Part shown: one piece after another, positions 1-64,000 of the stretch
Layout of the letters: each line of letters starts with the position of its first letter
How positions within the stretch are numbered: position 1 is the first letter of the stretch
DNA from: Comamonas sp. lk
Lineage (GTDB): Bacteria > Pseudomonadota > Gammaproteobacteria > Burkholderiales > Burkholderiaceae_C
Direction: 5' to 3'
Length of the DNA: 64,000 nt
Assembly: GCF_900564145.1 (NCBI RefSeq)
Contig: NZ_UOOB01000001.1
Location: 3,226,754-3,290,753, forward strand
The notes under the pieces: model-generated
Database searches by the model: none
Told to the model about the DNA's origin: nothing
Seen by the model: only the letters and a program-made list of their open reading frames with translations
Made by a program: the position numbers and the translations under genes

Positions 1-1128
1 GCGCAACAGCGCCTCTATCTCAAAGCGGTAGTGCTTGACGCCGGCATTCAAGACCTTGCTGAACTTGCCAAAATCCAGGGGCTTGCCGGACGCACCAAAG
101 CGTTGCTCAAAGCGATCGATCAGGGGCGGGTCGAACAGCACAAACATCCGCCGCTCCAACTCCAGCCCCTCGGAGCGAAAGTCCTTGCCATGGGCGTAGT
201 CGTACAACATCACCAACGCCCAGGCTCCGGCCATGAAATGCCCGCCCGCCAGCACGCTGAGCTCACCGCTGCGCAAGGCAGCGAACGCAGCGGGCGAGGT
301 GTTGACGGTGCTGAAAAAACCATCTCTTCCCGGTGTGCCGCCCCGCGCCCGCCAGGCCTGCATGGCACCCAAAGCCATCTCGTCATTGCCAGTCCAGACC
401 AGGCGCGCTTCGGGATAGCGCTGCGCCAGCACGCGCATCTGCTCGGCTGCCTTATCCCTGCGCCATTCGCCGTTGACCTCCTGCACCAGGATGACATCAG
501 CATCTTCGGCCACCGCCTTGCGCATGCCAGCGTTCCTGGCCATCGAGCTCAGCGTGGATCGATCTCCGCCAATGGCCAGCAGCTGCAGCCTGCCGTCCTG
601 AGCCTGGGCTACACGCGAGGCCCGGGCCGTTTCAATCAGGGCCTTGGCCGTCATATAGCCGGCATCCACAGCCCGGGGCTCCAGGCTACCCAGCCAGTGC
701 TTGAATTTTTCGCGAGGCTGGCCCACCTGGGCACGCTGGATTTGCTGAATCCCGCTGAAGGCCACAAAGCTGTCAATGCCTGCAGCCTCCAGCGCTTTCA
801 GGATCTCGGGAGCGACGCTGTTTTCGTTCACAAACACCACAAAGCGCGGACGCTCGGCCCTGGCGGCCACATCGCGCGCAATCGCAATCGCCTGCAAGGG
901 GTTGCGTTCGGCATAGCGCACCTCCAGCGTCATGTGCAGGCTGCGCGCCGCACCTTCCATGGCTTCGGCAGCGTTGCGCCAAAAGGTTTCATCGCTACGC
1001 CCCGGATTGATGAAGACCACGCTTTGCGCCGCCGCCTGAAACGAGAGCAGCAACAAAAATGCAAATACGCCGGCACTGCGGCACATAAGCCGCACCAAAC
1101 GAACAAGCAGCGCCAGCCAAAGCGCCAT
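1..1128 (-). CDS. Periplasmic substrate-binding protein (sugar-type, Peripla_BP family), 3' end cut by window
   Basis: Reading leftwards from ATG at 1128 the frame stays open to the window edge, giving 376 residues without a stop. It begins with a hydrophobic leader of about 34 residues ending near QAAA, then VVFINPGRSDETFW, typical of the first strand of type I periplasmic binding proteins of ABC sugar uptake or of sensor kinases that borrow the fold. Further fold-typical segments are LLAIGGDRST, LVWTGNDEMALGAM and a late GGHFMAGAWAL. I infer a secreted ligand-binding protein; no transporter subunit is visible, so a partner kinase or cyclase beyond the left edge is possible. It is separated from alaS by a terminator and so has its own promoter. 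A plus-strand reading of the same DNA looks like a shadow. Confidence 0.72.
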   Translation of the reverse strand, partial: MALWLALLVRLVRLMCRSAGVFAFLLLLSFQAAAQSVVFINPGRSDETFWRNAAEAMEGAARSLHMTLEVRYAERNPLQAIAIARDVAARAERPRFVVFVNENSVAPEILKALEAAGIDSFVAFSGIQQIQRAQVGQPREKFKHWLGSLEPRAVDAGYMTAKALIETARASRVAQAQDGRLQLLAIGGDRSTLSSMARNAGMRKAVAEDADVILVQEVNGEWRRDKAAEQMRVLAQRYPEARLVWTGNDEMALGAMQAWRARGGTPGRDGFFSTVNTSPAAFAALRSGELSVLAGGHFMAGAWALVMLYDYAHGKDFRSEGLELERRMFVLFDPPLIDRFEQRFGASGKPLDFGKFSKVLNAGVKHYRFEIEALLR

Positions 1129-1208
1129 GGGATATGCCGACGAATTGAAGTTGTCTACTCCGGAGAACGATCCCGCAGGCTGCGAGCCGCTAAAAACCAC
1201 CCATCCTA

Positions 1209-1239
1209 ACAAAACACCCCGGACTTGCCGGGGTGTTTG
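1209..1239 (-). terminator. Rho-independent terminator of alaS
   Basis: A perfect 11-bp stem (1212-1222 with 1228-1238) around a 5-nt loop lies 36 bp past the alaS stop and is followed on the minus strand by TTTTGTT. Confidence 0.8.
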
Positions 1240-1274
1240 ACTGAATTGACGCCGTCAGACGTCGAAGTGACGCT

Positions 1275-3899
<2,625 letters not shown>

Positions 3900-4123
3900 G
3901 GTGTTTGGAATGAAGGTGCACAACGCAGCACCCACGGTAGGTACGGCTTGGCTTTGACCCTGCGCCAGGACAGGGCGCTGCACGCAAGGCAAATCAGCCA
4001 AACATTATAGGTTTGCCCATACAGCCCCGCGCGGCGCTGCACTGTCGCAAGCGCAGTGTGCGGCATGTGCCCTGCTCTGACCTGGATTAATGCAGTCCCT
4101 GCCAGCATACGGATAATCGGCCC

Positions 4124-4438
4124 ATGCCTCAGAACACAGACCGCTCACCCACCACATCGAGCCCTACTTCTTCCCATGCGCAGCCGCCACGCAAAAGCCG
4201 CCTGGTGCCCTGGCTGATCGGCCTGCCGGTGGTCATTTTTGCGGCACTCATGCTGATTGGCACGCTGATGGACGATCCGCAGAGCAAACAGCGCTGGGTT
4301 GACAGCGAAGCCATCAAGATCTGCTGGAAGCAGATAGGCAAACCCGAGGCCGAGCGCAAAACCCAGGAGTTTCACTCCAAGGACGATTGCGAACGGCTGG
4401 AATTCGACTTCAAGAGCAAGTACGGCGAAAACCCCTGA
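4124..4438 (+). CDS. Hypothetical single-pass membrane protein
   Basis: 104 residues. A Ser/Thr/Pro-rich cytoplasmic N-terminus (1-27) is followed by one membrane segment (about 29-48, LVPWLIGLPVVIFAALMLIG) and a charged C-terminal domain with two cysteines (ICWKQ and DDCERLEF). It reads divergently from alaS and convergently with the DUF4259 gene. I do not recognise a family; GC-rich codon use fits a native gene. Confidence 0.6.
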   Translation: MPQNTDRSPTTSSPTSSHAQPPRKSRLVPWLIGLPVVIFAALMLIGTLMDDPQSKQRWVDSEAIKICWKQIGKPEAERKTQEFHSKDDCERLEFDFKSKYGENP

Positions 4439-4459
4439 AGCGCTTACCTGAGCGAGGCG

Positions 4460-4855
4460 TTACTCCTCGTTCTCGAACTCGCTCTCCTGCTCTTGGTCGC
4501 TGCGCGCCAGGTCGATCATGCGATCAAAGGTTTCCACCAGCGTGGCACGCCGATCACGCTGGTAGCCAGCATCGGGCTGCAGCGCGTCGATGCTGTCATC
4601 CCAGGCCTTCAGGTACACGCTTTTCCAATCCATCAGCGTTTGAGCCGATGGCCAGATGGGTGCCATGCCGCTCTCGGCCATAGTGCACAGCAGCTCGATC
4701 TTGCAGGGCACCAGATCGGCGTCCAGCGCGTCGGCCTGCAGCGACTGGGGCGCATCCATGGCCTCGCTGATTTCATCGAGCAGCTGCGTGGTGATATCGA
4801 TCAGCCAGTCAAGCGCCGCGTCGTTGTCGAAATTGCCGTGCGACCAGGTACCCAT
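4460..4855 (-). CDS. DUF4259 domain-containing protein
   Basis: 131 residues starting MGTWSHGNFDNDAALDWL, the hallmark N-terminus of the DUF4259 family (MGtWghGiFDNDtAaDWl). The rest is acidic and helical, including LQPDAGYQRDRRATLVETFDRM and a Glu-rich tail. The family has no established function; it usually occurs as a stand-alone gene. It ends 22 bp from the convergent membrane-protein gene and lies head-to-tail with smpB, about 93 bp downstream of the smpB stop. Confidence 0.8.
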   Translation of the reverse strand: MGTWSHGNFDNDAALDWLIDITTQLLDEISEAMDAPQSLQADALDADLVPCKIELLCTMAESGMAPIWPSAQTLMDWKSVYLKAWDDSIDALQPDAGYQRDRRATLVETFDRMIDLARSDQEQESEFENEE

Positions 4856-4948
4856 GGTGACTCTCCTTGGACTGAAGCGTTGTGCTGCAGCCCAGCTTAG
4901 TGCTGGCGTATGTCAAAACCATGTCAGCCCCCCGGCCGCAGGAATCAG

Positions 4949-5422
4949 TCAGCGGTTGCGGCCTTTCATGACGCGCTCTACCTCGCGCTTGCCTTCGCGA
5001 TCCTTGATCACGTCGCGCTTGTCATGCTCGGCCTTGCCCTTGGCCAGGGCGATGTCGCACTTCACGTAGCCGTTTTTCCAGTGCAGATTGATGGGCACCA
5101 GGGTGTAGCCTTTTTGCTCGACCTTGCCCACCAGACGCTTGATTTCGTCTTTCTTCATCAGCAGCTTCTTGATGCGTGCCGCATCGGGGCTGACGTGGGT
5201 GGACGCCGTCTTCAAAGGATTGATCTGGCAGCCCATCAGGTACAGCTCGCCGTCCTTGATGAGCACATAGCCGTCGGTCAACTGCACCTTGCCGCTGCGC
5301 AAGGCCTTGACCTCCCAGCCGTGCAGCACCACGCCTGCCTCGTAGCGTTCCTCGAAGAAATAGTTGAATGCAGCTTTTTTATTGTCGGCAATGCGCGACG
5401 ATGTTTCTTGTGTCTTGGCCAT
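4949..5422 (-). CDS. smpB: SsrA-binding protein SmpB
   Basis: Binds tmRNA and delivers it to stalled ribosomes for trans-translation. The 157-residue product has the SmpB beta-barrel with [34 protein letters not shown] and the [19 protein letters not shown] segment, and ends in a basic tail ([16 protein letters not shown]) that enters the decoding centre. I chose ATG at 5422 (MAKTQETS); an ATG-initiated extension of 11 residues is possible but has no family support. It diverges from ratA, a common arrangement in beta- and gammaproteobacteria. Confidence 0.97.
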
Positions 5423-5581
5423 GGAGTATTCGGTTGGGCGCGAGCCCGGGGTCAAAGCTCTCCCTACAATACAGGGTTACCGTCTCGCCTCAGTGCGAGA
5501 TTTTAGTTTCGCATGACGGCCTTGGGTGCAAAGCGCTTGCTTAAGCCCTTGCATCCACCCCATGCCGACAACTCTTTGCCC

Positions 5582-6034
5582 ATGAAAAACGTCAACAAGT
5601 CCGTCCTCATCTGGTATAGCCCCGCAGAAATGTTTGCTCTCGTGACGGACGTGGCTCGCTATAGCGAGTTCCTGCCCTGGTGCGATCAGACCAAGGTGCT
5701 GGAGCAGGACGCAAGCGGCATGACGGCCGAAGTCGGAATGACGTTCGGCGGCCTGAAAAAATCTTTCGTGACCCGCAACACCCACAGCGAAATGGACAAC
5801 GGCGGCAAGCAGGTCAGCATCCGCCTGATCAAGGGCCCGTTCTCGCGCCTGGAAGGGCACTGGCGCTTTCACCCCGTAGGCGACGGCAAGCAGCGCGCCT
5901 GCCGCATTGAGCTGCAGCTGGACTACGGCTTTGAAAGTGGAGCACTGGCCGCCGTGATCGGCCCGGTGTTCGACCGCATTGCCAGCTCCATGGTCGATGC
6001 CTTCATCAAGCGTGCAGAACAGGTGTACGGCTGA
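5582..6034 (+). CDS. ratA: RatA / Coq10-like START-domain protein
   Basis: 150 residues of the polyketide cyclase/START superfamily: YSPAEMFALVTDVARYSEFLPWC near the N-terminus, GLKKSFVTRN in the middle and VFDRIASSMVDAFIKRAEQVYG as the long C-terminal helix. E. coli RatA has been reported to block 70S association, and eukaryotic Coq10 binds ubiquinone, so the physiological role here may be quinone handling rather than toxicity. The ATG at 5582 gives the normal family length. rnfH follows after 5 bp, the conserved ratA-rnfH pair. Confidence 0.93.
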   Translation: MKNVNKSVLIWYSPAEMFALVTDVARYSEFLPWCDQTKVLEQDASGMTAEVGMTFGGLKKSFVTRNTHSEMDNGGKQVSIRLIKGPFSRLEGHWRFHPVGDGKQRACRIELQLDYGFESGALAAVIGPVFDRIASSMVDAFIKRAEQVYG

Positions 6035-6039
6035 ACGCC

Positions 6040-6384
6040 ATGGCCGCACTGCACATCACCCTCAGCTACTCGGCAGCCGCCGGCCAGGTGCACGAGCAGG
6101 AATTGGAGCTGGCTCCCGGCGCTACCGTCGCCGATGCGCTGCAAGCTGCCGGTGGTCTCTCGGCCCTGGGTTTTGCAGACGGAAAAGGTCTGCAGCCCTT
6201 TATAGGCATCTGGGGAAAGCTCTCAAAACCAGAGCATTTCCTGAAGGATGGCGACCGTGTGGAGCTGTACCGCCCGCTGACGGTAGACCCCAAGATCGCC
6301 CGACGCGAACGCTTTGCCCGCCAGGGCGCACGCGGGGCCGGTCTGTTCAAGCGCCAGCGGCCTGGAGCCAAAGCCGGTTACTGA
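6040..6384 (+). CDS. rnfH: RnfH family ubiquitin-like protein
   Basis: 114 residues with a beta-grasp (ubiquitin-like) core: LELAPGATVADALQAAG, IGIWGKLSKPEHFLKDGDRVELYRPLTVDPKIARRERF. The VELYRPLTVDPK segment is diagnostic of RnfH (UPF0125). The C-terminal extension is Arg/Gly-rich. It is co-transcribed with ratA (5-bp gap) and a terminator follows directly. Function is not settled in the family. Confidence 0.93.
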   Translation: MAALHITLSYSAAAGQVHEQELELAPGATVADALQAAGGLSALGFADGKGLQPFIGIWGKLSKPEHFLKDGDRVELYRPLTVDPKIARRERFARQGARGAGLFKRQRPGAKAGY

Positions 6385-6419
6385 GCTCGGTCATGGGTAC
6401 ACGCACCGCCGGAGAATAA

Positions 6420-6446
6420 AAAAGCGCCATTCCTGTGGCGCTTTTG
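6420..6446. terminator. Bidirectional terminator between rnfH and the DUF4124 gene
   Basis: A 9-bp stem (6421-6429 with 6436-6444) with a 6-nt loop and flanking A and T runs serves the two convergent genes. Confidence 0.8.
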
Positions 6447-6482
6447 CTTTCTGCATCACCCCTTCGTGATTTGAAGAGCGGC

Positions 6483-7001
6483 TTACTGCGTGGGCTGCAG
6501 CGGCCCACATTCGGCCGCAATCACCACATCCGCACGCTTGAGCTCGGCTTCGCGCGTGCTGTCATCCATAAAGCTGCGCTCGCCCTTGGCGTTGACATTG
6601 GAGAGCAATCGCCCTGAGCTCAGCGTCGCCTTGGCCTGCTTGGCCCGATCGCAGTTTTCCTGGCGTGATTTTTCGCGCTTGGCCTGCTCAACGCGGGTCT
6701 TTTCAGCCTCTTGCTGCTCCTGCTTGCGCTTTTGCTCCTCCAGGCCTTTGTCCACGCCTGACTCCGCCGGCTTTTCGGCAGTCTTGGGAGCTACGGCACC
6801 AGGAGCTGGCGCCGCTTCTGCAGTCCGCGATGAAACCCCAGCACCCGGCTGGCGCAGAATGTTTTTTGCGGGAATATCGGCCGGAGGCGCTCGGTCGCTG
6901 AACACTTTTTGCCCACGGGCATCAATCCACTGCCACTGGGCCATGGCGGGGATCGCGCTGGCTGCAATGGCGGCAATCAAGAAAAGCTTGGTAATTTGCA
7001 T
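6483..7001 (-). CDS. Secreted DUF4124 domain protein
   Basis: 172 residues. A signal peptide (about 1-21, ending IPAMA) precedes the DUF4124 motif WQWIDARGQKVFSDRAPP, a periplasmic beta module frequent in beta- and gammaproteobacteria. Residues 60-125 form a highly charged coiled-coil stretch (EEQKRKQEQQEAEKTRVEQ) and the C-terminus has two Cys (C117, C165 region) that could form a disulfide. Function unknown in the family. It is divergent from guaB with a 108-bp shared promoter region. Confidence 0.88.
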   Translation of the reverse strand: MQITKLFLIAAIAASAIPAMAQWQWIDARGQKVFSDRAPPADIPAKNILRQPGAGVSSRTAEAAPAPGAVAPKTAEKPAESGVDKGLEEQKRKQEQQEAEKTRVEQAKREKSRQENCDRAKQAKATLSSGRLLSNVNAKGERSFMDDSTREAELKRADVVIAAECGPLQPTQ

Positions 7002-7070
7002 GGGTGCGAAAGCGGTACACGAAAAATGGGTTTGACCGTGGGGGATCTCTGGCCTGTGCCCACATTGTGA

Positions 7071-8585
<1,515 letters not shown>

Positions 8586-8653
8586 TTGATTGCTTGACAA
8601 GTCATAGCAGGGTGGGCATTGCCTGCCCTGCTTTTCTTTTTTCAGGAGTCCTC

Positions 8654-9109
8654 ATGAAACTTGCCGAAGCCTTGTTGCTCAGAGCCGATCTGAAGAAAAA
8701 GCTGGCCTCGCTGCGCGAGCGCATCAACCGCAACGCCATCTTGCAAGAGGGCGAGGCGCCCAAGGAAAAAGTCTCGGACTTGCTGGCCGAAGCAAGCTCC
8801 ACGCTGCAGGAGCAGCAAAAACTGGTGCGAACCATCAATGCAGCCAATGAGTCCATCAAGCTGGCAGACGGCCGCCTGCTCGCCGATGTATTGGCGCAGC
8901 GCGACACCTTGATTGCCCATCATTCGCTCCTGGTGGCTGCCATTGCTGCAACCCACAAGGATGTGGACCGCTACAGCCAGCGTGAAATCAAATGGATTCC
9001 TCAAATCGATGTGGCAGGCTTGCAAAAGCAGGCCGATGATTTGTCGCGCAAGATTCGTGAAGTCAACGTGACGATTCAAGCCGCCAACTGGCAGATTGAC
9101 ATCGACTAA
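8654..9109 (+). CDS. DIP1984 family protein
   Basis: 151 residues, almost entirely helical: MKLAEALLLRADLKKKLASL at the start, then RINRNAILQEGE and the internal RYSQREIKWI. This is the signature of the DIP1984 (septicolysin-like) family, whose function is unestablished. AGGAG at 8644-8648 sets ATG 8654 as the start, 68 bp after guaB. Confidence 0.88.
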   Translation: MKLAEALLLRADLKKKLASLRERINRNAILQEGEAPKEKVSDLLAEASSTLQEQQKLVRTINAANESIKLADGRLLADVLAQRDTLIAHHSLLVAAIAATHKDVDRYSQREIKWIPQIDVAGLQKQADDLSRKIREVNVTIQAANWQIDID

Positions 9110-9354
9110 GATCCGGTTTCGGAGCGCCACGGGCGAGTGCAAAGACCTCGGTGAGGCCAGGAGGTTGAAAACAAGCTGGTCTCAAACTCAGAGCGTGAAG
9201 GGCAACGCCGGTGCTGAAACCACCACGACTCCTCAGCCCATCACTACTTACGACGAACTCCTTAGATTTCACATCGCACTACCTTGCACTGACGCGGCGC
9301 TCCCTCTTTACCCACAGTTTTCTGGTCGGAATCTTCAATTCTGATCAGAGTGTT

Positions 9355-9390
9355 AAAATCTGGTCTGATTCAAATAGCAGGCCAGATTTT
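9355..9390. promoter_or_regulatory. Inverted repeat upstream of the toxin-antitoxin pair (candidate autoregulatory operator)
   Basis: AAAATCTGG at 9355-9363 and CCAGATTTT at 9382-9390 form a 9-bp perfect inverted repeat ending 14 bp before the antitoxin ATG. Phd/VapB-type antitoxins usually repress their own promoter through such palindromes; binding here is inferred. The stretch 9110-9354 upstream shows no convincing gene. Confidence 0.5.
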
Positions 9391-9404
9391 TCTATTTCCA
9401 CCTC

Positions 9405-9665
9405 ATGCAATCCGTCGGCATCTACGAGGCCAAGACCCGTTTCTCCGCCCTGATCGAACTGGTCGAGCAAGGCGAAGAAGTGCGCATCACGCGCCACGGC
9501 AAGGAAGTCGTGCGCATGCTGCCCGTGCGACGCCGGCCGGTGATCACCGATGAGCAGATTGCCCGGGAATTGGAACAAATTCAGGCCTTGCAGCACACCA
9601 TTCGTGCGCAGTGCGCTACGGATTGCGTAGCAAAGCTGCGCCAGACCGGCCGGAGCGAAGCATGA
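9405..9665 (+). CDS. Phd/YefM-type antitoxin
   Basis: 86 residues. MQSVGIYEAKTRFSALIELV followed by GEEVRITRHGKEVVRMLP is the N-terminal DNA-binding fold of Phd/YefM antitoxins (type II prevent-host-death family). The C-terminal 40 residues (DEQIARELEQIQAL onward) would wrap the toxin. Its TGA overlaps the toxin ATG (ATGA at 9662-9665), so the two are translationally coupled. Confidence 0.9.
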   Translation: MQSVGIYEAKTRFSALIELVEQGEEVRITRHGKEVVRMLPVRRRPVITDEQIARELEQIQALQHTIRAQCATDCVAKLRQTGRSEA

Positions 9666-10096
9666 CGGCCTTCATCCTGGATGTCTCCGTCACCGCCGCC
9701 TGGCTGCTGCCGGACAACGCCAGCACACACACCCAGCGCCTTTACACCCGCATTCGCCGCCACGAGGTCGATCCGCAAGCCCCCAACCTCTGGCAGTGGG
9801 AATGCGGCAACCTGATTGCCTCGGGCGTGAATAATGGGCGCATCCCGCACAGCTCGGTGGAAGGCCTGTGGGGTGTGCTCGAAGCCATACGCCACCGCGT
9901 GGAGCTACACGATCTGGCACCTGCACAGCACAAAGCCGTGCTGGATGTGGCGCTGGACACCGGCCTGCCCACTTATGACGCGGCCTATCTGTGGCTGGCG
10001 CAGTCGCTGCGCCTGCCACTGGCCACATTCGATACTGCCCAGATCGCTGCCGCCCGCAAAAGCGGCATCAAGCTGCTGGCACCCGAAGATTTCTAA
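9662..10096 (+). CDS. VapC-like PIN-domain toxin (RNase)
   Basis: 144 residues with the acidic PIN pocket visible: [13 protein letters not shown] (first Asp), WQWECGNLI (Glu), [12 protein letters not shown] (Asp) and [12 protein letters not shown] (Asp). PIN toxins cleave RNA, often initiator tRNA or rRNA, when the antitoxin is degraded. The start at 9662 lies within the antitoxin stop. The pair sits between the DIP1984 gene and guaA, on the same strand, 32 bp upstream of guaA, so some readthrough into guaA is possible. Confidence 0.9.
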
Positions 10097-10128
10097 CCCC
10101 TTTTGCCACCCTCTTGCCCTTGATAACC

Positions 10129-11745
10129 ATGCAACACGACAAGATCCTCATTCTTGACTTTGGCTCCCAAGTCACCCAGCTCATCGCTCGCCGCGTGCGT
10201 GAAGCCCATGTTTACTGCGAAGTCCATCCCTGCGATGTGAGCAGCGACTGGGTGCGCGAATTCGCCGCCGACGGCAAGCTCAAGGGCATCATCCTGTCGG
10301 GCAGCCACGCCAGCGTCTACGAAGTGGACGACCGCGCCCCTGACGCCGTGTTCGAGCTGAACCTGCCCGTGCTGGGCATTTGCTACGGCATGCAGACCAT
10401 GGCCACCCAGCTGGGCGGCAAGGTCGAAGGCAGCAACAGCCGCGAATTCGGCTACGCCGAAGTGCGCGCCCATGGCCACACCGAACTGCTCAAGGGCATT
10501 GAAGACTTCGTGACCCCTGAAGGCCACGGCATGCTCAAGGTCTGGATGAGCCACGGCGACAAGGTCACCGAGCTGCCCCCGGGCTTCAAGGTCATGGCCT
10601 CCACCCCCAGCTGCCCCATCGCCGGCATGGCCGACGAAGTCCGCCGCTACTACGCCGTGCAGTTCCACCCCGAAGTCACGCACACCGTGCAAGGCCAGGC
10701 ACTGCTCAACCGCTTTGTGCTCGATATCTGCGGCACGCAAGCCGACTGGATCATGGGCGACTACATTGCAGAAGCCGTGGCCAAGATCCGCGAGCAAGTT
10801 GGTGACGAAGAAGTGATTCTGGGCCTGTCCGGCGGCGTGGATTCGTCCGTGGCAGCCGCCCTGATCCACCGCGCCATTGGCGATCAGCTGACCTGCGTCT
10901 TCGTCGATCACGGCCTGCTGCGCCTGAACGAAGGCGATGCGGTCATGGAAATGTTCGAAGGCAAGCTGCACGCCAAGGTGATTCGCGTTGATGCATCCGA
11001 CCTGTTCCTGGGCAAACTGGCCGGCGTTTCCGAACCCGAAGCCAAGCGCAAGATCATTGGCGGCCTGTTCGTCGATGTGTTCAAGGCCGAAGCCTCCAAG
11101 CTCAAGGCCGCCAATGCAGGCAGCAAGGGCGCTACCTTCCTGGCCCAGGGCACGATCTACCCCGACGTGATCGAATCCGGCGGCGCGAAAAGCAAGAAGG
11201 CCGTCACCATCAAGAGCCACCACAATGTGGGCGGCTTGCCTGAGCAACTGGGCCTGAAGCTGCTGGAGCCTCTGCGCGACCTGTTCAAGGACGAAGTGCG
11301 TGAACTGGGCGTGGCCCTGGGCCTGCCACGCGGCATGGTGTATCGCCACCCCTTCCCCGGCCCAGGCCTGGGCGTGCGTATTCTGGGTGAAGTGAAGAAG
11401 GAATACGCCGACCTGCTGCGCCGCGCCGATGCCATCTTCATCGAAGAGCTGAACAACTGGATCGACGAGGCCACCGGCAAGAGCTGGTACGACCTGACCA
11501 GCCAGGCTTTCACCGTGTTCTTGCCCGTCAAGAGCGTGGGCGTGATGGGCGATGGCCGCACCTATGACTACGTGGTGGCCTTGCGCGCCGTGCAGACCAG
11601 CGACTTCATGACCGCCGACTGGGCCGAGCTGCCTTACGGCCTCTTGAAGAAGGTCTCCGGCCGCATCATCAACGAAGTGCGCGGCATCAACCGCGTCACC
11701 TATGACGTGAGCACCAAGCCACCGGCAACCATCGAGTGGGAATAA
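10129..11745 (+). CDS. guaA: GMP synthase (glutamine-hydrolysing)
   Basis: Converts XMP to GMP using glutamine and ATP. The 538-residue protein has an N-terminal class I glutaminase ([18 protein letters not shown]; nucleophile Cys in GICYGMQ; His in [10 protein letters not shown]), the ATP-pyrophosphatase loop [11 protein letters not shown] and the dimerisation domain ending [12 protein letters not shown]. The start is ATG 10129 ([12 protein letters not shown]); the frame upstream runs into vapC. The 3' end of guaA is a known insertion site for tyrosine-integrase elements, which fits the integrase remnant immediately downstream. Confidence 0.98.
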
Positions 11746-11792
11746 AAAGGCGTCATGTCCTGACATGTAGCCTTTAGACTTATTTCTCATGT

Positions 11793-11818
11793 AAGCCCGC
11801 GATTTCGCGGGCTTTTTT
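11793..11818 (+). terminator. Rho-independent terminator of guaA
   Basis: An inverted repeat 11793-11802/11805-11814 (GC-rich stem, short loop) followed by TTTTTT lies 48 bp after the guaA stop. Confidence 0.85.
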
Positions 11819-11884
11819 CATTTTGGTTGGGTGCTATTCGGAACTAGCCGGTCGCGTGAAGCCGGCGGGATTTATTGGTACTTT

Positions 11885-12030
11885 GCATGGTACGGCCCTG
11901 CCCTCATACCATCCGCCTCACCGATACCATGCAAGCGCTTCGCTAGGGGCGCATGGTATGAAATTCATCTAAGTCATTGATTTCAATGAAGATACCATGC
12001 CTAAAAATGCACTTTTTTGCGCATGGTATC
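11885..12030. repeat. Five GATACCATGC sites in alternating orientation upstream of the integrase
   Basis: Copies lie at 11885-11894 (reverse, one end base altered), 11923-11932 (forward), 11951-11960 (reverse, last base changed), 11991-12000 (forward) and 12021-12030 (reverse). Copies 2/3 and 4/5 form inverted pairs. The array sits between the guaA terminator and the integrase start, where attachment-site arms, excisionase sites or an integrase operator would be expected. Which of these it is cannot be decided from sequence. Confidence 0.75.
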
Positions 12031-12054
12031 GGCAGCATGAAAAGAGGCCAAGGC

Positions 12055-13270
12055 ATGCTCACTGATACCAAAATCCGCTCACTCAAAGCCACCGGCAAGC
12101 TCTACAAGATCACCGACCGCGATGGCCTCTATGTGGCCGTAACCCCAAGCGGCACAATAAGTTTTCGCTACAACTACAAGATCAACAACCGCCAGGAAAC
12201 GCTCACGATCGGCGCGTATGGTATCGGCGGAATCACGCTGGCCGAGGCACGCGCCAAACAGCTGCTTGCCAAGAAACTGGTGCAAGAGGGAGTGAGCCCG
12301 GCGCGCGAGAAGATTCGCACCCGGGCGCGAGAAGATTCGCACCCGGGCGCGTGAAGTGTCGGCCGGCACCTTTTCCGAATGGGCCGTCAAATGGCTCAAA
12401 GGCCACAAGATGGCCGACAGCACCCGCGACATGCGCCGCTCGGTCTATGAGCGCGACCTGAAGACACGCTTTGGCAAACTCCAGTTGCGCGAGATCTCGG
12501 GCGAAGACGTGCGCAGCATGGCCAACGCCATCGTCGCCCGTGGCGCACCGGCCACCGCCATCCACGCCCGCGAGATTGTTTTGCTGGTGTTCCGCTACGC
12601 CATCGAGCGAGGGCAAAAGGTAGGCAACCCAGCCGAAGAAGTCGCGCCCAGCACCATTGCCACGTTTGAGCCCAAAGACCGCGCCCTGACCAAAGAAGAA
12701 ATCAGGATTTTTTACCAAAATCTTGAGAAAGTCGGCACCACGCCCAGCATTCGCGCGGCCTGCAAACTGCTGCTGCTCACCCTGCTGCGCAAGGGAGAGC
12801 TCACCAACGCCAAATGGGCAGATGTTAGCTTCACCGAGGGCACGCTCACCATTCCTGCAGCCAGAATGAAGGCCCGCCGCCCGCATATCGTCTTTCTGGC
12901 GCAGCAGGCCATGGACCTGCTAGCCGCCCTCAAGATGTTTGCCGGCAGCTCGGACTACGTCTTCCCCAGCCGCTACGAGATCCACAAGCCCATGAGTGCG
13001 GCAACGCTCAACCGCGTCATGACGCTGAGCTGGGAATACGCGCAAAAAGACGGCCACACGCTTGCAAAATTCGGCCCGCACGACATGCGCCGCACCGGCT
13101 CCACCATCCTGCATGAAGCCGGCTACAACTCCGACTGGATTGAGAAAACCCTGGCCCACGAGCAAAAAGGCGTTCGCGCCGTCTACAACAAGGCCGAGTA
13201 CCGCGAGCAACGCAAAGCCATGCTGCAGGATTGGGCCGACATGATCGACAGCTGGACTGCACCCCAATAA
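12055..13270 (+). pseudogene. P4-type tyrosine integrase, frameshifted by a 22-bp tandem duplication
   Basis: The first part (12055-12354) starts MLTDTKIRSLKATGKLYKIT and is the DUF4102 arm-binding domain. The second frame (to 13270) carries the core-binding domain (AGTFSEWAVKWLKGHKM) and the catalytic domain with Arg in LLRKGEL, HDMRR, LAHE and the tyrosine in AVYNKAEY. Removing one copy of the 22-bp duplication at 12303-12346 joins the frames exactly (...RTRAREVSAGTFSEW). The protein would then be about 397 residues, normal for the family. As written it is inactive unless the duplication reverts. Its position behind guaA and + orientation suggest a remnant of a guaA-targeting island. Confidence 0.92.
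12303..12346 (+). repeat. Perfect 22-bp tandem duplication inside the integrase gene
   Basis: 12303-12324 and 12325-12346 are identical (begin GCGCGAGAAG, end CACCCGG). 22 is not a multiple of 3, so the second copy shifts the frame and creates a TGA at 12352-12354. Confidence 0.97.
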
Positions 13271-13420
13271 CAGCCCCTGGGGCCCGCAAGCTCAGTAAAC
13301 TGGCCCCTCAATGCAGGCTCCTCAATGCTGGCCATTCAATGCCTATTCCGGTGGAGCTGAGCACCTGCCCCATCTCAGCCGCCCTCGATCGTCGCTCTCT
13401 TGTCTGAAAGGTTTGCCGCC

Positions 13421-14068
13421 ATGACAGTCAAAGTTCTCTGCTTCGGTGTCTCGCTGGACGGCTACGCTGCCGGCCCCAACCAGGATCTGCAAAACCCCCT
13501 CGGCGTCGGCGGGCCGGCACTGATGGAGTGGTTCTTCCCCACCCAGGTCTTTCAGCGCATGCACGGGGGATCGCAGACCGGCGAGACGGGCGTGGACAAC
13601 CAGATGGCCGAACGCTCCTTCGAGAACATTGGCGCCTGGATTCTGGGGCGCAACATGTTCGGCCCCGTGCGCGGCCCCTGGCCGGACGAAAGCTGGAAAG
13701 GCTGGTGGGGCGACGAGCCGCCCTATCACGTGCCCACCTTCGTCCTCACGCACCACGCGCGGCCCGTGCTGCGCATGAAGGGCGGCACCGATTTTCACTT
13801 CGTCACGGAAGGAAGAGCCTCCGCACTGGCACAAGCCAAGGAGGCAGCGGGCGAGCGCGACATTCGCATCGGCGGCGGCACGGCCACCGTGCGGCAGTTC
13901 CTGCAAGCGCGGCTGATCGACGAGATGCACCTGGCCGTGCGGCCCGTGTTGATGGGGGCCGGCGAAAACCTATGGTACGGCCTGGACATGAAAGCGCTGG
14001 GCTACGAAGTCGCCGAAGTCATACAAGGCGAACGTGCCACCCATGTGATGGTGCGCAAACAAGCCTAG
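13421..14068 (+). CDS. Dihydrofolate reductase / RibD C-terminal family protein
   Basis: 215 residues. VLCFGVSLDGYAAGPNQDL at the N-terminus, GAWILGRNMFGPVRGPW, FVLTHHARP and GERDIRIGGGTATVRQFL with LAVRPVLMGAGENLW are the conserved blocks of RibD-C/DHFR-like NADPH reductases (YyaP/YwjB group). Substrate unknown; no riboflavin or folate genes are near. GAAAGG just upstream supports ATG 13421. Confidence 0.88.
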   Translation: MTVKVLCFGVSLDGYAAGPNQDLQNPLGVGGPALMEWFFPTQVFQRMHGGSQTGETGVDNQMAERSFENIGAWILGRNMFGPVRGPWPDESWKGWWGDEPPYHVPTFVLTHHARPVLRMKGGTDFHFVTEGRASALAQAKEAAGERDIRIGGGTATVRQFLQARLIDEMHLAVRPVLMGAGENLWYGLDMKALGYEVAEVIQGERATHVMVRKQA

Positions 14069-14178
14069 CGCCTGCTGTGATAGAAATGTTGTGCGGCCCC
14101 AGGTTCAGTACCGGGAGCCGCAGAGACGCTCCAACGCAAGTACTTCCCCCACTTCAACGTGAAAGCCCGCTACTCGCC

Positions 14179-14832
14179 ATGGAAAACTACCCCAAAGACA
14201 TCTACACCGAGCCCGAGCCCGATGTGAACACCCTGGCCAACCTGGGGCCCTTCACCGGCATGGCCGGCATCTGGACCGGCAAACGCGGGCTGGACATCAA
14301 CCCCAAGGCCGACGGCCCGGAAAAGCAGGCCTTCATCGAGCACATGGAATGCCAGCCCATCGATGCGCAAACCAACGGCCCCCAGCTCTTCTACGGCCTG
14401 CGCTACCACACGCGCATCGTCAAGCCCAACGACCCCGAAACCTATCACGACCAGGTCGGCTACTGGCTGTGGGAGCCGGCCACCGGCAACATCATCCAGA
14501 CCCTGACCATTCCGCGCGGGCAAACCGCCATGGCCACGGGAAACACCACGGCTGACGCCACCCAATTCACGCTCAAGGCCGTGCGCGGCTCCACCGTCAA
14601 CGGCATCTCAAGCAACCCGTTTCTGGAGCACGCCTTCAGAACCGATGCCTACACCATCACCGTCACCAAGAACGCAGACGGCACCTGGTCGTATGAGCAG
14701 GAAACCACGCTGACCATCCCCGGCCAGAGCGAGCCCTTTGCCCATACCGACCGCAACACCCTGCACAAGATCGGCGAGCCCACGCCCAACCCCACGGCGC
14801 TAGCAGCTGCCAAGGCTGAAACCACAGCCTGA
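14179..14832 (+). CDS. Nitrobindin-like heme-binding beta-barrel protein
   Basis: 217 residues. LGPFTGMAGIWTGKRGLDINPK resembles the FABP-like/THAP4 (nitrobindin) family start (L..l.GtW.G.G), followed by QLFYGLRYHTRIV, DQVGYWLWEPATGNIIQTLTIPRGQTAMATG and a C-terminal EQETTLTIPGQSEPFAHTDRNTL. The G.W.......IP.G pattern and the Glu/His-rich strand fit the ten-stranded barrel; heme ligation is inferred. Start ATG 14179; a long upstream reading of the same frame overlaps the reductase gene and is not coding. Confidence 0.85.
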   Translation: MENYPKDIYTEPEPDVNTLANLGPFTGMAGIWTGKRGLDINPKADGPEKQAFIEHMECQPIDAQTNGPQLFYGLRYHTRIVKPNDPETYHDQVGYWLWEPATGNIIQTLTIPRGQTAMATGNTTADATQFTLKAVRGSTVNGISSNPFLEHAFRTDAYTITVTKNADGTWSYEQETTLTIPGQSEPFAHTDRNTLHKIGEPTPNPTALAAAKAETTA

Positions 14833-14843
14833 GCGCACGCCAC

Positions 14844-15593
14844 ATGCCCGTCACCAAGCCCCAATCCGCGCGCACCGACTTTCCGTTCTACAACGGGCAG
14901 CCGGTCGCCCTATCGGGGCGTGACTGGGCTCTTATCCTGCTGGGGGTCGCGCTGGGCTTTGTCGCACTGCTGCTTCCATTCACTAATGCGGCGGCGCGGC
15001 TGACACCCGCCCTGCTCTTTCCGCTGGTGCCCTTGTTGGTACTGCGCGCCGTTGCCGGGCCCAGCTCTTGGCGGGCGCTCTTCAAACCCATTCGCCTGGG
15101 CGATATAGGTCTGGCACTGGGCATCGCACTGCTCAACATTGCCGTCAGCTTCACGGTCGCGTGGCTGGTCACCCTGCTATTCAGCACCAACGCCAACCCG
15201 GTCATGCAGTTGCTCAGTCAACAAAGCGCGGCCGACCGCAGTCTGTTCTTGCTAAGCACCATTCCCCAGCTGCTGGGCGAAGAAGTGCTGACCATACTCC
15301 CCCTTCTGGCCCTGCTCGCCTGGTTCCACGGCCGTTTGGGCTTTTCGCGCCGCAAATCGCTGGTGCTGGCCTGGCTGCTCTCGGCCCTGCCCTTTGCGCT
15401 GGTGCACCTGCCCACCTATCAATGGAATCTGGCGCAATGCCTGCTGATCATCGGCTCTGCAAGACTGGTGCTGAGCCTGGCCTACCTGCGCAGCAAAAAT
15501 CTGACCGTCGCTGCACTGGCGCATATCATGAATGACTGGCTCCTCTTCGGCATTGCAGCGCTGCTTGGCAGCTACGCTGCCAGCCATTCCTAA
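14844..15593 (+). CDS. CPBP family intramembrane glutamic endopeptidase
   Basis: 249 residues with about seven to eight membrane segments. The CPBP/Abi active-site motifs are present: IPQLLGEEVLTILPL (paired Glu), FALVHLPTY (His) and AALAHIMNDWLL (His with Asn). Bacterial members include bacteriocin-immunity and prenyl-protein-protease-like enzymes; the substrate here is unknown. It follows the nitrobindin-like gene after 11 bp and is probably cotranscribed. Confidence 0.88.
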   Translation: MPVTKPQSARTDFPFYNGQPVALSGRDWALILLGVALGFVALLLPFTNAAARLTPALLFPLVPLLVLRAVAGPSSWRALFKPIRLGDIGLALGIALLNIAVSFTVAWLVTLLFSTNANPVMQLLSQQSAADRSLFLLSTIPQLLGEEVLTILPLLALLAWFHGRLGFSRRKSLVLAWLLSALPFALVHLPTYQWNLAQCLLIIGSARLVLSLAYLRSKNLTVAALAHIMNDWLLFGIAALLGSYAASHS

Positions 15594-15626
15594 AGCATCC
15601 TCACTAGCCAACCTCAAGAGAACCGA

Positions 15627-16262
15627 ATGAAACGACTTCTGCCACTGCTCGTCACCACCGGCCTGCTGCTTGCTGGCGGTGCCATGGCCCAGGATCGCAC
15701 CGAGCGCATTGCGCTGGACGGCTCCTCCACTTCCGTGCGCGGCCAGATCAAAGGCAACGACGGCGTGCAATACCAGCTCGACACCCGGCCGCACCAGCAA
15801 CTCACCGTCAAACTTGCTAGCAGCAACGCCAGCAACTATTTGAACGTAGAAAAAGAAGGCTCGGCAGAAGCACTGTGCCAAGGCGCCATGACGGGCAATA
15901 TCTGCACCTTCCGCACCGAGCCCGGCGCCCGCTACCTTGTGGATGTTTACCTGATGCGCAACGCTGCCCGGCGCGGTGAAAGCGCCCGGTACACCCTCAC
16001 CGTAGAGCAAGACGCAGGCTACTCAGGGCAAGCAGCCCCGCCACCCGCAGCAGCTGCGGCCAACAACAACGCCGCCACCGATGCTGTGGCAGCCTGCAAA
16101 AGCGCCCTGGCCCTGAAAAGCGGCGTCAACACCGTCTTTGTGCTGCCCATCTCTCACGTGCCGGCTTTTGGCGGGTATGAAGTGTTTCTGAGCCTCAAGG
16201 GCGCCCAGTGGCTTTGCACCACTGACTCTCGCGGCAACGTCAACCGCCTTGAACAGCGCTAA
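15627..16262 (+). CDS. Secreted/periplasmic hypothetical protein
   Basis: 211 residues. Signal peptide of about 21 residues (LLLAGGAMA cut). Residues 25-130 look like a small beta-sandwich (FTSVRGQIKGNDGVQYQL-type strands, ARYLVDVYLMRNAARRGESARYTLTV), resembling pre-peptidase C-terminal or inhibitor-like folds. An Ala/Pro/Asn linker (about 137-150) leads to a C-terminal module with two Cys (AACKSALALKSGV, WLCTTDSRGNV). No family assigned with confidence. Confidence 0.75.
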   Translation: MKRLLPLLVTTGLLLAGGAMAQDRTERIALDGSSTSVRGQIKGNDGVQYQLDTRPHQQLTVKLASSNASNYLNVEKEGSAEALCQGAMTGNICTFRTEPGARYLVDVYLMRNAARRGESARYTLTVEQDAGYSGQAAPPPAAAAANNNAATDAVAACKSALALKSGVNTVFVLPISHVPAFGGYEVFLSLKGAQWLCTTDSRGNVNRLEQR

Positions 16263-16268
16263 CGCACC

Positions 16269-16303
16269 AAAGGCAATGTAGTTCTCTACATTGCCTTTTT
16301 CTT
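16269..16303 (+). terminator. Rho-independent terminator
   Basis: A perfect 13-bp stem (16269-16281 with 16286-16298), TTCT loop and TTTTTC tail begin 7 bp after the preceding stop codon. Confidence 0.9.
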
Positions 16304-16524
16304 TGCCTGATGGCTCTGGCCAAACACGCAGAAGGCACCCGCCGCATCGGCTAGCGCCCAATAACCGACACAACCTACAGCGCAGCCCCTAAGCCCTATC
16401 TACTCACGGCCAAGACCCCTACGCCTGTTACACAAACAGTTCGGTACAAAGAAGTTGCGATTGCAAAAGTATGTCAATCGATCTATCTCCACCGAATCAA
16501 TACGAACAAGCAGGAGTCTTGATC

Positions 16525-16836
16525 ATGAACAAACCCAACCTCACGAGCAAAAATCCCAACCGGGCCTACGTGCGCCTGCACAGCTACGTGATCAAACAGC
16601 ACCGTCTGTGGGATGACTTCGCCAGCGCGTACTGCGTGGTTCTGGACTCCTGGGACAGCGATGAGGCCAAACAATACGGGGTCAAGGTGCTAGACAGGAT
16701 TGGCAGACCTGCCGCCCTGGGCGACAAAATCCCCAACCAGATCACCTTCTCTTCGCGCAAAGCACCCGCCATGGCAGTCTGGACGGAAAGTTTTAACGAC
16801 GGCAAATTCAGCTGGCGCAATGTTTCTTGCCGCTAA
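16525..16836 (+). CDS. Hypothetical protein
   Basis: 103 residues, basic and soluble (SKNPNRAYVRLHSYVIKQHRLW, NQITFSSRKAPAMAVW). CAGGAG at 16511-16516 supports ATG 16525 rather than the ATG at 16471. I do not recognise a family. It is flanked by a terminator on each side and so forms its own transcription unit; 16304-16524 shows no other gene. Confidence 0.6.
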   Translation: MNKPNLTSKNPNRAYVRLHSYVIKQHRLWDDFASAYCVVLDSWDSDEAKQYGVKVLDRIGRPAALGDKIPNQITFSSRKAPAMAVWTESFNDGKFSWRNVSCR

Positions 16837-16893
16837 GGCATAACGCGGCGTAGGCACGCACCGGCCCAGAGCCATCTGAAGGCCGCCCCCAAC

Positions 16894-16928
16894 AAAAAGG
16901 CAATGCATTCAACTGCGTTGCCTTTTTG
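16894..16928 (+). terminator. Rho-independent terminator
   Basis: AAAAAGGCAATGCA (16894-16907) pairs with TGCGTTGCCTTTTT (16914-16927) with one wobble pair and a 6-nt loop. Confidence 0.8.
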
Positions 16929-17128
16929 GCTTTAGTCAATACATATTCCAGGCATCGAACCGGCGACTTTGGGCAAACTACTTGTAACTGGATCTCCAGA
17001 TAATGCCCGCCATGCAGTTTCTCTGTGCAAAGGCCATTGCGATGGGCCCAGATCGCGGAATTCCTCATATTGCCGCTGGCACAGCGTTGCGTTAGCCTGC
17101 TGGCTCCACTATTGCTCTGGAGCCACCT

Positions 17129-17809
17129 ATGTCCCGTCGTTTGGTTCTTTCCGCCAGCACCGCCGTTGCGGCTGTCGCCCTGATCGTTGGTTGCGGCGCC
17201 ATGGGGGCATCAAGCGGCAACCCCATGGGCTTCTTCATCACCAGCGCCAACCCCGGCAAAGGCGGCGACCTGGGCGGCCTGGCCGGTGCCGACCGCTACT
17301 GCCAATCGCTGGCTGCAAGCGTGGGCGCAGGTAACAAGACCTGGCGCGCCTACCTGAGCAACGCGGCCCTGAACGGACAACCGGCAGTCAATGCGCGCGA
17401 CCGCATCGGCAACGGCCCATGGCGCAACGCCAAGGGCGTGGTCATTGCCACCAGCGTGGCCGATCTGCACAGCGCCAATGCCAAGGTAGGCAAAGACACC
17501 TCGCTGACCGAGAAGGGCGAGGTCGTCTCCGGCTTTGGAGATGAGGTCAACCGCCACGACATCCTCACCGGCTCACGCCCTGACGGCACCCTGGCCGTGC
17601 CCGAGCCCGGCAAGGACACCACTTGCGGCAACTGGACCAAGAGCGATGGCGGCTCTGCCATCGTGGGCCACCACGACCACAAAGGTACCAACCCCGACCC
17701 TGTAGCCAACGCCTCCTGGAACTCATCCCACGGCACGCGCGGCTGCAGCGTGGACCAGCTCAAACTGAGCGGCAGCGCCGGGCTGATGTACTGCTTCGCA
17801 ACCAATTGA
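17129..17809 (+). CDS. Lectin-like putative lipoprotein
   Basis: 226 residues. The N-terminus (MSRRLVLSASTAVAAVALIVGC) is a lipoprotein signal with Cys22 as likely lipidation site. The remainder has GFFITSANPGKGGDLGGLAGADRYC, NKTWRAYLS and GTRGCSVDQLKLSGSAGLMYCFA. These are blocks seen in DUF1554/collectin-like extracellular modules with paired cysteines. I infer an envelope lipoprotein; ligand unknown. The gene has a UUCG hairpin just downstream. Confidence 0.75.
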   Translation: MSRRLVLSASTAVAAVALIVGCGAMGASSGNPMGFFITSANPGKGGDLGGLAGADRYCQSLAASVGAGNKTWRAYLSNAALNGQPAVNARDRIGNGPWRNAKGVVIATSVADLHSANAKVGKDTSLTEKGEVVSGFGDEVNRHDILTGSRPDGTLAVPEPGKDTTCGNWTKSDGGSAIVGHHDHKGTNPDPVANASWNSSHGTRGCSVDQLKLSGSAGLMYCFATN

Positions 17810-17822
17810 CTCGAATGAAAAT

Positions 17823-17838
17823 GCGGGCTTCGGCCCGC
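17823..17838 (+). terminator. UUCG-loop hairpin after the lipoprotein gene
   Basis: GCGGGC-TTCG-GCCCGC; no immediate T run, so terminator function is uncertain. Confidence 0.45.
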
Positions 17839-17890
17839 TCGGACTCAAGCAGGGCTTTTCTGCTTTCATTGAGCACGGCGATATAGGTCA

Positions 17891-17949
17891 GTGCGGCCAC
17901 TAGGTATACCCCACGGGATATCGCTATACGTATCTAGCACTTGGCCGCA
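17891..17949. repeat. Imperfect inverted repeat bordering the AT-rich island
   Basis: GTGCGGCCACTAGGTATA on the left faces TATACGTATCTAG...TGGCCGCA on the right (outer TGCGGCCA arms perfect). It lies in the gene-free stretch 17810-18137, at the point where base composition drops sharply. It may be a junction or recombination site; nothing else is seen in this gap. Confidence 0.4.
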
Positions 17950-18137
17950 TGAGCAGGGTGCCACACTGCCCATTCCGGCCAAAGCGAACCCTGATGAACA
18001 GCTCAAAAGCACTTAGTGATAAAAAATCCATCAGCTCACTACATTACTTTTAAATCTAAATATAATTTTTTCAAAATTTAAAAACTAAAACCACTGATTC
18101 AATACACGGAAGACAGCATCACGCTGATAACTGAGAA

Positions 18138-18740
18138 TTATTTCTTCAAATTGTTATCAACCACTACCGTAACACTTCGAGATTCTCCCCGAAAATCAGG
18201 ATCAACATACTTTTCTTTGTATTTTATGCGAGAATTACTCTTTGAGGCCATTCCATCAAGAACGCCTTTTTGCGGCATAGAAAAATTCACCACATAGATT
18301 CCATCCCCAGGAATTGGAACAATTGAAGAAAATTTTTTAACACTAAATGAAGTAACATGAGTTCTCAAGCTAACAACTTCTACGACATTATTTTCAGCGT
18401 CGACATGAAGAAATGTTGGAGTTAAGCTCAAAACATGAGAAAACTCTTTGTCATTAGCAGATCCGTTGAATTTAACAACTGAAATAGTTGATTCATCGAA
18501 ATTATAATGATAACCCTTTCTATCTACTCCACTGACTTCAACACCTATATCTAGATAGACTAAATTATTTAATTTCAATGGGTTAGCAGAAATTTTTATT
18601 TCAGATCCTGATAGATTTTTTCCTTCAGAATAAAAAGTGCTTATTGCCCAAAAACCAGCGGCAATAGATGCGATAACCACTACAATATTTTGAATTGAAG
18701 AAGTAACCTGCTCTAAGAGCGCCCAATTTATTTTTTTCAT
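18138..18740 (-). CDS. Hypothetical single-pass membrane protein of AT-rich pair
   Basis: 200 residues. One membrane segment near the N-terminus (about 14-36, TSSIQNIVVVIASIAAGFWA), then an all-beta looking extracytoplasmic or cytoplasmic domain with regular strands (NNLVYLDIGVEVSGV, GIYVVNFSMPQKGVLDGM, SRSVTVVVDNN). No recognised family. Codon usage is AT-rich and unlike its neighbours. It is 47 bp downstream of the nuclease-like gene on the same strand and probably cotranscribed. Confidence 0.65.
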   Translation of the reverse strand: MKKINWALLEQVTSSIQNIVVVIASIAAGFWAISTFYSEGKNLSGSEIKISANPLKLNNLVYLDIGVEVSGVDRKGYHYNFDESTISVVKFNGSANDKEFSHVLSLTPTFLHVDAENNVVEVVSLRTHVTSFSVKKFSSIVPIPGDGIYVVNFSMPQKGVLDGMASKSNSRIKYKEKYVDPDFRGESRSVTVVVDNNLKK

Positions 18741-18787
18741 TTTTTAAATAATAAAATATAATCTTGTGTATTTTTACAAAATATTTT

Positions 18788-19864
18788 TTAAGCAGAGAAC
18801 TCTTGCACATAGATAACCACATTACTCTGAGAAGACTCGACTAAATAATTGGCATACAGATTTTGCAAATTCAAATAATCAATAGCTTTCGATCCTATTT
18901 TCCCTTTATTAAAAAGATACTCGAACATTTCACTATTCAGGGAAACATCTTTTATTTTTTTATATTCTAGAATAGGTGTCCCACGCGACGTCTCTGTTTT
19001 GCATGACTCTATTCTACAAATGGGCAAGTGCTCGCCGCTGGAGAAGTACCTCTGATCGGTTTTCTGTAGTTTATCAGTAGGTCGCAGAAAAGCAGCACAA
19101 CATGGAAATCGATAGTCATTCTCTGACTCCGATTGATCGCAAATTCCGTTACAACACAAGAATTTTCTCAACCTTTCTATCTGATCCATCATTCTTCGAT
19201 CAGTTAATCGTAAAGTTTTATCACTCCAAATTTTATACTGCACAGCCACAATACTCACCGTACCGTCTAAGGGATTATGTCTCTCATATATTATGTCTGA
19301 GCCTGTGACATGCTCGGGAACATCTGGGTGAAGAACTCTGACACGCAATATATTGCTATCGGGCAACTCAAAATCGCGCCAGCCTTTACCCGATCTAATT
19401 GATGGAATATTCCTATCTACGTTGTACGCATCTCTGAAAATCAACTGATTTTCAGAGTGAGAGGCAGGTTTCATTTCCTGCTCTGCAGAAGCTAATTGTG
19501 CAAGCTTCTTCTTAAGTTGATCCACTCTTGCTCTATCGCTTCTATTCTTTTCTGCTATTGACAGCAAATCTTTTATTTCATTAATATCGATCTCTATAAG
19601 ATTAATTGGATCAACTACTTCATTTCTCTTTATTGTCAATAAAATAGCCCGCTGGCGATATTCTTTTGCAATATCACTTTCCCTGTCACGGCGCAAAACA
19701 CTCACATCCGGACCAAGCAACTCAGGATACAGCTCCCCACCAAAATTCAGCGCATTTTCATAAGAAGATTTTGTCATATCTCCTTTTGAGGCAATTCTAG
19801 TAATACCACGAAATGCATTAAGTGCAATCCATTCAGAATCAATTCGAGATACGGGCTCTTCCAT
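18788..19864 (-). CDS. Putative Mrr-like PD-(D/E)xK nuclease with Cys-rich insert
   Basis: 358 residues. Residues 100-130 form a coiled coil. At 189-211, GSDIIYERH...VAVQYK matches the D-x(n)-(E/Q)xK active-site spacing of restriction-endonuclease-like folds; the QxK variant is typical of Mrr-type nucleases (D190, Q209, K211). A basic helix follows (LTDRRMMDQIERLRKF). Seven cysteines (237, 238, 242, 255, 256, 283, 288) suggest a zinc-binding treble. Function is inferred from the motif only. AT-rich, with start ATG 19864 and no close neighbour upstream. Confidence 0.55.
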   Translation of the reverse strand: MEEPVSRIDSEWIALNAFRGITRIASKGDMTKSSYENALNFGGELYPELLGPDVSVLRRDRESDIAKEYRQRAILLTIKRNEVVDPINLIEIDINEIKDLLSIAEKNRSDRARVDQLKKKLAQLASAEQEMKPASHSENQLIFRDAYNVDRNIPSIRSGKGWRDFELPDSNILRVRVLHPDVPEHVTGSDIIYERHNPLDGTVSIVAVQYKIWSDKTLRLTDRRMMDQIERLRKFLCCNGICDQSESENDYRFPCCAAFLRPTDKLQKTDQRYFSSGEHLPICRIESCKTETSRGTPILEYKKIKDVSLNSEMFEYLFNKGKIGSKAIDYLNLQNLYANYLVESSQSNVVIYVQEFSA

Positions 19865-20060
19865 TAGTTAATCCTTCTTAAAAATAAAACAACCAACTTC
19901 TATAAATCACACTTCTATTTAAATTTTTCTGAAAATAATGGCTCTATTTAATATAGAGCACCCCACAATGTAACAAATTTATTCACGGACCGAGCTATCC
20001 AGCCCCCTCAAGCGCAAGTCATCGAATTCCATCTTCAGGAAACATCCTGTAAACTACGAG

Positions 20061-20137
20061 CACCTCGCAAGAGGTGGAGCGTAAGAACTCCTTAGGATCA
20101 GCGGGAGAACCGCACCCGATAGTTGGCGGTTTTTTTG
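20061..20137 (+). ncRNA. C4-like antisense RNA in the first Rha leader
   Basis: A GCAA-tetraloop hairpin (20061-20076), a second small hairpin with the loop GTAAGAAC, and an intrinsic terminator (stem 20108-20113/20126-20131, then T7) make a compact terminated RNA. TAGGATCAGC (20093-20102) is perfectly complementary to 20233-20242, and TAAGAAC (20082-20088) to 20244-20250, in the leader of the downstream Rha gene. This is the layout of the phage P1/P7 C4 RNA, which represses ant. The 5' end is approximate. Confidence 0.6.
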
Positions 20138-20181
20138 CGCCCGGACATTGCACGCCTGCACACTCGCAGGCCGTTGATTTA

Positions 20182-20324
20182 TGGCCGGGAGGGCGACGGA
20201 TACAAGACCCGCAAGGGGAAGAAGTCCGCCTAGCTGATCCTAGGTTCTTAACCTCCCGGCCACCTTATGGATGCGCGTAAGAACGCTCCATGAGGCATTG
20301 CAAGTCTCGATCAGGAGCGTTCTC
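20182..20324 (+). promoter_or_regulatory. Structured leader of Rha gene 1 with sequestered ribosome binding site
   Basis: TGGCCGGGAGG (20182-20192) pairs with 20252-20262, enclosing ACCC-GCAA-GGG and the C4 target. AGAACGCTCC (20280-20289) pairs perfectly with GGAGCGTTCT (20314-20323), which contains the Shine-Dalgarno. Translation should therefore depend on alternative folding. Confidence 0.6.
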
Positions 20325-21098
20325 ATGTCGCAATCCACTCTGGCTTTCTCGCCATCCGTCACCATCGTTGACGGCAAACCCACCACTCTCAGCACCGATC
20401 TGGCGCGCCACTTTGGCAAGCAGCATCGCAATGTGCTTCAAGCTATCGAGAATCTTCTGCTTCAGCTGGATGCAGACCATCTGCTGAATTTTCAGCAGAC
20501 GGTTGAAACCCGTGTCAATCCAAGCGGTGGAGCGCCGATTTCTACACCAGCCTACCGTCTGACCCGCGACGGCTTTACGCTGCTGGCCATGGGCTTTACC
20601 GGTAAAAAGGCGCTGGCCTTCAAGCTGGCCTATATCGACGCCTTTAACCGCATGGAGGACGCGCTGCACCAGCCTGCGGACACGCAGCGCATGGAGTTGG
20701 CCTTCTCTCTGGCCGCAGAGGCCGCGGCGCAGGTGCACCGCACGGTGTTCAATGCCGTGATGCAAGGCGATGCAGACGAATGGCAGCACAGCCGCTATCT
20801 GCTGAACCTGAATTACGACCGCCAAGGCCAGCCCACCCTGCCCCACGCAGAACCAATTGGTGCGGACCAGATGGTGGTCTCATTCAACAGCCTGCCGCAG
20901 CGCATTGCCGACGGCGAGATCATCAGCGCGACCGATGCGCAGCTGGCCACCCTGGCCACGGCCTGCACCCAGCGCCTGGCTCAACGCGCCCAGCACCGCG
21001 AAAAGCAGACCACCCTGCCGGTGTACGCCAAGCGGCCTGCCCAGTTGCCCGCCAACCAGCAGCCCGAACAGGGCATGCTGCGCATGACGTTCAAGTAG
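20325..21098 (+). CDS. Rha family phage regulatory protein (antirepressor type) 1
   Basis: 257 residues. VDGKPTTLSTDLARHFGKQHRNVLQAIENL and YRLTRDGFTLLAMGFTGKKALAFKLAYIDAFNRME are the conserved Rha/pRha domain (residues about 10-115), a DNA-binding module of temperate phages. The C-terminal part (VHRTVFNAVMQGDADEW...QLATLATACTQRLAQRAQHREKQ) is shared with the Rha gene at 43928-44725 and with the fragment at 62229. ATG 20325 follows AGGAG at 20313-20317. It stands alone outside the main prophage. Confidence 0.88.
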   Translation: MSQSTLAFSPSVTIVDGKPTTLSTDLARHFGKQHRNVLQAIENLLLQLDADHLLNFQQTVETRVNPSGGAPISTPAYRLTRDGFTLLAMGFTGKKALAFKLAYIDAFNRMEDALHQPADTQRMELAFSLAAEAAAQVHRTVFNAVMQGDADEWQHSRYLLNLNYDRQGQPTLPHAEPIGADQMVVSFNSLPQRIADGEIISATDAQLATLATACTQRLAQRAQHREKQTTLPVYAKRPAQLPANQQPEQGMLRMTFK

Positions 21099-21103
21099 TC
21101 TGC

Positions 21104-21150
21104 TTTTGATAGCTGCCAGCGCTTTGTGCATAAGCGCTAGCGGCCGTTTT
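21104..21150 (+). repeat. Comamonad hairpin repeat, copy 1
   Basis: TTTTGATAGCTGCCAGCGCTT-TGTGCAT-AAGCGCTAGCGGCC begins 5 bp after the Rha stop; AGCGCTT/AAGCGCT form the stem. Related copies lie at 43877-43923 and 62575-62620. Confidence 0.8.
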
Positions 21151-21302
21151 CATTTGAATTTCAAGCCTTTGATTTTCATCAAAAAACCGCTCTAATAGCC
21201 GCTTGGGGGTATTGCATTAGCCGCCCCGGGGTGTAAGCATGGGTTCGGCAATCGTTCAGATTCATTGACAACAACACGCGCTAGCGCGCCAGGAGGTTGG
21301 AT

Positions 21303-21752
21303 ATGTTCAAGCACATTTTGATTCCTACAGACGGCTCAAAACTCTCTGAGGCCGCTTTGCGCGCGGGCATTCAGCTGGCCAAGGAGCAAGGCGCCCAGGT
21401 GACGGCTCTGTATGTGATGCCGGACTACAGCGCAATGATTTACGGCGCCGAGGTGCTGACGGCATACAACGCATCCGAGTTTGACAAGAGCACCCAGAGG
21501 GAAGCCGACAAGGTGCTGCAAACGGCCATCGACATTGCCCAGGCCGAAGGCGTGCAGTGCAAGACGGCGCGGGTGACGAATGTCTCCGTGCATCTGGCCA
21601 TCGTCAAGCAGTCGCAAGACAGCCAGTGCGATCTGATCTGCATGGCATCGCACGGCCGCAAGGGCATTGCCGGCATTTTGCTGGGCAGCGAAACCCAGCG
21701 GGTGCTGGTGAACAGCAATATTCCGGTGCTGGTGCACCGCCCGCTGGCCTGA
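21303..21752 (+). CDS. Universal stress protein (UspA family)
   Basis: 149 residues: FKHILIPTDGSKLSEAALRAGIQLA at the start and DLICMASHGRKGIAGILLGSETQRVL near the end. The latter is the ATP-binding G-2x-G-9x-G(S) motif of Usp proteins that bind nucleotide. AGGAGG at 21291-21296 fixes ATG 21303. The middle (YVMPDYSAMIYGAEVLTAYNASE) is as in betaproteobacterial family members. Probably a host gene, monocistronic, with a terminator 55 bp downstream. Confidence 0.95.
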   Translation: MFKHILIPTDGSKLSEAALRAGIQLAKEQGAQVTALYVMPDYSAMIYGAEVLTAYNASEFDKSTQREADKVLQTAIDIAQAEGVQCKTARVTNVSVHLAIVKQSQDSQCDLICMASHGRKGIAGILLGSETQRVLVNSNIPVLVHRPLA

Positions 21753-21806
21753 CCTACGACAGCGCAGGCAGCGCGACCGGTTCACGGCCGCTCTCAAAAT
21801 GCAAGC

Positions 21807-21843
21807 AACGCCCCAGCGCCACAGTGCGTTGGGGCGTTTTTCT
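21807..21843 (+). terminator. Rho-independent terminator after the usp gene
   Basis: AACGCCCCAGCGC pairs with GCGTTGGGGCGTT (one wobble) around a 6-nt loop, followed by TTTTTC. Confidence 0.85.
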
Positions 21844-21949
21844 TGGGTGGGCCGTCGTGTAGCATGAGTGCATCAAATTGTGAACCGCTGGTTCCGCTTG
21901 TCACGCCGGCCCCGGCGTCTCTTGTTCATTGGGAAAGGTGAGAGAGCAG

Positions 21950-23428
21950 ATGAGTAACGCAATCGCTACCGATGCCGGCACGGCCTGGCAGACTGGCCCG
22001 ATTCACCCCAGGGCCTGCACCTGCGGCAGCGTGGTGTGCCATTTGCTGCATGAGCGGGTGATGACCGATATGTCGCGCCGCATGTTTGTGGGCGGTGTGG
22101 CGGCCATGTTGGCCCCGTTTACCGGCCTGCATGCTGCCGAGACAAGCCCGGCGGGCACGCCCAAACAGGCCGATCGCCCCGTTTTGCTGACCAATTTGCG
22201 CCTGTTTGACGGCACGGGCAAGCCGGTGCGCCAGGGCGTGCAGGTGCTGATTCAGGGCCAGATAATTGCGGCCCTGCCCTCTGCCGGCGAAAAGGTGGAA
22301 GGTGCCCAGGTGATCGACTGCAAGGGCAAGCTGGTGATGCCCGGCCTGATCGACACGCACTGGCACACCATGCTGGCGGCCATTCCGCAGATGACGGCCA
22401 TGACGGCAGACCTGGGCTATCTGTACTTGGCCGCAGCGCAGGAGGCGCAGCGCACGCTGATGCGGGGCTTTACCTCGGTGCGCGACGCTGGCGGCCCGGC
22501 CTTTGCACTCAAGCGCGCGATTGACGAGGGCATGGTGGCCGGCCCGCGCATCTACCCCAGCGGGGCCATGATTTCGCAGACCTCGGGCCATGGCGATTTT
22601 CGCCTGCGCAGCGATATTCCGCGCGCAGCGAACGAGCCGCTGAGCCAGGTGGAGCTGACGGGCGTGGCCATGATTGCCGACGGCGAGGCCGAGGTGCTGC
22701 GCCGCGTGCGCGAGCAACTGATGCTGGGCGCATCGCAGATCAAGATGCTGGCGGGCGGCGGCGTGGCATCGCTGTACGACCCGCTGGACAGTACCCAGTT
22801 CACCGAGAAGGAGCTGCGCGCAGGCGTGGAAGCCGCCGGCGACTGGAACACCTATGTGATGGCGCATGTGTACACGCCCAAGGGCATCAAGCGCGCCATC
22901 AAGGCGGGCGTCAAAAGCATCGAGCACGGGCAGCTGGCCGATGAAGAGAGCGTGAAGATGATGCGCGATGAGGGAGTGTGGTGGAGCCTGCAGCCGTTTT
23001 TGCAGGACGAAGACAGCAACATCTACCCAGACCCCGCACGCCGCATGAGCCAGTCACGCGTGGCGCAAGGTACGGTCAAAGCCTATGAAATGGCGCAGAA
23101 ATACGGCATCAAGACCGGCTGGGGCACGGATGTGTTGTTCAACCCCAAGGGCACGGCCACGCAGGGCCGGCAACTGGCCAAGCTGACGCGCTTTTACGAT
23201 CCGCTGACGCTGCTGAACCAGGCCACAGGCATCAATGGCCAGTTGCTAGCCCTGTCTGGCGAGCGCAACCCCTACCCGCTGCCGCTGGGCCGCATCGTCC
23301 CCGGCGCGTTTGCCGACCTGCTGGTGGCCGATGGCGACCCGGTCGTGACCTTGGATTTTTTGAGCGACCCGGAGCAGAACCTGCGCCTGATCATGAAGGA
23401 CGGCAAGGTGCATAAGAACACGCTGTAA
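21950..23428 (+). CDS. Amidohydrolase family protein with Tat-type signal
   Basis: 492 residues. SRRMFVGGVAAMLAPF (residues about 42-57) is a twin-arginine signal, preceded by an unusual 40-residue extension containing CTCGSVVCH. Starts at 22061 or 22070 would remove it, and 21950 is chosen only as the first plausible ATG. The enzyme domain has LVMPGLIDTHWHTM (HxH metal site), SGHGDFR, MAHVYTPKGIKRAIKAGVKSIEHG (His ligands) and GWGTDVLF (Asp). It belongs to the imidazolonepropionase/prolidase-like group; substrate unknown, a dipeptide or cyclic amide being plausible. Confidence 0.88.
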   Translation: MSNAIATDAGTAWQTGPIHPRACTCGSVVCHLLHERVMTDMSRRMFVGGVAAMLAPFTGLHAAETSPAGTPKQADRPVLLTNLRLFDGTGKPVRQGVQVLIQGQIIAALPSAGEKVEGAQVIDCKGKLVMPGLIDTHWHTMLAAIPQMTAMTADLGYLYLAAAQEAQRTLMRGFTSVRDAGGPAFALKRAIDEGMVAGPRIYPSGAMISQTSGHGDFRLRSDIPRAANEPLSQVELTGVAMIADGEAEVLRRVREQLMLGASQIKMLAGGGVASLYDPLDSTQFTEKELRAGVEAAGDWNTYVMAHVYTPKGIKRAIKAGVKSIEHGQLADEESVKMMRDEGVWWSLQPFLQDEDSNIYPDPARRMSQSRVAQGTVKAYEMAQKYGIKTGWGTDVLFNPKGTATQGRQLAKLTRFYDPLTLLNQATGINGQLLALSGERNPYPLPLGRIVPGAFADLLVADGDPVVTLDFLSDPEQNLRLIMKDGKVHKNTL

Positions 23429-23511
23429 GGGCTGACAGGCCAGCACTTGCAGGAGTGCGCAGCTGGCTAAAACAGCGGAGCCCCTGGTGCTTTCGCCTTT
23501 TCTGGATGTGT

Positions 23512-24003
23512 TCAATGGGCCGCCAGCAGCTGCCTATCCACCTGCACCTGCCCCATCAGGGCGTTGAGTTGGGCGTCTCGGCGTTCGACCAGCCCGACAA
23601 GCTGGCCAACCACGCCCGCGCCTTCGCCAGCAAGGGCGGCGAGTCGCTGGTGTTGATCTGCGAGATCTCGGCAGGCAGCGGCGTCACCGGCAAGCTGGGC
23701 ATTGCGGGTGGCGGCGGTGCGGACGCTGTGCTGCAGGCCTGCAATGCGGGCAGCATCAGCAGCGCGGCCAGACTCCAGAGCCGCCAGTTTTTGCGTGTAG
23801 TCATGGGTGTTTTCCTGTTGTCCTGCGGCGTGCTGCAGTCGCCCTGCGGTTTTCATTTCTGTAGCAGCTTGTGCTTGCTGTGCCTTGGCTACAGCCTGTT
23901 TTGACTGGGATACCTCCACCCTGGCCAGCCGCTGGGTCTGCAGGACCAACAGCAGGGCAAGGGCCAAGGCCAGCCAGGGCCAGAGGCGGGACGCGCCCGT
24001 CAT
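23512..24003 (-). CDS. Rz-like inner-membrane spanin
   Basis: 163 residues: a single N-terminal membrane anchor (LWPWLALALALLLVLQ) followed by a long coiled coil (QSKQAVAKAQQAQAATEMKT ... VERRDAQLNALMGQ), the i-spanin architecture that joins inner and outer membranes in the final step of lysis. It overlaps the endolysin gene by 4 bp (ATGA) and encloses the o-spanin gene. It is the last gene of the late operon and marks the left end of the recognisable prophage. Confidence 0.85.
   Translation of the reverse strand: MTGASRLWPWLALALALLLVLQTQRLARVEVSQSKQAVAKAQQAQAATEMKTAGRLQHAAGQQENTHDYTQKLAALESGRAADAARIAGLQHSVRTAATRNAQLAGDAAACRDLADQHQRLAALAGEGAGVVGQLVGLVERRDAQLNALMGQVQVDRQLLAAH
23556..23804 (-). 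CDS. Rz1-like outer-membrane lipoprotein spanin, nested in Rz
   Basis: 82 residues in a different frame wholly inside the Rz-like gene. MTTRKNWRLWSLAALLMLPALQAC is a lipoprotein signal with Cys24, followed by a Pro-rich start (APPPPAMPSLPVTPLP). Nested o-spanins of this kind are established for lambda and its relatives. Confidence 0.85.
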   Translation of the reverse strand: MTTRKNWRLWSLAALLMLPALQACSTASAPPPPAMPSLPVTPLPAEISQINTSDSPPLLAKARAWLASLSGWSNAETPNSTP

Positions 24004-24470
24004 GCCAGCCCCGCTTCACACAGCTGCCGCTCGGCCGCGCGGCGCTTGACCAGGCCGGGCAGCTGCTTGCCGCCAGCGTAGGTCCAGCGACTGAGCTCGG
24101 CACAGGCGCCGTCGATGTCGCCCGCATTGGCCTTGCGCACCAGGGTGCTGCCGCAAAACGCGCCCTCGCCCACGTTGAAGGCAAAGCTCACAAAGGCGGC
24201 CCGCTGGCCGTCCGTCAGCAGTACGCGCACGCAAGACAGGGCATCGGCGTGCAGGGTCAGATCTTTGTAGAGCATCTCCTCGCACTGCTGGCGGGTGTAG
24301 GTCTGACCCATCTTGAGCTCGGGGCCGGTGTGGCCGGTGCAGGCGGTGACGATGCCGATCGGATCGCGGTAGCTGCGCAGCACGGTACCTTCGTACTTGG
24401 CGACCAGGGGCACGGCCAGCGCGACGGCACCGGTGCCGATGGCGGCAATGAGTTTTTCTTTCCAGTTCAT
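24000..24470 (-). CDS. SAR-type phage endolysin (GH24 lysozyme)
   Basis: 156 residues. The N-terminus (AAIGTGAVALAVPLVAK) is weakly hydrophobic, as in signal-arrest-release endolysins, and is directly followed by the catalytic Glu in KYEGTVLRSYRDPIGIVTACTGHTG with the downstream Asp and Thr of the GH24 triad. KDLTLHADALSCVRVLLTDGQRAAFVSFAFNVG is also characteristic. Secreted by Sec, held in the membrane and released on depolarisation, if it behaves as its relatives do. Confidence 0.92.
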   Translation of the reverse strand: MNWKEKLIAAIGTGAVALAVPLVAKYEGTVLRSYRDPIGIVTACTGHTGPELKMGQTYTRQQCEEMLYKDLTLHADALSCVRVLLTDGQRAAFVSFAFNVGEGAFCGSTLVRKANAGDIDGACAELSRWTYAGGKQLPGLVKRRAAERQLCEAGLA

Positions 24471-24763
24471 CGGCTTGCTCCTCCTTTGATTGCCGTCCAG
24501 AACCCCACGCAGGCGCCGCCCAGCATGACGATGGCGGCCAGCGGCTTGGCCACCTTGCCCACCCAGTTCAGTACCTTGAAGGCACCCTTCATGGCGGTGA
24601 AGAACTCCAGCAGCTCCGCCATTTGCTGGTTGCGCTCTTGCAGCTCCTGCGTGACCGCCTTCAAATCGCGCTCAATCGTGGCCATGCGTTCACTCCCTTT
24701 GTCGAATCGTTCATTGATCTGCTGGCGTGTGGCCGCCGGCAGCTCGTCGCCGTAGTCGTCCAT
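24467..24763 (-). CDS. Putative holin / phage membrane protein
   Basis: 98 residues. A soluble coiled coil (RQQINERFDKGSERMATIERDLKAV) precedes one clear membrane segment near the C-terminus (about 72-90, PLAAIVMLGGACVGFWTAI). Position immediately upstream of the endolysin with a 4-bp overlap suggests a holin or pinholin; the sequence alone does not prove it. One membrane segment with a long cytoplasmic N-terminus fits class III-like holins. Confidence 0.65.
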   Translation of the reverse strand: MDDYGDELPAATRQQINERFDKGSERMATIERDLKAVTQELQERNQQMAELLEFFTAMKGAFKVLNWVGKVAKPLAAIVMLGGACVGFWTAIKGGASR

Positions 24764-24787
24764 TCCCTCTCCTTTCTGATTTCGCTT

Positions 24788-25021
24788 TCAGACTTCGATC
24801 AGCACATAGGGCAGATCAGGTGCATCGCCGGCGATGGCATCGCCCTGCACATAGACCTGTGCGCCTTGCGGCAGCTTCAAGGGATTGCGCACCCGCATCA
24901 CACCGGCACCGGGAAACGCGACCGTGGCCGTGCCGTCGGCATGCGCAATAGAAACCGTGGCCGTGAGCTGTGGCTGATCCGGCAACAGCGACAGCAGGCG
25001 GGTGTAGAGGCTGGTGCTCAT
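24788..25021 (-). CDS. Small phage tail-region protein
   Basis: 77 residues, all-beta in appearance (TATVSIAHADGTATVAFPGAG, LPQGAQVYVQGDAI). ATG 25021 overlaps the stop of the upstream gene (ATGA), so it belongs to the tail operon. It resembles a small OB/beta-barrel accessory protein; function unknown. It is followed by the lysis genes. Confidence 0.7.
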   Translation of the reverse strand: MSTSLYTRLLSLLPDQPQLTATVSIAHADGTATVAFPGAGVMRVRNPLKLPQGAQVYVQGDAIAGDAPDLPYVLIEV

Positions 25022-26997
25022 GCGGCAACCCTTTCGACGGTGAGCTGCTGGCGCACCACGGGCATGGCGGCCGACAGGCGCGTGCCTTTGACCAGGCCGC
25101 GCCAAGTGCCGTCGGTGTCGTCCACCTGCAGCAACTGGCCCGGGCGAATCAGCCCCGGCTGGGTGCTACCGGTGAGCAGCGGCAGGGTGATGCTTTGAAT
25201 CAGCTTGTTGCCCGATGCAGCCAGTTCGGCCAAGCCGCGCTGGCGCGCTGCCAGAGCATCGGTAATCAGCGGGTCGGAGACCTGGCGGGCCAGCAGCTCG
25301 CCTGCGGTACCGGCCCGGCGCACATGGCCGAGCACACCGCCCCGGCCGCCGACCACATAGATGGCGTTGTAGGGCGCACGCGGCTCGGGCCGCAGCTCGT
25401 CGGTGGTGATGACGGCCGCCGGCATTTGCACATCGGCCTGCGCCTGCGCCCAATCCCATGGCGCCACAGGGTAGCCGGGGGCGATGATCAGCTGCTCGTT
25501 GACCGGGTGGCTGCGCAGCACCGCCCCCACGGCGCCGACCACCGAACGCACGGCAGACAGCGGCGTGCCCTGGTGCGACCAGACGCCGCCGGGCACCAGC
25601 CAGTCGGACAGCTGCCAGTCCAGCGAGACGCCGGTGTACTCCAGCACCTTGAGCAAAAGCTGCTGGGCCGTGGCCGGTTGGGCCTCGTGCCAGATCTGGG
25701 CCGGCATATAGGGCGCACCCAGCAAGGCGGTGACGCTGGCGCCCTGCAAGGCCACGCTGCGCTGGCCGAAGCGCCGGCTGCGGCTGAGCTGCTGCACGGC
25801 AAACACAAAGGCAATGCCGTCAACCGTGACGCGAATGCGGGCCGGCAAACCACCAACTGGGGCCAGCTGATCCAGCAGATGCTCGGGGCCGGAGGCCGAC
25901 AGGCTCCAGCCAAAGCCGTCGTCATCGCTGGCAATGGTCACATTGGTGAGCACCACGGCTTCGCCCGAGGGCAGCAGCTGCGCTTCAAGGGTATGCACTG
26001 TCATATAGACCTTCAACAAGGGAATCACAAACTGCGCGCCGGGCTGCGGTGCAGCCTTGCAGCAGACAAACAGCAAATCAGCGCTGGCCGCCCAGGGCTT
26101 GCAAAACAGCAGCGCAATGGGCCCGCCTACCAGCTGCTGGTAGCAGTGCTCGGACTCGGGTGGCTTGGGCGGCGTAAGGTTGGAGCGGCCGGGCGGCGGC
26201 TTCATGGCTTGCTGATAGCGGGCGAGCTGACCCAGGTGCAGCGGCAAAGACGGCCCCGCCCCATCGCTGATGCCGCGCTGGAGGTGCACGGTGTCTTGCG
26301 CTGAGGACTGCAACAGCAGACGGCGGTCGCGCAAACTCTCCTGAAACCGGACAGCCCGAACGGCACCGGTGGGCACGGCATCCTGGGCCGAGGCCTCCAG
26401 GGCAATGCGCACCAGTCGGCCCTCTTGCCAGCGGGCCAGCAGCGCCGGTACCGCCAGATGCTGGGCCTGCTCAAACGCGGCGGCCTTGGCCAGACTGAGG
26501 TGCTGGGCGCTCTGCCAGGCAGCGCCAAGCTGGGTGCGTAACGGCCGGGCATCCTCAGCAGTGGCCGTCCATCCAGCCGGCAAGACATGGGTCTTTTGCC
26601 AGCGGGCGTGCCAGCCAGCTTCAAACGGCTGGGATTGCTGGGCACTGGCTTGCACCTGGGCCACCACGGGCCGGGACGTGTCGGTGTTGTAGCGCACGGC
26701 GCCCTGGCAATGCACACCAGGCATGCGGCCAGCAGCGAGCAGGTCTTTGCGCACATGGACCAGGGCACGGACTCGCAAGCCCGGCAGGCGCGCGGCCATG
26801 ACCAGAGCCGCATCAGTCACCTGTCCGCCGTCGCCGTCATCGCCAAAGACCAGTTCAACGGGAGTGCCGGACTTGAAGGGTCGACTGAAGACCAGGTGGA
26901 CACCGGGCAGAGGGGCTTCCGCGTCGTCACCAAAGACTAAATCCGCAGGGTTGCCTGGCTCAAACGCTCGGTTAAAAACAAGGTCTTTTTCCGGCAT
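25018..26997 (-). CDS. Phage tail tip/hub-associated protein with N-terminal repeat
   Basis: 659 residues. The N-terminus contains two imperfect copies of an LVFxRxFxxGxPxxLVFGDD unit (about 6-25 and 35-54). A central region rich in Gln/Ala/Trp follows, then a proline-rich linker (KPPPGRSNLTPPKPPES, about 270-290), and a C-terminal half (IRVTVDGIAFVFAVQQLSRSRRFG, SVRSVVGAVGAVLRSHP, NAIYVVGGRGG) reminiscent of baseplate hub proteins. Transcribed in the tail operon with overlapping ends. Function assigned by position only. Confidence 0.65.
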   Translation of the reverse strand: MPEKDLVFNRAFEPGNPADLVFGDDAEAPLPGVHLVFSRPFKSGTPVELVFGDDGDGGQVTDAALVMAARLPGLRVRALVHVRKDLLAAGRMPGVHCQGAVRYNTDTSRPVVAQVQASAQQSQPFEAGWHARWQKTHVLPAGWTATAEDARPLRTQLGAAWQSAQHLSLAKAAAFEQAQHLAVPALLARWQEGRLVRIALEASAQDAVPTGAVRAVRFQESLRDRRLLLQSSAQDTVHLQRGISDGAGPSLPLHLGQLARYQQAMKPPPGRSNLTPPKPPESEHCYQQLVGGPIALLFCKPWAASADLLFVCCKAAPQPGAQFVIPLLKVYMTVHTLEAQLLPSGEAVVLTNVTIASDDDGFGWSLSASGPEHLLDQLAPVGGLPARIRVTVDGIAFVFAVQQLSRSRRFGQRSVALQGASVTALLGAPYMPAQIWHEAQPATAQQLLLKVLEYTGVSLDWQLSDWLVPGGVWSHQGTPLSAVRSVVGAVGAVLRSHPVNEQLIIAPGYPVAPWDWAQAQADVQMPAAVITTDELRPEPRAPYNAIYVVGGRGGVLGHVRRAGTAGELLARQVSDPLITDALAARQRGLAELAASGNKLIQSITLPLLTGSTQPGLIRPGQLLQVDDTDGTWRGLVKGTRLSAAMPVVRQQLTVERVAA

Positions 26998-27395
26998 CAG
27001 TCGATCCGCGTCTCGCCCAGGATGGCCTTGCCGCCCGCATAGAGCTGGGTGCCAGTGCTGCCCAGCAGCTTGAAGTGGCCCTGACCCGCTTCGTCCGTGA
27101 CTTGGCCACGTCCTACCAGCTGGCCGTCGCTGGTCGCCCAGACACCCATGGCGGCCTGGCCGCTGGCCAGGATCATGTCGCCGCCGCCATTGGCCTGGGT
27201 CAGCAGCAAATAACCGCCCTCCACGATCTGGCCGCAGGGCTTGGTGAGGGTCAAAGTCACCAGCAGCTGCTCATTGGCGTCATAGAGCGCGATGGTCGAC
27301 GGACCCGGACCAGAGTCAGCAAACGTGACCGTGGCTTGCAGACGCGCTGCAGCATGCGCCGCAGAGATCGTAAATTCAGGCAGGCCATCGCTCAT
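26997..27395 (-). CDS. Phage tail-region protein
   Basis: 132 residues, beta-rich (FADSGPGPSTIALYDANEQLLVTLTLTKP, GQAAMGVWATSDGQLVGRG, TQLYAGGKAILGE). ATG 27395 overlaps the upstream stop (ATGA) and its TGA shares a base with the next start. Likely a tail tip or fibre-associated structural protein. No family recognised. Confidence 0.65.
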   Translation of the reverse strand: MSDGLPEFTISAAHAAARLQATVTFADSGPGPSTIALYDANEQLLVTLTLTKPCGQIVEGGYLLLTQANGGGDMILASGQAAMGVWATSDGQLVGRGQVTDEAGQGHFKLLGSTGTQLYAGGKAILGETRID

Positions 27396-28402
27396 GGGGT
27401 GATCTCCGGCGTGATGCCATCCGCAATGACGGCCCGGAAGTTGTGCTCGTGGTCGTAAGCGATCACGGTCCAAGTCTGCAGCTCGTCGATATAGCGGAAG
27501 TCATACCCTCCGGTGACCGCATCGCTCCAGGCCTCGCGCACCACCAGGCCGTCACGCTCGCGCACCAGGCGCACTTTGCGCTTGAGTGGTGTGTTGGCCG
27601 GGTCGGTCTTGCGTTGCACCGTGCCGTACACGCGACCAATGCCTTTGCCCAATACGCCGGTAAACAGGTCTTTGACAGTGCCTGACACCACGCTCTGGTG
27701 AATTACCTTTGAGTGGCTCGGCCTGTCGTACACCAGGGCCGGGCTGCTTCCAATAACTGTCGCGCGGCCTGGGTATATCGTCGCCGCGCCAGGGTCCTGA
27801 AACGGCAGGTCTGTGATGTCGATCTGCGTCGTGGTACCGGCCGGTAACTCGAGGTTTGCCGCCTCGGCAGACCCAGGGGCGCTAAACACCTTGAACAGAA
27901 CCAACTGGTCTACGGCATTGAGTATGAGTTGGGCACGCCCAGGGGACAGGCGCATGGCAAAGTTCAGAACGAATACCTCCGATTGGTATTGCCTAAACCT
28001 GCCCGCGAGGATCGTTTCCTCTGCCGATTTCTGCACCTTCACGAACTCGGAACGGCAGTCAGCGTTCGGGTGGAAGGTAAAAAACACAGAGGCCGGCGTA
28101 CCGAAGGCGTGCATGCGGCCTACTCCTGCGTAGCCGACAGGCACGGTATTCGTGTTTTCTGGCGCGGCCTCATACAAGCCCAGGCCGCCCTCGCTGGCAA
28201 AACACGCGACAGGGGACACCCCAAGGGCAGATCGCGCCAGGGATAGCACAAAGGCTGCGTCATCCGCATCTAAGGCTTGCAAAGTGCCACTGCTTGGCAA
28301 GTCTAGTTCTGCGGCCCAAGCGTTGTAAGCAGCGTCTGTTGTCGTGCTCGCAGGCGTAGAGTGCAAATCAAACTCGATGGTGCCGACGTTGATGCGCGCC
28401 AT
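27392..28402 (-). CDS. Phage tail protein with C-terminal beta domain
   Basis: 336 residues. Residues 1-230 are of unknown fold (FVLSLARSALGVSPVACFA, GRMHAFGTPASVFFTFHPN). Residues about 255-336 (RVYGTVQRKTDPANTPLKRKVRLV ... TWTVIAYDHEHNFRAVIADGITPEI) form a carboxypeptidase-regulatory-like beta-sandwich that I recognise as a recurring phage tail module. The gene is in the tail operon, 3 bp after the upstream gene, and likely encodes a tip or receptor-contact protein. Confidence 0.68.
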   Translation of the reverse strand: MARINVGTIEFDLHSTPASTTTDAAYNAWAAELDLPSSGTLQALDADDAAFVLSLARSALGVSPVACFASEGGLGLYEAAPENTNTVPVGYAGVGRMHAFGTPASVFFTFHPNADCRSEFVKVQKSAEETILAGRFRQYQSEVFVLNFAMRLSPGRAQLILNAVDQLVLFKVFSAPGSAEAANLELPAGTTTQIDITDLPFQDPGAATIYPGRATVIGSSPALVYDRPSHSKVIHQSVVSGTVKDLFTGVLGKGIGRVYGTVQRKTDPANTPLKRKVRLVRERDGLVVREAWSDAVTGGYDFRYIDELQTWTVIAYDHEHNFRAVIADGITPEITP

Positions 28403-28405
28403 GGG

Positions 28406-29593
28406 TCAATACTCCCAGGGGCCTGTGATGTCGATAAAACTGATCCCCAGGCTCGACGATGGGTACGCAATTGAACTAGAGCCGCAACCCACAGCTAGCA
28501 AATTGCGACCGGCAAGCCAGTTCGCACCGACCATTTTTGTCAACGGCGAAATGTAGGCTCCCACGTTGCTTTGCGGCACTGTGTACAGCCCAGGCACAAC
28601 CCCTCGGGGCGTGCTGCCTTCAAGCATCAAGCGGCGAGAAAGTCTCAATCCTCCGTCTATCCCACTGGGGAATGGTCCGAATGTTGAGTCCCCGCCAGAC
28701 ATATAGGTCACCCCCCCGATTTCCCCTCTGCTTTCTAACCCGAAGGACGAACCCATGCCGGTGTAATTGCGCGGGGCAAATTGGTATGCAACCGCCCCAT
28801 GGTCGCACGTACCGTTGATTTGGTCGTAGCTCCCCCCAGGGGCGCAGCCAATCGTAAAAGCGTAGGGGTCCCCGCCCGGTCTGTAGGCCTGGAAGTCTCC
28901 GATAAACACCGTTCGACCTGTTTCCGTCCCAGGCGAATTCGCCGACTGCCCGACGATGTTGATGTATAGACTGCGGTCGTTGGCTGCGATCCTCCACTTC
29001 ACCGCTGATGTGTTCGCTGAAGCGGATTTATTGATCCAACCGCCCCCGTTCAGTTGAGAGTCCAGGGGGAACAAACCCCCTCCGGTGTTGATATCCGACA
29101 TGGATTCGTAACCCCGCAGGCGTGCACTGGTAGGGTCCGAACCTGTGTCGTCGACCCGTACAAACATCTTGGTGCTTTGCACATTCGGGCTTTGATAGGC
29201 TGCCAGGTTGGCCCCCTCAAAAGCCTTGGTCCAGCCGGCCGGCGCCATCTTGAAACTGACCGAGCCCGCGACCGCACCATCCGGCAGCGCTGTCTTGAAC
29301 TCCACCCAGTTGCTGCTGACGGCCGTGACCTTTTGCTCGCCGCTGAGCCCTGCCGGGGTAGCACCCGCCACCAGAATGACGGCATCGACTTCCGCCCCAC
29401 TCTTGCCGCTGGCAAAGTTCAGCCGGCACACGCCGGCCGTGACCGTGGCGCTGTCCACGGCCTTGAGGCCCCAGCCGGTGACCAGGCAGGCATCGAGTAC
29501 GGCAATCAGGCTGCCGGCCACACCGTTGAGTACGGGAGCGCCGGCCATGGCGCTGTAAAAATGTTTGACCGAGGTATCGACAGGGGATGCCAT
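28406..29593 (-). CDS. Phage tail protein
   Basis: 395 residues from ATG 29593 (GGAGAT in front). MASPVDTSVKHFYSAMAGAPVLNG leads into regular strands, with YINIVGQSANSPGTETGRTVFIGD and YISPLTKMVGANWLAGRNLLAVG later. Gly/Ser-rich and low in charge, consistent with an extracellular virion structure. Codon usage in the 3' half is slightly less GC-biased than its neighbours, which may mark domain exchange. Role assigned by position. Confidence 0.65.
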   Translation of the reverse strand: MASPVDTSVKHFYSAMAGAPVLNGVAGSLIAVLDACLVTGWGLKAVDSATVTAGVCRLNFASGKSGAEVDAVILVAGATPAGLSGEQKVTAVSSNWVEFKTALPDGAVAGSVSFKMAPAGWTKAFEGANLAAYQSPNVQSTKMFVRVDDTGSDPTSARLRGYESMSDINTGGGLFPLDSQLNGGGWINKSASANTSAVKWRIAANDRSLYINIVGQSANSPGTETGRTVFIGDFQAYRPGGDPYAFTIGCAPGGSYDQINGTCDHGAVAYQFAPRNYTGMGSSFGLESRGEIGGVTYMSGGDSTFGPFPSGIDGGLRLSRRLMLEGSTPRGVVPGLYTVPQSNVGAYISPLTKMVGANWLAGRNLLAVGCGSSSIAYPSSSLGISFIDITGPWEY

Positions 29594-29618
29594 GGTTTGA
29601 TCTCCAGAATGCAAGGGT

Positions 29619-32600
29619 TCAGGCGGACTGCGGGCGGTTCACATCGCCGCGTGCCAGCAAGGAAAAGCGGTGCTCGATGCCGGTCTCGGGGCCGGGCTGG
29701 ATGGTGCGCACCACCCAGAAGGGATAGATGGCGCCCACGGTGTTGATGCGCAGGATGTTTCCGGGAATCCAGCCCTGACCCCAGCCCAGCGCCTTGATCA
29801 AGAAATACGGCTTGCCGGTGGTGGGGTTGAGGGGCGCACAGTCGGTATTGATGTCGCCCGTGGCGATGATCCCCACATGCTCGCCAATCACCCGGAACTG
29901 CGTGCTGCTGGTGAAATGCAGCGCCCAGCGCTCGGTAGTAGCGCCGGCATTGGTGACCAGAATCGGGGTCACGGACTCGTCATAGCCGGCCACGGCGGCC
30001 GCACCCTGCAGGGCATCGGACCAGGTGGCGCTGTCCCAGGTGTTCTGGTCAAACGCTTCACTCACCCGTGCATGGCGGTCGCCGGATGCGAGGGCGCTGG
30101 AGACATAGGTGCCGGCCAGTGGATAGTCATGGGTCAGCGCCCGGTTGAAAGTGATCTCGCCCGAAATCTGCACGTCCGTGGCCACAGCCATGTCTTCGAT
30201 GCGGTCCTCGATAGTGAGCGGCATGGTCATGGCCGAGACATCGGTGAAGGTGACCGTGCCGGCTTCGAGATCCACGCTAAAGCCGGTCTGCAGATTCTTG
30301 CCATTCGCATCACGCACCACCACACGGGACAGGCGTACCCGGGCCAGGTTGATGACTTGACCGTTGCTGACCACCAGCTGGCTGCTGGTCTTGGTGTGGC
30401 CGACCACGCACAGCGAGCCCGGCCGAAAGATGGGCACCTTGCCGTCGCTGGGCAGGCGCACCGGATCGATGCCGATCAGGTCAGCATCCATGGGCAGATA
30501 GGAATAGGCCACGCCCGAGTACCGCAAGGCACTGGCCACCACGGGCTGGGGCTTGAAGATCTTGCCGTCGCTCTGGACGTTGTCCGGGTTGAACCAGGGC
30601 TCGCCCTCATTGCCGCCTGCAACCACCAGACTGCCAAAGCCCAGACGTACCAGGCCGGTGTCGTAGTCCACGGTCCCGGTCGCGCCGGGCGCCGAGATTG
30701 CACCGTCAATGCCTGCCGTGACGTTCTGCGAGCCGCCGCCGGCGCGCGGCACTTGCACCGTCAGGGAACCCGGGCGCAGCGGAGCCGCAGCCGTGCGAAA
30801 CACATAGGCGCTGGAGATAGCCTCGCCCAGGGTGGTCACACAGCTGGAGCGGCGCAGCTGATTGGCATTGCTGGGAGTCCATGCGGTCAACACCAAGCGG
30901 CCGGTGGCATAGTTGATGGAGCCACGCGTCACAAAGCCAGCAGCGGTCAGCACACGCAGCACGCCACGACCGTCATCGCTCCAGGGCTGACCACTGGCGG
31001 GCATCAGCAGCACCGAGCTCGGCACCACCGGCGCTTGCACGCCGGTGACCAAGTCAAACTCGGGCGCAAACGTGACCTGCAGCGTACGGCGGGTGGCACT
31101 GCCCGTGGCCCGGAAACGCAGCTTGACGACGCCGCTCTCATCATTCGGAAAGATGCTGGGCGCATTGACGTACTCCATCCCCGCATAGTTGAGGCGATAC
31201 CTGGCCGCCTCGCCAGAGAAACCGCCACCACTGACCTGGCTGGTGGAGTAATGAGGCTTGGGGATTTTGATGGTGACATCGGGCAGAAAGTCCACCGCGC
31301 CCGTCGAATAGGTCACCGTACCCACCTGGGTGCCATTGAGCATCAGCTTGCCGGCGCCGTCATCACGGGCAATCTGGGTGGGATCGACCAAGCTCACGCC
31401 CATCTCGGTGAGCTGGGCGCGGGTGTAGGTGCCCAGCACGCTCTGGTCGGTCAGAGTGTTCCACTCCACCTCCACCGTGAAGGGCTGCAAGCCCCCCTGC
31501 CCGGCCGAGACCACCAGACGCCCCTGGCCGTTGCGCGAGGGATGGGCCAGAGTGACTTCGACGGCCGGGGCCGTATCCACAGTGACATCGAGCACCGTGC
31601 CCACGGCGGGCAGCAGCTTGGGAGCAAACAGAACCTCGCTGCGGCCTACCCTCACCTCGCCCGTGGCATCGCCCTGCAACTGCCAGGCCGCCGTGGCCGT
31701 GGCCGTGCGCTGGGTGACACCGTCCAGCCACTTCACTTCAAAGGCCCCGGGGTACAGCGCCTGGCCGGCGGGCAGCGGCAGCGCAATCGTCTGGCTGATC
31801 AACAGATCGACCACCGGGTGCACGGTCTCCTGCGTGGGTACGCCCCACTGGATAACGATGGAGCTGCCCACATCGGGCAAGGCGCCCAGGGTGATGACAT
31901 AAGCGCCTTCATCGGCGTTGTAAGTGCCGGCACCAAAGCTGGAGTCAGTTCCTCGCAGCGCACCATTGCCGGCATCCGCCAGCGTGTACCAGCGACCCTG
32001 AGCCCGGTAGGAAAACGACAGCGTGCCGCGTGCCGCTGTGGGCGTGATAAAGCCGGTATAGCTCTGGCTGCGGGTCTCGGGCGTGATGCGGATCTCGCTG
32101 GACTGGGGCATGCGCTGCAGATAGGCGGCGGGCCGGTAGCTGATGGCCTTGCTGCCGCCATAGCTGCCAGCGCTGACGGTCACCACGCCGTTGGCATAGT
32201 CCACCGTGCCGATCTGCTGGGTGCCCGACATGAGCAAGCCACCGGCATCCACAAAAGTGACGCCGCCTAGCGTGATGCGCAGAGAGGCTGGCGTAATACC
32301 GCCGGGCAGCACCAGGCTGGTGGCCACGCTCCAGTCCTGCGAAGTAGAAAATGCCACCTCGGCCGCACCGGGCACGGGCAGACCGGCAGCCGCGTACGGG
32401 ATAGCGGCCGGGATCGGCGTCTCGCTCTGAGCCGAGGGCACGATCTGGGTCATGATGGTCTTGGCGATGACCGTGAAGTCGCCCAGGGCCGCAGCCTTTT
32501 GCAGCGGGGTGACGCCCACATAGCTCCCGGCATCGGCCACCACGGTGTCGCAGACACGGGCGGCATTGTCGAGTCGCGTGAAGTTGCGACTGGCAGATGT

Positions 32601-33212
32601 GCCCTTGAAACCGTAGCGCAGCGCATCGGACAGATCGAGCGTAACCACCAGCGCCTTGAAGTCTTTGTCCTGGTCATAGGTGAAGGTGCGCTCCAGGGAG
32701 ACGACCCGGGTCACGCGCACGTATTGCTCTTGCGCATTGCTCTGGCCCTCGTTCTGGGTCAGCACCAAGGTCTTGCCTACGGCGGGCAGCTCGGTGCCCG
32801 GGCGTTGAAAAATCTGAATCGCCCGCTGGCCTGCGAGAGCGTCTGAGTAGAGATAGCCGCCCCATTCCACTCCCTTATTCAGATAAGCCTCCAGCCGGGC
32901 CTGCGCCTGGGCGCGGGTGTCGTAAACGCCATCGGTGGCAAACAGGGTGATGGAGATATTGGGATCGGCCGGCGGCTCGGCAACGATGACGTTGCTGCCC
33001 TGATAGGTGTCGGTGTCGTCGGTGCGCACGGCCACAAAAGACTGGCGCATATTGGCGCGGCCGAGGGCACGGTCCATCTGGCTGACATCGGGCATCAGCG
33101 CGTTTTCTTTACCGTCCTCGATCTCGATGGCCGATGGGCCGCCACCGCCCTCGGGTACGTCGTCCATGACGCGGCTGGCCAGCAGCTGGATATCGCCTTG
33201 CTTGATGGGCAT
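29619..33212 (-). CDS. Large phage tail tip / fibre protein with internal beta repeats
   Basis: 1197 residues, the largest gene of the prophage. N-terminus MPIKQGDIQLLASRVMDDVPEGGGG. At least four copies of a short beta-hairpin motif recur: IGTVDYANGVVTVS, VGTVTYSTGAVDFL, RGSINYATGRLVLT and TGTVDYDTGLVRLG. Each is preceded by a strand ending near a ...SG/NGTQ-type turn. This is a repeated-domain virion protein, likely the central tail tip or a fibre shaft. No enzymatic motif is seen. Confidence 0.7.
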   Translation of the reverse strand: MPIKQGDIQLLASRVMDDVPEGGGGPSAIEIEDGKENALMPDVSQMDRALGRANMRQSFVAVRTDDTDTYQGSNVIVAEPPADPNISITLFATDGVYDTRAQAQARLEAYLNKGVEWGGYLYSDALAGQRAIQIFQRPGTELPAVGKTLVLTQNEGQSNAQEQYVRVTRVVSLERTFTYDQDKDFKALVVTLDLSDALRYGFKGTSASRNFTRLDNAARVCDTVVADAGSYVGVTPLQKAAALGDFTVIAKTIMTQIVPSAQSETPIPAAIPYAAAGLPVPGAAEVAFSTSQDWSVATSLVLPGGITPASLRITLGGVTFVDAGGLLMSGTQQIGTVDYANGVVTVSAGSYGGSKAISYRPAAYLQRMPQSSEIRITPETRSQSYTGFITPTAARGTLSFSYRAQGRWYTLADAGNGALRGTDSSFGAGTYNADEGAYVITLGALPDVGSSIVIQWGVPTQETVHPVVDLLISQTIALPLPAGQALYPGAFEVKWLDGVTQRTATATAAWQLQGDATGEVRVGRSEVLFAPKLLPAVGTVLDVTVDTAPAVEVTLAHPSRNGQGRLVVSAGQGGLQPFTVEVEWNTLTDQSVLGTYTRAQLTEMGVSLVDPTQIARDDGAGKLMLNGTQVGTVTYSTGAVDFLPDVTIKIPKPHYSTSQVSGGGFSGEAARYRLNYAGMEYVNAPSIFPNDESGVVKLRFRATGSATRRTLQVTFAPEFDLVTGVQAPVVPSSVLLMPASGQPWSDDGRGVLRVLTAAGFVTRGSINYATGRLVLTAWTPSNANQLRRSSCVTTLGEAISSAYVFRTAAAPLRPGSLTVQVPRAGGGSQNVTAGIDGAISAPGATGTVDYDTGLVRLGFGSLVVAGGNEGEPWFNPDNVQSDGKIFKPQPVVASALRYSGVAYSYLPMDADLIGIDPVRLPSDGKVPIFRPGSLCVVGHTKTSSQLVVSNGQVINLARVRLSRVVVRDANGKNLQTGFSVDLEAGTVTFTDVSAMTMPLTIEDRIEDMAVATDVQISGEITFNRALTHDYPLAGTYVSSALASGDRHARVSEAFDQNTWDSATWSDALQGAAAVAGYDESVTPILVTNAGATTERWALHFTSSTQFRVIGEHVGIIATGDINTDCAPLNPTTGKPYFLIKALGWGQGWIPGNILRINTVGAIYPFWVVRTIQPGPETGIEHRFSLLARGDVNRPQSA

Positions 33213-33223
33213 CTATTTCTTTC

Positions 33224-33607
33224 TCAAACCGTGATCAGCCGCAGCGTGGCGACATAGGGGTAGTCGGCAGGTGGCAACTCGGGCCGCGCAACCGGTTTGG
33301 CGCTGACCGGGTTGTCGGGCGCAAACTGCACGCTGAAGCTGCGCCCGTCGGCCAGGACCAGCGGGTACTGGGCGCCGGGCTCTTGGGCCAGGGCCTGCAC
33401 GGCCAGCAGGGTCTGACGAGCGATCCAGCCCTGGTCTTCCACCGCCTGCAGCGTGATGGGCCGGCCCTCGATCACCGCCATGGCATCAATGACCAGGGCG
33501 CCGGTGATGGAGCGGTCTACCGTTTTAGCGACGGCAGACCAGTCGAACTCATCCACCCACAACATGCCGCGCGGCAATTCGATCTCGTTGAGCCAATGTC
33601 CGGCCAT
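33224..33607 (-). CDS. Phage minor tail protein
   Basis: 127 residues (MAGHWLNEIELPRGMLWVDEFDWSA..., then VQALAQEPGAQYPLVLADGRSFSVQFA and PPADYPYVATLRLITV). Located between the tape measure and the large tip protein, 2 bp from the former, in the position of gpM/distal-tail-like proteins. The sequence pattern (PLVLADGRSFSV) is reminiscent of small tail-tip proteins that recognise the tube end. Assignment by position. Confidence 0.65.
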   Translation of the reverse strand: MAGHWLNEIELPRGMLWVDEFDWSAVAKTVDRSITGALVIDAMAVIEGRPITLQAVEDQGWIARQTLLAVQALAQEPGAQYPLVLADGRSFSVQFAPDNPVSAKPVARPELPPADYPYVATLRLITV

Positions 33608-33609
33608 GA

Positions 33610-36357
33610 CTACCCTCCTCTGAGCTGGGCCGAACGCTCCAGCTCTTGCATGAATTGCTGTGTTGCCTCGCTGCCCTGCGCATCGGTGCCCCAGGCATAG
33701 GAGCGACCGTTGAGATACACATCGTGGCGATGGGTGATGACCGGCTGAGACGGCGCTGGGGCAGGCGAAGGTGCGGGAGCTGGCGCGCTAGGAGTACTTC
33801 CAGGCACAGGTATTCCGGGCGGCATCGCAGGCTTGCGCACAGACTCCTTGCGCTCCTTGTCGGCAGCGTTACGCACGGCCTGCTGCAGATCCAGCCCCTT
33901 CTGCGCTTCCTTGACGGCAAACTCGGTCAGGTCGTACTGGTACATGCCCAGCTGGCCCTGGGCCTTGGTCTGAAACGGGTTGTCCTTGGCGTACTGGGTT
34001 TTCCACTGATCCCACCAGGCATCCAGCTCCTTCTGGCTCTGGAAGGTCGGCACCAGTGCCAACGGTCCAGACTTTTGCTGCATGACCGAGTCGGAGCCTT
34101 TGACTCCAGCATTGCGCGCATCCAGGGAATGACCAGAAGGGTTCTGGCCGCCCACATTGCGGCTTTGATGGCTGAAGCTCTCCAGCGCTTGGCCTGCATT
34201 GCTGACTGAGCTGGCCACCCGCTCAAAGTCGGCCGCCATGGAGCTGGTGACTTTCTTGGTGGCCTTGTCGGTATTGACCAGCGCCTTGCCCGCATCATCC
34301 AAAGCGATTTCGTAGCCCTTGACTGCAGCTTGGGTCTTGAGCCATTCAGGCGCAATGCCGCCATTGGCTGCAATCACTTTGTCGGCCATGGATTTCCAGG
34401 CCTCGGCAATGCGCATGGGCGGCTGCTGGCCATCTGTTTCCAGGCGATCAAACGCCGCCTTGGCCTGGCTGGCCATGCGCTGCAGATCCTCATTGGTGGT
34501 CAGACCCAGATCCTTGTACGCCTGCTCCACCAGTGCCGTCGCTTTTGCGGCATCCGCTGCTGAGCCGGCCAGGTTGCGCTGAATCTTGTCGATTTCCAGC
34601 AGTGCTTTGGCCGCGGCCTGCACATTGCCGCTGGCAATCAGCTGCTGATATTCATTCTTGAGCAGCTTGACCGACTCGGCGGCCATGCGGTCGGCCTCGG
34701 CCTTGGCTGCCGCATCCTTGGCGGCTTTGGATGCCGCCTTGCCCGTGGACTCAATGGCCTCGGCCACCTTCTTCAGCTCGGCTGCCGATGTCGTGGCGGC
34801 GGCCGCAGTCTCGCCAACTTCCCCGGTCAGCCCGGCCCATCCATCCCGGGCCGTTTGCGCACCGTCTGCCATGGCCTGAAACGCCTCTTGCGACTTTGCG
34901 GCCAGCGCTTCGGAAGAAGCCCAGGTTGCCTCGGCAGACAAGCGCGCATCTTCTGCAGCCTGGGCCCAGGCCTGGGAGACGGCACCAAAGGTGATCTTGG
35001 ATAGGCCTTCGTACAAATAGGCCAGACCGCTCTGGATATTGCTGGCCACGCCGGCGAAGGCTTCGCCCACCTTGTAGATCACAGCCATGACGCCGTTGAC
35101 GCCCGTCGTCATCACGCCCCAGGCCAGCTGCATGCTGTTGCCGGCATTGGTCGCGTACTGGCCGATGCGCTGCAGGGTCTCACCCGTCTCGCTGGCAAAC
35201 ACCTGCAGCCGCAAGATCACCGCATCAAAGTTGACATTGGCCGCAAACGCCTGAAAGTACTTGAGCCCGCTTTCAAATGCGGTGGCCAGGGTCTGGCCGA
35301 ACTTAGCAATCGTGCCGTCCTCAAGGCCGCGGCGAATAGCGGCCGTGAGCTCATCCACACCCTTGCGCACCACGGGCAATACAGGCGTGTTGAGCGCTTT
35401 TACCGCTTCTCCCCAAACACTGCCAAGACCCGTCAGGGAACCTTGCAGGTTGTCCGACATGATCTTGGCAGTCGCCTCAGCACTGCCGCCTGCATCCTTG
35501 AGTTTTGCCGTCAGGGCATCGAGCGAGCCCATACTCTGGTTGAGTAGCGCTCGCAATGCAGGGCCAGCCTCCAGGCCAATCGCGTTGATGGCTTTTTCGC
35601 CGTCCTTGCCCTTGGCAGCCAGCTGGTGCAGTGCTTCTTCAAAGTTGGTGGTGACAATACCGGCCGCGCCAAGCTCTTTGCGAAACGACGACAGCGGATT
35701 CTGAAACTGGCTCAGGATGGAGTTCAGCGCCGTACCGGCACGGCTGGCGTCAATGCCCGCATCGGCAAACTTGCCGATGATGGCCACTGTGCTTTCCAGG
35801 CTCAGGCCCAGCGAGTTCGCCACGGGCGCCGCATAACTCAGCGCCTGAGCCAGGCCGTCCACGCTGGTGTTGGTGGCGTTGGCACCCTTGGCCAGCACAT
35901 CGGCCACACGGCCGGCATCTTCAAATGCCAGGCCCATGCCCATCACGGCCTTGGTCACATACTCGCTGGCCGTGCCCAGTTCGATGTCGCCGGCCTGGGC
36001 CAGGGCCAGCACTGCAGGCAAGGTCTTGATGGCGTCGCCAGCACTCAGACCGGCCTTAGCCAGATTCTCCAACGCACCCGCAGCCTGCACCGAGGTGAAC
36101 TTGGTGTTGCTGCCGGCGTCCTGCGCCGCCTTGGTCAGCGCCGCCATCTCGGCGGCCGAGCCTTCGGTCGCCGCCTTGACCCGACTCATGGCACCTTCAA
36201 ACTCGGCCGCGCCCTGAATACCGCTGGCGAAGGCCTTGATGCCCAAGTAACCCACGATGGCCAGGCCCACAGCCTTGGCGTTTCTCTCCAGGCGGCCCAG
36301 CACCGCAGACGCATTGTCCTTGGCGTTGATGACGATCTGAATGGGCTTGAATGCCAT
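33610..36357 (-). CDS. Phage tail tape measure protein
   Basis: 915 residues. MAFKPIQIVINAKDNASAVLGRL, AEFEGAMSRVKAATEGSAAEMAALTKAAQDAGSNT-like segments and LSYAAPVANSLGLSLESTVAIIG are classic of TP901/lambda tape-measure N-terminal domains. Long amphipathic helices and Ala-rich coiled coils follow, with hydrophobic patches at about 410-450. At roughly 0.15 nm per residue the tail would be near 140 nm. A Pro/Ala-rich stretch (APAPSPAPAPSQP) lies near the C-terminus. Confidence 0.93.
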   Translation of the reverse strand: MAFKPIQIVINAKDNASAVLGRLERNAKAVGLAIVGYLGIKAFASGIQGAAEFEGAMSRVKAATEGSAAEMAALTKAAQDAGSNTKFTSVQAAGALENLAKAGLSAGDAIKTLPAVLALAQAGDIELGTASEYVTKAVMGMGLAFEDAGRVADVLAKGANATNTSVDGLAQALSYAAPVANSLGLSLESTVAIIGKFADAGIDASRAGTALNSILSQFQNPLSSFRKELGAAGIVTTNFEEALHQLAAKGKDGEKAINAIGLEAGPALRALLNQSMGSLDALTAKLKDAGGSAEATAKIMSDNLQGSLTGLGSVWGEAVKALNTPVLPVVRKGVDELTAAIRRGLEDGTIAKFGQTLATAFESGLKYFQAFAANVNFDAVILRLQVFASETGETLQRIGQYATNAGNSMQLAWGVMTTGVNGVMAVIYKVGEAFAGVASNIQSGLAYLYEGLSKITFGAVSQAWAQAAEDARLSAEATWASSEALAAKSQEAFQAMADGAQTARDGWAGLTGEVGETAAAATTSAAELKKVAEAIESTGKAASKAAKDAAAKAEADRMAAESVKLLKNEYQQLIASGNVQAAAKALLEIDKIQRNLAGSAADAAKATALVEQAYKDLGLTTNEDLQRMASQAKAAFDRLETDGQQPPMRIAEAWKSMADKVIAANGGIAPEWLKTQAAVKGYEIALDDAGKALVNTDKATKKVTSSMAADFERVASSVSNAGQALESFSHQSRNVGGQNPSGHSLDARNAGVKGSDSVMQQKSGPLALVPTFQSQKELDAWWDQWKTQYAKDNPFQTKAQGQLGMYQYDLTEFAVKEAQKGLDLQQAVRNAADKERKESVRKPAMPPGIPVPGSTPSAPAPAPSPAPAPSQPVITHRHDVYLNGRSYAWGTDAQGSEATQQFMQELERSAQLRGG

Positions 36358-36464
36358 GGTTATGCGGTGCGGGAAAGAGTGAGTACTTCGGTTTGCGCTG
36401 CAACCAGCAAAAACAGGCCGCAGTGCAAACCGCCCCGGCGAACCGGGAGGTTTGGTTAAGTGAT

Positions 36465-37262
36465 TTAGGGGATCAGCGCTGCACGGCCGTCCACATAGAC
36501 GGCTTCGCCGTTGTCGGGCTTGAGCACTTCCACATCCAGGCCGATCTGGCTGTAGTCGTTGCCGTCCTGAATCAGCGGCAGCTCGCCCGTGGGCGACAAG
36601 GTGACGCTGGGGAAGAACCAGTCACGGTTGGCGCCATGGGCGTTGTCGGCAATCAGCTGCAGCGCGCCTTTGAGGTCGGTGCCGTTGCCCGACTTGATGC
36701 GCTCCCAGCTGACCTGCGCGCGGGTGTAGCCCACAGAGACGGCGGTGGCCGCAGCAATGGCGCCGCCCTCCACGATCTGCAGTAAGCCCAGGCTCACGTC
36801 CACCAGGTAGTCCTTGTCCACCTCATAGGTGGTTGCGTCGTCTTCGCTCTTGAGCACCACGACGCTGATGTTTCGGGCACCGGTGGGGGCCCCCGGCGTC
36901 ACGCCCAGCTGGTAAATGCGGCCGGGCTCGACCGTGTGCTTTTCTGCGGTGACAGCGCCAGAAGCCTGGGTGTGCGTCTCCACCGTGCCCGACAGAAACA
37001 GACCCAGATTGGCAGAGCTGATGTTGTCCGTGGTCAGGCCGGCCTTGCGGGTCACCTCGATCAGGATCTCTTCATCCTTCTCGCGCAGACCGCCTTGCGA
37101 GCTGTAATGCGGCGCCTTCTCACCTTCAACGCTGAGCGAGAAGCCCGGGCAGTTGCCGAACTGGCGCCCGCCCAGGCGCTTGCCGTCGGCATCGAACGGA
37201 TAAAAGACAAGGCGTCCACGGGGAATCTGGTATTCCTTTTTGACGCGGGGCAAAGCAGCCAT
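36465..37262 (-). CDS. Phage major tail tube protein
   Basis: 265 residues from ATG 37262, with GGAGAG in front. Repeated beta strands (RGRLVFYPFDADGKRLGGRQFGN, FSLSVEGEKAPHYSSQGGLREKDEEI) and the INISVVVLKSEDD-like middle are typical of siphovirus tail tube proteins. YEVDKDYLVDVSLGLLQIVEGGAI and DWFFPSVTLSPTGELPLI support this. Placed between tail terminator and tape measure, as expected. Confidence 0.85.
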   Translation of the reverse strand: MAALPRVKKEYQIPRGRLVFYPFDADGKRLGGRQFGNCPGFSLSVEGEKAPHYSSQGGLREKDEEILIEVTRKAGLTTDNISSANLGLFLSGTVETHTQASGAVTAEKHTVEPGRIYQLGVTPGAPTGARNISVVVLKSEDDATTYEVDKDYLVDVSLGLLQIVEGGAIAAATAVSVGYTRAQVSWERIKSGNGTDLKGALQLIADNAHGANRDWFFPSVTLSPTGELPLIQDGNDYSQIGLDVEVLKPDNGEAVYVDGRAALIP

Positions 37263-37300
37263 GGTGCTCTCTCCTAATAAATGATGGGTTGACGCCGGAC

Positions 37301-37714
37301 TCAAACGTCCAGCGACTCAAAGACCGAAACGCAGGTGAACTCCACCGAGTAGCCCACCAGCCCGGCATCGCTGAACTCGGCTTCGCGCACGCCGGCCACC
37401 TTCAGCTCCGACCAGGTACGGCCGCCGGCAGACACAGGCTTGAAGCCATGCAGACCGCCAATCACCGCCGTCATCGCCGCATCCAGCTCTGCAGCAGCCT
37501 GGGCGCTGCGCTTGGCCACCAGCACGCAGGACCAGCGCGGCTCCAGCTGTGCCGCTTCACGCGACACATCGCCGGGCGCCGCGCCCACCATGCGGATCTC
37601 GATGGCCGGGACTTGCGAACGATCGCAGTGCTCGGAGGCACCGCGCAGATGCCAGCCGGCCAATACGGCCAGGGTTTGCAGGCGGGCTTTGAGGACAGAT
37701 TCCAAAAGCAACAT
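37301..37714 (-). CDS. Phage tail terminator-like protein
   Basis: 137 residues from ATG 37714: MLLLESVLKARLQTLAVLAGWHL, PAIEIRMVGAAP, RWSCVLVAKRSAQAAAELDAAM and YSVEFTCVSVFESLDV. Length, fold pattern and position (after the head-tail joining gene, before the tube gene) fit lambda gpU / Gp37-type tail terminators that cap the tube. Sequence identity to named families is not evident by eye. Confidence 0.7.
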   Translation of the reverse strand: MLLLESVLKARLQTLAVLAGWHLRGASEHCDRSQVPAIEIRMVGAAPGDVSREAAQLEPRWSCVLVAKRSAQAAAELDAAMTAVIGGLHGFKPVSAGGRTWSELKVAGVREAEFSDAGLVGYSVEFTCVSVFESLDV

Positions 37715-37719
37715 GGCGA

Positions 37720-38058
37720 TCAGTTCAAAAAGACGATGGGGAAAGTGGCCCAGCCGCTGGCGTCGGCCACCACAGGCCCGGTCACCTCGCAAGGCTGGCC
37801 CGCCAGCACCAGGGCCGTGCTGCCCTCGGCAATGCCGGGGGCGTTGGCAACGCACATGGCCACGGTCTGGCGGTCGGTGGTCACGGCGTGGTCCAGATAG
37901 CCATCCAGCGGCGTGCGATTGAAAATCACGCCGAAGGACTGGCCGCCCTGCCAACTGGCCGTGGCATTGGCCAAGGTCTGGCTGATGCCCTGATTGATCA
38001 GGGCATCCACAGCGGCGAATGGGGCAAGGTTTGCCTGCATACCGATGAGCCCGTTCAT
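37720..38058 (-). CDS. Head-tail joining protein (gpFII-like)
   Basis: 112 residues from ATG 38058, which overlaps the capsid stop (ATGA). NLAPFAAVDALINQGISQTLANATASWQG precedes a beta-rich half (GQSFGVIFNRTPLDGYLDHAV). Matches the size and order of lambda gpFII, which connects capsid neck to tail. Function from order and pattern. Confidence 0.7.
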   Translation of the reverse strand: MNGLIGMQANLAPFAAVDALINQGISQTLANATASWQGGQSFGVIFNRTPLDGYLDHAVTTDRQTVAMCVANAPGIAEGSTALVLAGQPCEVTGPVVADASGWATFPIVFLN

Positions 38059-39098
38059 GCCTTGCGCTTGGCACGCTGCAACATGCCGGGGCGGGTGCAC
38101 ATGAACAGCGGGTAGCTGTACACCTCGGGGCGCACAAAGGCCTGGCGTGCCAGGTCGGGCACCACCATGGCATATACGTCCTGGCCGGGCGTGTTGACGA
38201 AGGGCAGAAACTCCGCTGGCGAGAAGCCCGCCTTGAAGGCATCAGGCGCACCCACCGGGAAGAACTGGCATTCGTCGTTGTGAACGGCCACAGTGCTCTT
38301 GTCGTCCGTGCCCCGGTAGTTGATGAACAGAATGTTGCCGTAGCGGAACGAGCCAAAGGCCTGCCCCACCTCATTGCGCAGGTCGTTCGCTTCCTGCTGG
38401 TTCAGGTAGGTGCTGCGGGTTTCGGCGTTGCTGGTCAGGTCGTCAAAGAAGTTGTCGCCACACAGGCCCACGGCATAGGTCTGGCCAGGCAGCCAGGCTC
38501 CGTGGCTGCCGCGCATCATGGAGCGAATGACGTCATTGCACTTCACGCGCACGTTGCCCTCTTCGGCCACGGCAGCGGGAAAATCGAAATTGATGATGTC
38601 GGGGCGAGCAATTCCAAACTGCTCAAACCAGTCATACAACTGGCTGCCATCCGCATCCATCACCTTGCCCTGCACGGCGCCCAGGCGCATGTGCTCGTGC
38701 GTCAGCTCCACGGCGGCGCGCAGGCCGGTCTTGCCGTTCATGATTTCGGCCACCTCGTTCTGCACGGCCTGCATTTCGCTGGTGCTGCCAAAGGCGCGGA
38801 TGTTCTGCACCTCAGCCGCGTACAGCGTCTTGCCGCGCGCAATGCGCGTGGTGGCAAAGTGACGAATGTCACGCTTTTCACTCTTGCCTTCTTCAAGGGG
38901 AGCACCGCGCTCGCTGGTGGGAATCAGCGACAGCACGCCGCCCTTTTGCTCCACGGCAATCGTGGTGGTGCGCACGCGGTCGGGCGTGAAGATGCCCAGT
39001 TGCCCCAGCAGTTGCGGCGCATAAGGCGCTTGCTGGATGGCGGTGGAGAGAGACGTCATATTGAATGCGCCGTGCGTGAAGACGTTCAGATCGGCCAT
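38055..39098 (-). CDS. Major capsid protein (lambda gpE type)
   Basis: 347 residues. FNMTSLSTAIQQAPYAPQLLGQLGIF, TTTIAVEQKGGVLSLIPTSERG, GLRAAVELTHEHMRLGAVQGKVMD and EGFSPAEF-like segments are diagnostic of the lambda gpE (HK97 fold) family. Near the C-terminus, FVRPEVYSYPLFMCTRPGML is also conserved. ATG 39098 chosen: an upstream 14-residue extension from a non-ATG codon has no support. Confidence 0.95.
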   Translation of the reverse strand: MADLNVFTHGAFNMTSLSTAIQQAPYAPQLLGQLGIFTPDRVRTTTIAVEQKGGVLSLIPTSERGAPLEEGKSEKRDIRHFATTRIARGKTLYAAEVQNIRAFGSTSEMQAVQNEVAEIMNGKTGLRAAVELTHEHMRLGAVQGKVMDADGSQLYDWFEQFGIARPDIINFDFPAAVAEEGNVRVKCNDVIRSMMRGSHGAWLPGQTYAVGLCGDNFFDDLTSNAETRSTYLNQQEANDLRNEVGQAFGSFRYGNILFINYRGTDDKSTVAVHNDECQFFPVGAPDAFKAGFSPAEFLPFVNTPGQDVYAMVVPDLARQAFVRPEVYSYPLFMCTRPGMLQRAKRKA

Positions 39099-39126
39099 GT
39101 GTTGTGCCTTGTTCTTTCTGCGCGCC

Positions 39127-39486
39127 TTAGCGCGCCACAATGCCCACGGCGGCCAACTGGGCCAACGCGGCGGTTTTCTGGGGTTGGGTCATGCCTGCGG
39201 GCCAGGCCAGCTCATGCGCGGCCACTTCTGCATCGCGGGCGGTGATAACGGCGGCGTGGGCAGCGGCGGTGCTGTCCACTGCGGCAAACAGCACGGCAAT
39301 GGCGGTCTGGCTGCCGTTGTCGTTGCTGGGGCTTACAGCCGTGTATTCGCCACTGGTAGTGACCTTGCCCAGCACAGCGCCGGGCAACAGGGTCTGGCCT
39401 TGCGCGATAGTGACTACTTCGCGCGAGCGGGTGCCGTTGGCTTCGCTGACCAAATAGCAGGCGGTGCCGGGGCCGAGTGTTTCCAT
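39127..39486 (-). CDS. Head decoration protein (gpD-like)
   Basis: 119 residues, Ala/Thr/Val rich, with TLLPGAVLGKVTTSGEYTAVSPSNDNGSQTAIAVL, the pattern of lambda gpD capsid-stabilising trimers. Located between scaffold and capsid genes as in lambda. Confidence 0.9.
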   Translation of the reverse strand: METLGPGTACYLVSEANGTRSREVVTIAQGQTLLPGAVLGKVTTSGEYTAVSPSNDNGSQTAIAVLFAAVDSTAAAHAAVITARDAEVAAHELAWPAGMTQPQKTAALAQLAAVGIVAR

Positions 39487-39515
39487 GGGGTGTGCTCCTG
39501 TTGAATGAGGGTGAA

Positions 39516-39962
39516 TCAGCGCTTGGCATAGCCGAATGCCTGGCCCCAGCCCGCTTCGGTCTGGGCGCTGGCGGTGGTTGCGCTGTCAGGCGCGGCAGCT
39601 TCCACGCCCGAGACATTGGGGTTGCCCATGGCCGCCATGGCCTGGGCAAACGGGTTGGCTGGCGCACCAGCAGTGGCCGCTGCGGCCGTCACTGCGGCTA
39701 CAGGTGCCACATCCAGAAAGCCCTTGGCCTGCTCGGCACTCAGGCCCGTGCTGATGCACTGCTGGGTAATGGCCGGGTTGGCCGATGCATTGGCATGGCC
39801 CAGGATGGCCGCCACGCGCGCACGCTCGGCGGTGGCACCTTCGGCGCGGGCTTGCTCTAGGCTGGCCTGGGCCGGCTCGGCCTGTACAGGTGCAGTAGCA
39901 GTCGTAGTGGTTGCCTCAGCGGGCGCAGCCGCCGCCGGTTTGATGGTTTGGGTGTCACCCAT
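39516..39962 (-). CDS. Scaffold protein from internal in-frame start (Nu3-like)
   Basis: 148 residues read from an internal ATG of the protease gene. GAAGGAG at 39968-39974 lies 5 nt upstream of ATG 39962 (MGDTQTIKPAAAAPAE), a strong ribosome binding site inside a coding region. Lambda makes Nu3 from gene C in the same way. The domain has coiled-coil potential (EQARAEGATAERARVAAILG) and ends GWGQAFGYAKR. Confidence 0.75.
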   Translation of the reverse strand: MGDTQTIKPAAAAPAEATTTTATAPVQAEPAQASLEQARAEGATAERARVAAILGHANASANPAITQQCISTGLSAEQAKGFLDVAPVAAVTAAAATAGAPANPFAQAMAAMGNPNVSGVEAAAPDSATTASAQTEAGWGQAFGYAKR

Positions 39963-40892
39963 AGAAGCTCCTTCAAGTTGATAAGACAGTCCCGCGCCTG
40001 CGGGGTAGCTGCGGGAACGGCGGGCGGCCAGTTCGGCAATCACGGCGTCGGCCGCGCCAATGCGGTCAGCCAGGCGCGCAGCCACTGCGGCCACGCCCCG
40101 ATAAACCGAAGCACGCGTATCGCGCACGGCCTGCTCGGTCATGCCCCGGTGCTGGGCCACGGCGTGGATGAACATCTGGTACAACCCCTCGATGTCGGCC
40201 TGCAGGTTCGCGCGCACCGCATCGGGCAAAGGCTGGTAGGGGTTGCCGTCCACCTTGTGGTCGCCAGCAAAGATGTGAGAAACGCTGATGCCCTCGTTGG
40301 CCAGTGCGCGGCTGAAATCCACATGGCGCATCACCACACCAATCGAGCCCACATACGACGTGGCCGAAAGCACCACCTCATCGGCCGCGCTGGCAGCCAG
40401 GTAGGCAGCACTGGCGGCCATGCCGTCGGCCACCGCCACAATGGGTTTGCTGCCGCGTGCGGCGTAAATGCGCTCCGCCAGCTCGAAGGCGCCGGATACC
40501 TCGCCACCCGGGCTGTCCATCACCAGGGCAATGGCATGCACCTCGCTCTTGGCCAAGGCGTCTTCCAGGTCGGCGGCCAGGTCGTTGTAGCCAATCAGCA
40601 AGCTGCTATCGGCCTCCAGCCGGGTGCGGTGCACCAGGCCGCCCATGGCGCTGATCACGGCCACGCCCTCGGTGACGCGGTAGCCGCGCTCGGTGCGCTC
40701 GCCCTTGCGGGTGGTAAACATCTCGGCGGGCAAGGCCGCGCGGGGGCTGATGGCGGCTGCATCGATCTGCAAGCCATCGGTGCCAAGCAGCCGCTGGCCC
40801 AGGCCGGCAATGATGGCGTCCAGCTTTTGCGGGTGCAGCAGCAGCGGGGTGTTGAACAGGCGGTCGGCCAGATGCGGGTAAGGTCGGCTCAT
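39516..40892 (-). CDS. Phage S49 head maturation protease fused to scaffold (gpC-like)
   Basis: 458 residues. Residues about 70-290 are the S49/SppA protease: GGLVHRTRLEADSSLLIGYNDL, LVMDSPGGEVSGAFELAERI, VADGMAASAAYLAASAADEVV (nucleophile Ser in MAASAAY) and TSYVGSIGVVMRHVDFS. A linker leads to an Ala/Thr/Pro-rich C-terminal scaffold domain. It cuts the scaffold during head assembly in lambda-like phages. It overlaps the portal gene by 4 bp. An internal start (next entry) gives the free scaffold. Confidence 0.94.
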   Translation of the reverse strand: MSRPYPHLADRLFNTPLLLHPQKLDAIIAGLGQRLLGTDGLQIDAAAISPRAALPAEMFTTRKGERTERGYRVTEGVAVISAMGGLVHRTRLEADSSLLIGYNDLAADLEDALAKSEVHAIALVMDSPGGEVSGAFELAERIYAARGSKPIVAVADGMAASAAYLAASAADEVVLSATSYVGSIGVVMRHVDFSRALANEGISVSHIFAGDHKVDGNPYQPLPDAVRANLQADIEGLYQMFIHAVAQHRGMTEQAVRDTRASVYRGVAAVAARLADRIGAADAVIAELAARRSRSYPAGAGLSYQLEGASMGDTQTIKPAAAAPAEATTTTATAPVQAEPAQASLEQARAEGATAERARVAAILGHANASANPAITQQCISTGLSAEQAKGFLDVAPVAAVTAAAATAGAPANPFAQAMAAMGNPNVSGVEAAAPDSATTASAQTEAGWGQAFGYAKR

Positions 40893-42481
40893 GGCGCATC
40901 CTTTTGGGCGGCTGCGCCCTCTTCCTTGTCGCCAGCGCTATCGGCGGTGCTGGCAATCCAGGTGGTGGCCATGGGGCTGACCAGGCCCAGCTCGGCACGG
41001 CGCTCGGCTTCAATCTTTTGCTGGTGCAGCACCTCTTCCCAGTCCAGGCCCTGCTCTGCGCATTCCTGCTCCAGGGTGGAAACGCCAATCTCCAGCCGCA
41101 GCTTGGCCGCGGTGATTTCCTTGACTGGGTCCACCCAGCCCTTGCCGCCAAACACAAAGCGGCAGCGGGTATAGGCATAGCGGTTGGCGTAAAAACCGGG
41201 CGCGTCAATCACGCCCGCGTTCACCGCCTCTTCCAGCCACAGCTCAAAAATGGGCTTGAGCCAGGTGCTGGTCAGCCAGCGGCGGCGGCCGTGAAAGTAG
41301 CGCCAGGCCTCCAGCAGCGCAGCGCGGGCGCTGCTGTAGTTCACTTTGCTGAAGTCTTTGGCAAACAGCTCATACGGCAGGTTCATGCCTGCGGCAATGC
41401 GCCGCTCCACTGACTGCATGAAGGCCTCAAACGCCACATTGGGGCGGCCGGGCGTAAACGACTGCAGCCTGGCACCCACGGGCAGCGGAATCACCGCCCC
41501 AGCCTGCAACTTGCCAATGCTGCGCGACTGCTTGACGGAGTCTTTCCACGCATCGCGCGGCTGGTCGCCAAACAAGGCGGCAGAAGATTCCTGGTCCAGA
41601 TCCGACTCCAGAAATGCCGCCACCAGCGAATTGGCCAGGCTGGCCTGCAGCTCGTTCTGGGCGTACTTGCCCGCCATATGAAACTCGCGCATCACCGCGC
41701 TCACGATGGGCTTGCCCCGGCTTTGGCCCGTGCGCTCTTTGGAATGCAGATGCACCACACGGCGGCGGCCCCAGGGCGTGAAGGCGGGCACGCGCTCCCA
41801 GCGGTTCAGGTCCATGGATTCATCGCCGCGCAGGTACAGCGCATCACCCGGGTGCGCTGCCTGAAAGTGGTAGGCCACTGGCGCGCCCTCGCGGTCAAAC
41901 TCCACACCCCGGCGAATGCGGGCCATGCCCTGCAGGTGGGGCGGTGTCTCCAGCCGGTCGGCCTCGATCACGCTCAGCCGTGTGGCCCAGGGACTGTCTG
42001 GCCGGGGCAACCATTTGGGAATGGCCACCGCATCGCCGTTGATCATTTCGCCGCCCAGGGCCAGCACCGTCAGGCCCAGCAAATCCAGCGTGCGGGCCGC
42101 ATCGCAATCCGTCGTGTCGGCCCAGCTACGAAAGTGCGCCTCTACCTTGTTGCCCCATTCACGGGCCCGCTCGGGGGTCCAGCCCAGCAGGCGGTAATCG
42201 GGCAAGGCAGACAGGCGCAGCACCGCTCCCACCACGTTATCGCGGTGGGTTTGAATGCCGCCGGCCATCAGCCCGTCATTGCGGGCCAGGTCTCGGCTGC
42301 GGCTGGTCAGTGTGTCCAGCTCGGGGAGTAAGTCTGCATCGGCACTGCCCGCAAACGGCTGCCAGTCACGCAGGGCCAGATCGGTGTGCGATGCACCCTG
42401 GTGGGCAGACATGGCCGCCCCGCCCTGCACAACAGATGCACGGGCGCGGCTTTGTCGGTTCTGGCGTGTGCTGCGGCCCAT
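40889..42481 (-). CDS. Phage portal protein (lambda gpB family)
   Basis: 530 residues. SRDLARNDGLMAGGIQTHRDNVVGA, RTLDLLGLTVLALGGEMING, RVVHLHSKERTGQSRGKP and ANVAFEAFMQSVERRIAAGMNLPYELFAKDFSKVNYSSARAALLEAWR-type blocks define the portal_2 family. Residues 1-25 are basic. It overlaps the protease gene by 4 bp and follows gpW after 2 bp. Confidence 0.95.
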   Translation of the reverse strand: MGRSTRQNRQSRARASVVQGGAAMSAHQGASHTDLALRDWQPFAGSADADLLPELDTLTSRSRDLARNDGLMAGGIQTHRDNVVGAVLRLSALPDYRLLGWTPERAREWGNKVEAHFRSWADTTDCDAARTLDLLGLTVLALGGEMINGDAVAIPKWLPRPDSPWATRLSVIEADRLETPPHLQGMARIRRGVEFDREGAPVAYHFQAAHPGDALYLRGDESMDLNRWERVPAFTPWGRRRVVHLHSKERTGQSRGKPIVSAVMREFHMAGKYAQNELQASLANSLVAAFLESDLDQESSAALFGDQPRDAWKDSVKQSRSIGKLQAGAVIPLPVGARLQSFTPGRPNVAFEAFMQSVERRIAAGMNLPYELFAKDFSKVNYSSARAALLEAWRYFHGRRRWLTSTWLKPIFELWLEEAVNAGVIDAPGFYANRYAYTRCRFVFGGKGWVDPVKEITAAKLRLEIGVSTLEQECAEQGLDWEEVLHQQKIEAERRAELGLVSPMATTWIASTADSAGDKEEGAAAQKDAP

Positions 42482-42483
42482 GC

Positions 42484-42726
42484 TTACACCAGGTAGATGG
42501 GCTTGCGCGCTGGCTGGCCGGTACGGCGCAGCAGCTCGGCGTTGATATCGTCAATGGCGCGGCGCAGCTGCGTCGTATCGGCATTGAACTGCACGGAGCG
42601 TGCGCCCACGCCGTCGGTGCTGTGGCTGGCCTGCGTGGGGCCGGTCAGGCGCGCATCGATGGCGGCCAGATAACTGTCGCGCCGTGCGGTGAGCTGTTCG
42701 GTGGTGAGGTGGCTGTAAAGACCCAT
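42484..42726 (-). CDS. Head-tail joining protein gpW-like
   Basis: 80 residues from ATG 42726: YSHLTTEQLTARRDSYLAAIDARL ... TTQLRRAIDDINAELLRRTG matches the gpW fold (two helices, beta hairpin), and the family is normally 60-80 residues. It begins the structural operon after the 4.7-kb interruption that separates it from terminase. Confidence 0.85.
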   Translation of the reverse strand: MGLYSHLTTEQLTARRDSYLAAIDARLTGPTQASHSTDGVGARSVQFNADTTQLRRAIDDINAELLRRTGQPARKPIYLV

Positions 42727-42881
42727 GCACCGATGGTCGGCGGATGGTTGCGACAAGTCACTGCGACATATGTCTCTAAATCATGTCGCAGCTGTCAATC
42801 GCTTATGCAGCAATAACATCAACAATCAAATTGATAGCAAAGTTAAGATGCGCGGCAACAGAAAACAACGCAGAGGGAGCA

Positions 42882-43805
42882 ATGAACAACTATTACCGAA
42901 TCGCTGCACGGTACTTTGAACAATTTGAAGGAGCGAAGTACTTTCCTAAATGGTGGAATTGGAGGTCGATCCTTCTTGCGCTGTCATTGGTCGCATTTGG
43001 CTCCGCCATCTACTGGTACTTTTTCGCCAGCTCACCTGCTCTCCTAGATAGATGGCCGGTGCTAGTTCCTGAGTTGGTCGCCATCCTCGCCTCTTACTCG
43101 ATCATCGCCTACAGGAATAAAGGTTTGCTTGCAGACCTTCCAGACGATGAGAACGTTGAAAGAGAATTAAAAGTTCACCACGCTAAACGCAAGGCGTTGA
43201 TCAAGCTAACAGATAGCAAACCCTCTGAGTTCCTTCAGTTGCTTGATGAAATCAAAAAGCTACAAGCGCTGGAACAAGAACTGCGCTCCAAAATAGATCC
43301 AAGCTTTTGGAAGACTTTTTGGAACTTCGTTAACCATCCACTACTGCCAAAAGTAGGCGGCTTGTTGCTGATCGCGATTGGAATTGCTTTTGGCAAGGTT
43401 GAGAACATCACCAATCTCAATCCTGAGCGGTTCATCAACAGCCCGATCACTCTGTCGATGCTATGGGACGCGCTACAAATCATTGCCGGATTAGTGATCA
43501 TTGGTGTCATGCTGTATATGCTCACTGGGCAACTCCTAGAACTAGCCGCCTTACTAATTTCGATCAGGTGGCCAAGCAAGCACGGCAACGCAACAGTGCT
43601 CGAATACATGAAGCGTGATCTCATCAAGTACTACGTTCCAGAGCCGAAGCCTGCGGCGGTTGCAAAAATCGACACAGCGCAACCGCATGTCATTGAGCCC
43701 GAGCGGCAAGCAGAGCCCACTTCACTAGGTGTCGCCATCGCTGCACTAGGCATCAAAGCGCTCTACACAGGCTGGCTGAACAGCAAGCCACCGCTCAAGA
43801 AGTAA
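42882..43805 (+). CDS. Phage-borne membrane protein (moron), opposite strand
   Basis: 307 residues. Membrane segments at about 31-50 and 55-78 (ILLALSLVAFGSAIYWYFF, PVLVPELVAILASYSIIAY) and at about 160-180 and 195-230 (GGLLLIAIGIAFG, QIIAGLVIIGVMLYMLTG). Between them is a charged coiled coil (VERELKVHHAKRKALIKL). GAGGGAG before ATG 42882 sets the start; an earlier ATG at 42783 is possible. It runs against the late operon and has its own terminator, so it is probably expressed in the lysogen. No family recognised; superinfection exclusion is a reasonable guess. Confidence 0.7.
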   Translation: MNNYYRIAARYFEQFEGAKYFPKWWNWRSILLALSLVAFGSAIYWYFFASSPALLDRWPVLVPELVAILASYSIIAYRNKGLLADLPDDENVERELKVHHAKRKALIKLTDSKPSEFLQLLDEIKKLQALEQELRSKIDPSFWKTFWNFVNHPLLPKVGGLLLIAIGIAFGKVENITNLNPERFINSPITLSMLWDALQIIAGLVIIGVMLYMLTGQLLELAALLISIRWPSKHGNATVLEYMKRDLIKYYVPEPKPAAVAKIDTAQPHVIEPERQAEPTSLGVAIAALGIKALYTGWLNSKPPLKK

Positions 43806-43817
43806 AGCGACCAAAAC

Positions 43818-43855
43818 AAAGCCCCTGCCAACCAACGCCAGCAGGGGCTTTTTCA
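43818..43855 (+). terminator. Terminator of the membrane moron
   Basis: AAAGCCCCTGC (43818-43828) and GCAGGGGCTTT (43841-43851) form a perfect 11-bp stem followed by TTTTTC. Confidence 0.85.
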
Positions 43856-43876
43856 TTGCACCAAGAGATTTAAGCC

Positions 43877-43923
43877 AAAACGACCTCTAGCACTTATCCA
43901 TCAAGCGCTAGCAGCTATCAAAA
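43877..43923 (-). repeat. Comamonad hairpin repeat, copy 2 (inverted)
   Basis: Read on the minus strand it is TTTTGATAGCTGCTAGCGCTT-GATGGAT-AAGTGCTAGAGG, starting 4 bp after the stop of the second Rha gene. Nearly identical to copy 1. Confidence 0.8.
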
Positions 43924-43927
43924 CTGA

Positions 43928-44725
43928 TTACTTGAAGGTCATCATCAGCGTGCCGGGTGGCAGGCTGGCGGCGGGCTTCTGGGTGGTGTAGACAGGTTGG
44001 GTCACCTGCTTTTCGCGGTGCTGGGCGCGTTGGGTCAGACGCTGGGTGCAGGCTGTGGCCAGAGTGGCGAGCTGGGCGTCGGTGGCTGAGAGAACCTCAC
44101 CGCTGGCGATGCGCTCGGGCAGTGCGTTGAAGGAGACGATCATCTGATCGTCGGCTATGGGCTGGGCATGGGGCACGCTGGGCTGGCCTTCGCGGTCGTA
44201 GCCCAGGTTGAGCAGGTAGCGGAAGTGGCGCCAGTCGGTGTTGTCTGCGGCCATCACGGCGTCGAACACGGCCTGCGTGACCTGGGCTGCGGCCTGTGTC
44301 GCCAGACGCTGGGCAAGCTGGATGCGCTGCGGGTCTTGCGCGGGCTTTTGCAGCTCTGCCTCCATGCGGTTGAAGGCGGCGATATAGGCCAGCTTCCAGC
44401 GCAGCGCCTCTTTGCCGGTAAAGCCCATTGCCAGCAGCATGAAGCCTTCGCGGGTCATGCGGTAAACAACATCCTGCCGGGTTGCGCCCTGCATGTTGGC
44501 TGCGCCTTCAATTCGCGTGTCAACGCAGGTCTGCGCAAAATTGCGCGCATCTGGCTCTGGCAATTCAGAAACCAAGTTTTTGATAGCGCGCATCACGTCA
44601 CGATGGCGCTTGCCAAAGAACTGTGCGACTTGAATGCTTGTGGTGGTGACGATGCCGTCGTGAATTGAAAGCTCGGGGCGAGCAGATACGGCAGTTACGG
44701 ACGAACCAGTGGTGATGTCAGCCAT
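43928..44725 (-). CDS. Rha family phage regulatory protein 2
   Basis: 265 residues from ATG 44725. IHDGIVTTTSIQVAQFFGKRHRDVMRAIKNL and YRMTREGFMLLAMGFTGKEALRWKLAYIAAFNRMEAEL form the Rha domain. The C-terminus (FDAVMAADNTDWRHFRYLLNLGYDREGQPSVPHAQPI) is shared with Rha gene 1. CAGGAG precedes the start; a longer reading upstream (from a non-ATG codon at 44992) covers the leader RNA instead. Likely an antirepressor or regulator of lysogeny. Confidence 0.9.
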   Translation of the reverse strand: MADITTGSSVTAVSARPELSIHDGIVTTTSIQVAQFFGKRHRDVMRAIKNLVSELPEPDARNFAQTCVDTRIEGAANMQGATRQDVVYRMTREGFMLLAMGFTGKEALRWKLAYIAAFNRMEAELQKPAQDPQRIQLAQRLATQAAAQVTQAVFDAVMAADNTDWRHFRYLLNLGYDREGQPSVPHAQPIADDQMIVSFNALPERIASGEVLSATDAQLATLATACTQRLTQRAQHREKQVTQPVYTTQKPAASLPPGTLMMTFK

Positions 44726-44890
44726 GACGGGCTCCTGTGCGACAAGTGTTTGAACCCATCGCCTCAGCCGCCAAGCAAAGGTGATGGACCGTGCAGGGTT
44801 GGCGGACCGGACACAGGACCGGCACACCCTTGCGGGTGTCCCCACACGGCCCACCGTAAAGCGGAGCCATGCGCGCGCAGGCATGCTCAT
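44726..44890 (-). promoter_or_regulatory. Structured leader of Rha gene 2 (C4 target region)
   Basis: It contains a perfect ACACCC-GCAA-GGGTGT hairpin (44824-44839), also present in shortened form in leader 1. It also contains CCGGTCCGCCAACCC (44796-44810), complementary to the C4-like RNA at 44948-44963. Confidence 0.55.
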
Positions 44891-44995
44891 AAAAGCAAAA
44901 AGCCGCAGACCATGAAGTGATGGCGCGGCTGCTGCGCCTGTGTAGTTCCGGGCCGCCAAGCCCAGATCACGCTTACGGGCGTGATGACCCAATTC
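44891..44995 (-). ncRNA. C4-like antisense RNA in the second Rha leader
   Basis: On the minus strand: hairpin ATCACGC-CCGTAA-GCGTGAT, then GGGCTTGGCGGCCCGG (44948-44963), then an intrinsic terminator with outer stem AGCCGC/GCGGCT (44925-44930 and 44901-44906) and a TTTTGCTTTT tail. The middle element can form about 14 base pairs with the downstream leader, with one bulge and one mismatch. Architecture equals that of RNA 1. Confidence 0.6.
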
Positions 44996-45019
44996 TAACT
45001 TGAATTTTGCAGAAATTGA

Positions 45020-45517
45020 TCATTTAAAAGCTAATGAAAAACCATCTTCCAAGCTATCCATTAGCCCATGTGTTGATTCCTCAATATTCAGAATGAAATC
45101 AGAGTCTGGAGCAAGTTTCTCTCGTGTACTTGATTTGAATGGATCACTTGTTATGGCTTCAAAAAAAACTCCGCAGCATTTAACTGATTTTTCAAACGGA
45201 GATCCATCACATCGTTTAACTCTACCATTTAAGCGTTCAACACGCGAAACTATTCGATAGACTTCAAATGCAATTTTGGATGACTCAGAAACGTCATTTT
45301 GTGGATCTACTGGCTTAGTGTAGTATTCTCGACATGAATCAGCTAACTCACTTGCCTTCTTGCAGATAGCATCTATTTCAGACCTTGTTTCTTTTCTTTT
45401 CTCTCTTAGGTTACTTTGGCTATTGTTTAAAAACCATCCGACCACCACAAGTAACCAAGCTACAACAACAAGATGATCTTTATATGCAGCAAAAAATGAA
45501 ACTTCTTCTGAATTCAT
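45020..45517 (-). CDS. Membrane protein, third gene of STAS/ATPase cassette
   Basis: 165 residues. One N-terminal membrane segment (about 14-31, HLVVVAWLLVVVGWFLN), then a charged helical region (LREKRKETRSEIDAICKKASELADSCREYY) and a C-terminal domain with paired Cys (VKCCGVFFEAI). No recognised family. Starts 10 bp after the STAS-like gene stop, on the same strand; AT-rich like its partners. Candidate effector or anchor of the cassette. Confidence 0.65.
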   Translation of the reverse strand: MNSEEVSFFAAYKDHLVVVAWLLVVVGWFLNNSQSNLREKRKETRSEIDAICKKASELADSCREYYTKPVDPQNDVSESSKIAFEVYRIVSRVERLNGRVKRCDGSPFEKSVKCCGVFFEAITSDPFKSSTREKLAPDSDFILNIEESTHGLMDSLEDGFSLAFK

Positions 45518-45527
45518 AAGACCCTAT

Positions 45528-45851
45528 TTATTTTTTAAATTTATTTTTAGGGTCTAATATATGGGACCAAGCCTTATTAGTGAATGTTTCAATTCTTCCA
45601 GAAATAGTAAGCTTATCCTTTATTTCATCAACCGATAATCCCGCCTCTCTAACCAAGCCACCGAAAGCCTCGTCCAAAAATGATGAGCCCAAAGTCAAAA
45701 CTCCATCTAAATTAACTTCCACCGCCCCCGATTTTAAGGCAGGAACGAGTAGCTCCTCTCTAAATAGCTGCCCAGAAAATGGACCATCTTCACGATGCCG
45801 CCCAGAAGGGCTACGGGAAAAATCCTTGGCGATAACTATTAGCTTTTTCAT
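45528..45851 (-). CDS. STAS-like DUF4325 protein
   Basis: 107 residues. VEVNLDGVLTLGSSFLDEAFGGLVREAG is the conserved core of DUF4325, a STAS-like family (SpoIIAA-related fold) that frequently accompanies GHKL ATPases. GRHREDGPFSGQLFREELL is a conserved-looking N-terminal segment. ATG 45851 overlaps the ATPase stop (ATGA), so the two are translationally coupled. By analogy with SpoIIAA/SpoIIAB it may be a phosphorylation-controlled partner; no Ser/Thr site can be fixed by eye. Confidence 0.8.
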   Translation of the reverse strand: MKKLIVIAKDFSRSPSGRHREDGPFSGQLFREELLVPALKSGAVEVNLDGVLTLGSSFLDEAFGGLVREAGLSVDEIKDKLTISGRIETFTNKAWSHILDPKNKFKK

Positions 45852-46885
45852 TTCTCATCCTTTGGAAATTTAATTATCCAAATAATCAAAGTCCCATTCA
45901 ATCGGTTTCCAAGGTGAGCTGTATGCTGTTCACCGTGATATCGATACATGCCCCTATTACTCATAATTCCAAGTTCACTGTTCTTGTATTTTTTTGTAAA
46001 TTGAAGCATTTCAGATAGTCCTCGACCTCTGTAGGGCAAACCCGTTCTTGTTCTGCCGCCTACCGCAGCAGTTATCAACTCAACATCCGCACGAGCAGTG
46101 TCTTTGGAGCGAACTCCCAGCAACACCTCTTGAACCTTTGGCTTCTGACGAACTGTTTTAGGGATAGTGAGGCCACGATCATGAAGTGCAATAAAAATAT
46201 TATTTTCAGAAACTGTAGAAAATATCCACCATGGCTTCGAATCTCCAGTCTGATAGGCATGATTCCCAACATTGACCATTGCCTCGCTAATACAGCCACC
46301 TAATTCAATTTGCTTTTCTTCCCCTAGAATTGATCTTAATTCAAGAAAAAAGTTCTCCATAGAACTTGTATTTTCTTCAACTTGGCTATTATTGTCATTT
46401 TGATGTAAGTAGTGCCAACGCAGAACATCGCTATGAGAGGACTCTTTTCTCGTTTCGAGCCCCAATTTACCAAGCACACCGACATGCGATAGCATCTGCT
46501 CGACCAAATCTACGCTCGGATAGTTTGCCGAAACTTTCTTCGGATATTTTTTTACCCATTCGTCTACCCATCCCATGAGAATGAGTACACCACAAGGGTA
46601 TAGGTGTTCTAATTTTCGAAAATCAATCTTTACTGACTTTCCGTTCAATAGATGATTATTTATTTTCTCAAAAAAACTCTCAGTTTCTCTTCTCTGACCA
46701 GGTGGCGCATAATATTTAAGGTGGACAGGTGCGGTGCGCACTATTGGCGACAAAAGCACCGCCCGCGAAACCATTACCCTATTCTTTTTTGCCGTGATAT
46801 AGCCACAAAATCTCTTATCTTTTTTTAATAATGCGCGCTGTCTCCTAATAAGCCAATCTAGTCTTCCCCTCGATATTTTTTTCAT
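45848..46885 (-). CDS. GHKL (HATPase) protein with STAS-like N-terminal region
   Basis: 345 residues. The ATP-binding fold is clear: N-box EAMVNVGNHAY (E201, N205), G1 HDRGLTIPK (D236, G238), G2 YRGRGLSEML (G287, G289) and G3 LNGTLII (G331). No His-kinase phosphoacceptor is visible, so it resembles anti-sigma-type serine kinases or Hsp90/MutL-like switches. Residues 84-112 (VKIDFRKLEHLYPCGVLILMGW) look like a STAS-type strand-helix. First gene of an AT-rich three-gene operon inserted between terminase and gpW. Confidence 0.78.
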   Translation of the reverse strand: MKKISRGRLDWLIRRQRALLKKDKRFCGYITAKKNRVMVSRAVLLSPIVRTAPVHLKYYAPPGQRRETESFFEKINNHLLNGKSVKIDFRKLEHLYPCGVLILMGWVDEWVKKYPKKVSANYPSVDLVEQMLSHVGVLGKLGLETRKESSHSDVLRWHYLHQNDNNSQVEENTSSMENFFLELRSILGEEKQIELGGCISEAMVNVGNHAYQTGDSKPWWIFSTVSENNIFIALHDRGLTIPKTVRQKPKVQEVLLGVRSKDTARADVELITAAVGGRTRTGLPYRGRGLSEMLQFTKKYKNSELGIMSNRGMYRYHGEQHTAHLGNRLNGTLIIWIIKFPKDEK

Positions 46886-46983
46886 TTTTTAGAACTTAGT
46901 TTAAAAATTAATAAAAACTTCCTTCTATTGTAGGCGAACACTACAGTCAACTGGTGCGCTATACCCGTCAGAGTCAGTCGCTT

Positions 46984-47409
46984 CTAGCACTCAGCAGTTC
47001 GCCCTGCCTCAAAAAGCACTTTTAAAGGGCTCTTGCCTTGCGGTACTCCATCCTGAAGGATCCGCTGCACCTGTCTCACACTAAGACCAAACCTACGCGA
47101 CAGCTCAAGAGCATTGCACCCATCGAAGCTGGCACGTATTTCCTGGGCCACACGCTCGCGCTCCCTCACCCGCTCATTGCGCACATAGACATTGAGCCCA
47201 CCTAGCCGCTGCACATAGCGGCGCACCAACTCTTCCGTCAAGTCCTCTACCCGCTCCACACCATGGCATAGCGCGGCGGCGGCCAGTTCCTCGCGCAGCA
47301 CGGCAATGGGGTCCAGTTTGTTGTTACTGGGTGCGGGAGGGGTGGAGTTTGGGTTCTTCTTGTTCATTGTTTTGATCGCTGGTTGCGCTTGCGCTGCTTG
47401 GGCTTGCAT
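46984..47409 (-). CDS. Mor/C-like transcription activator or HTH protein
   Basis: 141 residues. The Pro/Asn-rich N-terminus (1-32) is disordered. LTEELVRRYVQRLGGLNVYVR, RERERVAQEIRASFDG and NALELSRRFGLSVRQVQRIL form the Mor-family dimerisation segment and helix-turn-helix (HTH about 102-122). In transposable phages Mor activates middle or late genes; here it could control late transcription. Start uncertain: ATG 47409 or 47367 (MNKKNPN); neither has a good ribosome binding site. It follows the terminase gene after 10 bp. Confidence 0.72.
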   Translation of the reverse strand: MQAQAAQAQPAIKTMNKKNPNSTPPAPSNNKLDPIAVLREELAAAALCHGVERVEDLTEELVRRYVQRLGGLNVYVRNERVRERERVAQEIRASFDGCNALELSRRFGLSVRQVQRILQDGVPQGKSPLKVLFEAGRTAEC

Positions 47410-47419
47410 TGGTTTTTTA

Positions 47420-49450
47420 TTAATAGAGGCTCATGGGGGCGAAAAGCTCGTCGTCATCGCTTTCGCGTGATGTTTTGGCCCGTAGTGGCGTGGCATCTGC
47501 CCTTGACTGCTCTGGCTGGGCAACTTGAGCCGCGGTGGTGTTGAAGAGGTCTTGCGGGGGCTGCACGGTTTGCTCCAGCTCCAGCCAGCGGGCATCGGGC
47601 CATTTATGGATGCCAAGGCACATGGCGGCGTGCAGGGCGTAGTTGCGGCAGTCCAGCACCTCATTGCGCGGCCTGCGCTTGACCCAGCGGTACACGTCTT
47701 TGCCGTTGACTTTGACCAGCACGCGCTGCTCTGCGGTGAGTTGTTCGTACCATTCGCGCGGCAGCTTTTGGCTGGTGTGCACGTAGCCGGGGCCGGGTTT
47801 GTCAATGGCGAGCTGGCCCAGCAACAGGTCTTTGGCGCTGTCCACACCCACCAGCCAGAGCTTGATGCCGTGCGATATCTTGCGGCCACGGTAATTGACC
47901 TCTTGCAGACTGCTGGGGCCAACGATGTTGCGGTTGTCGTTGTTGTCGCCCTTGATGGCGCGCAGGCCGGTGAGCTGCCCTTGCGCGCTGCGCACCCAGT
48001 TGTAGACGGCCTGGGTCTGGTCGGAAGAGTCGATGCTGATGGCAGACAGCCCCAAGCTGCCGCCGTGCCAGGCCTGCACGTAGCGCTGCTGCAGGTATTG
48101 GGTGACGGGCTCCCAGTCGGCTTCGCTAGCGGGGTTGCCTTGAATGATGTGGTGGGTAATGGCCCAGCTTTCCAGCCCGCGGCCCCAGGCCCAGATGGCG
48201 ATCTCCCAACGGTCGCGCTGCACATCGACCCCGGCGGTGAGCAGCAGCGCGCCGGCGGGCACGCGGCCCAGGGGGTAGTCTTCGGCCCGGGCTTGCAGGG
48301 CGTGTTCGTCGCTGCTGTCGCCTTTCAGCTCCCAGGTCTCGCCCAGGGTTTCGTTGGTGAAGCCGGTCATGGGCCCGACGTCGCCCGCCTGCAGGGCGCG
48401 GTGGGCTTTTTCAAACTCATCGACGATGCTGACCCAGGTGCGCTGGGGGCTGTAGGCGGCCCAGACATGCACGCCCAGGGTGCGCGGCGGGCGGCAGGGC
48501 TGGCCCGCAGCATCGCGCCAGATGCGGTCTGCGCCATAGCGGCGGCCGGTCTTTTTGCAGACCCAGGTGCCGGTGAGCGGCCAGCCACCGGGCAGGTAGT
48601 CGGCCTGGGTGATTCTCTCTAAGCAGTGGGGGCAGACGTGGTGCACGCTGGCGGGCTGGCCTTTGACCCATTTGAAGCCGTAGGGCAGCTCTTTGCTGCC
48701 CCAGACGAGCGGGTGCTCCGCGCCGCAGCGCGGGCATTCGATGTGGTACTGGACGTAGGCGTCGGATTCTTCGCAGGCGCGCTCTACATGGCACATGCCT
48801 TTGACGCGGGGCGTGCTGCCGCCGACGAACTTGGGGTATGGCGCGCCTTCCAGCCGGCCTTTGGCGAGGCTGCCGGGGTCGCCGGATTTTTCGATGCTCT
48901 GGTCAAAGGCGCTCCATTCGTCGAGGATGGAGACGGCCACGGTGATGCGGCGGTAGGCCCGCGCAGCCTTGCCGCCCAGCAGGTGCAGCACGCTGTCGCG
49001 AAAGGGCTTGTACTTGATGGTGTCCTCCACCCCCTTGCCTTGGCGGCGCGCAGCCTGCACGGCGGCCACGCCGTCAAGCACGGGCTCGATCTCGCTCTTG
49101 ACGTAGCTGTCGCGGTCGTCGTCGGTGGGCTGCCAAAGCGCCTGTTTGCGGCGGCGGTGGGCGATGTTGTAGGCGACGAAGGCGGTGATCATCTTGGTGT
49201 AGCCCACGCGCTTGCTCTTTTTGACGGCCAGCTCTTCGATGCGGTCGTCGCTCATGAAGTCGAGAATGCCGAGCTGAAAGGGCCAGCCGACCCAGCCGCC
49301 CTTCTGGTGGCTGGATTCGCCCGCCAGCAGAAAGTGCTCGGCCGCCCATTCGCTAAGGGTTTGCGGTACATCGGCCCGCAGGCTGGACAGGCCCAGCGCG
49401 GCGGCGGTCTGGATGGCGGCCATGGCTTCCGGGCTGAAGGGTGCACTCAT
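47420..49450 (-). CDS. Phage terminase large subunit (gpA type)
   Basis: 676 residues. Packaging motor and nuclease of lambda-like phages. HFLLAGESSHQKGGWVGWPFQ, VKKSKRVGYTKMITAFVAYNIAHRRRKQALWQPTDDD (adenine/Walker A region), VSILDEWSAFD (Walker B), a zinc knuckle CPRCGAEHP...CPHC, and the nuclease part GVDVQRDRWEIAIWAWG, AISIDSSDQTQAVYNWV, DCRNYALHAAM. It overlaps the small subunit stop by 4 bp. Confidence 0.96.
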   Translation of the reverse strand: MSAPFSPEAMAAIQTAAALGLSSLRADVPQTLSEWAAEHFLLAGESSHQKGGWVGWPFQLGILDFMSDDRIEELAVKKSKRVGYTKMITAFVAYNIAHRRRKQALWQPTDDDRDSYVKSEIEPVLDGVAAVQAARRQGKGVEDTIKYKPFRDSVLHLLGGKAARAYRRITVAVSILDEWSAFDQSIEKSGDPGSLAKGRLEGAPYPKFVGGSTPRVKGMCHVERACEESDAYVQYHIECPRCGAEHPLVWGSKELPYGFKWVKGQPASVHHVCPHCLERITQADYLPGGWPLTGTWVCKKTGRRYGADRIWRDAAGQPCRPPRTLGVHVWAAYSPQRTWVSIVDEFEKAHRALQAGDVGPMTGFTNETLGETWELKGDSSDEHALQARAEDYPLGRVPAGALLLTAGVDVQRDRWEIAIWAWGRGLESWAITHHIIQGNPASEADWEPVTQYLQQRYVQAWHGGSLGLSAISIDSSDQTQAVYNWVRSAQGQLTGLRAIKGDNNDNRNIVGPSSLQEVNYRGRKISHGIKLWLVGVDSAKDLLLGQLAIDKPGPGYVHTSQKLPREWYEQLTAEQRVLVKVNGKDVYRWVKRRPRNEVLDCRNYALHAAMCLGIHKWPDARWLELEQTVQPPQDLFNTTAAQVAQPEQSRADATPLRAKTSRESDDDELFAPMSLY

Positions 49451-50013
49451 GCGGCGTCGCCCTCCTCATCGGCACCTGCTCTGATATCAAGTGTTGCGGT
49501 CTCGTCTATGTCGAGCTGCGCCATGGCTTCGACCTCTTTGTTGACCAGTTGGCAGGTGGAGCGGATCCATTCGTTGCGCGCGTCGGCCATGATGCGCAGC
49601 ACGATCAGCAACACCTCTTGCGGCAGGTCCGGGCAGGCCTTGCGCACCTGGCCTTCGAACTGGTCCATGCGATCGACGATGGCGGAGCTGGCCAGGCCGA
49701 GCACGTCGGCCAGAATGCCGATGGGCGCGTACTCGCCACGGGCGACAGCGTTCTTCAGCTCCTGCGCCTCGCGCTGGGCCTTGGCCAGGCCGGCGCGTTC
49801 TTGGACTAGGTCGAGGCCCAGGGTCTCGCCGATCCGGCCCGCGGCCTGGTCGCGCAGATGTTCGCAGTAGCCCACCAACCAGGCGTGCACGTTATCGCCA
49901 CGGGTCATCACGCCTTCGCTCATGCGCTTGCTGATGCTGGCTTCGCTGACACCCACCATCTGCGCAAATTCTGCTTGCGAAACGATAGCACCCAAATAAG
50001 GCAGAACCTTCAC
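49447..50013 (-). CDS. Terminase small subunit (Nu1-like DNA packaging protein)
   Basis: 188 residues. IVSQAEFAQMVGVSEASISKRMSEGVM is the winged-HTH of Nu1-type small terminases that recognise cos; LVQERAGLAKAQREAQELKNAVARGEYAPI is the conserved linker/coiled coil. The acidic C-terminus contacts the large subunit. It is upstream of and coupled to terL. Confidence 0.9.
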   Translation of the reverse strand: MKVLPYLGAIVSQAEFAQMVGVSEASISKRMSEGVMTRGDNVHAWLVGYCEHLRDQAAGRIGETLGLDLVQERAGLAKAQREAQELKNAVARGEYAPIGILADVLGLASSAIVDRMDQFEGQVRKACPDLPQEVLLIVLRIMADARNEWIRSTCQLVNKEVEAMAQLDIDETATLDIRAGADEEGDAA

Positions 50014-50131
50014 TTAACCCCCTTAGTAAACTCACGCAACAGTCCGACAACGCGGCTCGAATTACCCGCTTCAGAGCTGGCTGGGAAGGACCCGCGGCCC
50101 TCAATCTGCCTGTTTTTTGTGCAGCGCACCA

Positions 50132-50692
50132 TCAGACCTTCACCTCCAGGCCCAGGGCCATCCGGGCCGACCTGCCCGAATACATCGAGATGCTGGTGTC
50201 GCCGCCCTCCATGCGGGCCACGATGCGGCGGGCCCAGTCCTTGCCGTCGTTGCGCTCTTGCAGGCTGACCTTCACGGGCTGCGCTGCCACTGGCGCAGGC
50301 AAGGCAGGCAGGCCCTGCTGCTGGGCATAGGTCTGGCGCGGCATCACGGCATCGCACATCTGCTCGAACTGCGGCAGGTTGGGCGGGAAGTCCGCATGTT
50401 CGGCAGCCAGGCGAGAGGCGGCCAGCTCCACCACCGTGCCGGGAAAGCGCGACAGCTTGGCATCCCAGACCTTCATGGCCGAGATCGCGCCCTTGTCGTG
50501 CTTGCCAGCCATCTGGCCCGTGGCGAACTTGCTGGTGAACAGGCTGCCGTACGAGCCGTGCAGCAGCATGAACAGCTTGCGGATCACGAGGCTGACTGCC
50601 TGCAACGAGGCCTCAGCAGCCTCCTCAGCCGTGTCGCGATAGGCCTGCGGATCTCGCATGGCGTGGTCTGCAAAGGTGGCGATGTTTTTCAT
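50132..50692 (-). CDS. Phage replication-region protein (P-like position)
   Basis: 186 residues from ATG 50692. TAEEAAEASLQAVSLVIRKLFMLLHGSYGSLFTSKF, MKVWDAKLSRFPGTVVELAASRLAAEHADFPPNLPQFEQMCDAV-type segments resemble conserved phage proteins located next to the replication initiator and proposed to load the helicase. ATG overlaps the O-like stop (ATGA). Function inferred from position only. Confidence 0.65.
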   Translation of the reverse strand: MKNIATFADHAMRDPQAYRDTAEEAAEASLQAVSLVIRKLFMLLHGSYGSLFTSKFATGQMAGKHDKGAISAMKVWDAKLSRFPGTVVELAASRLAAEHADFPPNLPQFEQMCDAVMPRQTYAQQQGLPALPAPVAAQPVKVSLQERNDGKDWARRIVARMEGGDTSISMYSGRSARMALGLEVKV

Positions 50693-51489
50693 TCCCAAAC
50701 TCCGTCGAAGATGGCTGCGGCTGCACCGGCATGCTTGTGGCTGTTGGCTGGCAAACGACCGCCCGATGGCTGTGCAGCTGGCTTGAGCCACGCGGCCTGC
50801 AGCCCTTGCGAGCCGCGTATGCACCACAGCTGCAGGAAGGCCTCCAGCGTCATGCCGGCCTTTGCCGCCTCTGACCGAGCGCCGTTCACCACGGTCTCCG
50901 TCACCGGTGCCCGCTTGACCTTGCGCAGCTGCTGCCAGTCGGCCCAGGTCTGGTCGGTCACGTCGTCGGGCTGAACAACAGGTCCTGCGCGCTGTTGCGC
51001 AGGTATGTTGGTTCTTTGATGGTTCCTATTACGGTTCAATGATGATTTGGGTGCGCCTCCTGCACCCCTGGGGTGCGCCTCCTGCGGGGGTACAGGTGCG
51101 CCTGGTTCACCACCTGGTGCGCCTGGTGCGGGGGGTGCGCTATCTGCGGGGGGTGCGCTATCTGCGGGGGGTGCGCCATCTGCACCACCCACCTTGTTCC
51201 GGCTGCGAGCCGATGGCGCTTTCGTCGGGTCAAAACGTGAGGGCGTGATGGTGTAGCTGGTACTGGCGTTCAGGCGATATTCCCGAAACACCAGACCGAC
51301 CTTCTGCAGCCACGACAGCGCCTCTTGCACCGCGCGTTCCGACAGGCAGGTGCGCCGGGCAATGGTTCCGACGCCGGGCCAGCACACGCCGTCGTCGTTC
51401 GATTGATCTGCCAGCGATATCAGAACCGCCTTTTGTGCAGCAGACATGCCCTGCATAGGCCAGCAGGCCGACATGATGATGGTGCTCAT
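50689..51489 (-). CDS. Replication initiator / O-like helix-turn-helix protein
   Basis: 266 residues. MSAAQKAVLISLADQSNDDGVCWPGVGTIARRTCLSERAVQEALSWLQKVGL-type HTH_36 winged helix (residues 15-70) as in phage replication initiators. The middle is a Pro/Ala/Asp-rich repeat (APPADS units) encoded by the tandem repeats at 51049-51190. The C-terminal part contains DQTWADWQQLRKVKRAPVTETVVN, a conserved block of O-like proteins. Lambda O carries the origin within its gene; the repeats here suggest the same. Confidence 0.78.
   Translation of the reverse strand: MSTIIMSACWPMQGMSAAQKAVLISLADQSNDDGVCWPGVGTIARRTCLSERAVQEALSWLQKVGLVFREYRLNASTSYTITPSRFDPTKAPSARSRNKVGGADGAPPADSAPPADSAPPAPGAPGGEPGAPVPPQEAHPRGAGGAPKSSLNRNRNHQRTNIPAQQRAGPVVQPDDVTDQTWADWQQLRKVKRAPVTETVVNGARSEAAKAGMTLEAFLQLWCIRGSQGLQAAWLKPAAQPSGGRLPANSHKHAGAAAAIFDGVWE
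51049..51190. repeat. GGTGCGC tandem repeats inside the O-like gene (candidate origin iterons)
   Basis: At least seven GGTGCGC words occur in about 140 bp. Three are part of an 18-bp tandem unit (GGTGCGCTATCTGCGGGG) between 51133 and 51180. They encode APPADS repeats. Position and clustering match iteron origins nested in phage initiator genes. Confidence 0.6.
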
Positions 51490-51502
51490 ACTCTTCTCGT
51501 TA

Positions 51503-51844
51503 TCAGGCCAAGGCCGTTTGACGCGCCTTGCAACGCACGGGTTTGATGGTTCGCTGTCGGGTGGACAGGCTGCACATGCGTGCCTCGCCCTCCTCCAGCC
51601 TTCCGGCGGCCAGCAGAGCGTTCACCGTGCTGGCCACGCTGCTCAGCTCCAGCCATTCGCCTGTTTGCTCGTTGTGGTAATCGCGCAGCTCGCGGCGGCT
51701 CATGTCTCGGCTGCCGTACTGGTGTGCATGGCGCAGCGACTCGTACAGGCGTTCGTTCAAACGGCGGCGCGTCTCGTTGCCCAAGGCCGCAAAGGCCTCG
51801 GCACTCGTATCGCGCGCCGTCACAGCGCTGTGGGTTGGTTTCAT
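51503..51844 (-). CDS. Hypothetical phage early protein
   Basis: 113 residues from ATG 51844, with AGGAGGT in front. ERLYESLRHAHQYGSRDMSRRELRDYHNEQTG and ELSSVASTVNALLAAGRLEEGEARMCSLS look like a helical winged-HTH-like regulatory protein, and the C-terminus is basic (IKPVRCKARQTALA). No family recognised. 13 bp upstream of the O-like gene. Confidence 0.7.
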   Translation of the reverse strand: MKPTHSAVTARDTSAEAFAALGNETRRRLNERLYESLRHAHQYGSRDMSRRELRDYHNEQTGEWLELSSVASTVNALLAAGRLEEGEARMCSLSTRQRTIKPVRCKARQTALA

Positions 51845-51915
51845 GGTTGAACCTCCTGATATCAACGCGCACGGCATTGCACCTGCGCTCAAATTCATTG
51901 CTTTATTTATTGAAG

Positions 51916-52749
51916 TCATACGCCTGCGGCCTCGCGCAAGCGGAAGCGGATACGGCGCTCCAGATAGGCCGTGGCGTCGGCACGTTTGGCCACCTTGTCC
52001 ATGTCAAAGCGCGGCTGGTAGCCACGACCCGGCCGCACAAACATCAGCACCGGACGCACATCGGCGCCGCCTGTGCCGCTGGCCGCCCAGATGCCGGGAG
52101 CCAGGTGTGCCGTGCGCTCGTCCTGCTCGCCCTTCTGGGTAATGCGTGGGCCGCCGCGTGTCTTGCCATAGGCCACGAAGTAACGCCGGCCTGCCTGCTT
52201 CTTGGTGCCGCGATGCACGCGCAGATAGCCCTTGGCGCTCATGTTGGCCTTGTAGCCCTGCTCGCCAAACGCCTGGAAGTAGCTGATCAGCTGCACCAAA
52301 AACGGTCCGCGCAAATTGCCCTTGCCGTCATCACTGCCGGGGTACGGCCCACCCCGGTCATCGCTGGGAATGGCCGTCTGATAGCCGGCCGGCAAGATGC
52401 CCGCACGCTTGAGCGCCACCTCGCTGCGCTTGTCGCGCCGACGGCCGCCCCAAGTCTGGGCATCCAGAATCTTTTGCGGATCGATCCCCTTGCCGCCCAT
52501 ATAGGTCGGCTCGATGGTCACGCTCAGCTTGACGGCCGTGGCCATGCGCACAAACGGACTGCGCAAGATGTAATTGGTCGGCCGGTCGAACACCGCACGC
52601 ATCTCGTCCTGCATGGCACGGCGGATCTCGAAGCCCGTATCGTTCAGCGCCTTGGCATAGGCCTTGGCGGCCTGTGCGCCCGTCAGGCCGTGGATCTGCC
52701 GCAGCAGCTCCGCCTGGTTCAGCACCCGCGTGCTCAGCTGGATATGCAT
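51916..52749 (-). CDS. Uncharacterised phage protein, tail-completion-like
   Basis: 277 residues from ATG 52749 (AGGAGGG in front). VLNQAELLRQIHGLTGAQAAKAYAKALNDTGFEIRRAMQDEMRAVFDRPTNYIL-type N-terminus and a basic C-terminus (RKQAGRRYFVAYGKTRGGP, RPVLMFVRPGRGYQPRFDMD). The pattern resembles gpZ/tail-completion proteins of lambda-like phages, yet it sits in the early region between the cII-like gene and the replication genes, so both a structural role and a mislocated gene are possible. Function not assigned with confidence. Confidence 0.6.
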   Translation of the reverse strand: MHIQLSTRVLNQAELLRQIHGLTGAQAAKAYAKALNDTGFEIRRAMQDEMRAVFDRPTNYILRSPFVRMATAVKLSVTIEPTYMGGKGIDPQKILDAQTWGGRRRDKRSEVALKRAGILPAGYQTAIPSDDRGGPYPGSDDGKGNLRGPFLVQLISYFQAFGEQGYKANMSAKGYLRVHRGTKKQAGRRYFVAYGKTRGGPRITQKGEQDERTAHLAPGIWAASGTGGADVRPVLMFVRPGRGYQPRFDMDKVAKRADATAYLERRIRFRLREAAGV

Positions 52750-52750
52750 A

Positions 52751-53284
52751 TCAGCCCTCCTCCACTGGCGCCGGCACGCGCGCTGCCGCCGTGACCAGCA
52801 GCTGGTTCAAGGCAGATATCAGCTCGTTGTAGCGGTACTGCAGGCGCTTGATCTCGTTGCGGCTCACCATGGCCTTGCCACCACGAAAAGCGTCTGCCGC
52901 TGCGGACGTGAACTCGCCCACCTCCTGCTGCAGGGCCACAAACGCCTCCACCGGGTCGCCCGCAGCCTGGTCCGGCAGCGCGGGCACGCAGGTGTAGCCC
53001 AGAGCCGCCGCCATAGCGCGCAAGATAGCCGGGTTGCCCGCCATCACCTGTAGCGCCACAGATTCGCGCAGCGTAAGGTGGTGCGTCGTGTTGTTCGGGT
53101 TGAGCTTGTTTTGCAACGTGTTGGCGCTCACGCCCATGCGCTCAGCTAGCACTCGCACACCGCCGGGATGTTTGTGCGCAATCAGATAGGCCGCATCCGC
53201 AACATCGACTGGTATTGGCATGTCGGCCTGAGCATCCAATTCGCCATTGTTTGTGTAGGGAGGAAAAGAGACACTGCTTCTCAT
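52751..53284 (-). CDS. Phage CII-like regulatory protein
   Basis: 177 residues. AYLIAHKHPGGVRVLAERMGVSANTLQNKLNPNNTTHHLTLRESVALQVMAGN is the HTH of the phage regulatory CII family (Phage_CII_2 type), with GDPVEAFVALQQEVGEFTSAAADAF and RNEIKRLQYRYNELISALNQL helices after. In the lambda order it follows cro. It shares CATG with the start of the plus-strand gene at 53283: the two start codons overlap by two bases. Confidence 0.88.
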   Translation of the reverse strand: MRSSVSFPPYTNNGELDAQADMPIPVDVADAAYLIAHKHPGGVRVLAERMGVSANTLQNKLNPNNTTHHLTLRESVALQVMAGNPAILRAMAAALGYTCVPALPDQAAGDPVEAFVALQQEVGEFTSAAADAFRGGKAMVSRNEIKRLQYRYNELISALNQLLVTAAARVPAPVEEG

Positions 53285-53558
53285 GACCACACCTCACTTC
53301 TCAGGCGCATCGCTGACGGCCGCCGCGCAGACAGCCAAGCAAACTCCCATCGCCCCCACACCCGAGTGGGCCCAGGCCATGGAGCTGCTGCTGCAGCAAA
53401 TCGTCTTCGTCCTCGACGTCGAAGGCCGCGACAGCTTCACCGCCCGCAAGGTTGGTCGCTGGAACAACCAGTGCATCCACGAAATGCTGCGCACCGGCAG
53501 CGTGCCCATGCCCGTGATCGAGGAGCTGCAGCGTGTGGCGGTGCGGGTGCTGACGTGA
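53283..53558 (+). CDS. Small phage protein antisense to the cro-cII interval
   Basis: 91 residues: TPEWAQAMELLLQQIVFVLDVEGRDSFTARKVGRWNNQCIHEML-type sequence with consistently GC-rich third positions (ATC GTC TTC GTC CTC GAC GTC...). This makes it more likely coding than the minus-strand reading (53294-53722). It starts head-to-head with the cII-like gene and would be transcribed against the cro-cII messenger. No family known. Confidence 0.6.
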   Translation: MTTPHFSGASLTAAAQTAKQTPIAPTPEWAQAMELLLQQIVFVLDVEGRDSFTARKVGRWNNQCIHEMLRTGSVPMPVIEELQRVAVRVLT

Positions 53559-53618
53559 CAGCTTGTGCTGGCAGCCAAGCCCCGCACGCCAAGCTTGCGG
53601 CGACGGCGAGAGATTCGC

Positions 53619-53852
53619 TCAACCATGAGTAGCCTCCTGGCCAGCTTGATGCTGAGAGATTGACTTCGCAAACGGAGGAGGTAAGCCCTCCACGTTTCGA
53701 CGAGTCCATGCAGCGAGAACACGGTCAGCGATCTTGTCGCTGAGGACCTCGGGCCACTTGTCGACGGCCTGGTAAGACACCCCCAAAGCGGCAGCCACTT
53801 CTCGAGTGGAGCCGCCGAGCATTTCTATGGCCTCTGTTTTTCGGATCGTCAT
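53619..53852 (-). CDS. cro: Cro/YdaS-like repressor
   Basis: 77 residues. TEAIEMLGGSTREVAAALGVSYQAVDKWPEVLSDKIADRVLAAWTRR is a small HTH typical of Cro/YdaS proteins, divergent from the cI gene with three operators between them. ATG 53852. Confidence 0.85.
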   Translation of the reverse strand: MTIRKTEAIEMLGGSTREVAAALGVSYQAVDKWPEVLSDKIADRVLAAWTRRNVEGLPPPFAKSISQHQAGQEATHG

Positions 53853-53862
53853 GCCTCAATCT

Positions 53863-53930
53863 TAACCTTAGTTAAAGAATGAAAGCAACCATAGTTAGTA
53901 TTGAATCCGCCATGATTTCAACCATGGTTG
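53863..53930. promoter_or_regulatory. Right operator region: three repressor palindromes between cro and cI
   Basis: TAACCTTAGTTA (53863-53874), CAACCATAGTTA (53886-53897) and CAACCATGGTTG (53919-53930) share the half-site TAACC. They control the divergent cro and cI transcripts; the third overlaps the cI ATG at 53924. Confidence 0.8.
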
Positions 53931-54604
53931 ATTACAAAGAACGCATAGAGAAGGCGATGAAAGCCGCCGGTGTAGACATCACAGAGCTTGCGAGGTCTGT
54001 TGGCGTGTCATATCAGGCTGCGCGAAAAGTCCTCGAGGGCGAGAGCAAGGCATTCACTGCCGAGAACAATGCCAAGGCCGCTGCACGCCTGAATGTGTCG
54101 TCGGACTGGCTTGCGACCGGCATGGGCGACATGGCACGCAATGCAGGCGGCATTGTTTTCTCGGAAGAAAACGAAGACCTGATACGCATCCCCCTGCTGG
54201 CCAACAGCGGCAGCATGGGCAAAGGCAATGACACGCTTGATGCGGACTATGTGGTGGGCGACTTGGCCCTATCCGCACACTGGATCAACCAGTACATCAA
54301 GCCCGGCAACATCCAGGAGTTGAAGTTCATTCACGCCCATGGCGAAAGCATGTCACCCACTTTCAGTGACGGCGACGTGCTGCTGGTCGATGTGGGCTCG
54401 CGCGACCCTGCCAGCCACGAAGGCGTTTACGTGCTCGATGTACACGGCCAGACCTACATCAAGCGCGTACGCATGCGCATGTCAGGCACGTTGGAGGTCA
54501 GCTCGGACAACCCCAACATCAAGACCGTGGATGAACTGAACGGCGATCACCAGGTACGCGTGCTGGGTCGCGTCGTCTGGGCATGGAATGGCCAGAAGCT
54601 ATAG
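53924..54604 (+). CDS. cI: CI-type phage repressor with S24 (LexA-like) protease domain
   Basis: 226 residues from ATG 53924 (MVDYKERIEKAM). Other in-frame ATGs at 53912 and 53879 lie among the operators; there is no good ribosome binding site, so a near-leaderless messenger is plausible. HTH: ITELARSVGVSYQAARKVL. C-terminal peptidase domain: HAHGESMSPTFSDGDVLLVD (Ser in GESMSP) and TYIKRVRMRM (Lys). The linker has RNAGGIVF, a possible RecA-stimulated A-G cleavage site. Divergent from cro. Confidence 0.92.
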   Translation: MVDYKERIEKAMKAAGVDITELARSVGVSYQAARKVLEGESKAFTAENNAKAAARLNVSSDWLATGMGDMARNAGGIVFSEENEDLIRIPLLANSGSMGKGNDTLDADYVVGDLALSAHWINQYIKPGNIQELKFIHAHGESMSPTFSDGDVLLVDVGSRDPASHEGVYVLDVHGQTYIKRVRMRMSGTLEVSSDNPNIKTVDELNGDHQVRVLGRVVWAWNGQKL

Positions 54605-54704
54605 GCATCGCAAGGCCACTGGTTGCCGACGAGATCCTCGAATGCGGGGCTATGCCCTCTGCCTGTAGAGGTCAGTTGGCATATTTCCCCAGCGGCCAGT
54701 CGCT

Positions 54705-56444
54705 CTAGAACGCCTCCCAATTGCTGTCAGCCCTGTCTGTAGATCGCTGGGCTCCAGCCATCATTGCAGGACGACTCAAAGCAGCAGGCTTGGCGGCAAT
54801 CGCCGAGCTTCGGGGACGATTTATAGGTGGCGTTGTTTTTACCGACTGTGCCGCATGCATCGGAGAAGCCAACCCCTCTGCTGCTGCGCGATTCGTTTGC
54901 TCAAACTCCGATAGCTTGAAGACTTCCACCGCCCCTACCAGGGCTTGAGCCTGGCTGTTCAAACTACTAGCCGCAGCGGCCATTTCCTCCACCAGCGCGG
55001 CATTCTGCTGCGTGGTTTGATCCATCTGGGTGACGGCCTCACCCACCTGCGCCATTCCCGAGCTCTGCTCGTGACTGGCCGAACTGATCTCACCCATGAG
55101 ATCCGTTACGCTGCGAATCGCCGTGACCACCTCGATCATGGTTTTACCTGCCTTGTCCACGAGCTGCGACCCATGCTCCACGCACTGGCCACTGTTCGCG
55201 ATGAGCAGCTTGATTTCCTTCGCTGCTTCGGCGCTACGCTGAGCCAAGGCCCGCACTTCGCTGGCAACCACGGCAAAACCTCGACCTTGCTCGCCTGCGC
55301 GTGCAGCTTCTACGGCCGCATTCAAGGCCAGGATATTGGTCTGAAAGGCAATGCCATCGATAACGCTGATGATGTCGGCAATTTTGCTGCTGCTCGCATC
55401 AATGTTTTTCATGGTTGCAATCACTTCTGCAACCACCTCACCGCCTTGAGCCGCCACTGAGGACGCACTGATGGCCATCTGATTCGCCTGGCGTGCATTG
55501 TCTGCATTCTGTCGAACAGTAGCTCCCAACTGCTCCATGGATGCAGCTGTTTGCTCGAGCGCGCTGGCCTGCTCTTCGGTTCGACTGGACAGGTCACTAT
55601 TGCCTACCGCAATCTGAGCGCTGGCCGAAGCCACCCCTTGTGCATTGCCTCGCACTGTGGTCACCGTCGTGACCAGACTTTGTTGCATGCGTTTCAACGC
55701 GTTGAGCAGTTGGCCCATCTCGTCTCGGGACTTCACAACAATTTGCCCACTCAGGTCACCGCCAGCCACGCGGTCGGCCACTGCGACAGCTTGTGCAAGG
55801 GGCTTGGTAATCGAACGGGTAATGGCAACGGCAAGAAAAATAGCCAACGCGATGGCTATTGCACTTGTGGCCCAAATGCTTCGCGACAAACTCAGGACAG
55901 CAGCTTCTGCCTGTTGGCTAGCTAGTTCAGACTTCTTTGTCTGGCGATCCAGCATTTCGCGAATGTGACGCTGATATTCGAGCTGAATGGGGCGCAGCTT
56001 GTTTTCAAGCATTTCCACAGCAGCTTCTCCACCACCCTGATCAAGCAGGGCAAGAAACTCGTCGCCCTGCTTGAGGAAGGCCAGATTAAGCTGCTTCAAA
56101 TCTTTCAACGAAGATCTATCTTCAGCAGCCTGTAAGAGCTTGCCCAGGCTCTCCATCTCAACCACAGCCTCAGCACGAGATTTCTGAATGATGGTGCGGG
56201 CAGATGCCTGGATCTTCGCCGTTGAAAACAGTGCCAAATTCCGAAACTGAATCACCTGTTCATTGGCATCATCCGTAATGGTGTTCAAGGAGCGAATAGT
56301 GGGAATGTGGCCTTCGGTTATTGCAGTGAGAGCCGTATTCTGCTCTGACGAACCTAGGAGGGCGACGCCCCCTTGGATCAACATCAACACCATCATGACC
56401 AGGAACGAAACGGTCATTCGGGTGGAAATTTTCAAACGATCCAT
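54705..56444 (-). CDS. Methyl-accepting chemotaxis protein with C-terminal pentapeptide
   Basis: 579 residues. Transmembrane segments at about 10-30 and 190-210 flank a four-helix-bundle ligand domain. HAMP ([24 protein letters not shown]) and a full signalling domain follow; its hairpin tip is [19 protein letters not shown]. The protein ends NWEAF, matching the CheR/CheB-tethering NWETF-type pentapeptide. AGGAGG precedes ATG 56444. It lies 101 bp from the convergent cI gene, in the place of lambda rexAB, so it may be cargo expressed by the lysogen. Confidence 0.95.
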
Positions 56445-56769
56445 GTCAGACGCCTCCTAATATTGGCAGTCGATTTTTAGCAAAAATTATTGCAATTCTC
56501 TATCTGAATCAAATTGTGTTTATTTCAGTATGCAGCAAGGCATCGCGTAATTTTTAATGCCATTGGCTTGAATTACTCTGACACCACGATCTGCCGGCTG
56601 CACTTTGTAGGTAAAGCACAACTACTCGTAAAAAATGGGTGAGCTGCGGCAAAAGGTCGGGTAACGCATTCAGTCCAGTCATGTAGGCTGGTCAGCATCC
56701 GCACTAACAAAGTAACATCTGCAAACCATCGCTCGTGCTGTGGGCAGCACTCACCTGACTTAGGAGCCT

Positions 56770-57465
56770 ATGCCGTCACGTTCTCTCCTCGACCACATCA
56801 CGGTAACAGCCTTCTCGCTTGAAGAGGGAGCAAAGTTCGTATCCGAAACACTCGGAGTTTCACTACAAACTGGTGGCGAGCATCCGCGCATGGCAACCCA
56901 CAATATGCTGCTTCGCCTCGGCGACAGCATGTTCCTTGAGGTCATCGCACCCAACCCAGCAGCTCAGCCGCCTTTACGGCCTCGCTGGTTTGCGCTTGAC
57001 GACCTTGACGCGCAATCGCCGCCATCGCTGTCCACATGGGTGGCTCGAACCCCCAATATCCAGAAAGCGGCCGCCGCTGCCTCCGAGCCACTTGGATATA
57101 TCGAACCCATGAGTCGTGGCGCATTCGAATGGCTCATCACCATTCCTGAGGATGGCTCCGTTCCGCTCAATGGCACGGCTCCCGCCCTTGTCGAGTGGCA
57201 TACCGATGTGCACCCCGCTCGCACGCTAGAAGATAAAAGACTGTCTCTTGCCAAACTCGAGATCTTTCACCCAACCCCAGACCGCGTCTCTCAGCTGCTG
57301 TCCTCGCTCGATCTGGACGCACCGGTGTCAGTGCGCCAAGCCGAGCCCGGCACCTCAGCGCGCCTGGTTGCACACATCAACACTCCACACGGGCTTCGCC
57401 TTCTGTCGACTGCCAACCCGCCACTCCACCAGACCAACCACAGCAAAGCGGAACTAGAGCAGTAA
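56770..57465 (+). CDS. VOC/glyoxalase-like domain protein
   Basis: 231 residues: LLDHITVTAFSLEEGAKFVSETLGVSLQTGGEHPRMATHNMLLRLGDSMFLEVIAPNP-type opening is the PF13468-like glyoxalase fold (early His, Glu at FLEVIAPN). Then GAFEWLITIPEDGSVPLNG and LAKLEIFHPTPDRVSQLLSSL. Substrate unknown; such proteins act on small carbonyl or amide compounds. Between the chemoreceptor gene and the left operator; divergent from the chemoreceptor gene. Confidence 0.85.
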   Translation: MPSRSLLDHITVTAFSLEEGAKFVSETLGVSLQTGGEHPRMATHNMLLRLGDSMFLEVIAPNPAAQPPLRPRWFALDDLDAQSPPSLSTWVARTPNIQKAAAAASEPLGYIEPMSRGAFEWLITIPEDGSVPLNGTAPALVEWHTDVHPARTLEDKRLSLAKLEIFHPTPDRVSQLLSSLDLDAPVSVRQAEPGTSARLVAHINTPHGLRLLSTANPPLHQTNHSKAELEQ

Positions 57466-57542
57466 ACGACAAACCGCTTTGCGGGCAATCCGCATGAGCT
57501 GCTCACACTCGTAATTTCGGCACCTTCATCACCCCCCAAACA

Positions 57543-57567
57543 AGCCCGCAGCAGCGGGCTTTTTTTA
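57543..57567 (+). terminator. Terminator after the VOC gene
   Basis: AGCCCGC-AGCA-GCGGGCT followed by a T run. Confidence 0.85.
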
Positions 57568-57611
57568 CGACCCAGCCCAACCTCATTGAAGAACTCTTCA
57601 TAAATTACATT

Positions 57612-57650
57612 TAACCATGGTTGACACCATTTATTTAACCATGGTTAAAT
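57612..57650 (+). promoter_or_regulatory. Left operator/promoter (PL/OL): two repressor palindromes on a TTGACA promoter
   Basis: TAACCATGGTTG (57612-57623) and TAACCATGGTTA (57636-57647) match the cI-cro operators. TTGACA at 57621-57626 is a perfect -35, spaced 18 bp from TTAAAT (57645-57650), so both boxes overlap repressor sites. Direction: rightward, into the small-gene region. Confidence 0.8.
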
Positions 57651-58211
57651 TCACTCATCGCAGCAACCACTACGGCACAACCAAGACCCACCAACGCTAG
57701 CGCATGGTCGGCAGCAAAGGGAGTGCATTCAGAAATTGCAGACGCGATGGGCACCACGGCATCGACCGGGTCAGGCCCGGTCTCTTTCAAAAGTCGAACG
57801 CCCATGTCGTTCGCTCCACCAGTGCGGAGCGTCCCCGGGCCAATAGCATCAGCGGGCACGGCCGCTGCGCTGCGCGGCATCCCTGCCGCATCCAGCCGCC
57901 AAAGTGCGTACACGGTCAAAAGGGTGAGGCGAATGCGGCCAAGAGCAAGAACGGCAACGCTGGTTGGAATCCCGGCACCGCCTACCCCGAGCGCATCGGG
58001 GCCAAACCAGAGCGCCTTGCACCAGGGCACTGCGGTTTGACCCGTTTTTCGCCGAGCCAGGGCCATCTCCGCCCTCCCTCACCTCCACTTCCTGGCACGC
58101 CCGCAAGGGCATCGGCATTTTTCACCCCTGCCCCCATCAGCTGCTGGACGGGCTTTTCTTTTGGCTCCGCCTGCGACCAACGCGGCCAAACAACACCGAC
58201 CGCAATTTCTG
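57651..58211. other. Transcribed leader region of PL with no confident gene
   Basis: Readings on both strands (minus 57635-58066, plus 57704-58264, plus 57723-58040) have weak coding character and no good ribosome binding site. None is annotated. The stretch may be a leader or antitermination region, or hold a degraded gene. Confidence 0.4.
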
Positions 58212-58258
58212 TTGACGAACTGAACAGGCAAAACCTAAACTACTGTACACATACACAG
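58212..58258 (+). promoter_or_regulatory. Candidate SOS-controlled promoter with LexA box
   Basis: CTGTACACATACACAG (58243-58258) is a perfect CTGT-N8-ACAG LexA site. TTGACG (58212-58217) and TAAACT (58236-58241) with 18-bp spacing form a plausible promoter just before it. Confidence 0.6.
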
Positions 58259-58340
58259 CACTGATCAAAATAACAGTAAAATTCTGAGCAGCATGCCGCT
58301 CCAAGCATGTGCCCTCACCCGCAGGGCCGAAGCGGGGCCA

Positions 58341-58427
58341 TCAAGAAAGAGTGCAAGCCGGGTGTGGACCTTGGCAATGCAATGCCGCCACCGACAGACC
58401 GAAAGCCGGGCTCGCACTCTTCCTTGA
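58341..58427 (+). other. Long imperfect hairpin downstream of the LexA site
   Basis: 58341-58362 pairs with 58406-58427 at 19 of 22 positions around a 43-nt loop. It lies between the candidate SOS promoter and the first small gene, so an attenuator or small RNA is possible. Confidence 0.5.
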
Positions 58428-58578
58428 TGGATCTGCCCAAAAGCAGCCGCAACCCTTACCGCCAGTTAGCGAAGCGCAATCCTTCCGCCCCCTTCATTGG
58501 TTTCGCGCCCCTCAAGGCACTGGCCTTTTATCTCTGCGGCCCGCGCAGCGGGCTTTCTTCTCGCCTTCAGGAGTTTTC

Positions 58579-58653
58579 ATGCTGTACAGCACCGTTCCTC
58601 AGCCCGTTGATGAAGACCTCGTGCAGCGACTGCGCGAGAAGGGAGGTCTGTGA
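58579..58653 (+). CDS. Tiny peptide gene (24 aa)
   Basis: MLYSTVPQPVDEDLVQRLREKGG... with CAGGAG 5 nt before ATG 58579. Its stop is immediately followed by the next gene (ATG 58655), whose ribosome binding site GGGAGG lies inside it, suggesting coupling. A GTG-initiated membrane peptide in another frame (58650 onward, WPHTRTLALALLLAALLLL) also exists here. Confidence 0.45.
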   Translation: MLYSTVPQPVDEDLVQRLREKGGL

Positions 58654-58654
58654 A

Positions 58655-58834
58655 ATGGCCGCACACCCGCACCCTGGCGCTCGCGCTGCTACTGGCAGCC
58701 TTGCTCCTGCTCGCTCCGACCTTGGGGCAAAACTTTTGAATGCCGCGCGATGGGCGCTCGCCCTCCTCGGCATCTTCTGCCTCATCGGCGTAGTCGCCGT
58801 CATTGCCACCACCCCCGAAGCCTGGCCGCTCTGA
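58655..58834 (+). CDS. Small membrane protein (59 aa)
   Basis: Soluble Ala/Gly-rich N-terminus then one membrane segment (ARWALALLGIFCLIGVVAVI). GGGAGG upstream. Part of the PL small-gene run. Confidence 0.55.
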   Translation: MAAHPHPGARAATGSLAPARSDLGAKLLNAARWALALLGIFCLIGVVAVIATTPEAWPL

Positions 58835-58902
58835 ACGGTCAACCTCATCAAGTTGGATAGCTACATGCGCTTGACCGATAAGCGCCAGACCGGAGAAACA
58901 CC

Positions 58903-59097
58903 ATGGCAAAAATCATCGAATCCCTGATCCTCATCGCCGCCATCATCATGGGTGCCCTCTGGCTGGCCACCCCCAGCGCCCAGGCCGACGAACCCAAAAC
59001 ACTCACCAAATCCGTGCGCGACGAATTTGCCTGCCCCGGCATGCACGCCGAATGGCTGGACGCCCACACCGTGCAATGCCTGCGTGAAAAGCCCTGA
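58903..59097 (+). CDS. Small secreted or membrane-anchored protein (64 aa)
   Basis: MAKIIESLILIAAIIMGALW-type signal/anchor ending near SAQA, then a polar domain with two cysteines (FACPGMHAEW, VQCLREKP). GGAGAAA before ATG. No family recognised. Confidence 0.65.
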   Translation: MAKIIESLILIAAIIMGALWLATPSAQADEPKTLTKSVRDEFACPGMHAEWLDAHTVQCLREKP

Positions 59098-59260
59098 CCC
59101 GCGGCCTCACACTAGCCATGCAGAAAGCAGCTGTAGCGCTGAGGCCCCCAGCGTAGCCGCAATGCCGTAAGTTTTGGTTCCAAACCGGTTTCTGTCACGA
59201 AAAGAGAGTACTGTGAAGAAAGCAGTCATTTTTGAGTGCTTTATTGGATCGGAGGCTTGT

Positions 59261-59485
59261 ATGAAAGCCACAGTCAAAAAAAATATCAATGCCCGCACTC
59301 TCAAACCCGGGCATCCAGACGTCGATAGCCATTCGGTCTCTCATGACGACTACTCCCATACGCCTGATCACCCCATCAAAAAGGGCCGCTTTATTTTGAG
59401 TGATCTAGTTGCCAACAGGATCCCATCACCTAAAGCCACTCAAGTGGGGCTGAAGATTGTGGGAAAGAAATTTCTGAGCGGCTAA
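59261..59485 (+). CDS. Small basic hypothetical phage protein (74 aa)
   Basis: GGAGG at 59251-59255 fixes ATG 59261. Sequence has KATVKKNINARTLKPGHPDVDSHSV and ends KIVGKKFLSG; an upstream GTG (59213) could add 16 residues. Basic and His/Asp-rich, with no family. Confidence 0.6.
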   Translation: MKATVKKNINARTLKPGHPDVDSHSVSHDDYSHTPDHPIKKGRFILSDLVANRIPSPKATQVGLKIVGKKFLSG

Positions 59486-59501
59486 GCTGAAGGAAATTTA
59501 T

Positions 59502-59669
59502 ATGTTTGTATTACCACTATCTAGGGCCAACAATCTTTGGTCGAATCTTATGCATACGTTATTCCCTTGGGCACGGGCTTTTCCAGGCCTGCCAGAAGAA
59601 GAGGAAACGAATGTGAAAGTGGATGAACCTGTGGTCGAAAAAGAGCAGCAAATCAATCGTGATGCGTAA
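59502..59669 (+). CDS. Small hypothetical protein (55 aa)
   Basis: AAGGA lies about 8 nt before ATG 59502. N-terminal half hydrophobic/aromatic (VLPLSRANNLWSNLMHTLFPW), C-terminal half acidic (GLPEEEETNVKVDEPVVEKE). Fits the run of small genes. Confidence 0.55.
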   Translation: MFVLPLSRANNLWSNLMHTLFPWARAFPGLPEEEETNVKVDEPVVEKEQQINRDA

Positions 59670-59792
59670 GCTAATTAGACCTCACAGATTCACCATTGAC
59701 CCACTAGCCACCTATAGGTGGCTTTTTAACGTAGAAGGCGTAAAATGAATGGCAGGAAATGCAATAATTTCCTCACTAAAATAGAGGCCTAT

Positions 59793-60029
59793 ATGTTAAC
59801 CATATCAAAAAAGCACCCATCGGAAAGCCAGTCTGTTTTTAAAGAAATTGATAGCACTGCAGTACCTACTGGCGACTATGTCTATTGCCCCGAAATTTAC
59901 GAAGCCAGATTGCCTAAAAACGAACACAAAGAACCGCAAGTGCGCATCAAAAAATCACGCCTGGCACAACGTAGCAACGCAGCGGAAGAAGACTACCAAT
60001 CCCGTTCTTCTGCCACCCTACACCGCTAG
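59793..60029 (+). CDS. Small hypothetical protein (78 aa)
   Basis: MLTISKKHPSESQSVFKEIDS..., then PTGDYVYCPEIYEARLPKNEHKEPQ and a basic tail (RIKKSRLAQRSNAAEE). AGAGGC upstream. The start could be ATG 59745. No family. Similar in style to the next small genes. Confidence 0.55.
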   Translation: MLTISKKHPSESQSVFKEIDSTAVPTGDYVYCPEIYEARLPKNEHKEPQVRIKKSRLAQRSNAAEEDYQSRSSATLHR

Positions 60030-60436
60030 TTGCACCGGAGTTTGGCCCACAGATCCTTGCCCACCCGGCACTCCAATCCCCTGCCTGCTTTGCAGCTATT
60101 CAGGCATCTAAATTGCGTTTTCGGCATGCCTTCAAGTGCTATGCCTGGATTTATTTTTCACTTTAATTTATAGCTTTAGTTCGGTGTTTTTAAAGCATGT
60201 TAATTATGCTGAGAAAACCATACTTATCGAATTAAAATATAACATTGTGTGTAAATCACTCACACACTGATAGCATCAAAAGCTTTACCACACTAGCCAC
60301 AAGAAGATTAACTACAGTTTGGCACAGCTCCAATCAACGTAATTCTTTGTGTGAAAAAGGTTTTGTTATTTGAATAGGCGTATTGTTCGTTAATGGAAGC
60401 CAGAAACGGCCATCCCAAAAAAGACCGGAGGTCTTT
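60030..60436. other. AT-rich intergenic stretch
   Basis: About 400 bp without a convincing gene; contains a GTGTGT...ACACAC inverted repeat near 60247-60268. Possibly promoter or regulatory DNA for the following small genes. Confidence 0.35.
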
Positions 60437-60646
60437 ATGCCATTCAACGAAAAAATCACACTTACATTCAAGGTACGCAGACCGCATCTCCTAGATATCG
60501 ATAGCTACCTTTTTAATGACGATGATTTCACCATAACGTCAAATGATGATCGAATGGGTGAATCACCAGAATTTGATGATTCCTCCAGAGAGGCCATAAA
60601 AAATTCACAAATTTCCCAAGGAAGAAAAGCACCTTCAGACGAATAA
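60437..60646 (+). CDS. Small acidic hypothetical protein (69 aa)
   Basis: GGAGG precedes ATG 60437. KITLTFKVRRPHLLDIDSYLF followed by an Asp/Asn-rich stretch (NDDDFTITSNDDRMGES) and a polar tail. No family. Confidence 0.6.
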   Translation: MPFNEKITLTFKVRRPHLLDIDSYLFNDDDFTITSNDDRMGESPEFDDSSREAIKNSQISQGRKAPSDE

Positions 60647-60680
60647 TTAATTTAGGTGCCAACGTAAATCAGGAGGCCTT

Positions 60681-60875
60681 ATGACCTACCTAAGTTCTCA
60701 ATGTCAAGGTTTTTGGTGCTCAATAAAAAAAGCTTTCTACGGCATCAACAACAGAACAAATCTTCCAGAAAATCAGCAGAAGAAATCGCCGATTGATGAG
60801 CAGAAAAAAGATCAGGAGCTTCAACAGCCGATCCTGACAAAAAAGCAACGAGATCTACATAGCAACGTCACTTAG
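60681..60875 (+). CDS. Small Gln/Lys-rich hypothetical protein (64 aa)
   Basis: AGGAGG precedes ATG 60681. YLSSQCQGFWCSIKKAFYGINN then a Lys/Gln-rich tail (NQQKKSPIDEQKKDQELQQ). No family. Confidence 0.6.
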   Translation: MTYLSSQCQGFWCSIKKAFYGINNRTNLPENQQKKSPIDEQKKDQELQQPILTKKQRDLHSNVT

Positions 60876-61035
60876 GTGAATGTTGCTTGAGCGGTGCTAA
60901 CAGACGGTCGTCGTGAGCGCCATCACCCAGGACATCGCTCCTAAAAGAATCCCCACTCAGTGGTCCCTTTAAAAGTGAATCTTGGATCCTTCGCAAATTT
61001 TTCAAATTTGCTCAACTCTTCAAGGAGCTTCCACA

Positions 61036-61197
61036 ATGACCCAGCAAACCAACGCACAAAATAATACGACCCAGCAAGGCCAAACGCCTGTGGATCAAAA
61101 CCAAAAAGACAAGCAACAGCAGCAGCAGACACCAAACCCGCAACAACAGGGCCAAAATCCTGCTCAAGAGCAGAAAAAGCCCGGCCAGCAGGGGTAA
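61036..61197 (+). CDS. Small Gln-rich protein (53 aa)
   Basis: AAGGAG lies upstream of ATG 61036. TQQTNAQNNTTQQGQTPVDQ then runs of Gln, Lys and Pro: low complexity, likely disordered. An opposite-strand frame at 60941-61246 (101 residues) also looks fairly natural, so coding strand is not certain. Confidence 0.45.
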   Translation: MTQQTNAQNNTTQQGQTPVDQNQKDKQQQQQTPNPQQQGQNPAQEQKKPGQQG

Positions 61198-61412
61198 CCA
61201 CTGTTTTTCTGATCTCAACGGAGCTTGAGACGACCCAAACGGTCAACGAGCTTCGTTCTCGGAACCTCTACTGGCCCATGCAAATGGGGCAGCCGCTAAA
61301 AAATCCAAACTTCAGTCAGCAGCAATGCAAATGCAATAAGCGCCAACCAGGCTCACAGCCCTTGACGCAAATGAATGAGCAAATGCACTGACCCGTAACC
61401 ACCAATGAGAAG

Positions 61413-61433
61413 ACCCGCATCGCGCGGGTTTTC
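61413..61433 (+). terminator. Hairpin terminator after the small-gene run
   Basis: ACCCGC-ATCGC-GCGGGT followed by TTTTC. No convincing gene is seen in the rest of 61198-61569. Confidence 0.65.
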
Positions 61434-61569
61434 TATTTTGAAGGACCTCTGCCACATGCCATCCACTTCCAAGGCTAGTACGCTTGGCCGATAGCAGACT
61501 CTTCTGGATAGCCGATCTCGACGCAATGCAGTCCTCGTAGAGTTTCACGGCTGCTCCTGGTCGATTTGA

Positions 61570-62145
61570 CTACATTCGCGAGCTCAAAACCACTTCAACA
61601 GCCTTCCAGGTTACTCGCCGTCCATCCTCAGGCGCGGTCTGCGCACAGATTTTGGAAACCTCATACATCTGCTTCCAGCCTGCCTTGTCGAACAAATCTT
61701 TTACGTCGATGGTCTTGCTAATCTGTGCCACGTCCCCTGCCGGCAAGTCGCAGATGGACGCCCCCTGCTTGGTGTAGCAAGCAACGTGAGAGTCGAAGGC
61801 GCGCCGCTTCATCTGTCGGCAGTTGCACTTAGGCTGTGCCGAGATATCCAAATAGGGAACGATGGACTCCTGCAGGCAGCGCATGGTGGACTCCCGCCAC
61901 TTCTTTCCTGCGTCAGACAGGGCAGTATTTCCTAAAAAGGCTCGGCAGTATTTGTCCCCGTAAGACATGAAATACTCGTCGGCTTCTGCTTCACAAGGGC
62001 AGTATTTTGCAAAGCAAGATTTGTAAGCATCGCAACTCGGTTGTCCTGAATTCGAGCACTGCGACCTTGAAACTCCTGGCCAAGCCAAAAACAGCAAAGC
62101 AGTAGCAATGGAAGCCAAAAATACTTGGGATCTGTTACTTTGCAT
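61570..62145 (-). CDS. Secreted cysteine-rich hypothetical protein
   Basis: 191 residues. Signal peptide of about 28 residues (LASIATALLFLAWPGVSRS). Then 14 cysteines in spaced clusters (CDAYKSCFAKYCPCEAEADEYF, PKCNCRQMKRR, VACYTKQGASICDLPAG), suggesting a disulfide-stabilised periplasmic or secreted domain. No recognised family. It reads against the preceding small-gene run. Confidence 0.6.
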   Translation of the reverse strand: MQSNRSQVFLASIATALLFLAWPGVSRSQCSNSGQPSCDAYKSCFAKYCPCEAEADEYFMSYGDKYCRAFLGNTALSDAGKKWRESTMRCLQESIVPYLDISAQPKCNCRQMKRRAFDSHVACYTKQGASICDLPAGDVAQISKTIDVKDLFDKAGWKQMYEVSKICAQTAPEDGRRVTWKAVEVVLSSRM

Positions 62146-62228
62146 GAGGCATCTCTCGTACGGCTGCTAAAAATCACCGTTGAGTGTGGACTTGTCAGTA
62201 GCGAAAATCCAAGCAAATCGACCAAGCT

Positions 62229-62582
62229 TTGCTGGATACAGCAAAACAGTTGTTCAAAAATGCGGCCACGCTACAGGTCTACCAGGCCGTGTTTGATGCC
62301 GTGATGCTGGAGGGAGAGGCACCACACGCCACCCGCATGCTGCTGCTGTCTTTTACCCGCGGCGCAGGCGGCGCGATGGCTCCCTATGTGCAGCCCATTG
62401 AAGCCGGATCCATGGTGATGACGCTGGCCAGACTGGCGGCAGCCTGCACTCAGCGCATGGCCACGCGTGCCGAGCTGCTAGCCCCTGCAGCACCAGGGCG
62501 CGGCACAAGCTCAGCAGGCCCAGCCAGGTCAAACCGGCCAGCAAGGCCGCTTGCAACTACGGTAGGTTTATCAATTTCATAG
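62229..62582 (+). pseudogene. Rha-like C-terminal fragment
   Basis: 117 residues, alternative TTG start. Residues 16-33 (LQVYQAVFDAVMLEG) and the following HATRMLLLSFTRGA...YVQPIEAGSMVMTLARLAAACTQRM correspond to the shared C-terminus of the two Rha proteins (VTQAVFDAVMAAD... ATACTQRL). The Rha DNA-binding domain is missing. Ends exactly at the third copy of the hairpin repeat, so it looks like a decayed Rha gene. Confidence 0.6.
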
Positions 62583-62620
62583 CTTCTAGCGCTTTCCACA
62601 TAAGCGCTAGAGCCTAATTT
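62575..62620 (+). repeat. Comamonad hairpin repeat, copy 3
   Basis: TTTCATAGCTTCTAGCGCTTTCCACATAAGCGCTAGAGCC overlaps the stop codon of the Rha-like fragment. Confidence 0.75.
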
Positions 62621-62682
62621 CATTCAAAACCCAGCCCGCCCGGCCCACGCCGTGAGGGCTTTTTTATTGCCTGAGGTTTGAC

Positions 62683-63054
62683 ATGCAAGCAGATACGGAA
62701 GCATTACCCATACGCATTGAAGCGATGAGGATCACCCCAGCCAAAGGGGTGCTTGTGGACATACCGGGCAACCCGCAGTACGAATTTTTCTGCATCAACA
62801 TGGGCACAGGTATCGGCTACCTGGAGTTTCAGCGCATGCCCGATCGCCTGCCTGCACCGCCGGGGTTTATCGATATGTCCCCGCGCAAGCCTACAGACCC
62901 AACCAGCTTTTTATCGACACGATGGCTTGAGGACCTTTCTCAAGCCCGAGGTCCACAAGTTTTAGTACAACATGTTTTATGGTCTCGACGGGCAGCGATC
63001 GAAGCTGAGCAATCAATTTCTGCTTATCGGGCGGCGCTAAGTCTGATTCCATGA
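62683..63054 (+). CDS. Hypothetical protein, 3' part overlapping a convergent gene
   Basis: 123 residues with a credible N-terminal two-thirds (ADTEALPIRIEAMRITPAKGVLVDIPGNPQYEFFCINMGTGIGYLEF). The last 55 residues lie inside the convergent gene at 62891-63373. Either it is genuinely overlapping or its true 3' end was lost by recombination. Ribosome binding site TGAGGT. No family. Confidence 0.45.
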   Translation: MQADTEALPIRIEAMRITPAKGVLVDIPGNPQYEFFCINMGTGIGYLEFQRMPDRLPAPPGFIDMSPRKPTDPTSFLSTRWLEDLSQARGPQVLVQHVLWSRRAAIEAEQSISAYRAALSLIP

Positions 63055-63373
63055 CACGCATTTCGATCAGCGCCCTGATCGTGTCGTCATGCAAGCGGAT
63101 GGTGACGACGCCGAAGATGGCAGAGAGGCCTCCGTCATCGAGCATGAAATCATTGCCCTTGTGCGTAATCTTGCCGCCGCCGTAGTAATACTGCCGATCA
63201 ATCGCCATTTTCAGCTCTGGATCGATCAATCCATGCTCTTTCAGGTAGAGCAAGTTGGCGAGTACCTTTTCCTCATCGACATCAAACTCCGCCAGCCTAG
63301 TGGTGGAGCCCCATGGCTGCGCGTTGACATAGTCTTGCAAGATGCGCAGTTGCAGCGCTCTGTCCAGTTTCAT
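62891..63373 (-). CDS. Hypothetical phage protein
   Basis: 160 residues from ATG 63373 (AGGAGGG in front). LQLRILQDYVNAQPWGSTTRLAEFDVDEEKVLANLLYLKEHGLIDPEL-type winged-helix-like start, then DRQYYYGGGKITHKGNDFMLDDGGL. MESDLAPPDKQKLIAQLRSLPVETIKHVVLKLVDLGLEKG looks helical. Resembles small phage regulatory proteins with a wHTH, function unknown. Confidence 0.7.
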   Translation of the reverse strand: MKLDRALQLRILQDYVNAQPWGSTTRLAEFDVDEEKVLANLLYLKEHGLIDPELKMAIDRQYYYGGGKITHKGNDFMLDDGGLSAIFGVVTIRLHDDTIRALIEMRVMESDLAPPDKQKLIAQLRSLPVETIKHVVLKLVDLGLEKGPQAIVSIKSWLGL

Positions 63374-63523
63374 CGACCCTCCTGTCGTTATTAAACGCAA
63401 GCCGTCATTGCGACATGCCGCTACCAGTTTACGCAGCAGGCCTTTGCCCGCGCTGAGACAAATCACACCGCCTGCCCGGCCCACTCCGCGCGGGCTTTTT
63501 TATGCCCAACCACAGGAGGCAAC

Positions 63524-63853
63524 ATGCGCCATACCGGCACTCTTTACCTCAGCAAAACACCACCACAGGCCAGCACGGCCCGGTGCGGCGCTTTTCAGTT
63601 GCAGATGCTGCTTTATGACCGGCTGGGCACCCACCACATCGAGCCATGGCGCGTGACGTGGACAGGGCGCAGCGCCCAGCGCTTTTGGCTGGAGCACGCC
63701 GCAACGCTCAAGCCCGGCACCGCTTTGGTGCTGGAGTTGGAGCGCGCGCAGATCCACACCCTGCACTGCCGCCCGCCACGTAGCGAGCTGCTGGCCACGG
63801 TAATAAGCTGCGCCGTGGTGCCCAGCCGCAGCAAACTTGCAGCGTATGGCTGA
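63524..63853 (+). CDS. Hypothetical phage protein
   Basis: 109 residues; AGGAGG upstream of ATG 63524. TLYLSKTPPQASTARCGAFQLQMLLYDRLGTHHIEPWRVTWTG, then LKPGTALVLELERAQIHTLHCRPPRSELLATVISCAVVPS: a small beta-rich, OB-like pattern. A GC-rich hairpin (GCCCGGCCC...GCGCGGGC) with a T run lies before the ribosome binding site. No family. Probably coupled to the next gene (8-bp overlap). Confidence 0.65.
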   Translation: MRHTGTLYLSKTPPQASTARCGAFQLQMLLYDRLGTHHIEPWRVTWTGRSAQRFWLEHAATLKPGTALVLELERAQIHTLHCRPPRSELLATVISCAVVPSRSKLAAYG

Positions 63854-64000
63854 GTTGCTGAGTTGCACCTGGGCCGGCGGCCCGGCCCAGATTGCCAAAG
63901 CCACCGTGGAGCGCGAAGCCCGCGAGGCCTATGCCGCCGGACTGTCTCCCAACGAGGGCTGCCCCTACCCTTTTCACAGCGCTTGCGGTTTGCACTGGCT
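63846..64000 (+). CDS. Phage protein, 3' end cut by window
   Basis: 51 codons visible from ATG 63846 (MAELLSCTWAGGPAQIAKATVE..., then AYAAGLSPNEGCPYPFHSACGLHW). It overlaps the upstream gene by 8 bp. No family recognised from the part seen. Confidence 0.6.
   Translation, partial: MAELLSCTWAGGPAQIAKATVEREAREAYAAGLSPNEGCPYPFHSACGLHW

Follow-up and report, generated by a model that had tools for sequence, protein, structure and literature searches.

A prophage-borne trio of a GHKL kinase, a DUF4325 STAS-like protein and a membrane protein as a candidate phage-defense module

Introduction

What is a compact, AT-rich cassette of three genes doing inside a prophage of Comamonas sp. lk, and does it belong to any known kind of system? 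The window, by which we mean the whole 64,000-nucleotide stretch that was analyzed, contains a prophage whose extent, estimated from a matching IMG/VR contig, is ~24.0-54.6 kb. A sequence-only reading had picked out a kinase, a STAS-like protein and a membrane protein at 45020..46885, likened them to anti-sigma partner switches, and suggested a defense or exclusion role. We asked how widely the three genes travel together, what their products resemble, and in what company they are found.

Results

A tight, AT-rich operon in a prophage

All three genes lie on the minus strand, and the ORFs confirm the layout described from the sequence. Gene 1 (45848..46885; ORF, Pfam, alignment and model) encodes a kinase of 345 aa. 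It overlaps by 4 bp (ATGA) gene 2 (45528..45851; ORF and Pfam), which encodes the 107 aa DUF4325 STAS-like protein; we propose that it is phosphorylated by the kinase and inhibits gene 3. After a gap of 10 bp follows gene 3 (45020..45517; ORF and model), for a one-pass membrane protein of 165 aa, the proposed effector. The cassette is AT-rich, as had been noted: its G+C content is 0.396 versus 0.630 in the remaining prophage, level with the lowest same-length segments (sampled every 100 bases).

Placing the trio between terminase and gpW was right, if incomplete. The gene order is terminase large subunit (TerL, 47420..49450, minus strand), a gene for a Mor-like activator (46984..47409, minus), the trio, Rha (43928..44992, minus), an opposite-strand gene and gpW, so that further genes lie on both sides. 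Sigma factors came up once here, as a reading of the Mor-like gene that was set aside, its match to SigC being weak and sub-threshold. The Rha-gpW interval holds a 340 aa ORF (42783-43805, plus strand) with several hydrophobic stretches by eye; versions 25-42% identical occur at the same region in nine sister-prophage loci, and the ORF may be a second gene for cargo or for exclusion.

The three proteins match PHROG families without function (gene 1, E 3.7e-45; gene 2, 2.3e-11; gene 3 weakly, 2.4e-4). PADLOC, which had been suggested as a check, contains no model that matches any of them.

Kinase, DUF4325 and membrane protein recur as a conserved unit

A search with the kinase alone found three phage or plasmid records, at least six genome loci and 18 viral contigs. 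Among the matches listed, all three genes were present in constant order in 27 of 27 kinase-found loci. L011 among them is the prophage of the window itself, and L027 and L028 are near copies. The rows of L011 and of L028, the near copy of L027, were left out of alignments A2 and A3; alignment A4 was also made without L016, L017, L018 and L026, whose starts are unclear or cut off. The third ORF measures 141-196 aa across the 27 loci and has a hydrophobic stretch near the N-terminus in nearly all, this stretch being weak in L013, L014 and L017.

The same picture came from gene 2. In viral contigs, 208 stretches encode DUF4325 proteins of its type, and we read the best 80 of them. Among these 80, the kinase was upstream in all 76 with room for it (at least about 900 bp upstream), and an ORF followed DUF4325 in 80 of 80. 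Of these 80 third ORFs, 75 matched the membrane-family profile (E <= 1e-3) and five missed it; 74 had a clear N-terminal hydrophobic stretch and six did not. Without the 11 loci that contributed their DUF4325 core to the training set, the kinase was present in 65/65 and the membrane family in 64/69, and counting per cluster (n=47) gave 43/43 and 44/47, respectively. DUF4325 was also found in nine of 398 genomes drawn from the phylum (our own included), with the kinase in all nine and the third protein in eight.

Among plasmid and phage records, 15 matched a DUF4325 search and nine new places were read. The records found in this way add Leptospira, Acinetobacter, Vibrio, Aeromonas, Pasteurella and a Helicobacter prophage. 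At some of these loci the kinase is shortened (L029, L033); no kinase is annotated beside the DUF4325 gene and its hydrophobic neighbor in L032, and no kinase ORF was seen in L037. Across 22 loci, the three proteins have correlated pairwise distances (r 0.73, 0.77 and 0.61; each p 1e-4, 9999 permutations). The three genes are a conserved unit, and since the trio recurs far outside its source genome, their association is not due to chance.

Other arrangements of similar parts were seen as well. Four genomes of the same family (L045, L047, L049, L050) carry a related kinase of 304-338 aa followed by a STAS-like protein of 94-100 aa with the motif PSAFVNA or SSSFVNA, and no membrane-protein-like gene among the ORFs read. 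Different layouts again are found in L042 and L043, which include a 410 aa protein that seemingly fuses STAS, GHKL and a second STAS domain, and a kinase of 445 aa whose partner measures 108 aa.

A SpoIIAB/RsbW-type kinase with a basic N-terminal helix

The GHKL ATPase boxes that had been read from the sequence are clear in the alignment. The Pfam match of the kinase to HATPase_c_2 (E 3.5e-5) falls just under the cut-off, and the ATPase-box residues E201, N205, D236, G238, G287, G289, G331 and T332 do not vary in any of the 22 aligned kinases. Within the N box (E...N...HAY, E201-Y211; 46253..46285, minus strand, from the alignment with coordinates computed from the ORF), H209 and Y211 are likewise invariant, together with E201 and N205. 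The GHKL domain spans residues ~156-345; its best profile matches are SpoIIAB and RsbW, and its fold in an AlphaFold2 model of the kinase is closest to SpoIIAB.

In the same model, residues 6-45 or so make up one long continuous basic helix. The segment before Pro53 carries a net charge of +8 to +22 in 21 of the 22 kinases, the exception being that of L019, which lacks a basic segment given the start chosen. No HTH family was found in the kinase by Pfam scan. Our guess is that the basic helix helps in nucleic-acid sensing.

Behind the helix lies an alpha/beta domain in which strands and helices alternate in the model, and residues 46-150 are a likely, if weakly supported, STAS-like domain. With a profile of this region (22 rows) searched against the PDB, SpoIIAA was the first natural protein, at E 0.044 and behind three designed repeat proteins; comparison with the DUF4325 profile was not significant (probability 3.5). 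None of the 22 aligned kinases shares a conserved serine in the acceptor region of this domain, and residue 98 is C in eight, A in four, D in three, G, S and E in two each, and T in one. Separately, kinase genes are seemingly broken at L029, L044 and L116 (an IS beside a short kinase, an internal gap and split frames are the types of breakage seen), while DUF4325 and the third ORF remain open.

A STAS-like partner with a conserved serine pair

Gene 2 was correctly recognized as DUF4325: the Pfam match (E 1.9e-13, residues 26-84) is above the cut-off, and no DNA-binding domain reaches the Pfam cut-off anywhere in the 107 aa protein. DUF4325 genes of the trio loci share the motif SSFL-E--F-G, and both Ser56 and Ser57 are serine in 26 of 26 rows found via the kinase. 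Their codons (TCA TCA; 45681..45686, minus strand, from sequence and alignment) mark the proposed phospho-acceptor site. When the DUF4325 profile was run against the PDB, the top match was VapS (9z7o), weak at E 0.0053. Ser56 aligns with residue 66 of the 134-residue VapS chain, and if that chain carries an 18-residue tag, as we infer, Ser56 fits VapS S48, the phosphorylation site.

In four distant relatives paired with a kinase (L031, L033, L035, L036), position 56 is R, A, T or P, while Ser57 is kept in 33 of 33 proteins aligned by eye; either serine may thus be the phospho-acceptor. The best 80 viral loci carry no information on serine conservation because they were chosen by the SSFL pattern. 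The kinase domain type, the serine pair and the VapS match together bear out the resemblance to partner switching that had been seen in the sequence.

A membrane protein with a helical bundle

The model of gene 3 is confident (pLDDT 93.6) and has four helices, the N-terminal one being the membrane helix, and this first helix is long enough to pass from the membrane into the bundle. Basic residues are more numerous after the membrane helix than before it in 25 of 26 third proteins. Judged from this charge bias in the sequences, the four-helix bundle probably faces the cytoplasm. Gene 3 has no Pfam family above the cut-off. Across the 26 third proteins, no Pfam family matches more than one member, no PIN family appears at E <= 0.1, and PHROG matches are few. 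Fold searches with gene 3 returned a generic helical bundle and no telling match.

A cargo slot shared with defense genes

With TerL as bait for sister prophages, relatives of the window's terminase were found in 80 prophage loci of 115. The trio is in one of these 80, the window's own copy. By tblastn, 12 of the 80 have both the Mor-like gene and Rha, and in the other 11 these two anchors enclose about 2-4 kb of different DNA. The 12 slots read (10 of those 11 and two without a detected Rha) have a G+C content of 0.34-0.49 versus 0.55-0.60 for the locus.

PADLOC was run on ten cargo proteins from eight sister slots. One slot (L149) holds a near full-length RT_UG17 (DRT-UG17; E 1.2e-148) with a SLATT_5 neighbor, another (L150) a near full-length type IV retron RT (E 1.9e-138), and a third (L155) a strong AbiLi match (2.5e-82) with a partial AbiLii (3.3e-18). 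Matches in L151, L157, L158 and L162 were partial or weaker, and the L154 slot gave none. The trio thus occupies a slot shared with defense genes. Sister slots (L149-L165) also hold AAA, RelA/SpoT-like and beta-protein cargo; the cargo of L154, L159, L161, L163 and L165, not or not fully named, may include defense genes. Elsewhere in the window, two AT-rich ORFs at 18138-19864 (minus strand; 200 aa and 358 aa, the shorter one with hydrophobic residues in a stretch close to its start; G+C 0.34 and 0.39, respectively) adjoin, by eye, a Rha-like gene at 20271-21098, possibly another cargo slot.

From the flanks of other trios, 10 proteins were scanned against Pfam and 20 against PHROGs. The Limnohabitans trio (L005) begins at the hsdS stop, behind hsdR (a type I pair); no methylase gene was identified near it. 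Other genes beside or near trios encode ParB (L021, L023), integrases (L008, L019, L025), a terminase small subunit (L027), a portal (L026), a Mu F-like protein (L007), an endolysin (L025), a DarB-like protein (L016), SSB (L018), DNA ligase (L024), an endonuclease (L013) and a YchF GTPase (L008). Seven flank proteins had no match at E <= 1e-5. A chromosomal trio with a known regulatory role had been named as a finding that would speak against a defense function. The nearest case is a Rhodospirillaceae MAG (L009), where the trio (4292-6194) sits between accC and aat, all on one strand; the two neighbors tested, biotin carboxylase and leucyl/phenylalanyl-tRNA transferase, are both housekeeping proteins, and no role is known for the trio there.

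Discussion

What makes the trio a candidate defense module is its context, namely the defense cargo in some sister slots and the position of the Limnohabitans trio behind hsdR-hsdS. We consider it rather probable that the trio is a horizontally moving immune module in which a kinase/STAS switch frees a membrane effector and the host is protected. The nearest precedent is VapKSC. In the published model, its kinase, thought to be activated by single-stranded DNA, phosphorylates a STAS protein, which then releases a toxin; VapS restrains VapC, a phospho-mimic of VapS no longer holds the toxin, and the operon protects against at least one phage by about 2 logs (PMC13373217). By analogy, the gene combination of the trio fits this model.

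At rest, the DUF4325 protein would keep the membrane protein inactive, as VapS does VapC. The kinase would be activated by a signal tied to infection or to damaged DNA, for which single-stranded DNA is a candidate. In CapK and VapK, activation by single-stranded DNA is reported to need an aromatic residue (CapK W68, VapK F54; PMC13373217). Phosphorylation at the Ser56-Ser57 pair could then make the DUF4325 protein let go of the membrane protein, which may oligomerize or open in the inner membrane. Growth halt or death of the infected cell would precede phage release, and the prophage or plasmid would in this way protect its host. We infer a toxin role for gene 3 and, given that it encodes a membrane protein, the effector step is more likely to be a loss of membrane function than cleavage of RNA.

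Other readings of the same genes have to be weighed. The membrane protein could instead be a sensor of phage DNA entry or membrane stress for the DUF4325/kinase pair, whose true target would lie elsewhere, for example in prophage induction. We think this unlikely. The many helical bundles that resemble that of gene 3 do include sensor domains, those of QseE and of chemoreceptors, and genes for CI-type repressors lie beside or near three trios (L012, L014, L020). However, there is no constant fourth gene among the flanks tested, the contexts being integrase, ParB, terminase, portal and restriction genes, and the third gene of VapKSC, in the same order, is the effector (PMC13373217).

There is likewise a small chance that the trio is an addiction module of the toxin-antitoxin kind that stabilizes prophage or plasmid and protects against phage incidentally or not at all. 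Its presence on both plasmids and prophages would suit such a role, as would the toxin-antitoxin-type genes near L003, L004, L029, L030 and L034, but addiction would seem to need less than a kinase of its own that has a further sensor-like part, and some sister slots hold anti-phage genes. Plain superinfection exclusion, with a receptor or the entry of DNA blocked by the membrane protein and the amount of this protein set by the other two genes, matches the prophage home and the small one-pass protein but is very unlikely, given that the membrane family is accompanied by kinase and DUF4325 in the loci read (loci found via one of these two genes, so that lone copies would be missed) and that exclusion proteins usually act alone.

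We therefore return to the immune module. It is quite possible, and we put this forward with less assurance, that the trio is the first kinase/STAS phosphorylation switch with a membrane effector as its target. Prophages and plasmids would then share a widespread immune system that is so far undescribed, with examples in Pseudomonadota, Leptospira and low-GC phage contigs; its kinase would sense nucleic acids and release a protein that attacks the membrane from inhibition by the STAS partner. If the mechanism is true, kinase/STAS switching would be a general plug-in control of immune effectors, with an RNase swapped for a membrane protein. DUF4325, a domain of unknown function, would gain a testable role, and a defense slot would be marked in a prophage family.

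How does the trio compare with known systems? The anti-sigma switches SpoIIAB/SpoIIAA and RsbW/RsbV share with it the SpoIIAB/RsbW-type GHKL Ser/Thr kinase. In contrast to them, the trio is mobile, its kinase has a likely STAS-like domain of its own, and, in agreement with the sequence-only reading, there is no sigma factor: no sigma family was above the cut-off in the trio, the four neighbors scanned or the 26 third proteins. SiaABC, reportedly a system of biofilm control, includes a phosphatase, for which the trio has no gene. The prophage defense hotspots of Rousset et al. (2022) likewise consist of a small variable slot with anti-phage cargo, flanked on either side by a conserved phage gene, but in another phage family and at a slot other than that from the Mor-like gene to Rha (PMC9122126). 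In the open-licence PMC literature searched, the trio itself appears only in table rows of the Francisella phage KIRK paper, where proteins listed as 293 aa, DUF4325 and TM follow a CI-type gene (PMC7924643).

Closer relatives are found among kinase/STAS immune switches. CapK and CapS (PMC13373217) are a STAS substrate and its kinase of STAS-GHKL type, a layout that is likely in the trio as well. They accompany immune operons, and nearly 20% of them lie with restriction-modification on one side and an immune operon on the other. They are transcription regulators, CapK with an HTH and CapS with a winged HTH, whereas the DUF4325 protein of the trio is a STAS-like domain by itself. More is shared with VapKSC (Chambers et al., 2026, EMBO J, PMC13373217): the order of kinase, STAS protein and third protein, a kinase with a GHKL domain, no HTH and (in the trio likely, if weakly supported) a STAS domain, and a STAS protein with a conserved serine, VapS being the top PDB match of DUF4325. 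The claim that no named system has this composition thus holds as far as the third gene is one for a membrane protein; with VapKSC, however, a system whose first two genes are of the same kinds has been published. The third gene of VapKSC is the PIN nuclease VapC and that of the trio a membrane four-helix protein; the basic N-terminal helix of our kinase is unlike the VapKSC kinase, and the similarity of DUF4325 to VapS is weak. A VapS fragment used as query found no plasmid locus. Because its third gene sets it apart from VapKSC and its lack of HTH domains from CapKS, we file the trio under neither, and in its layout it works like both.
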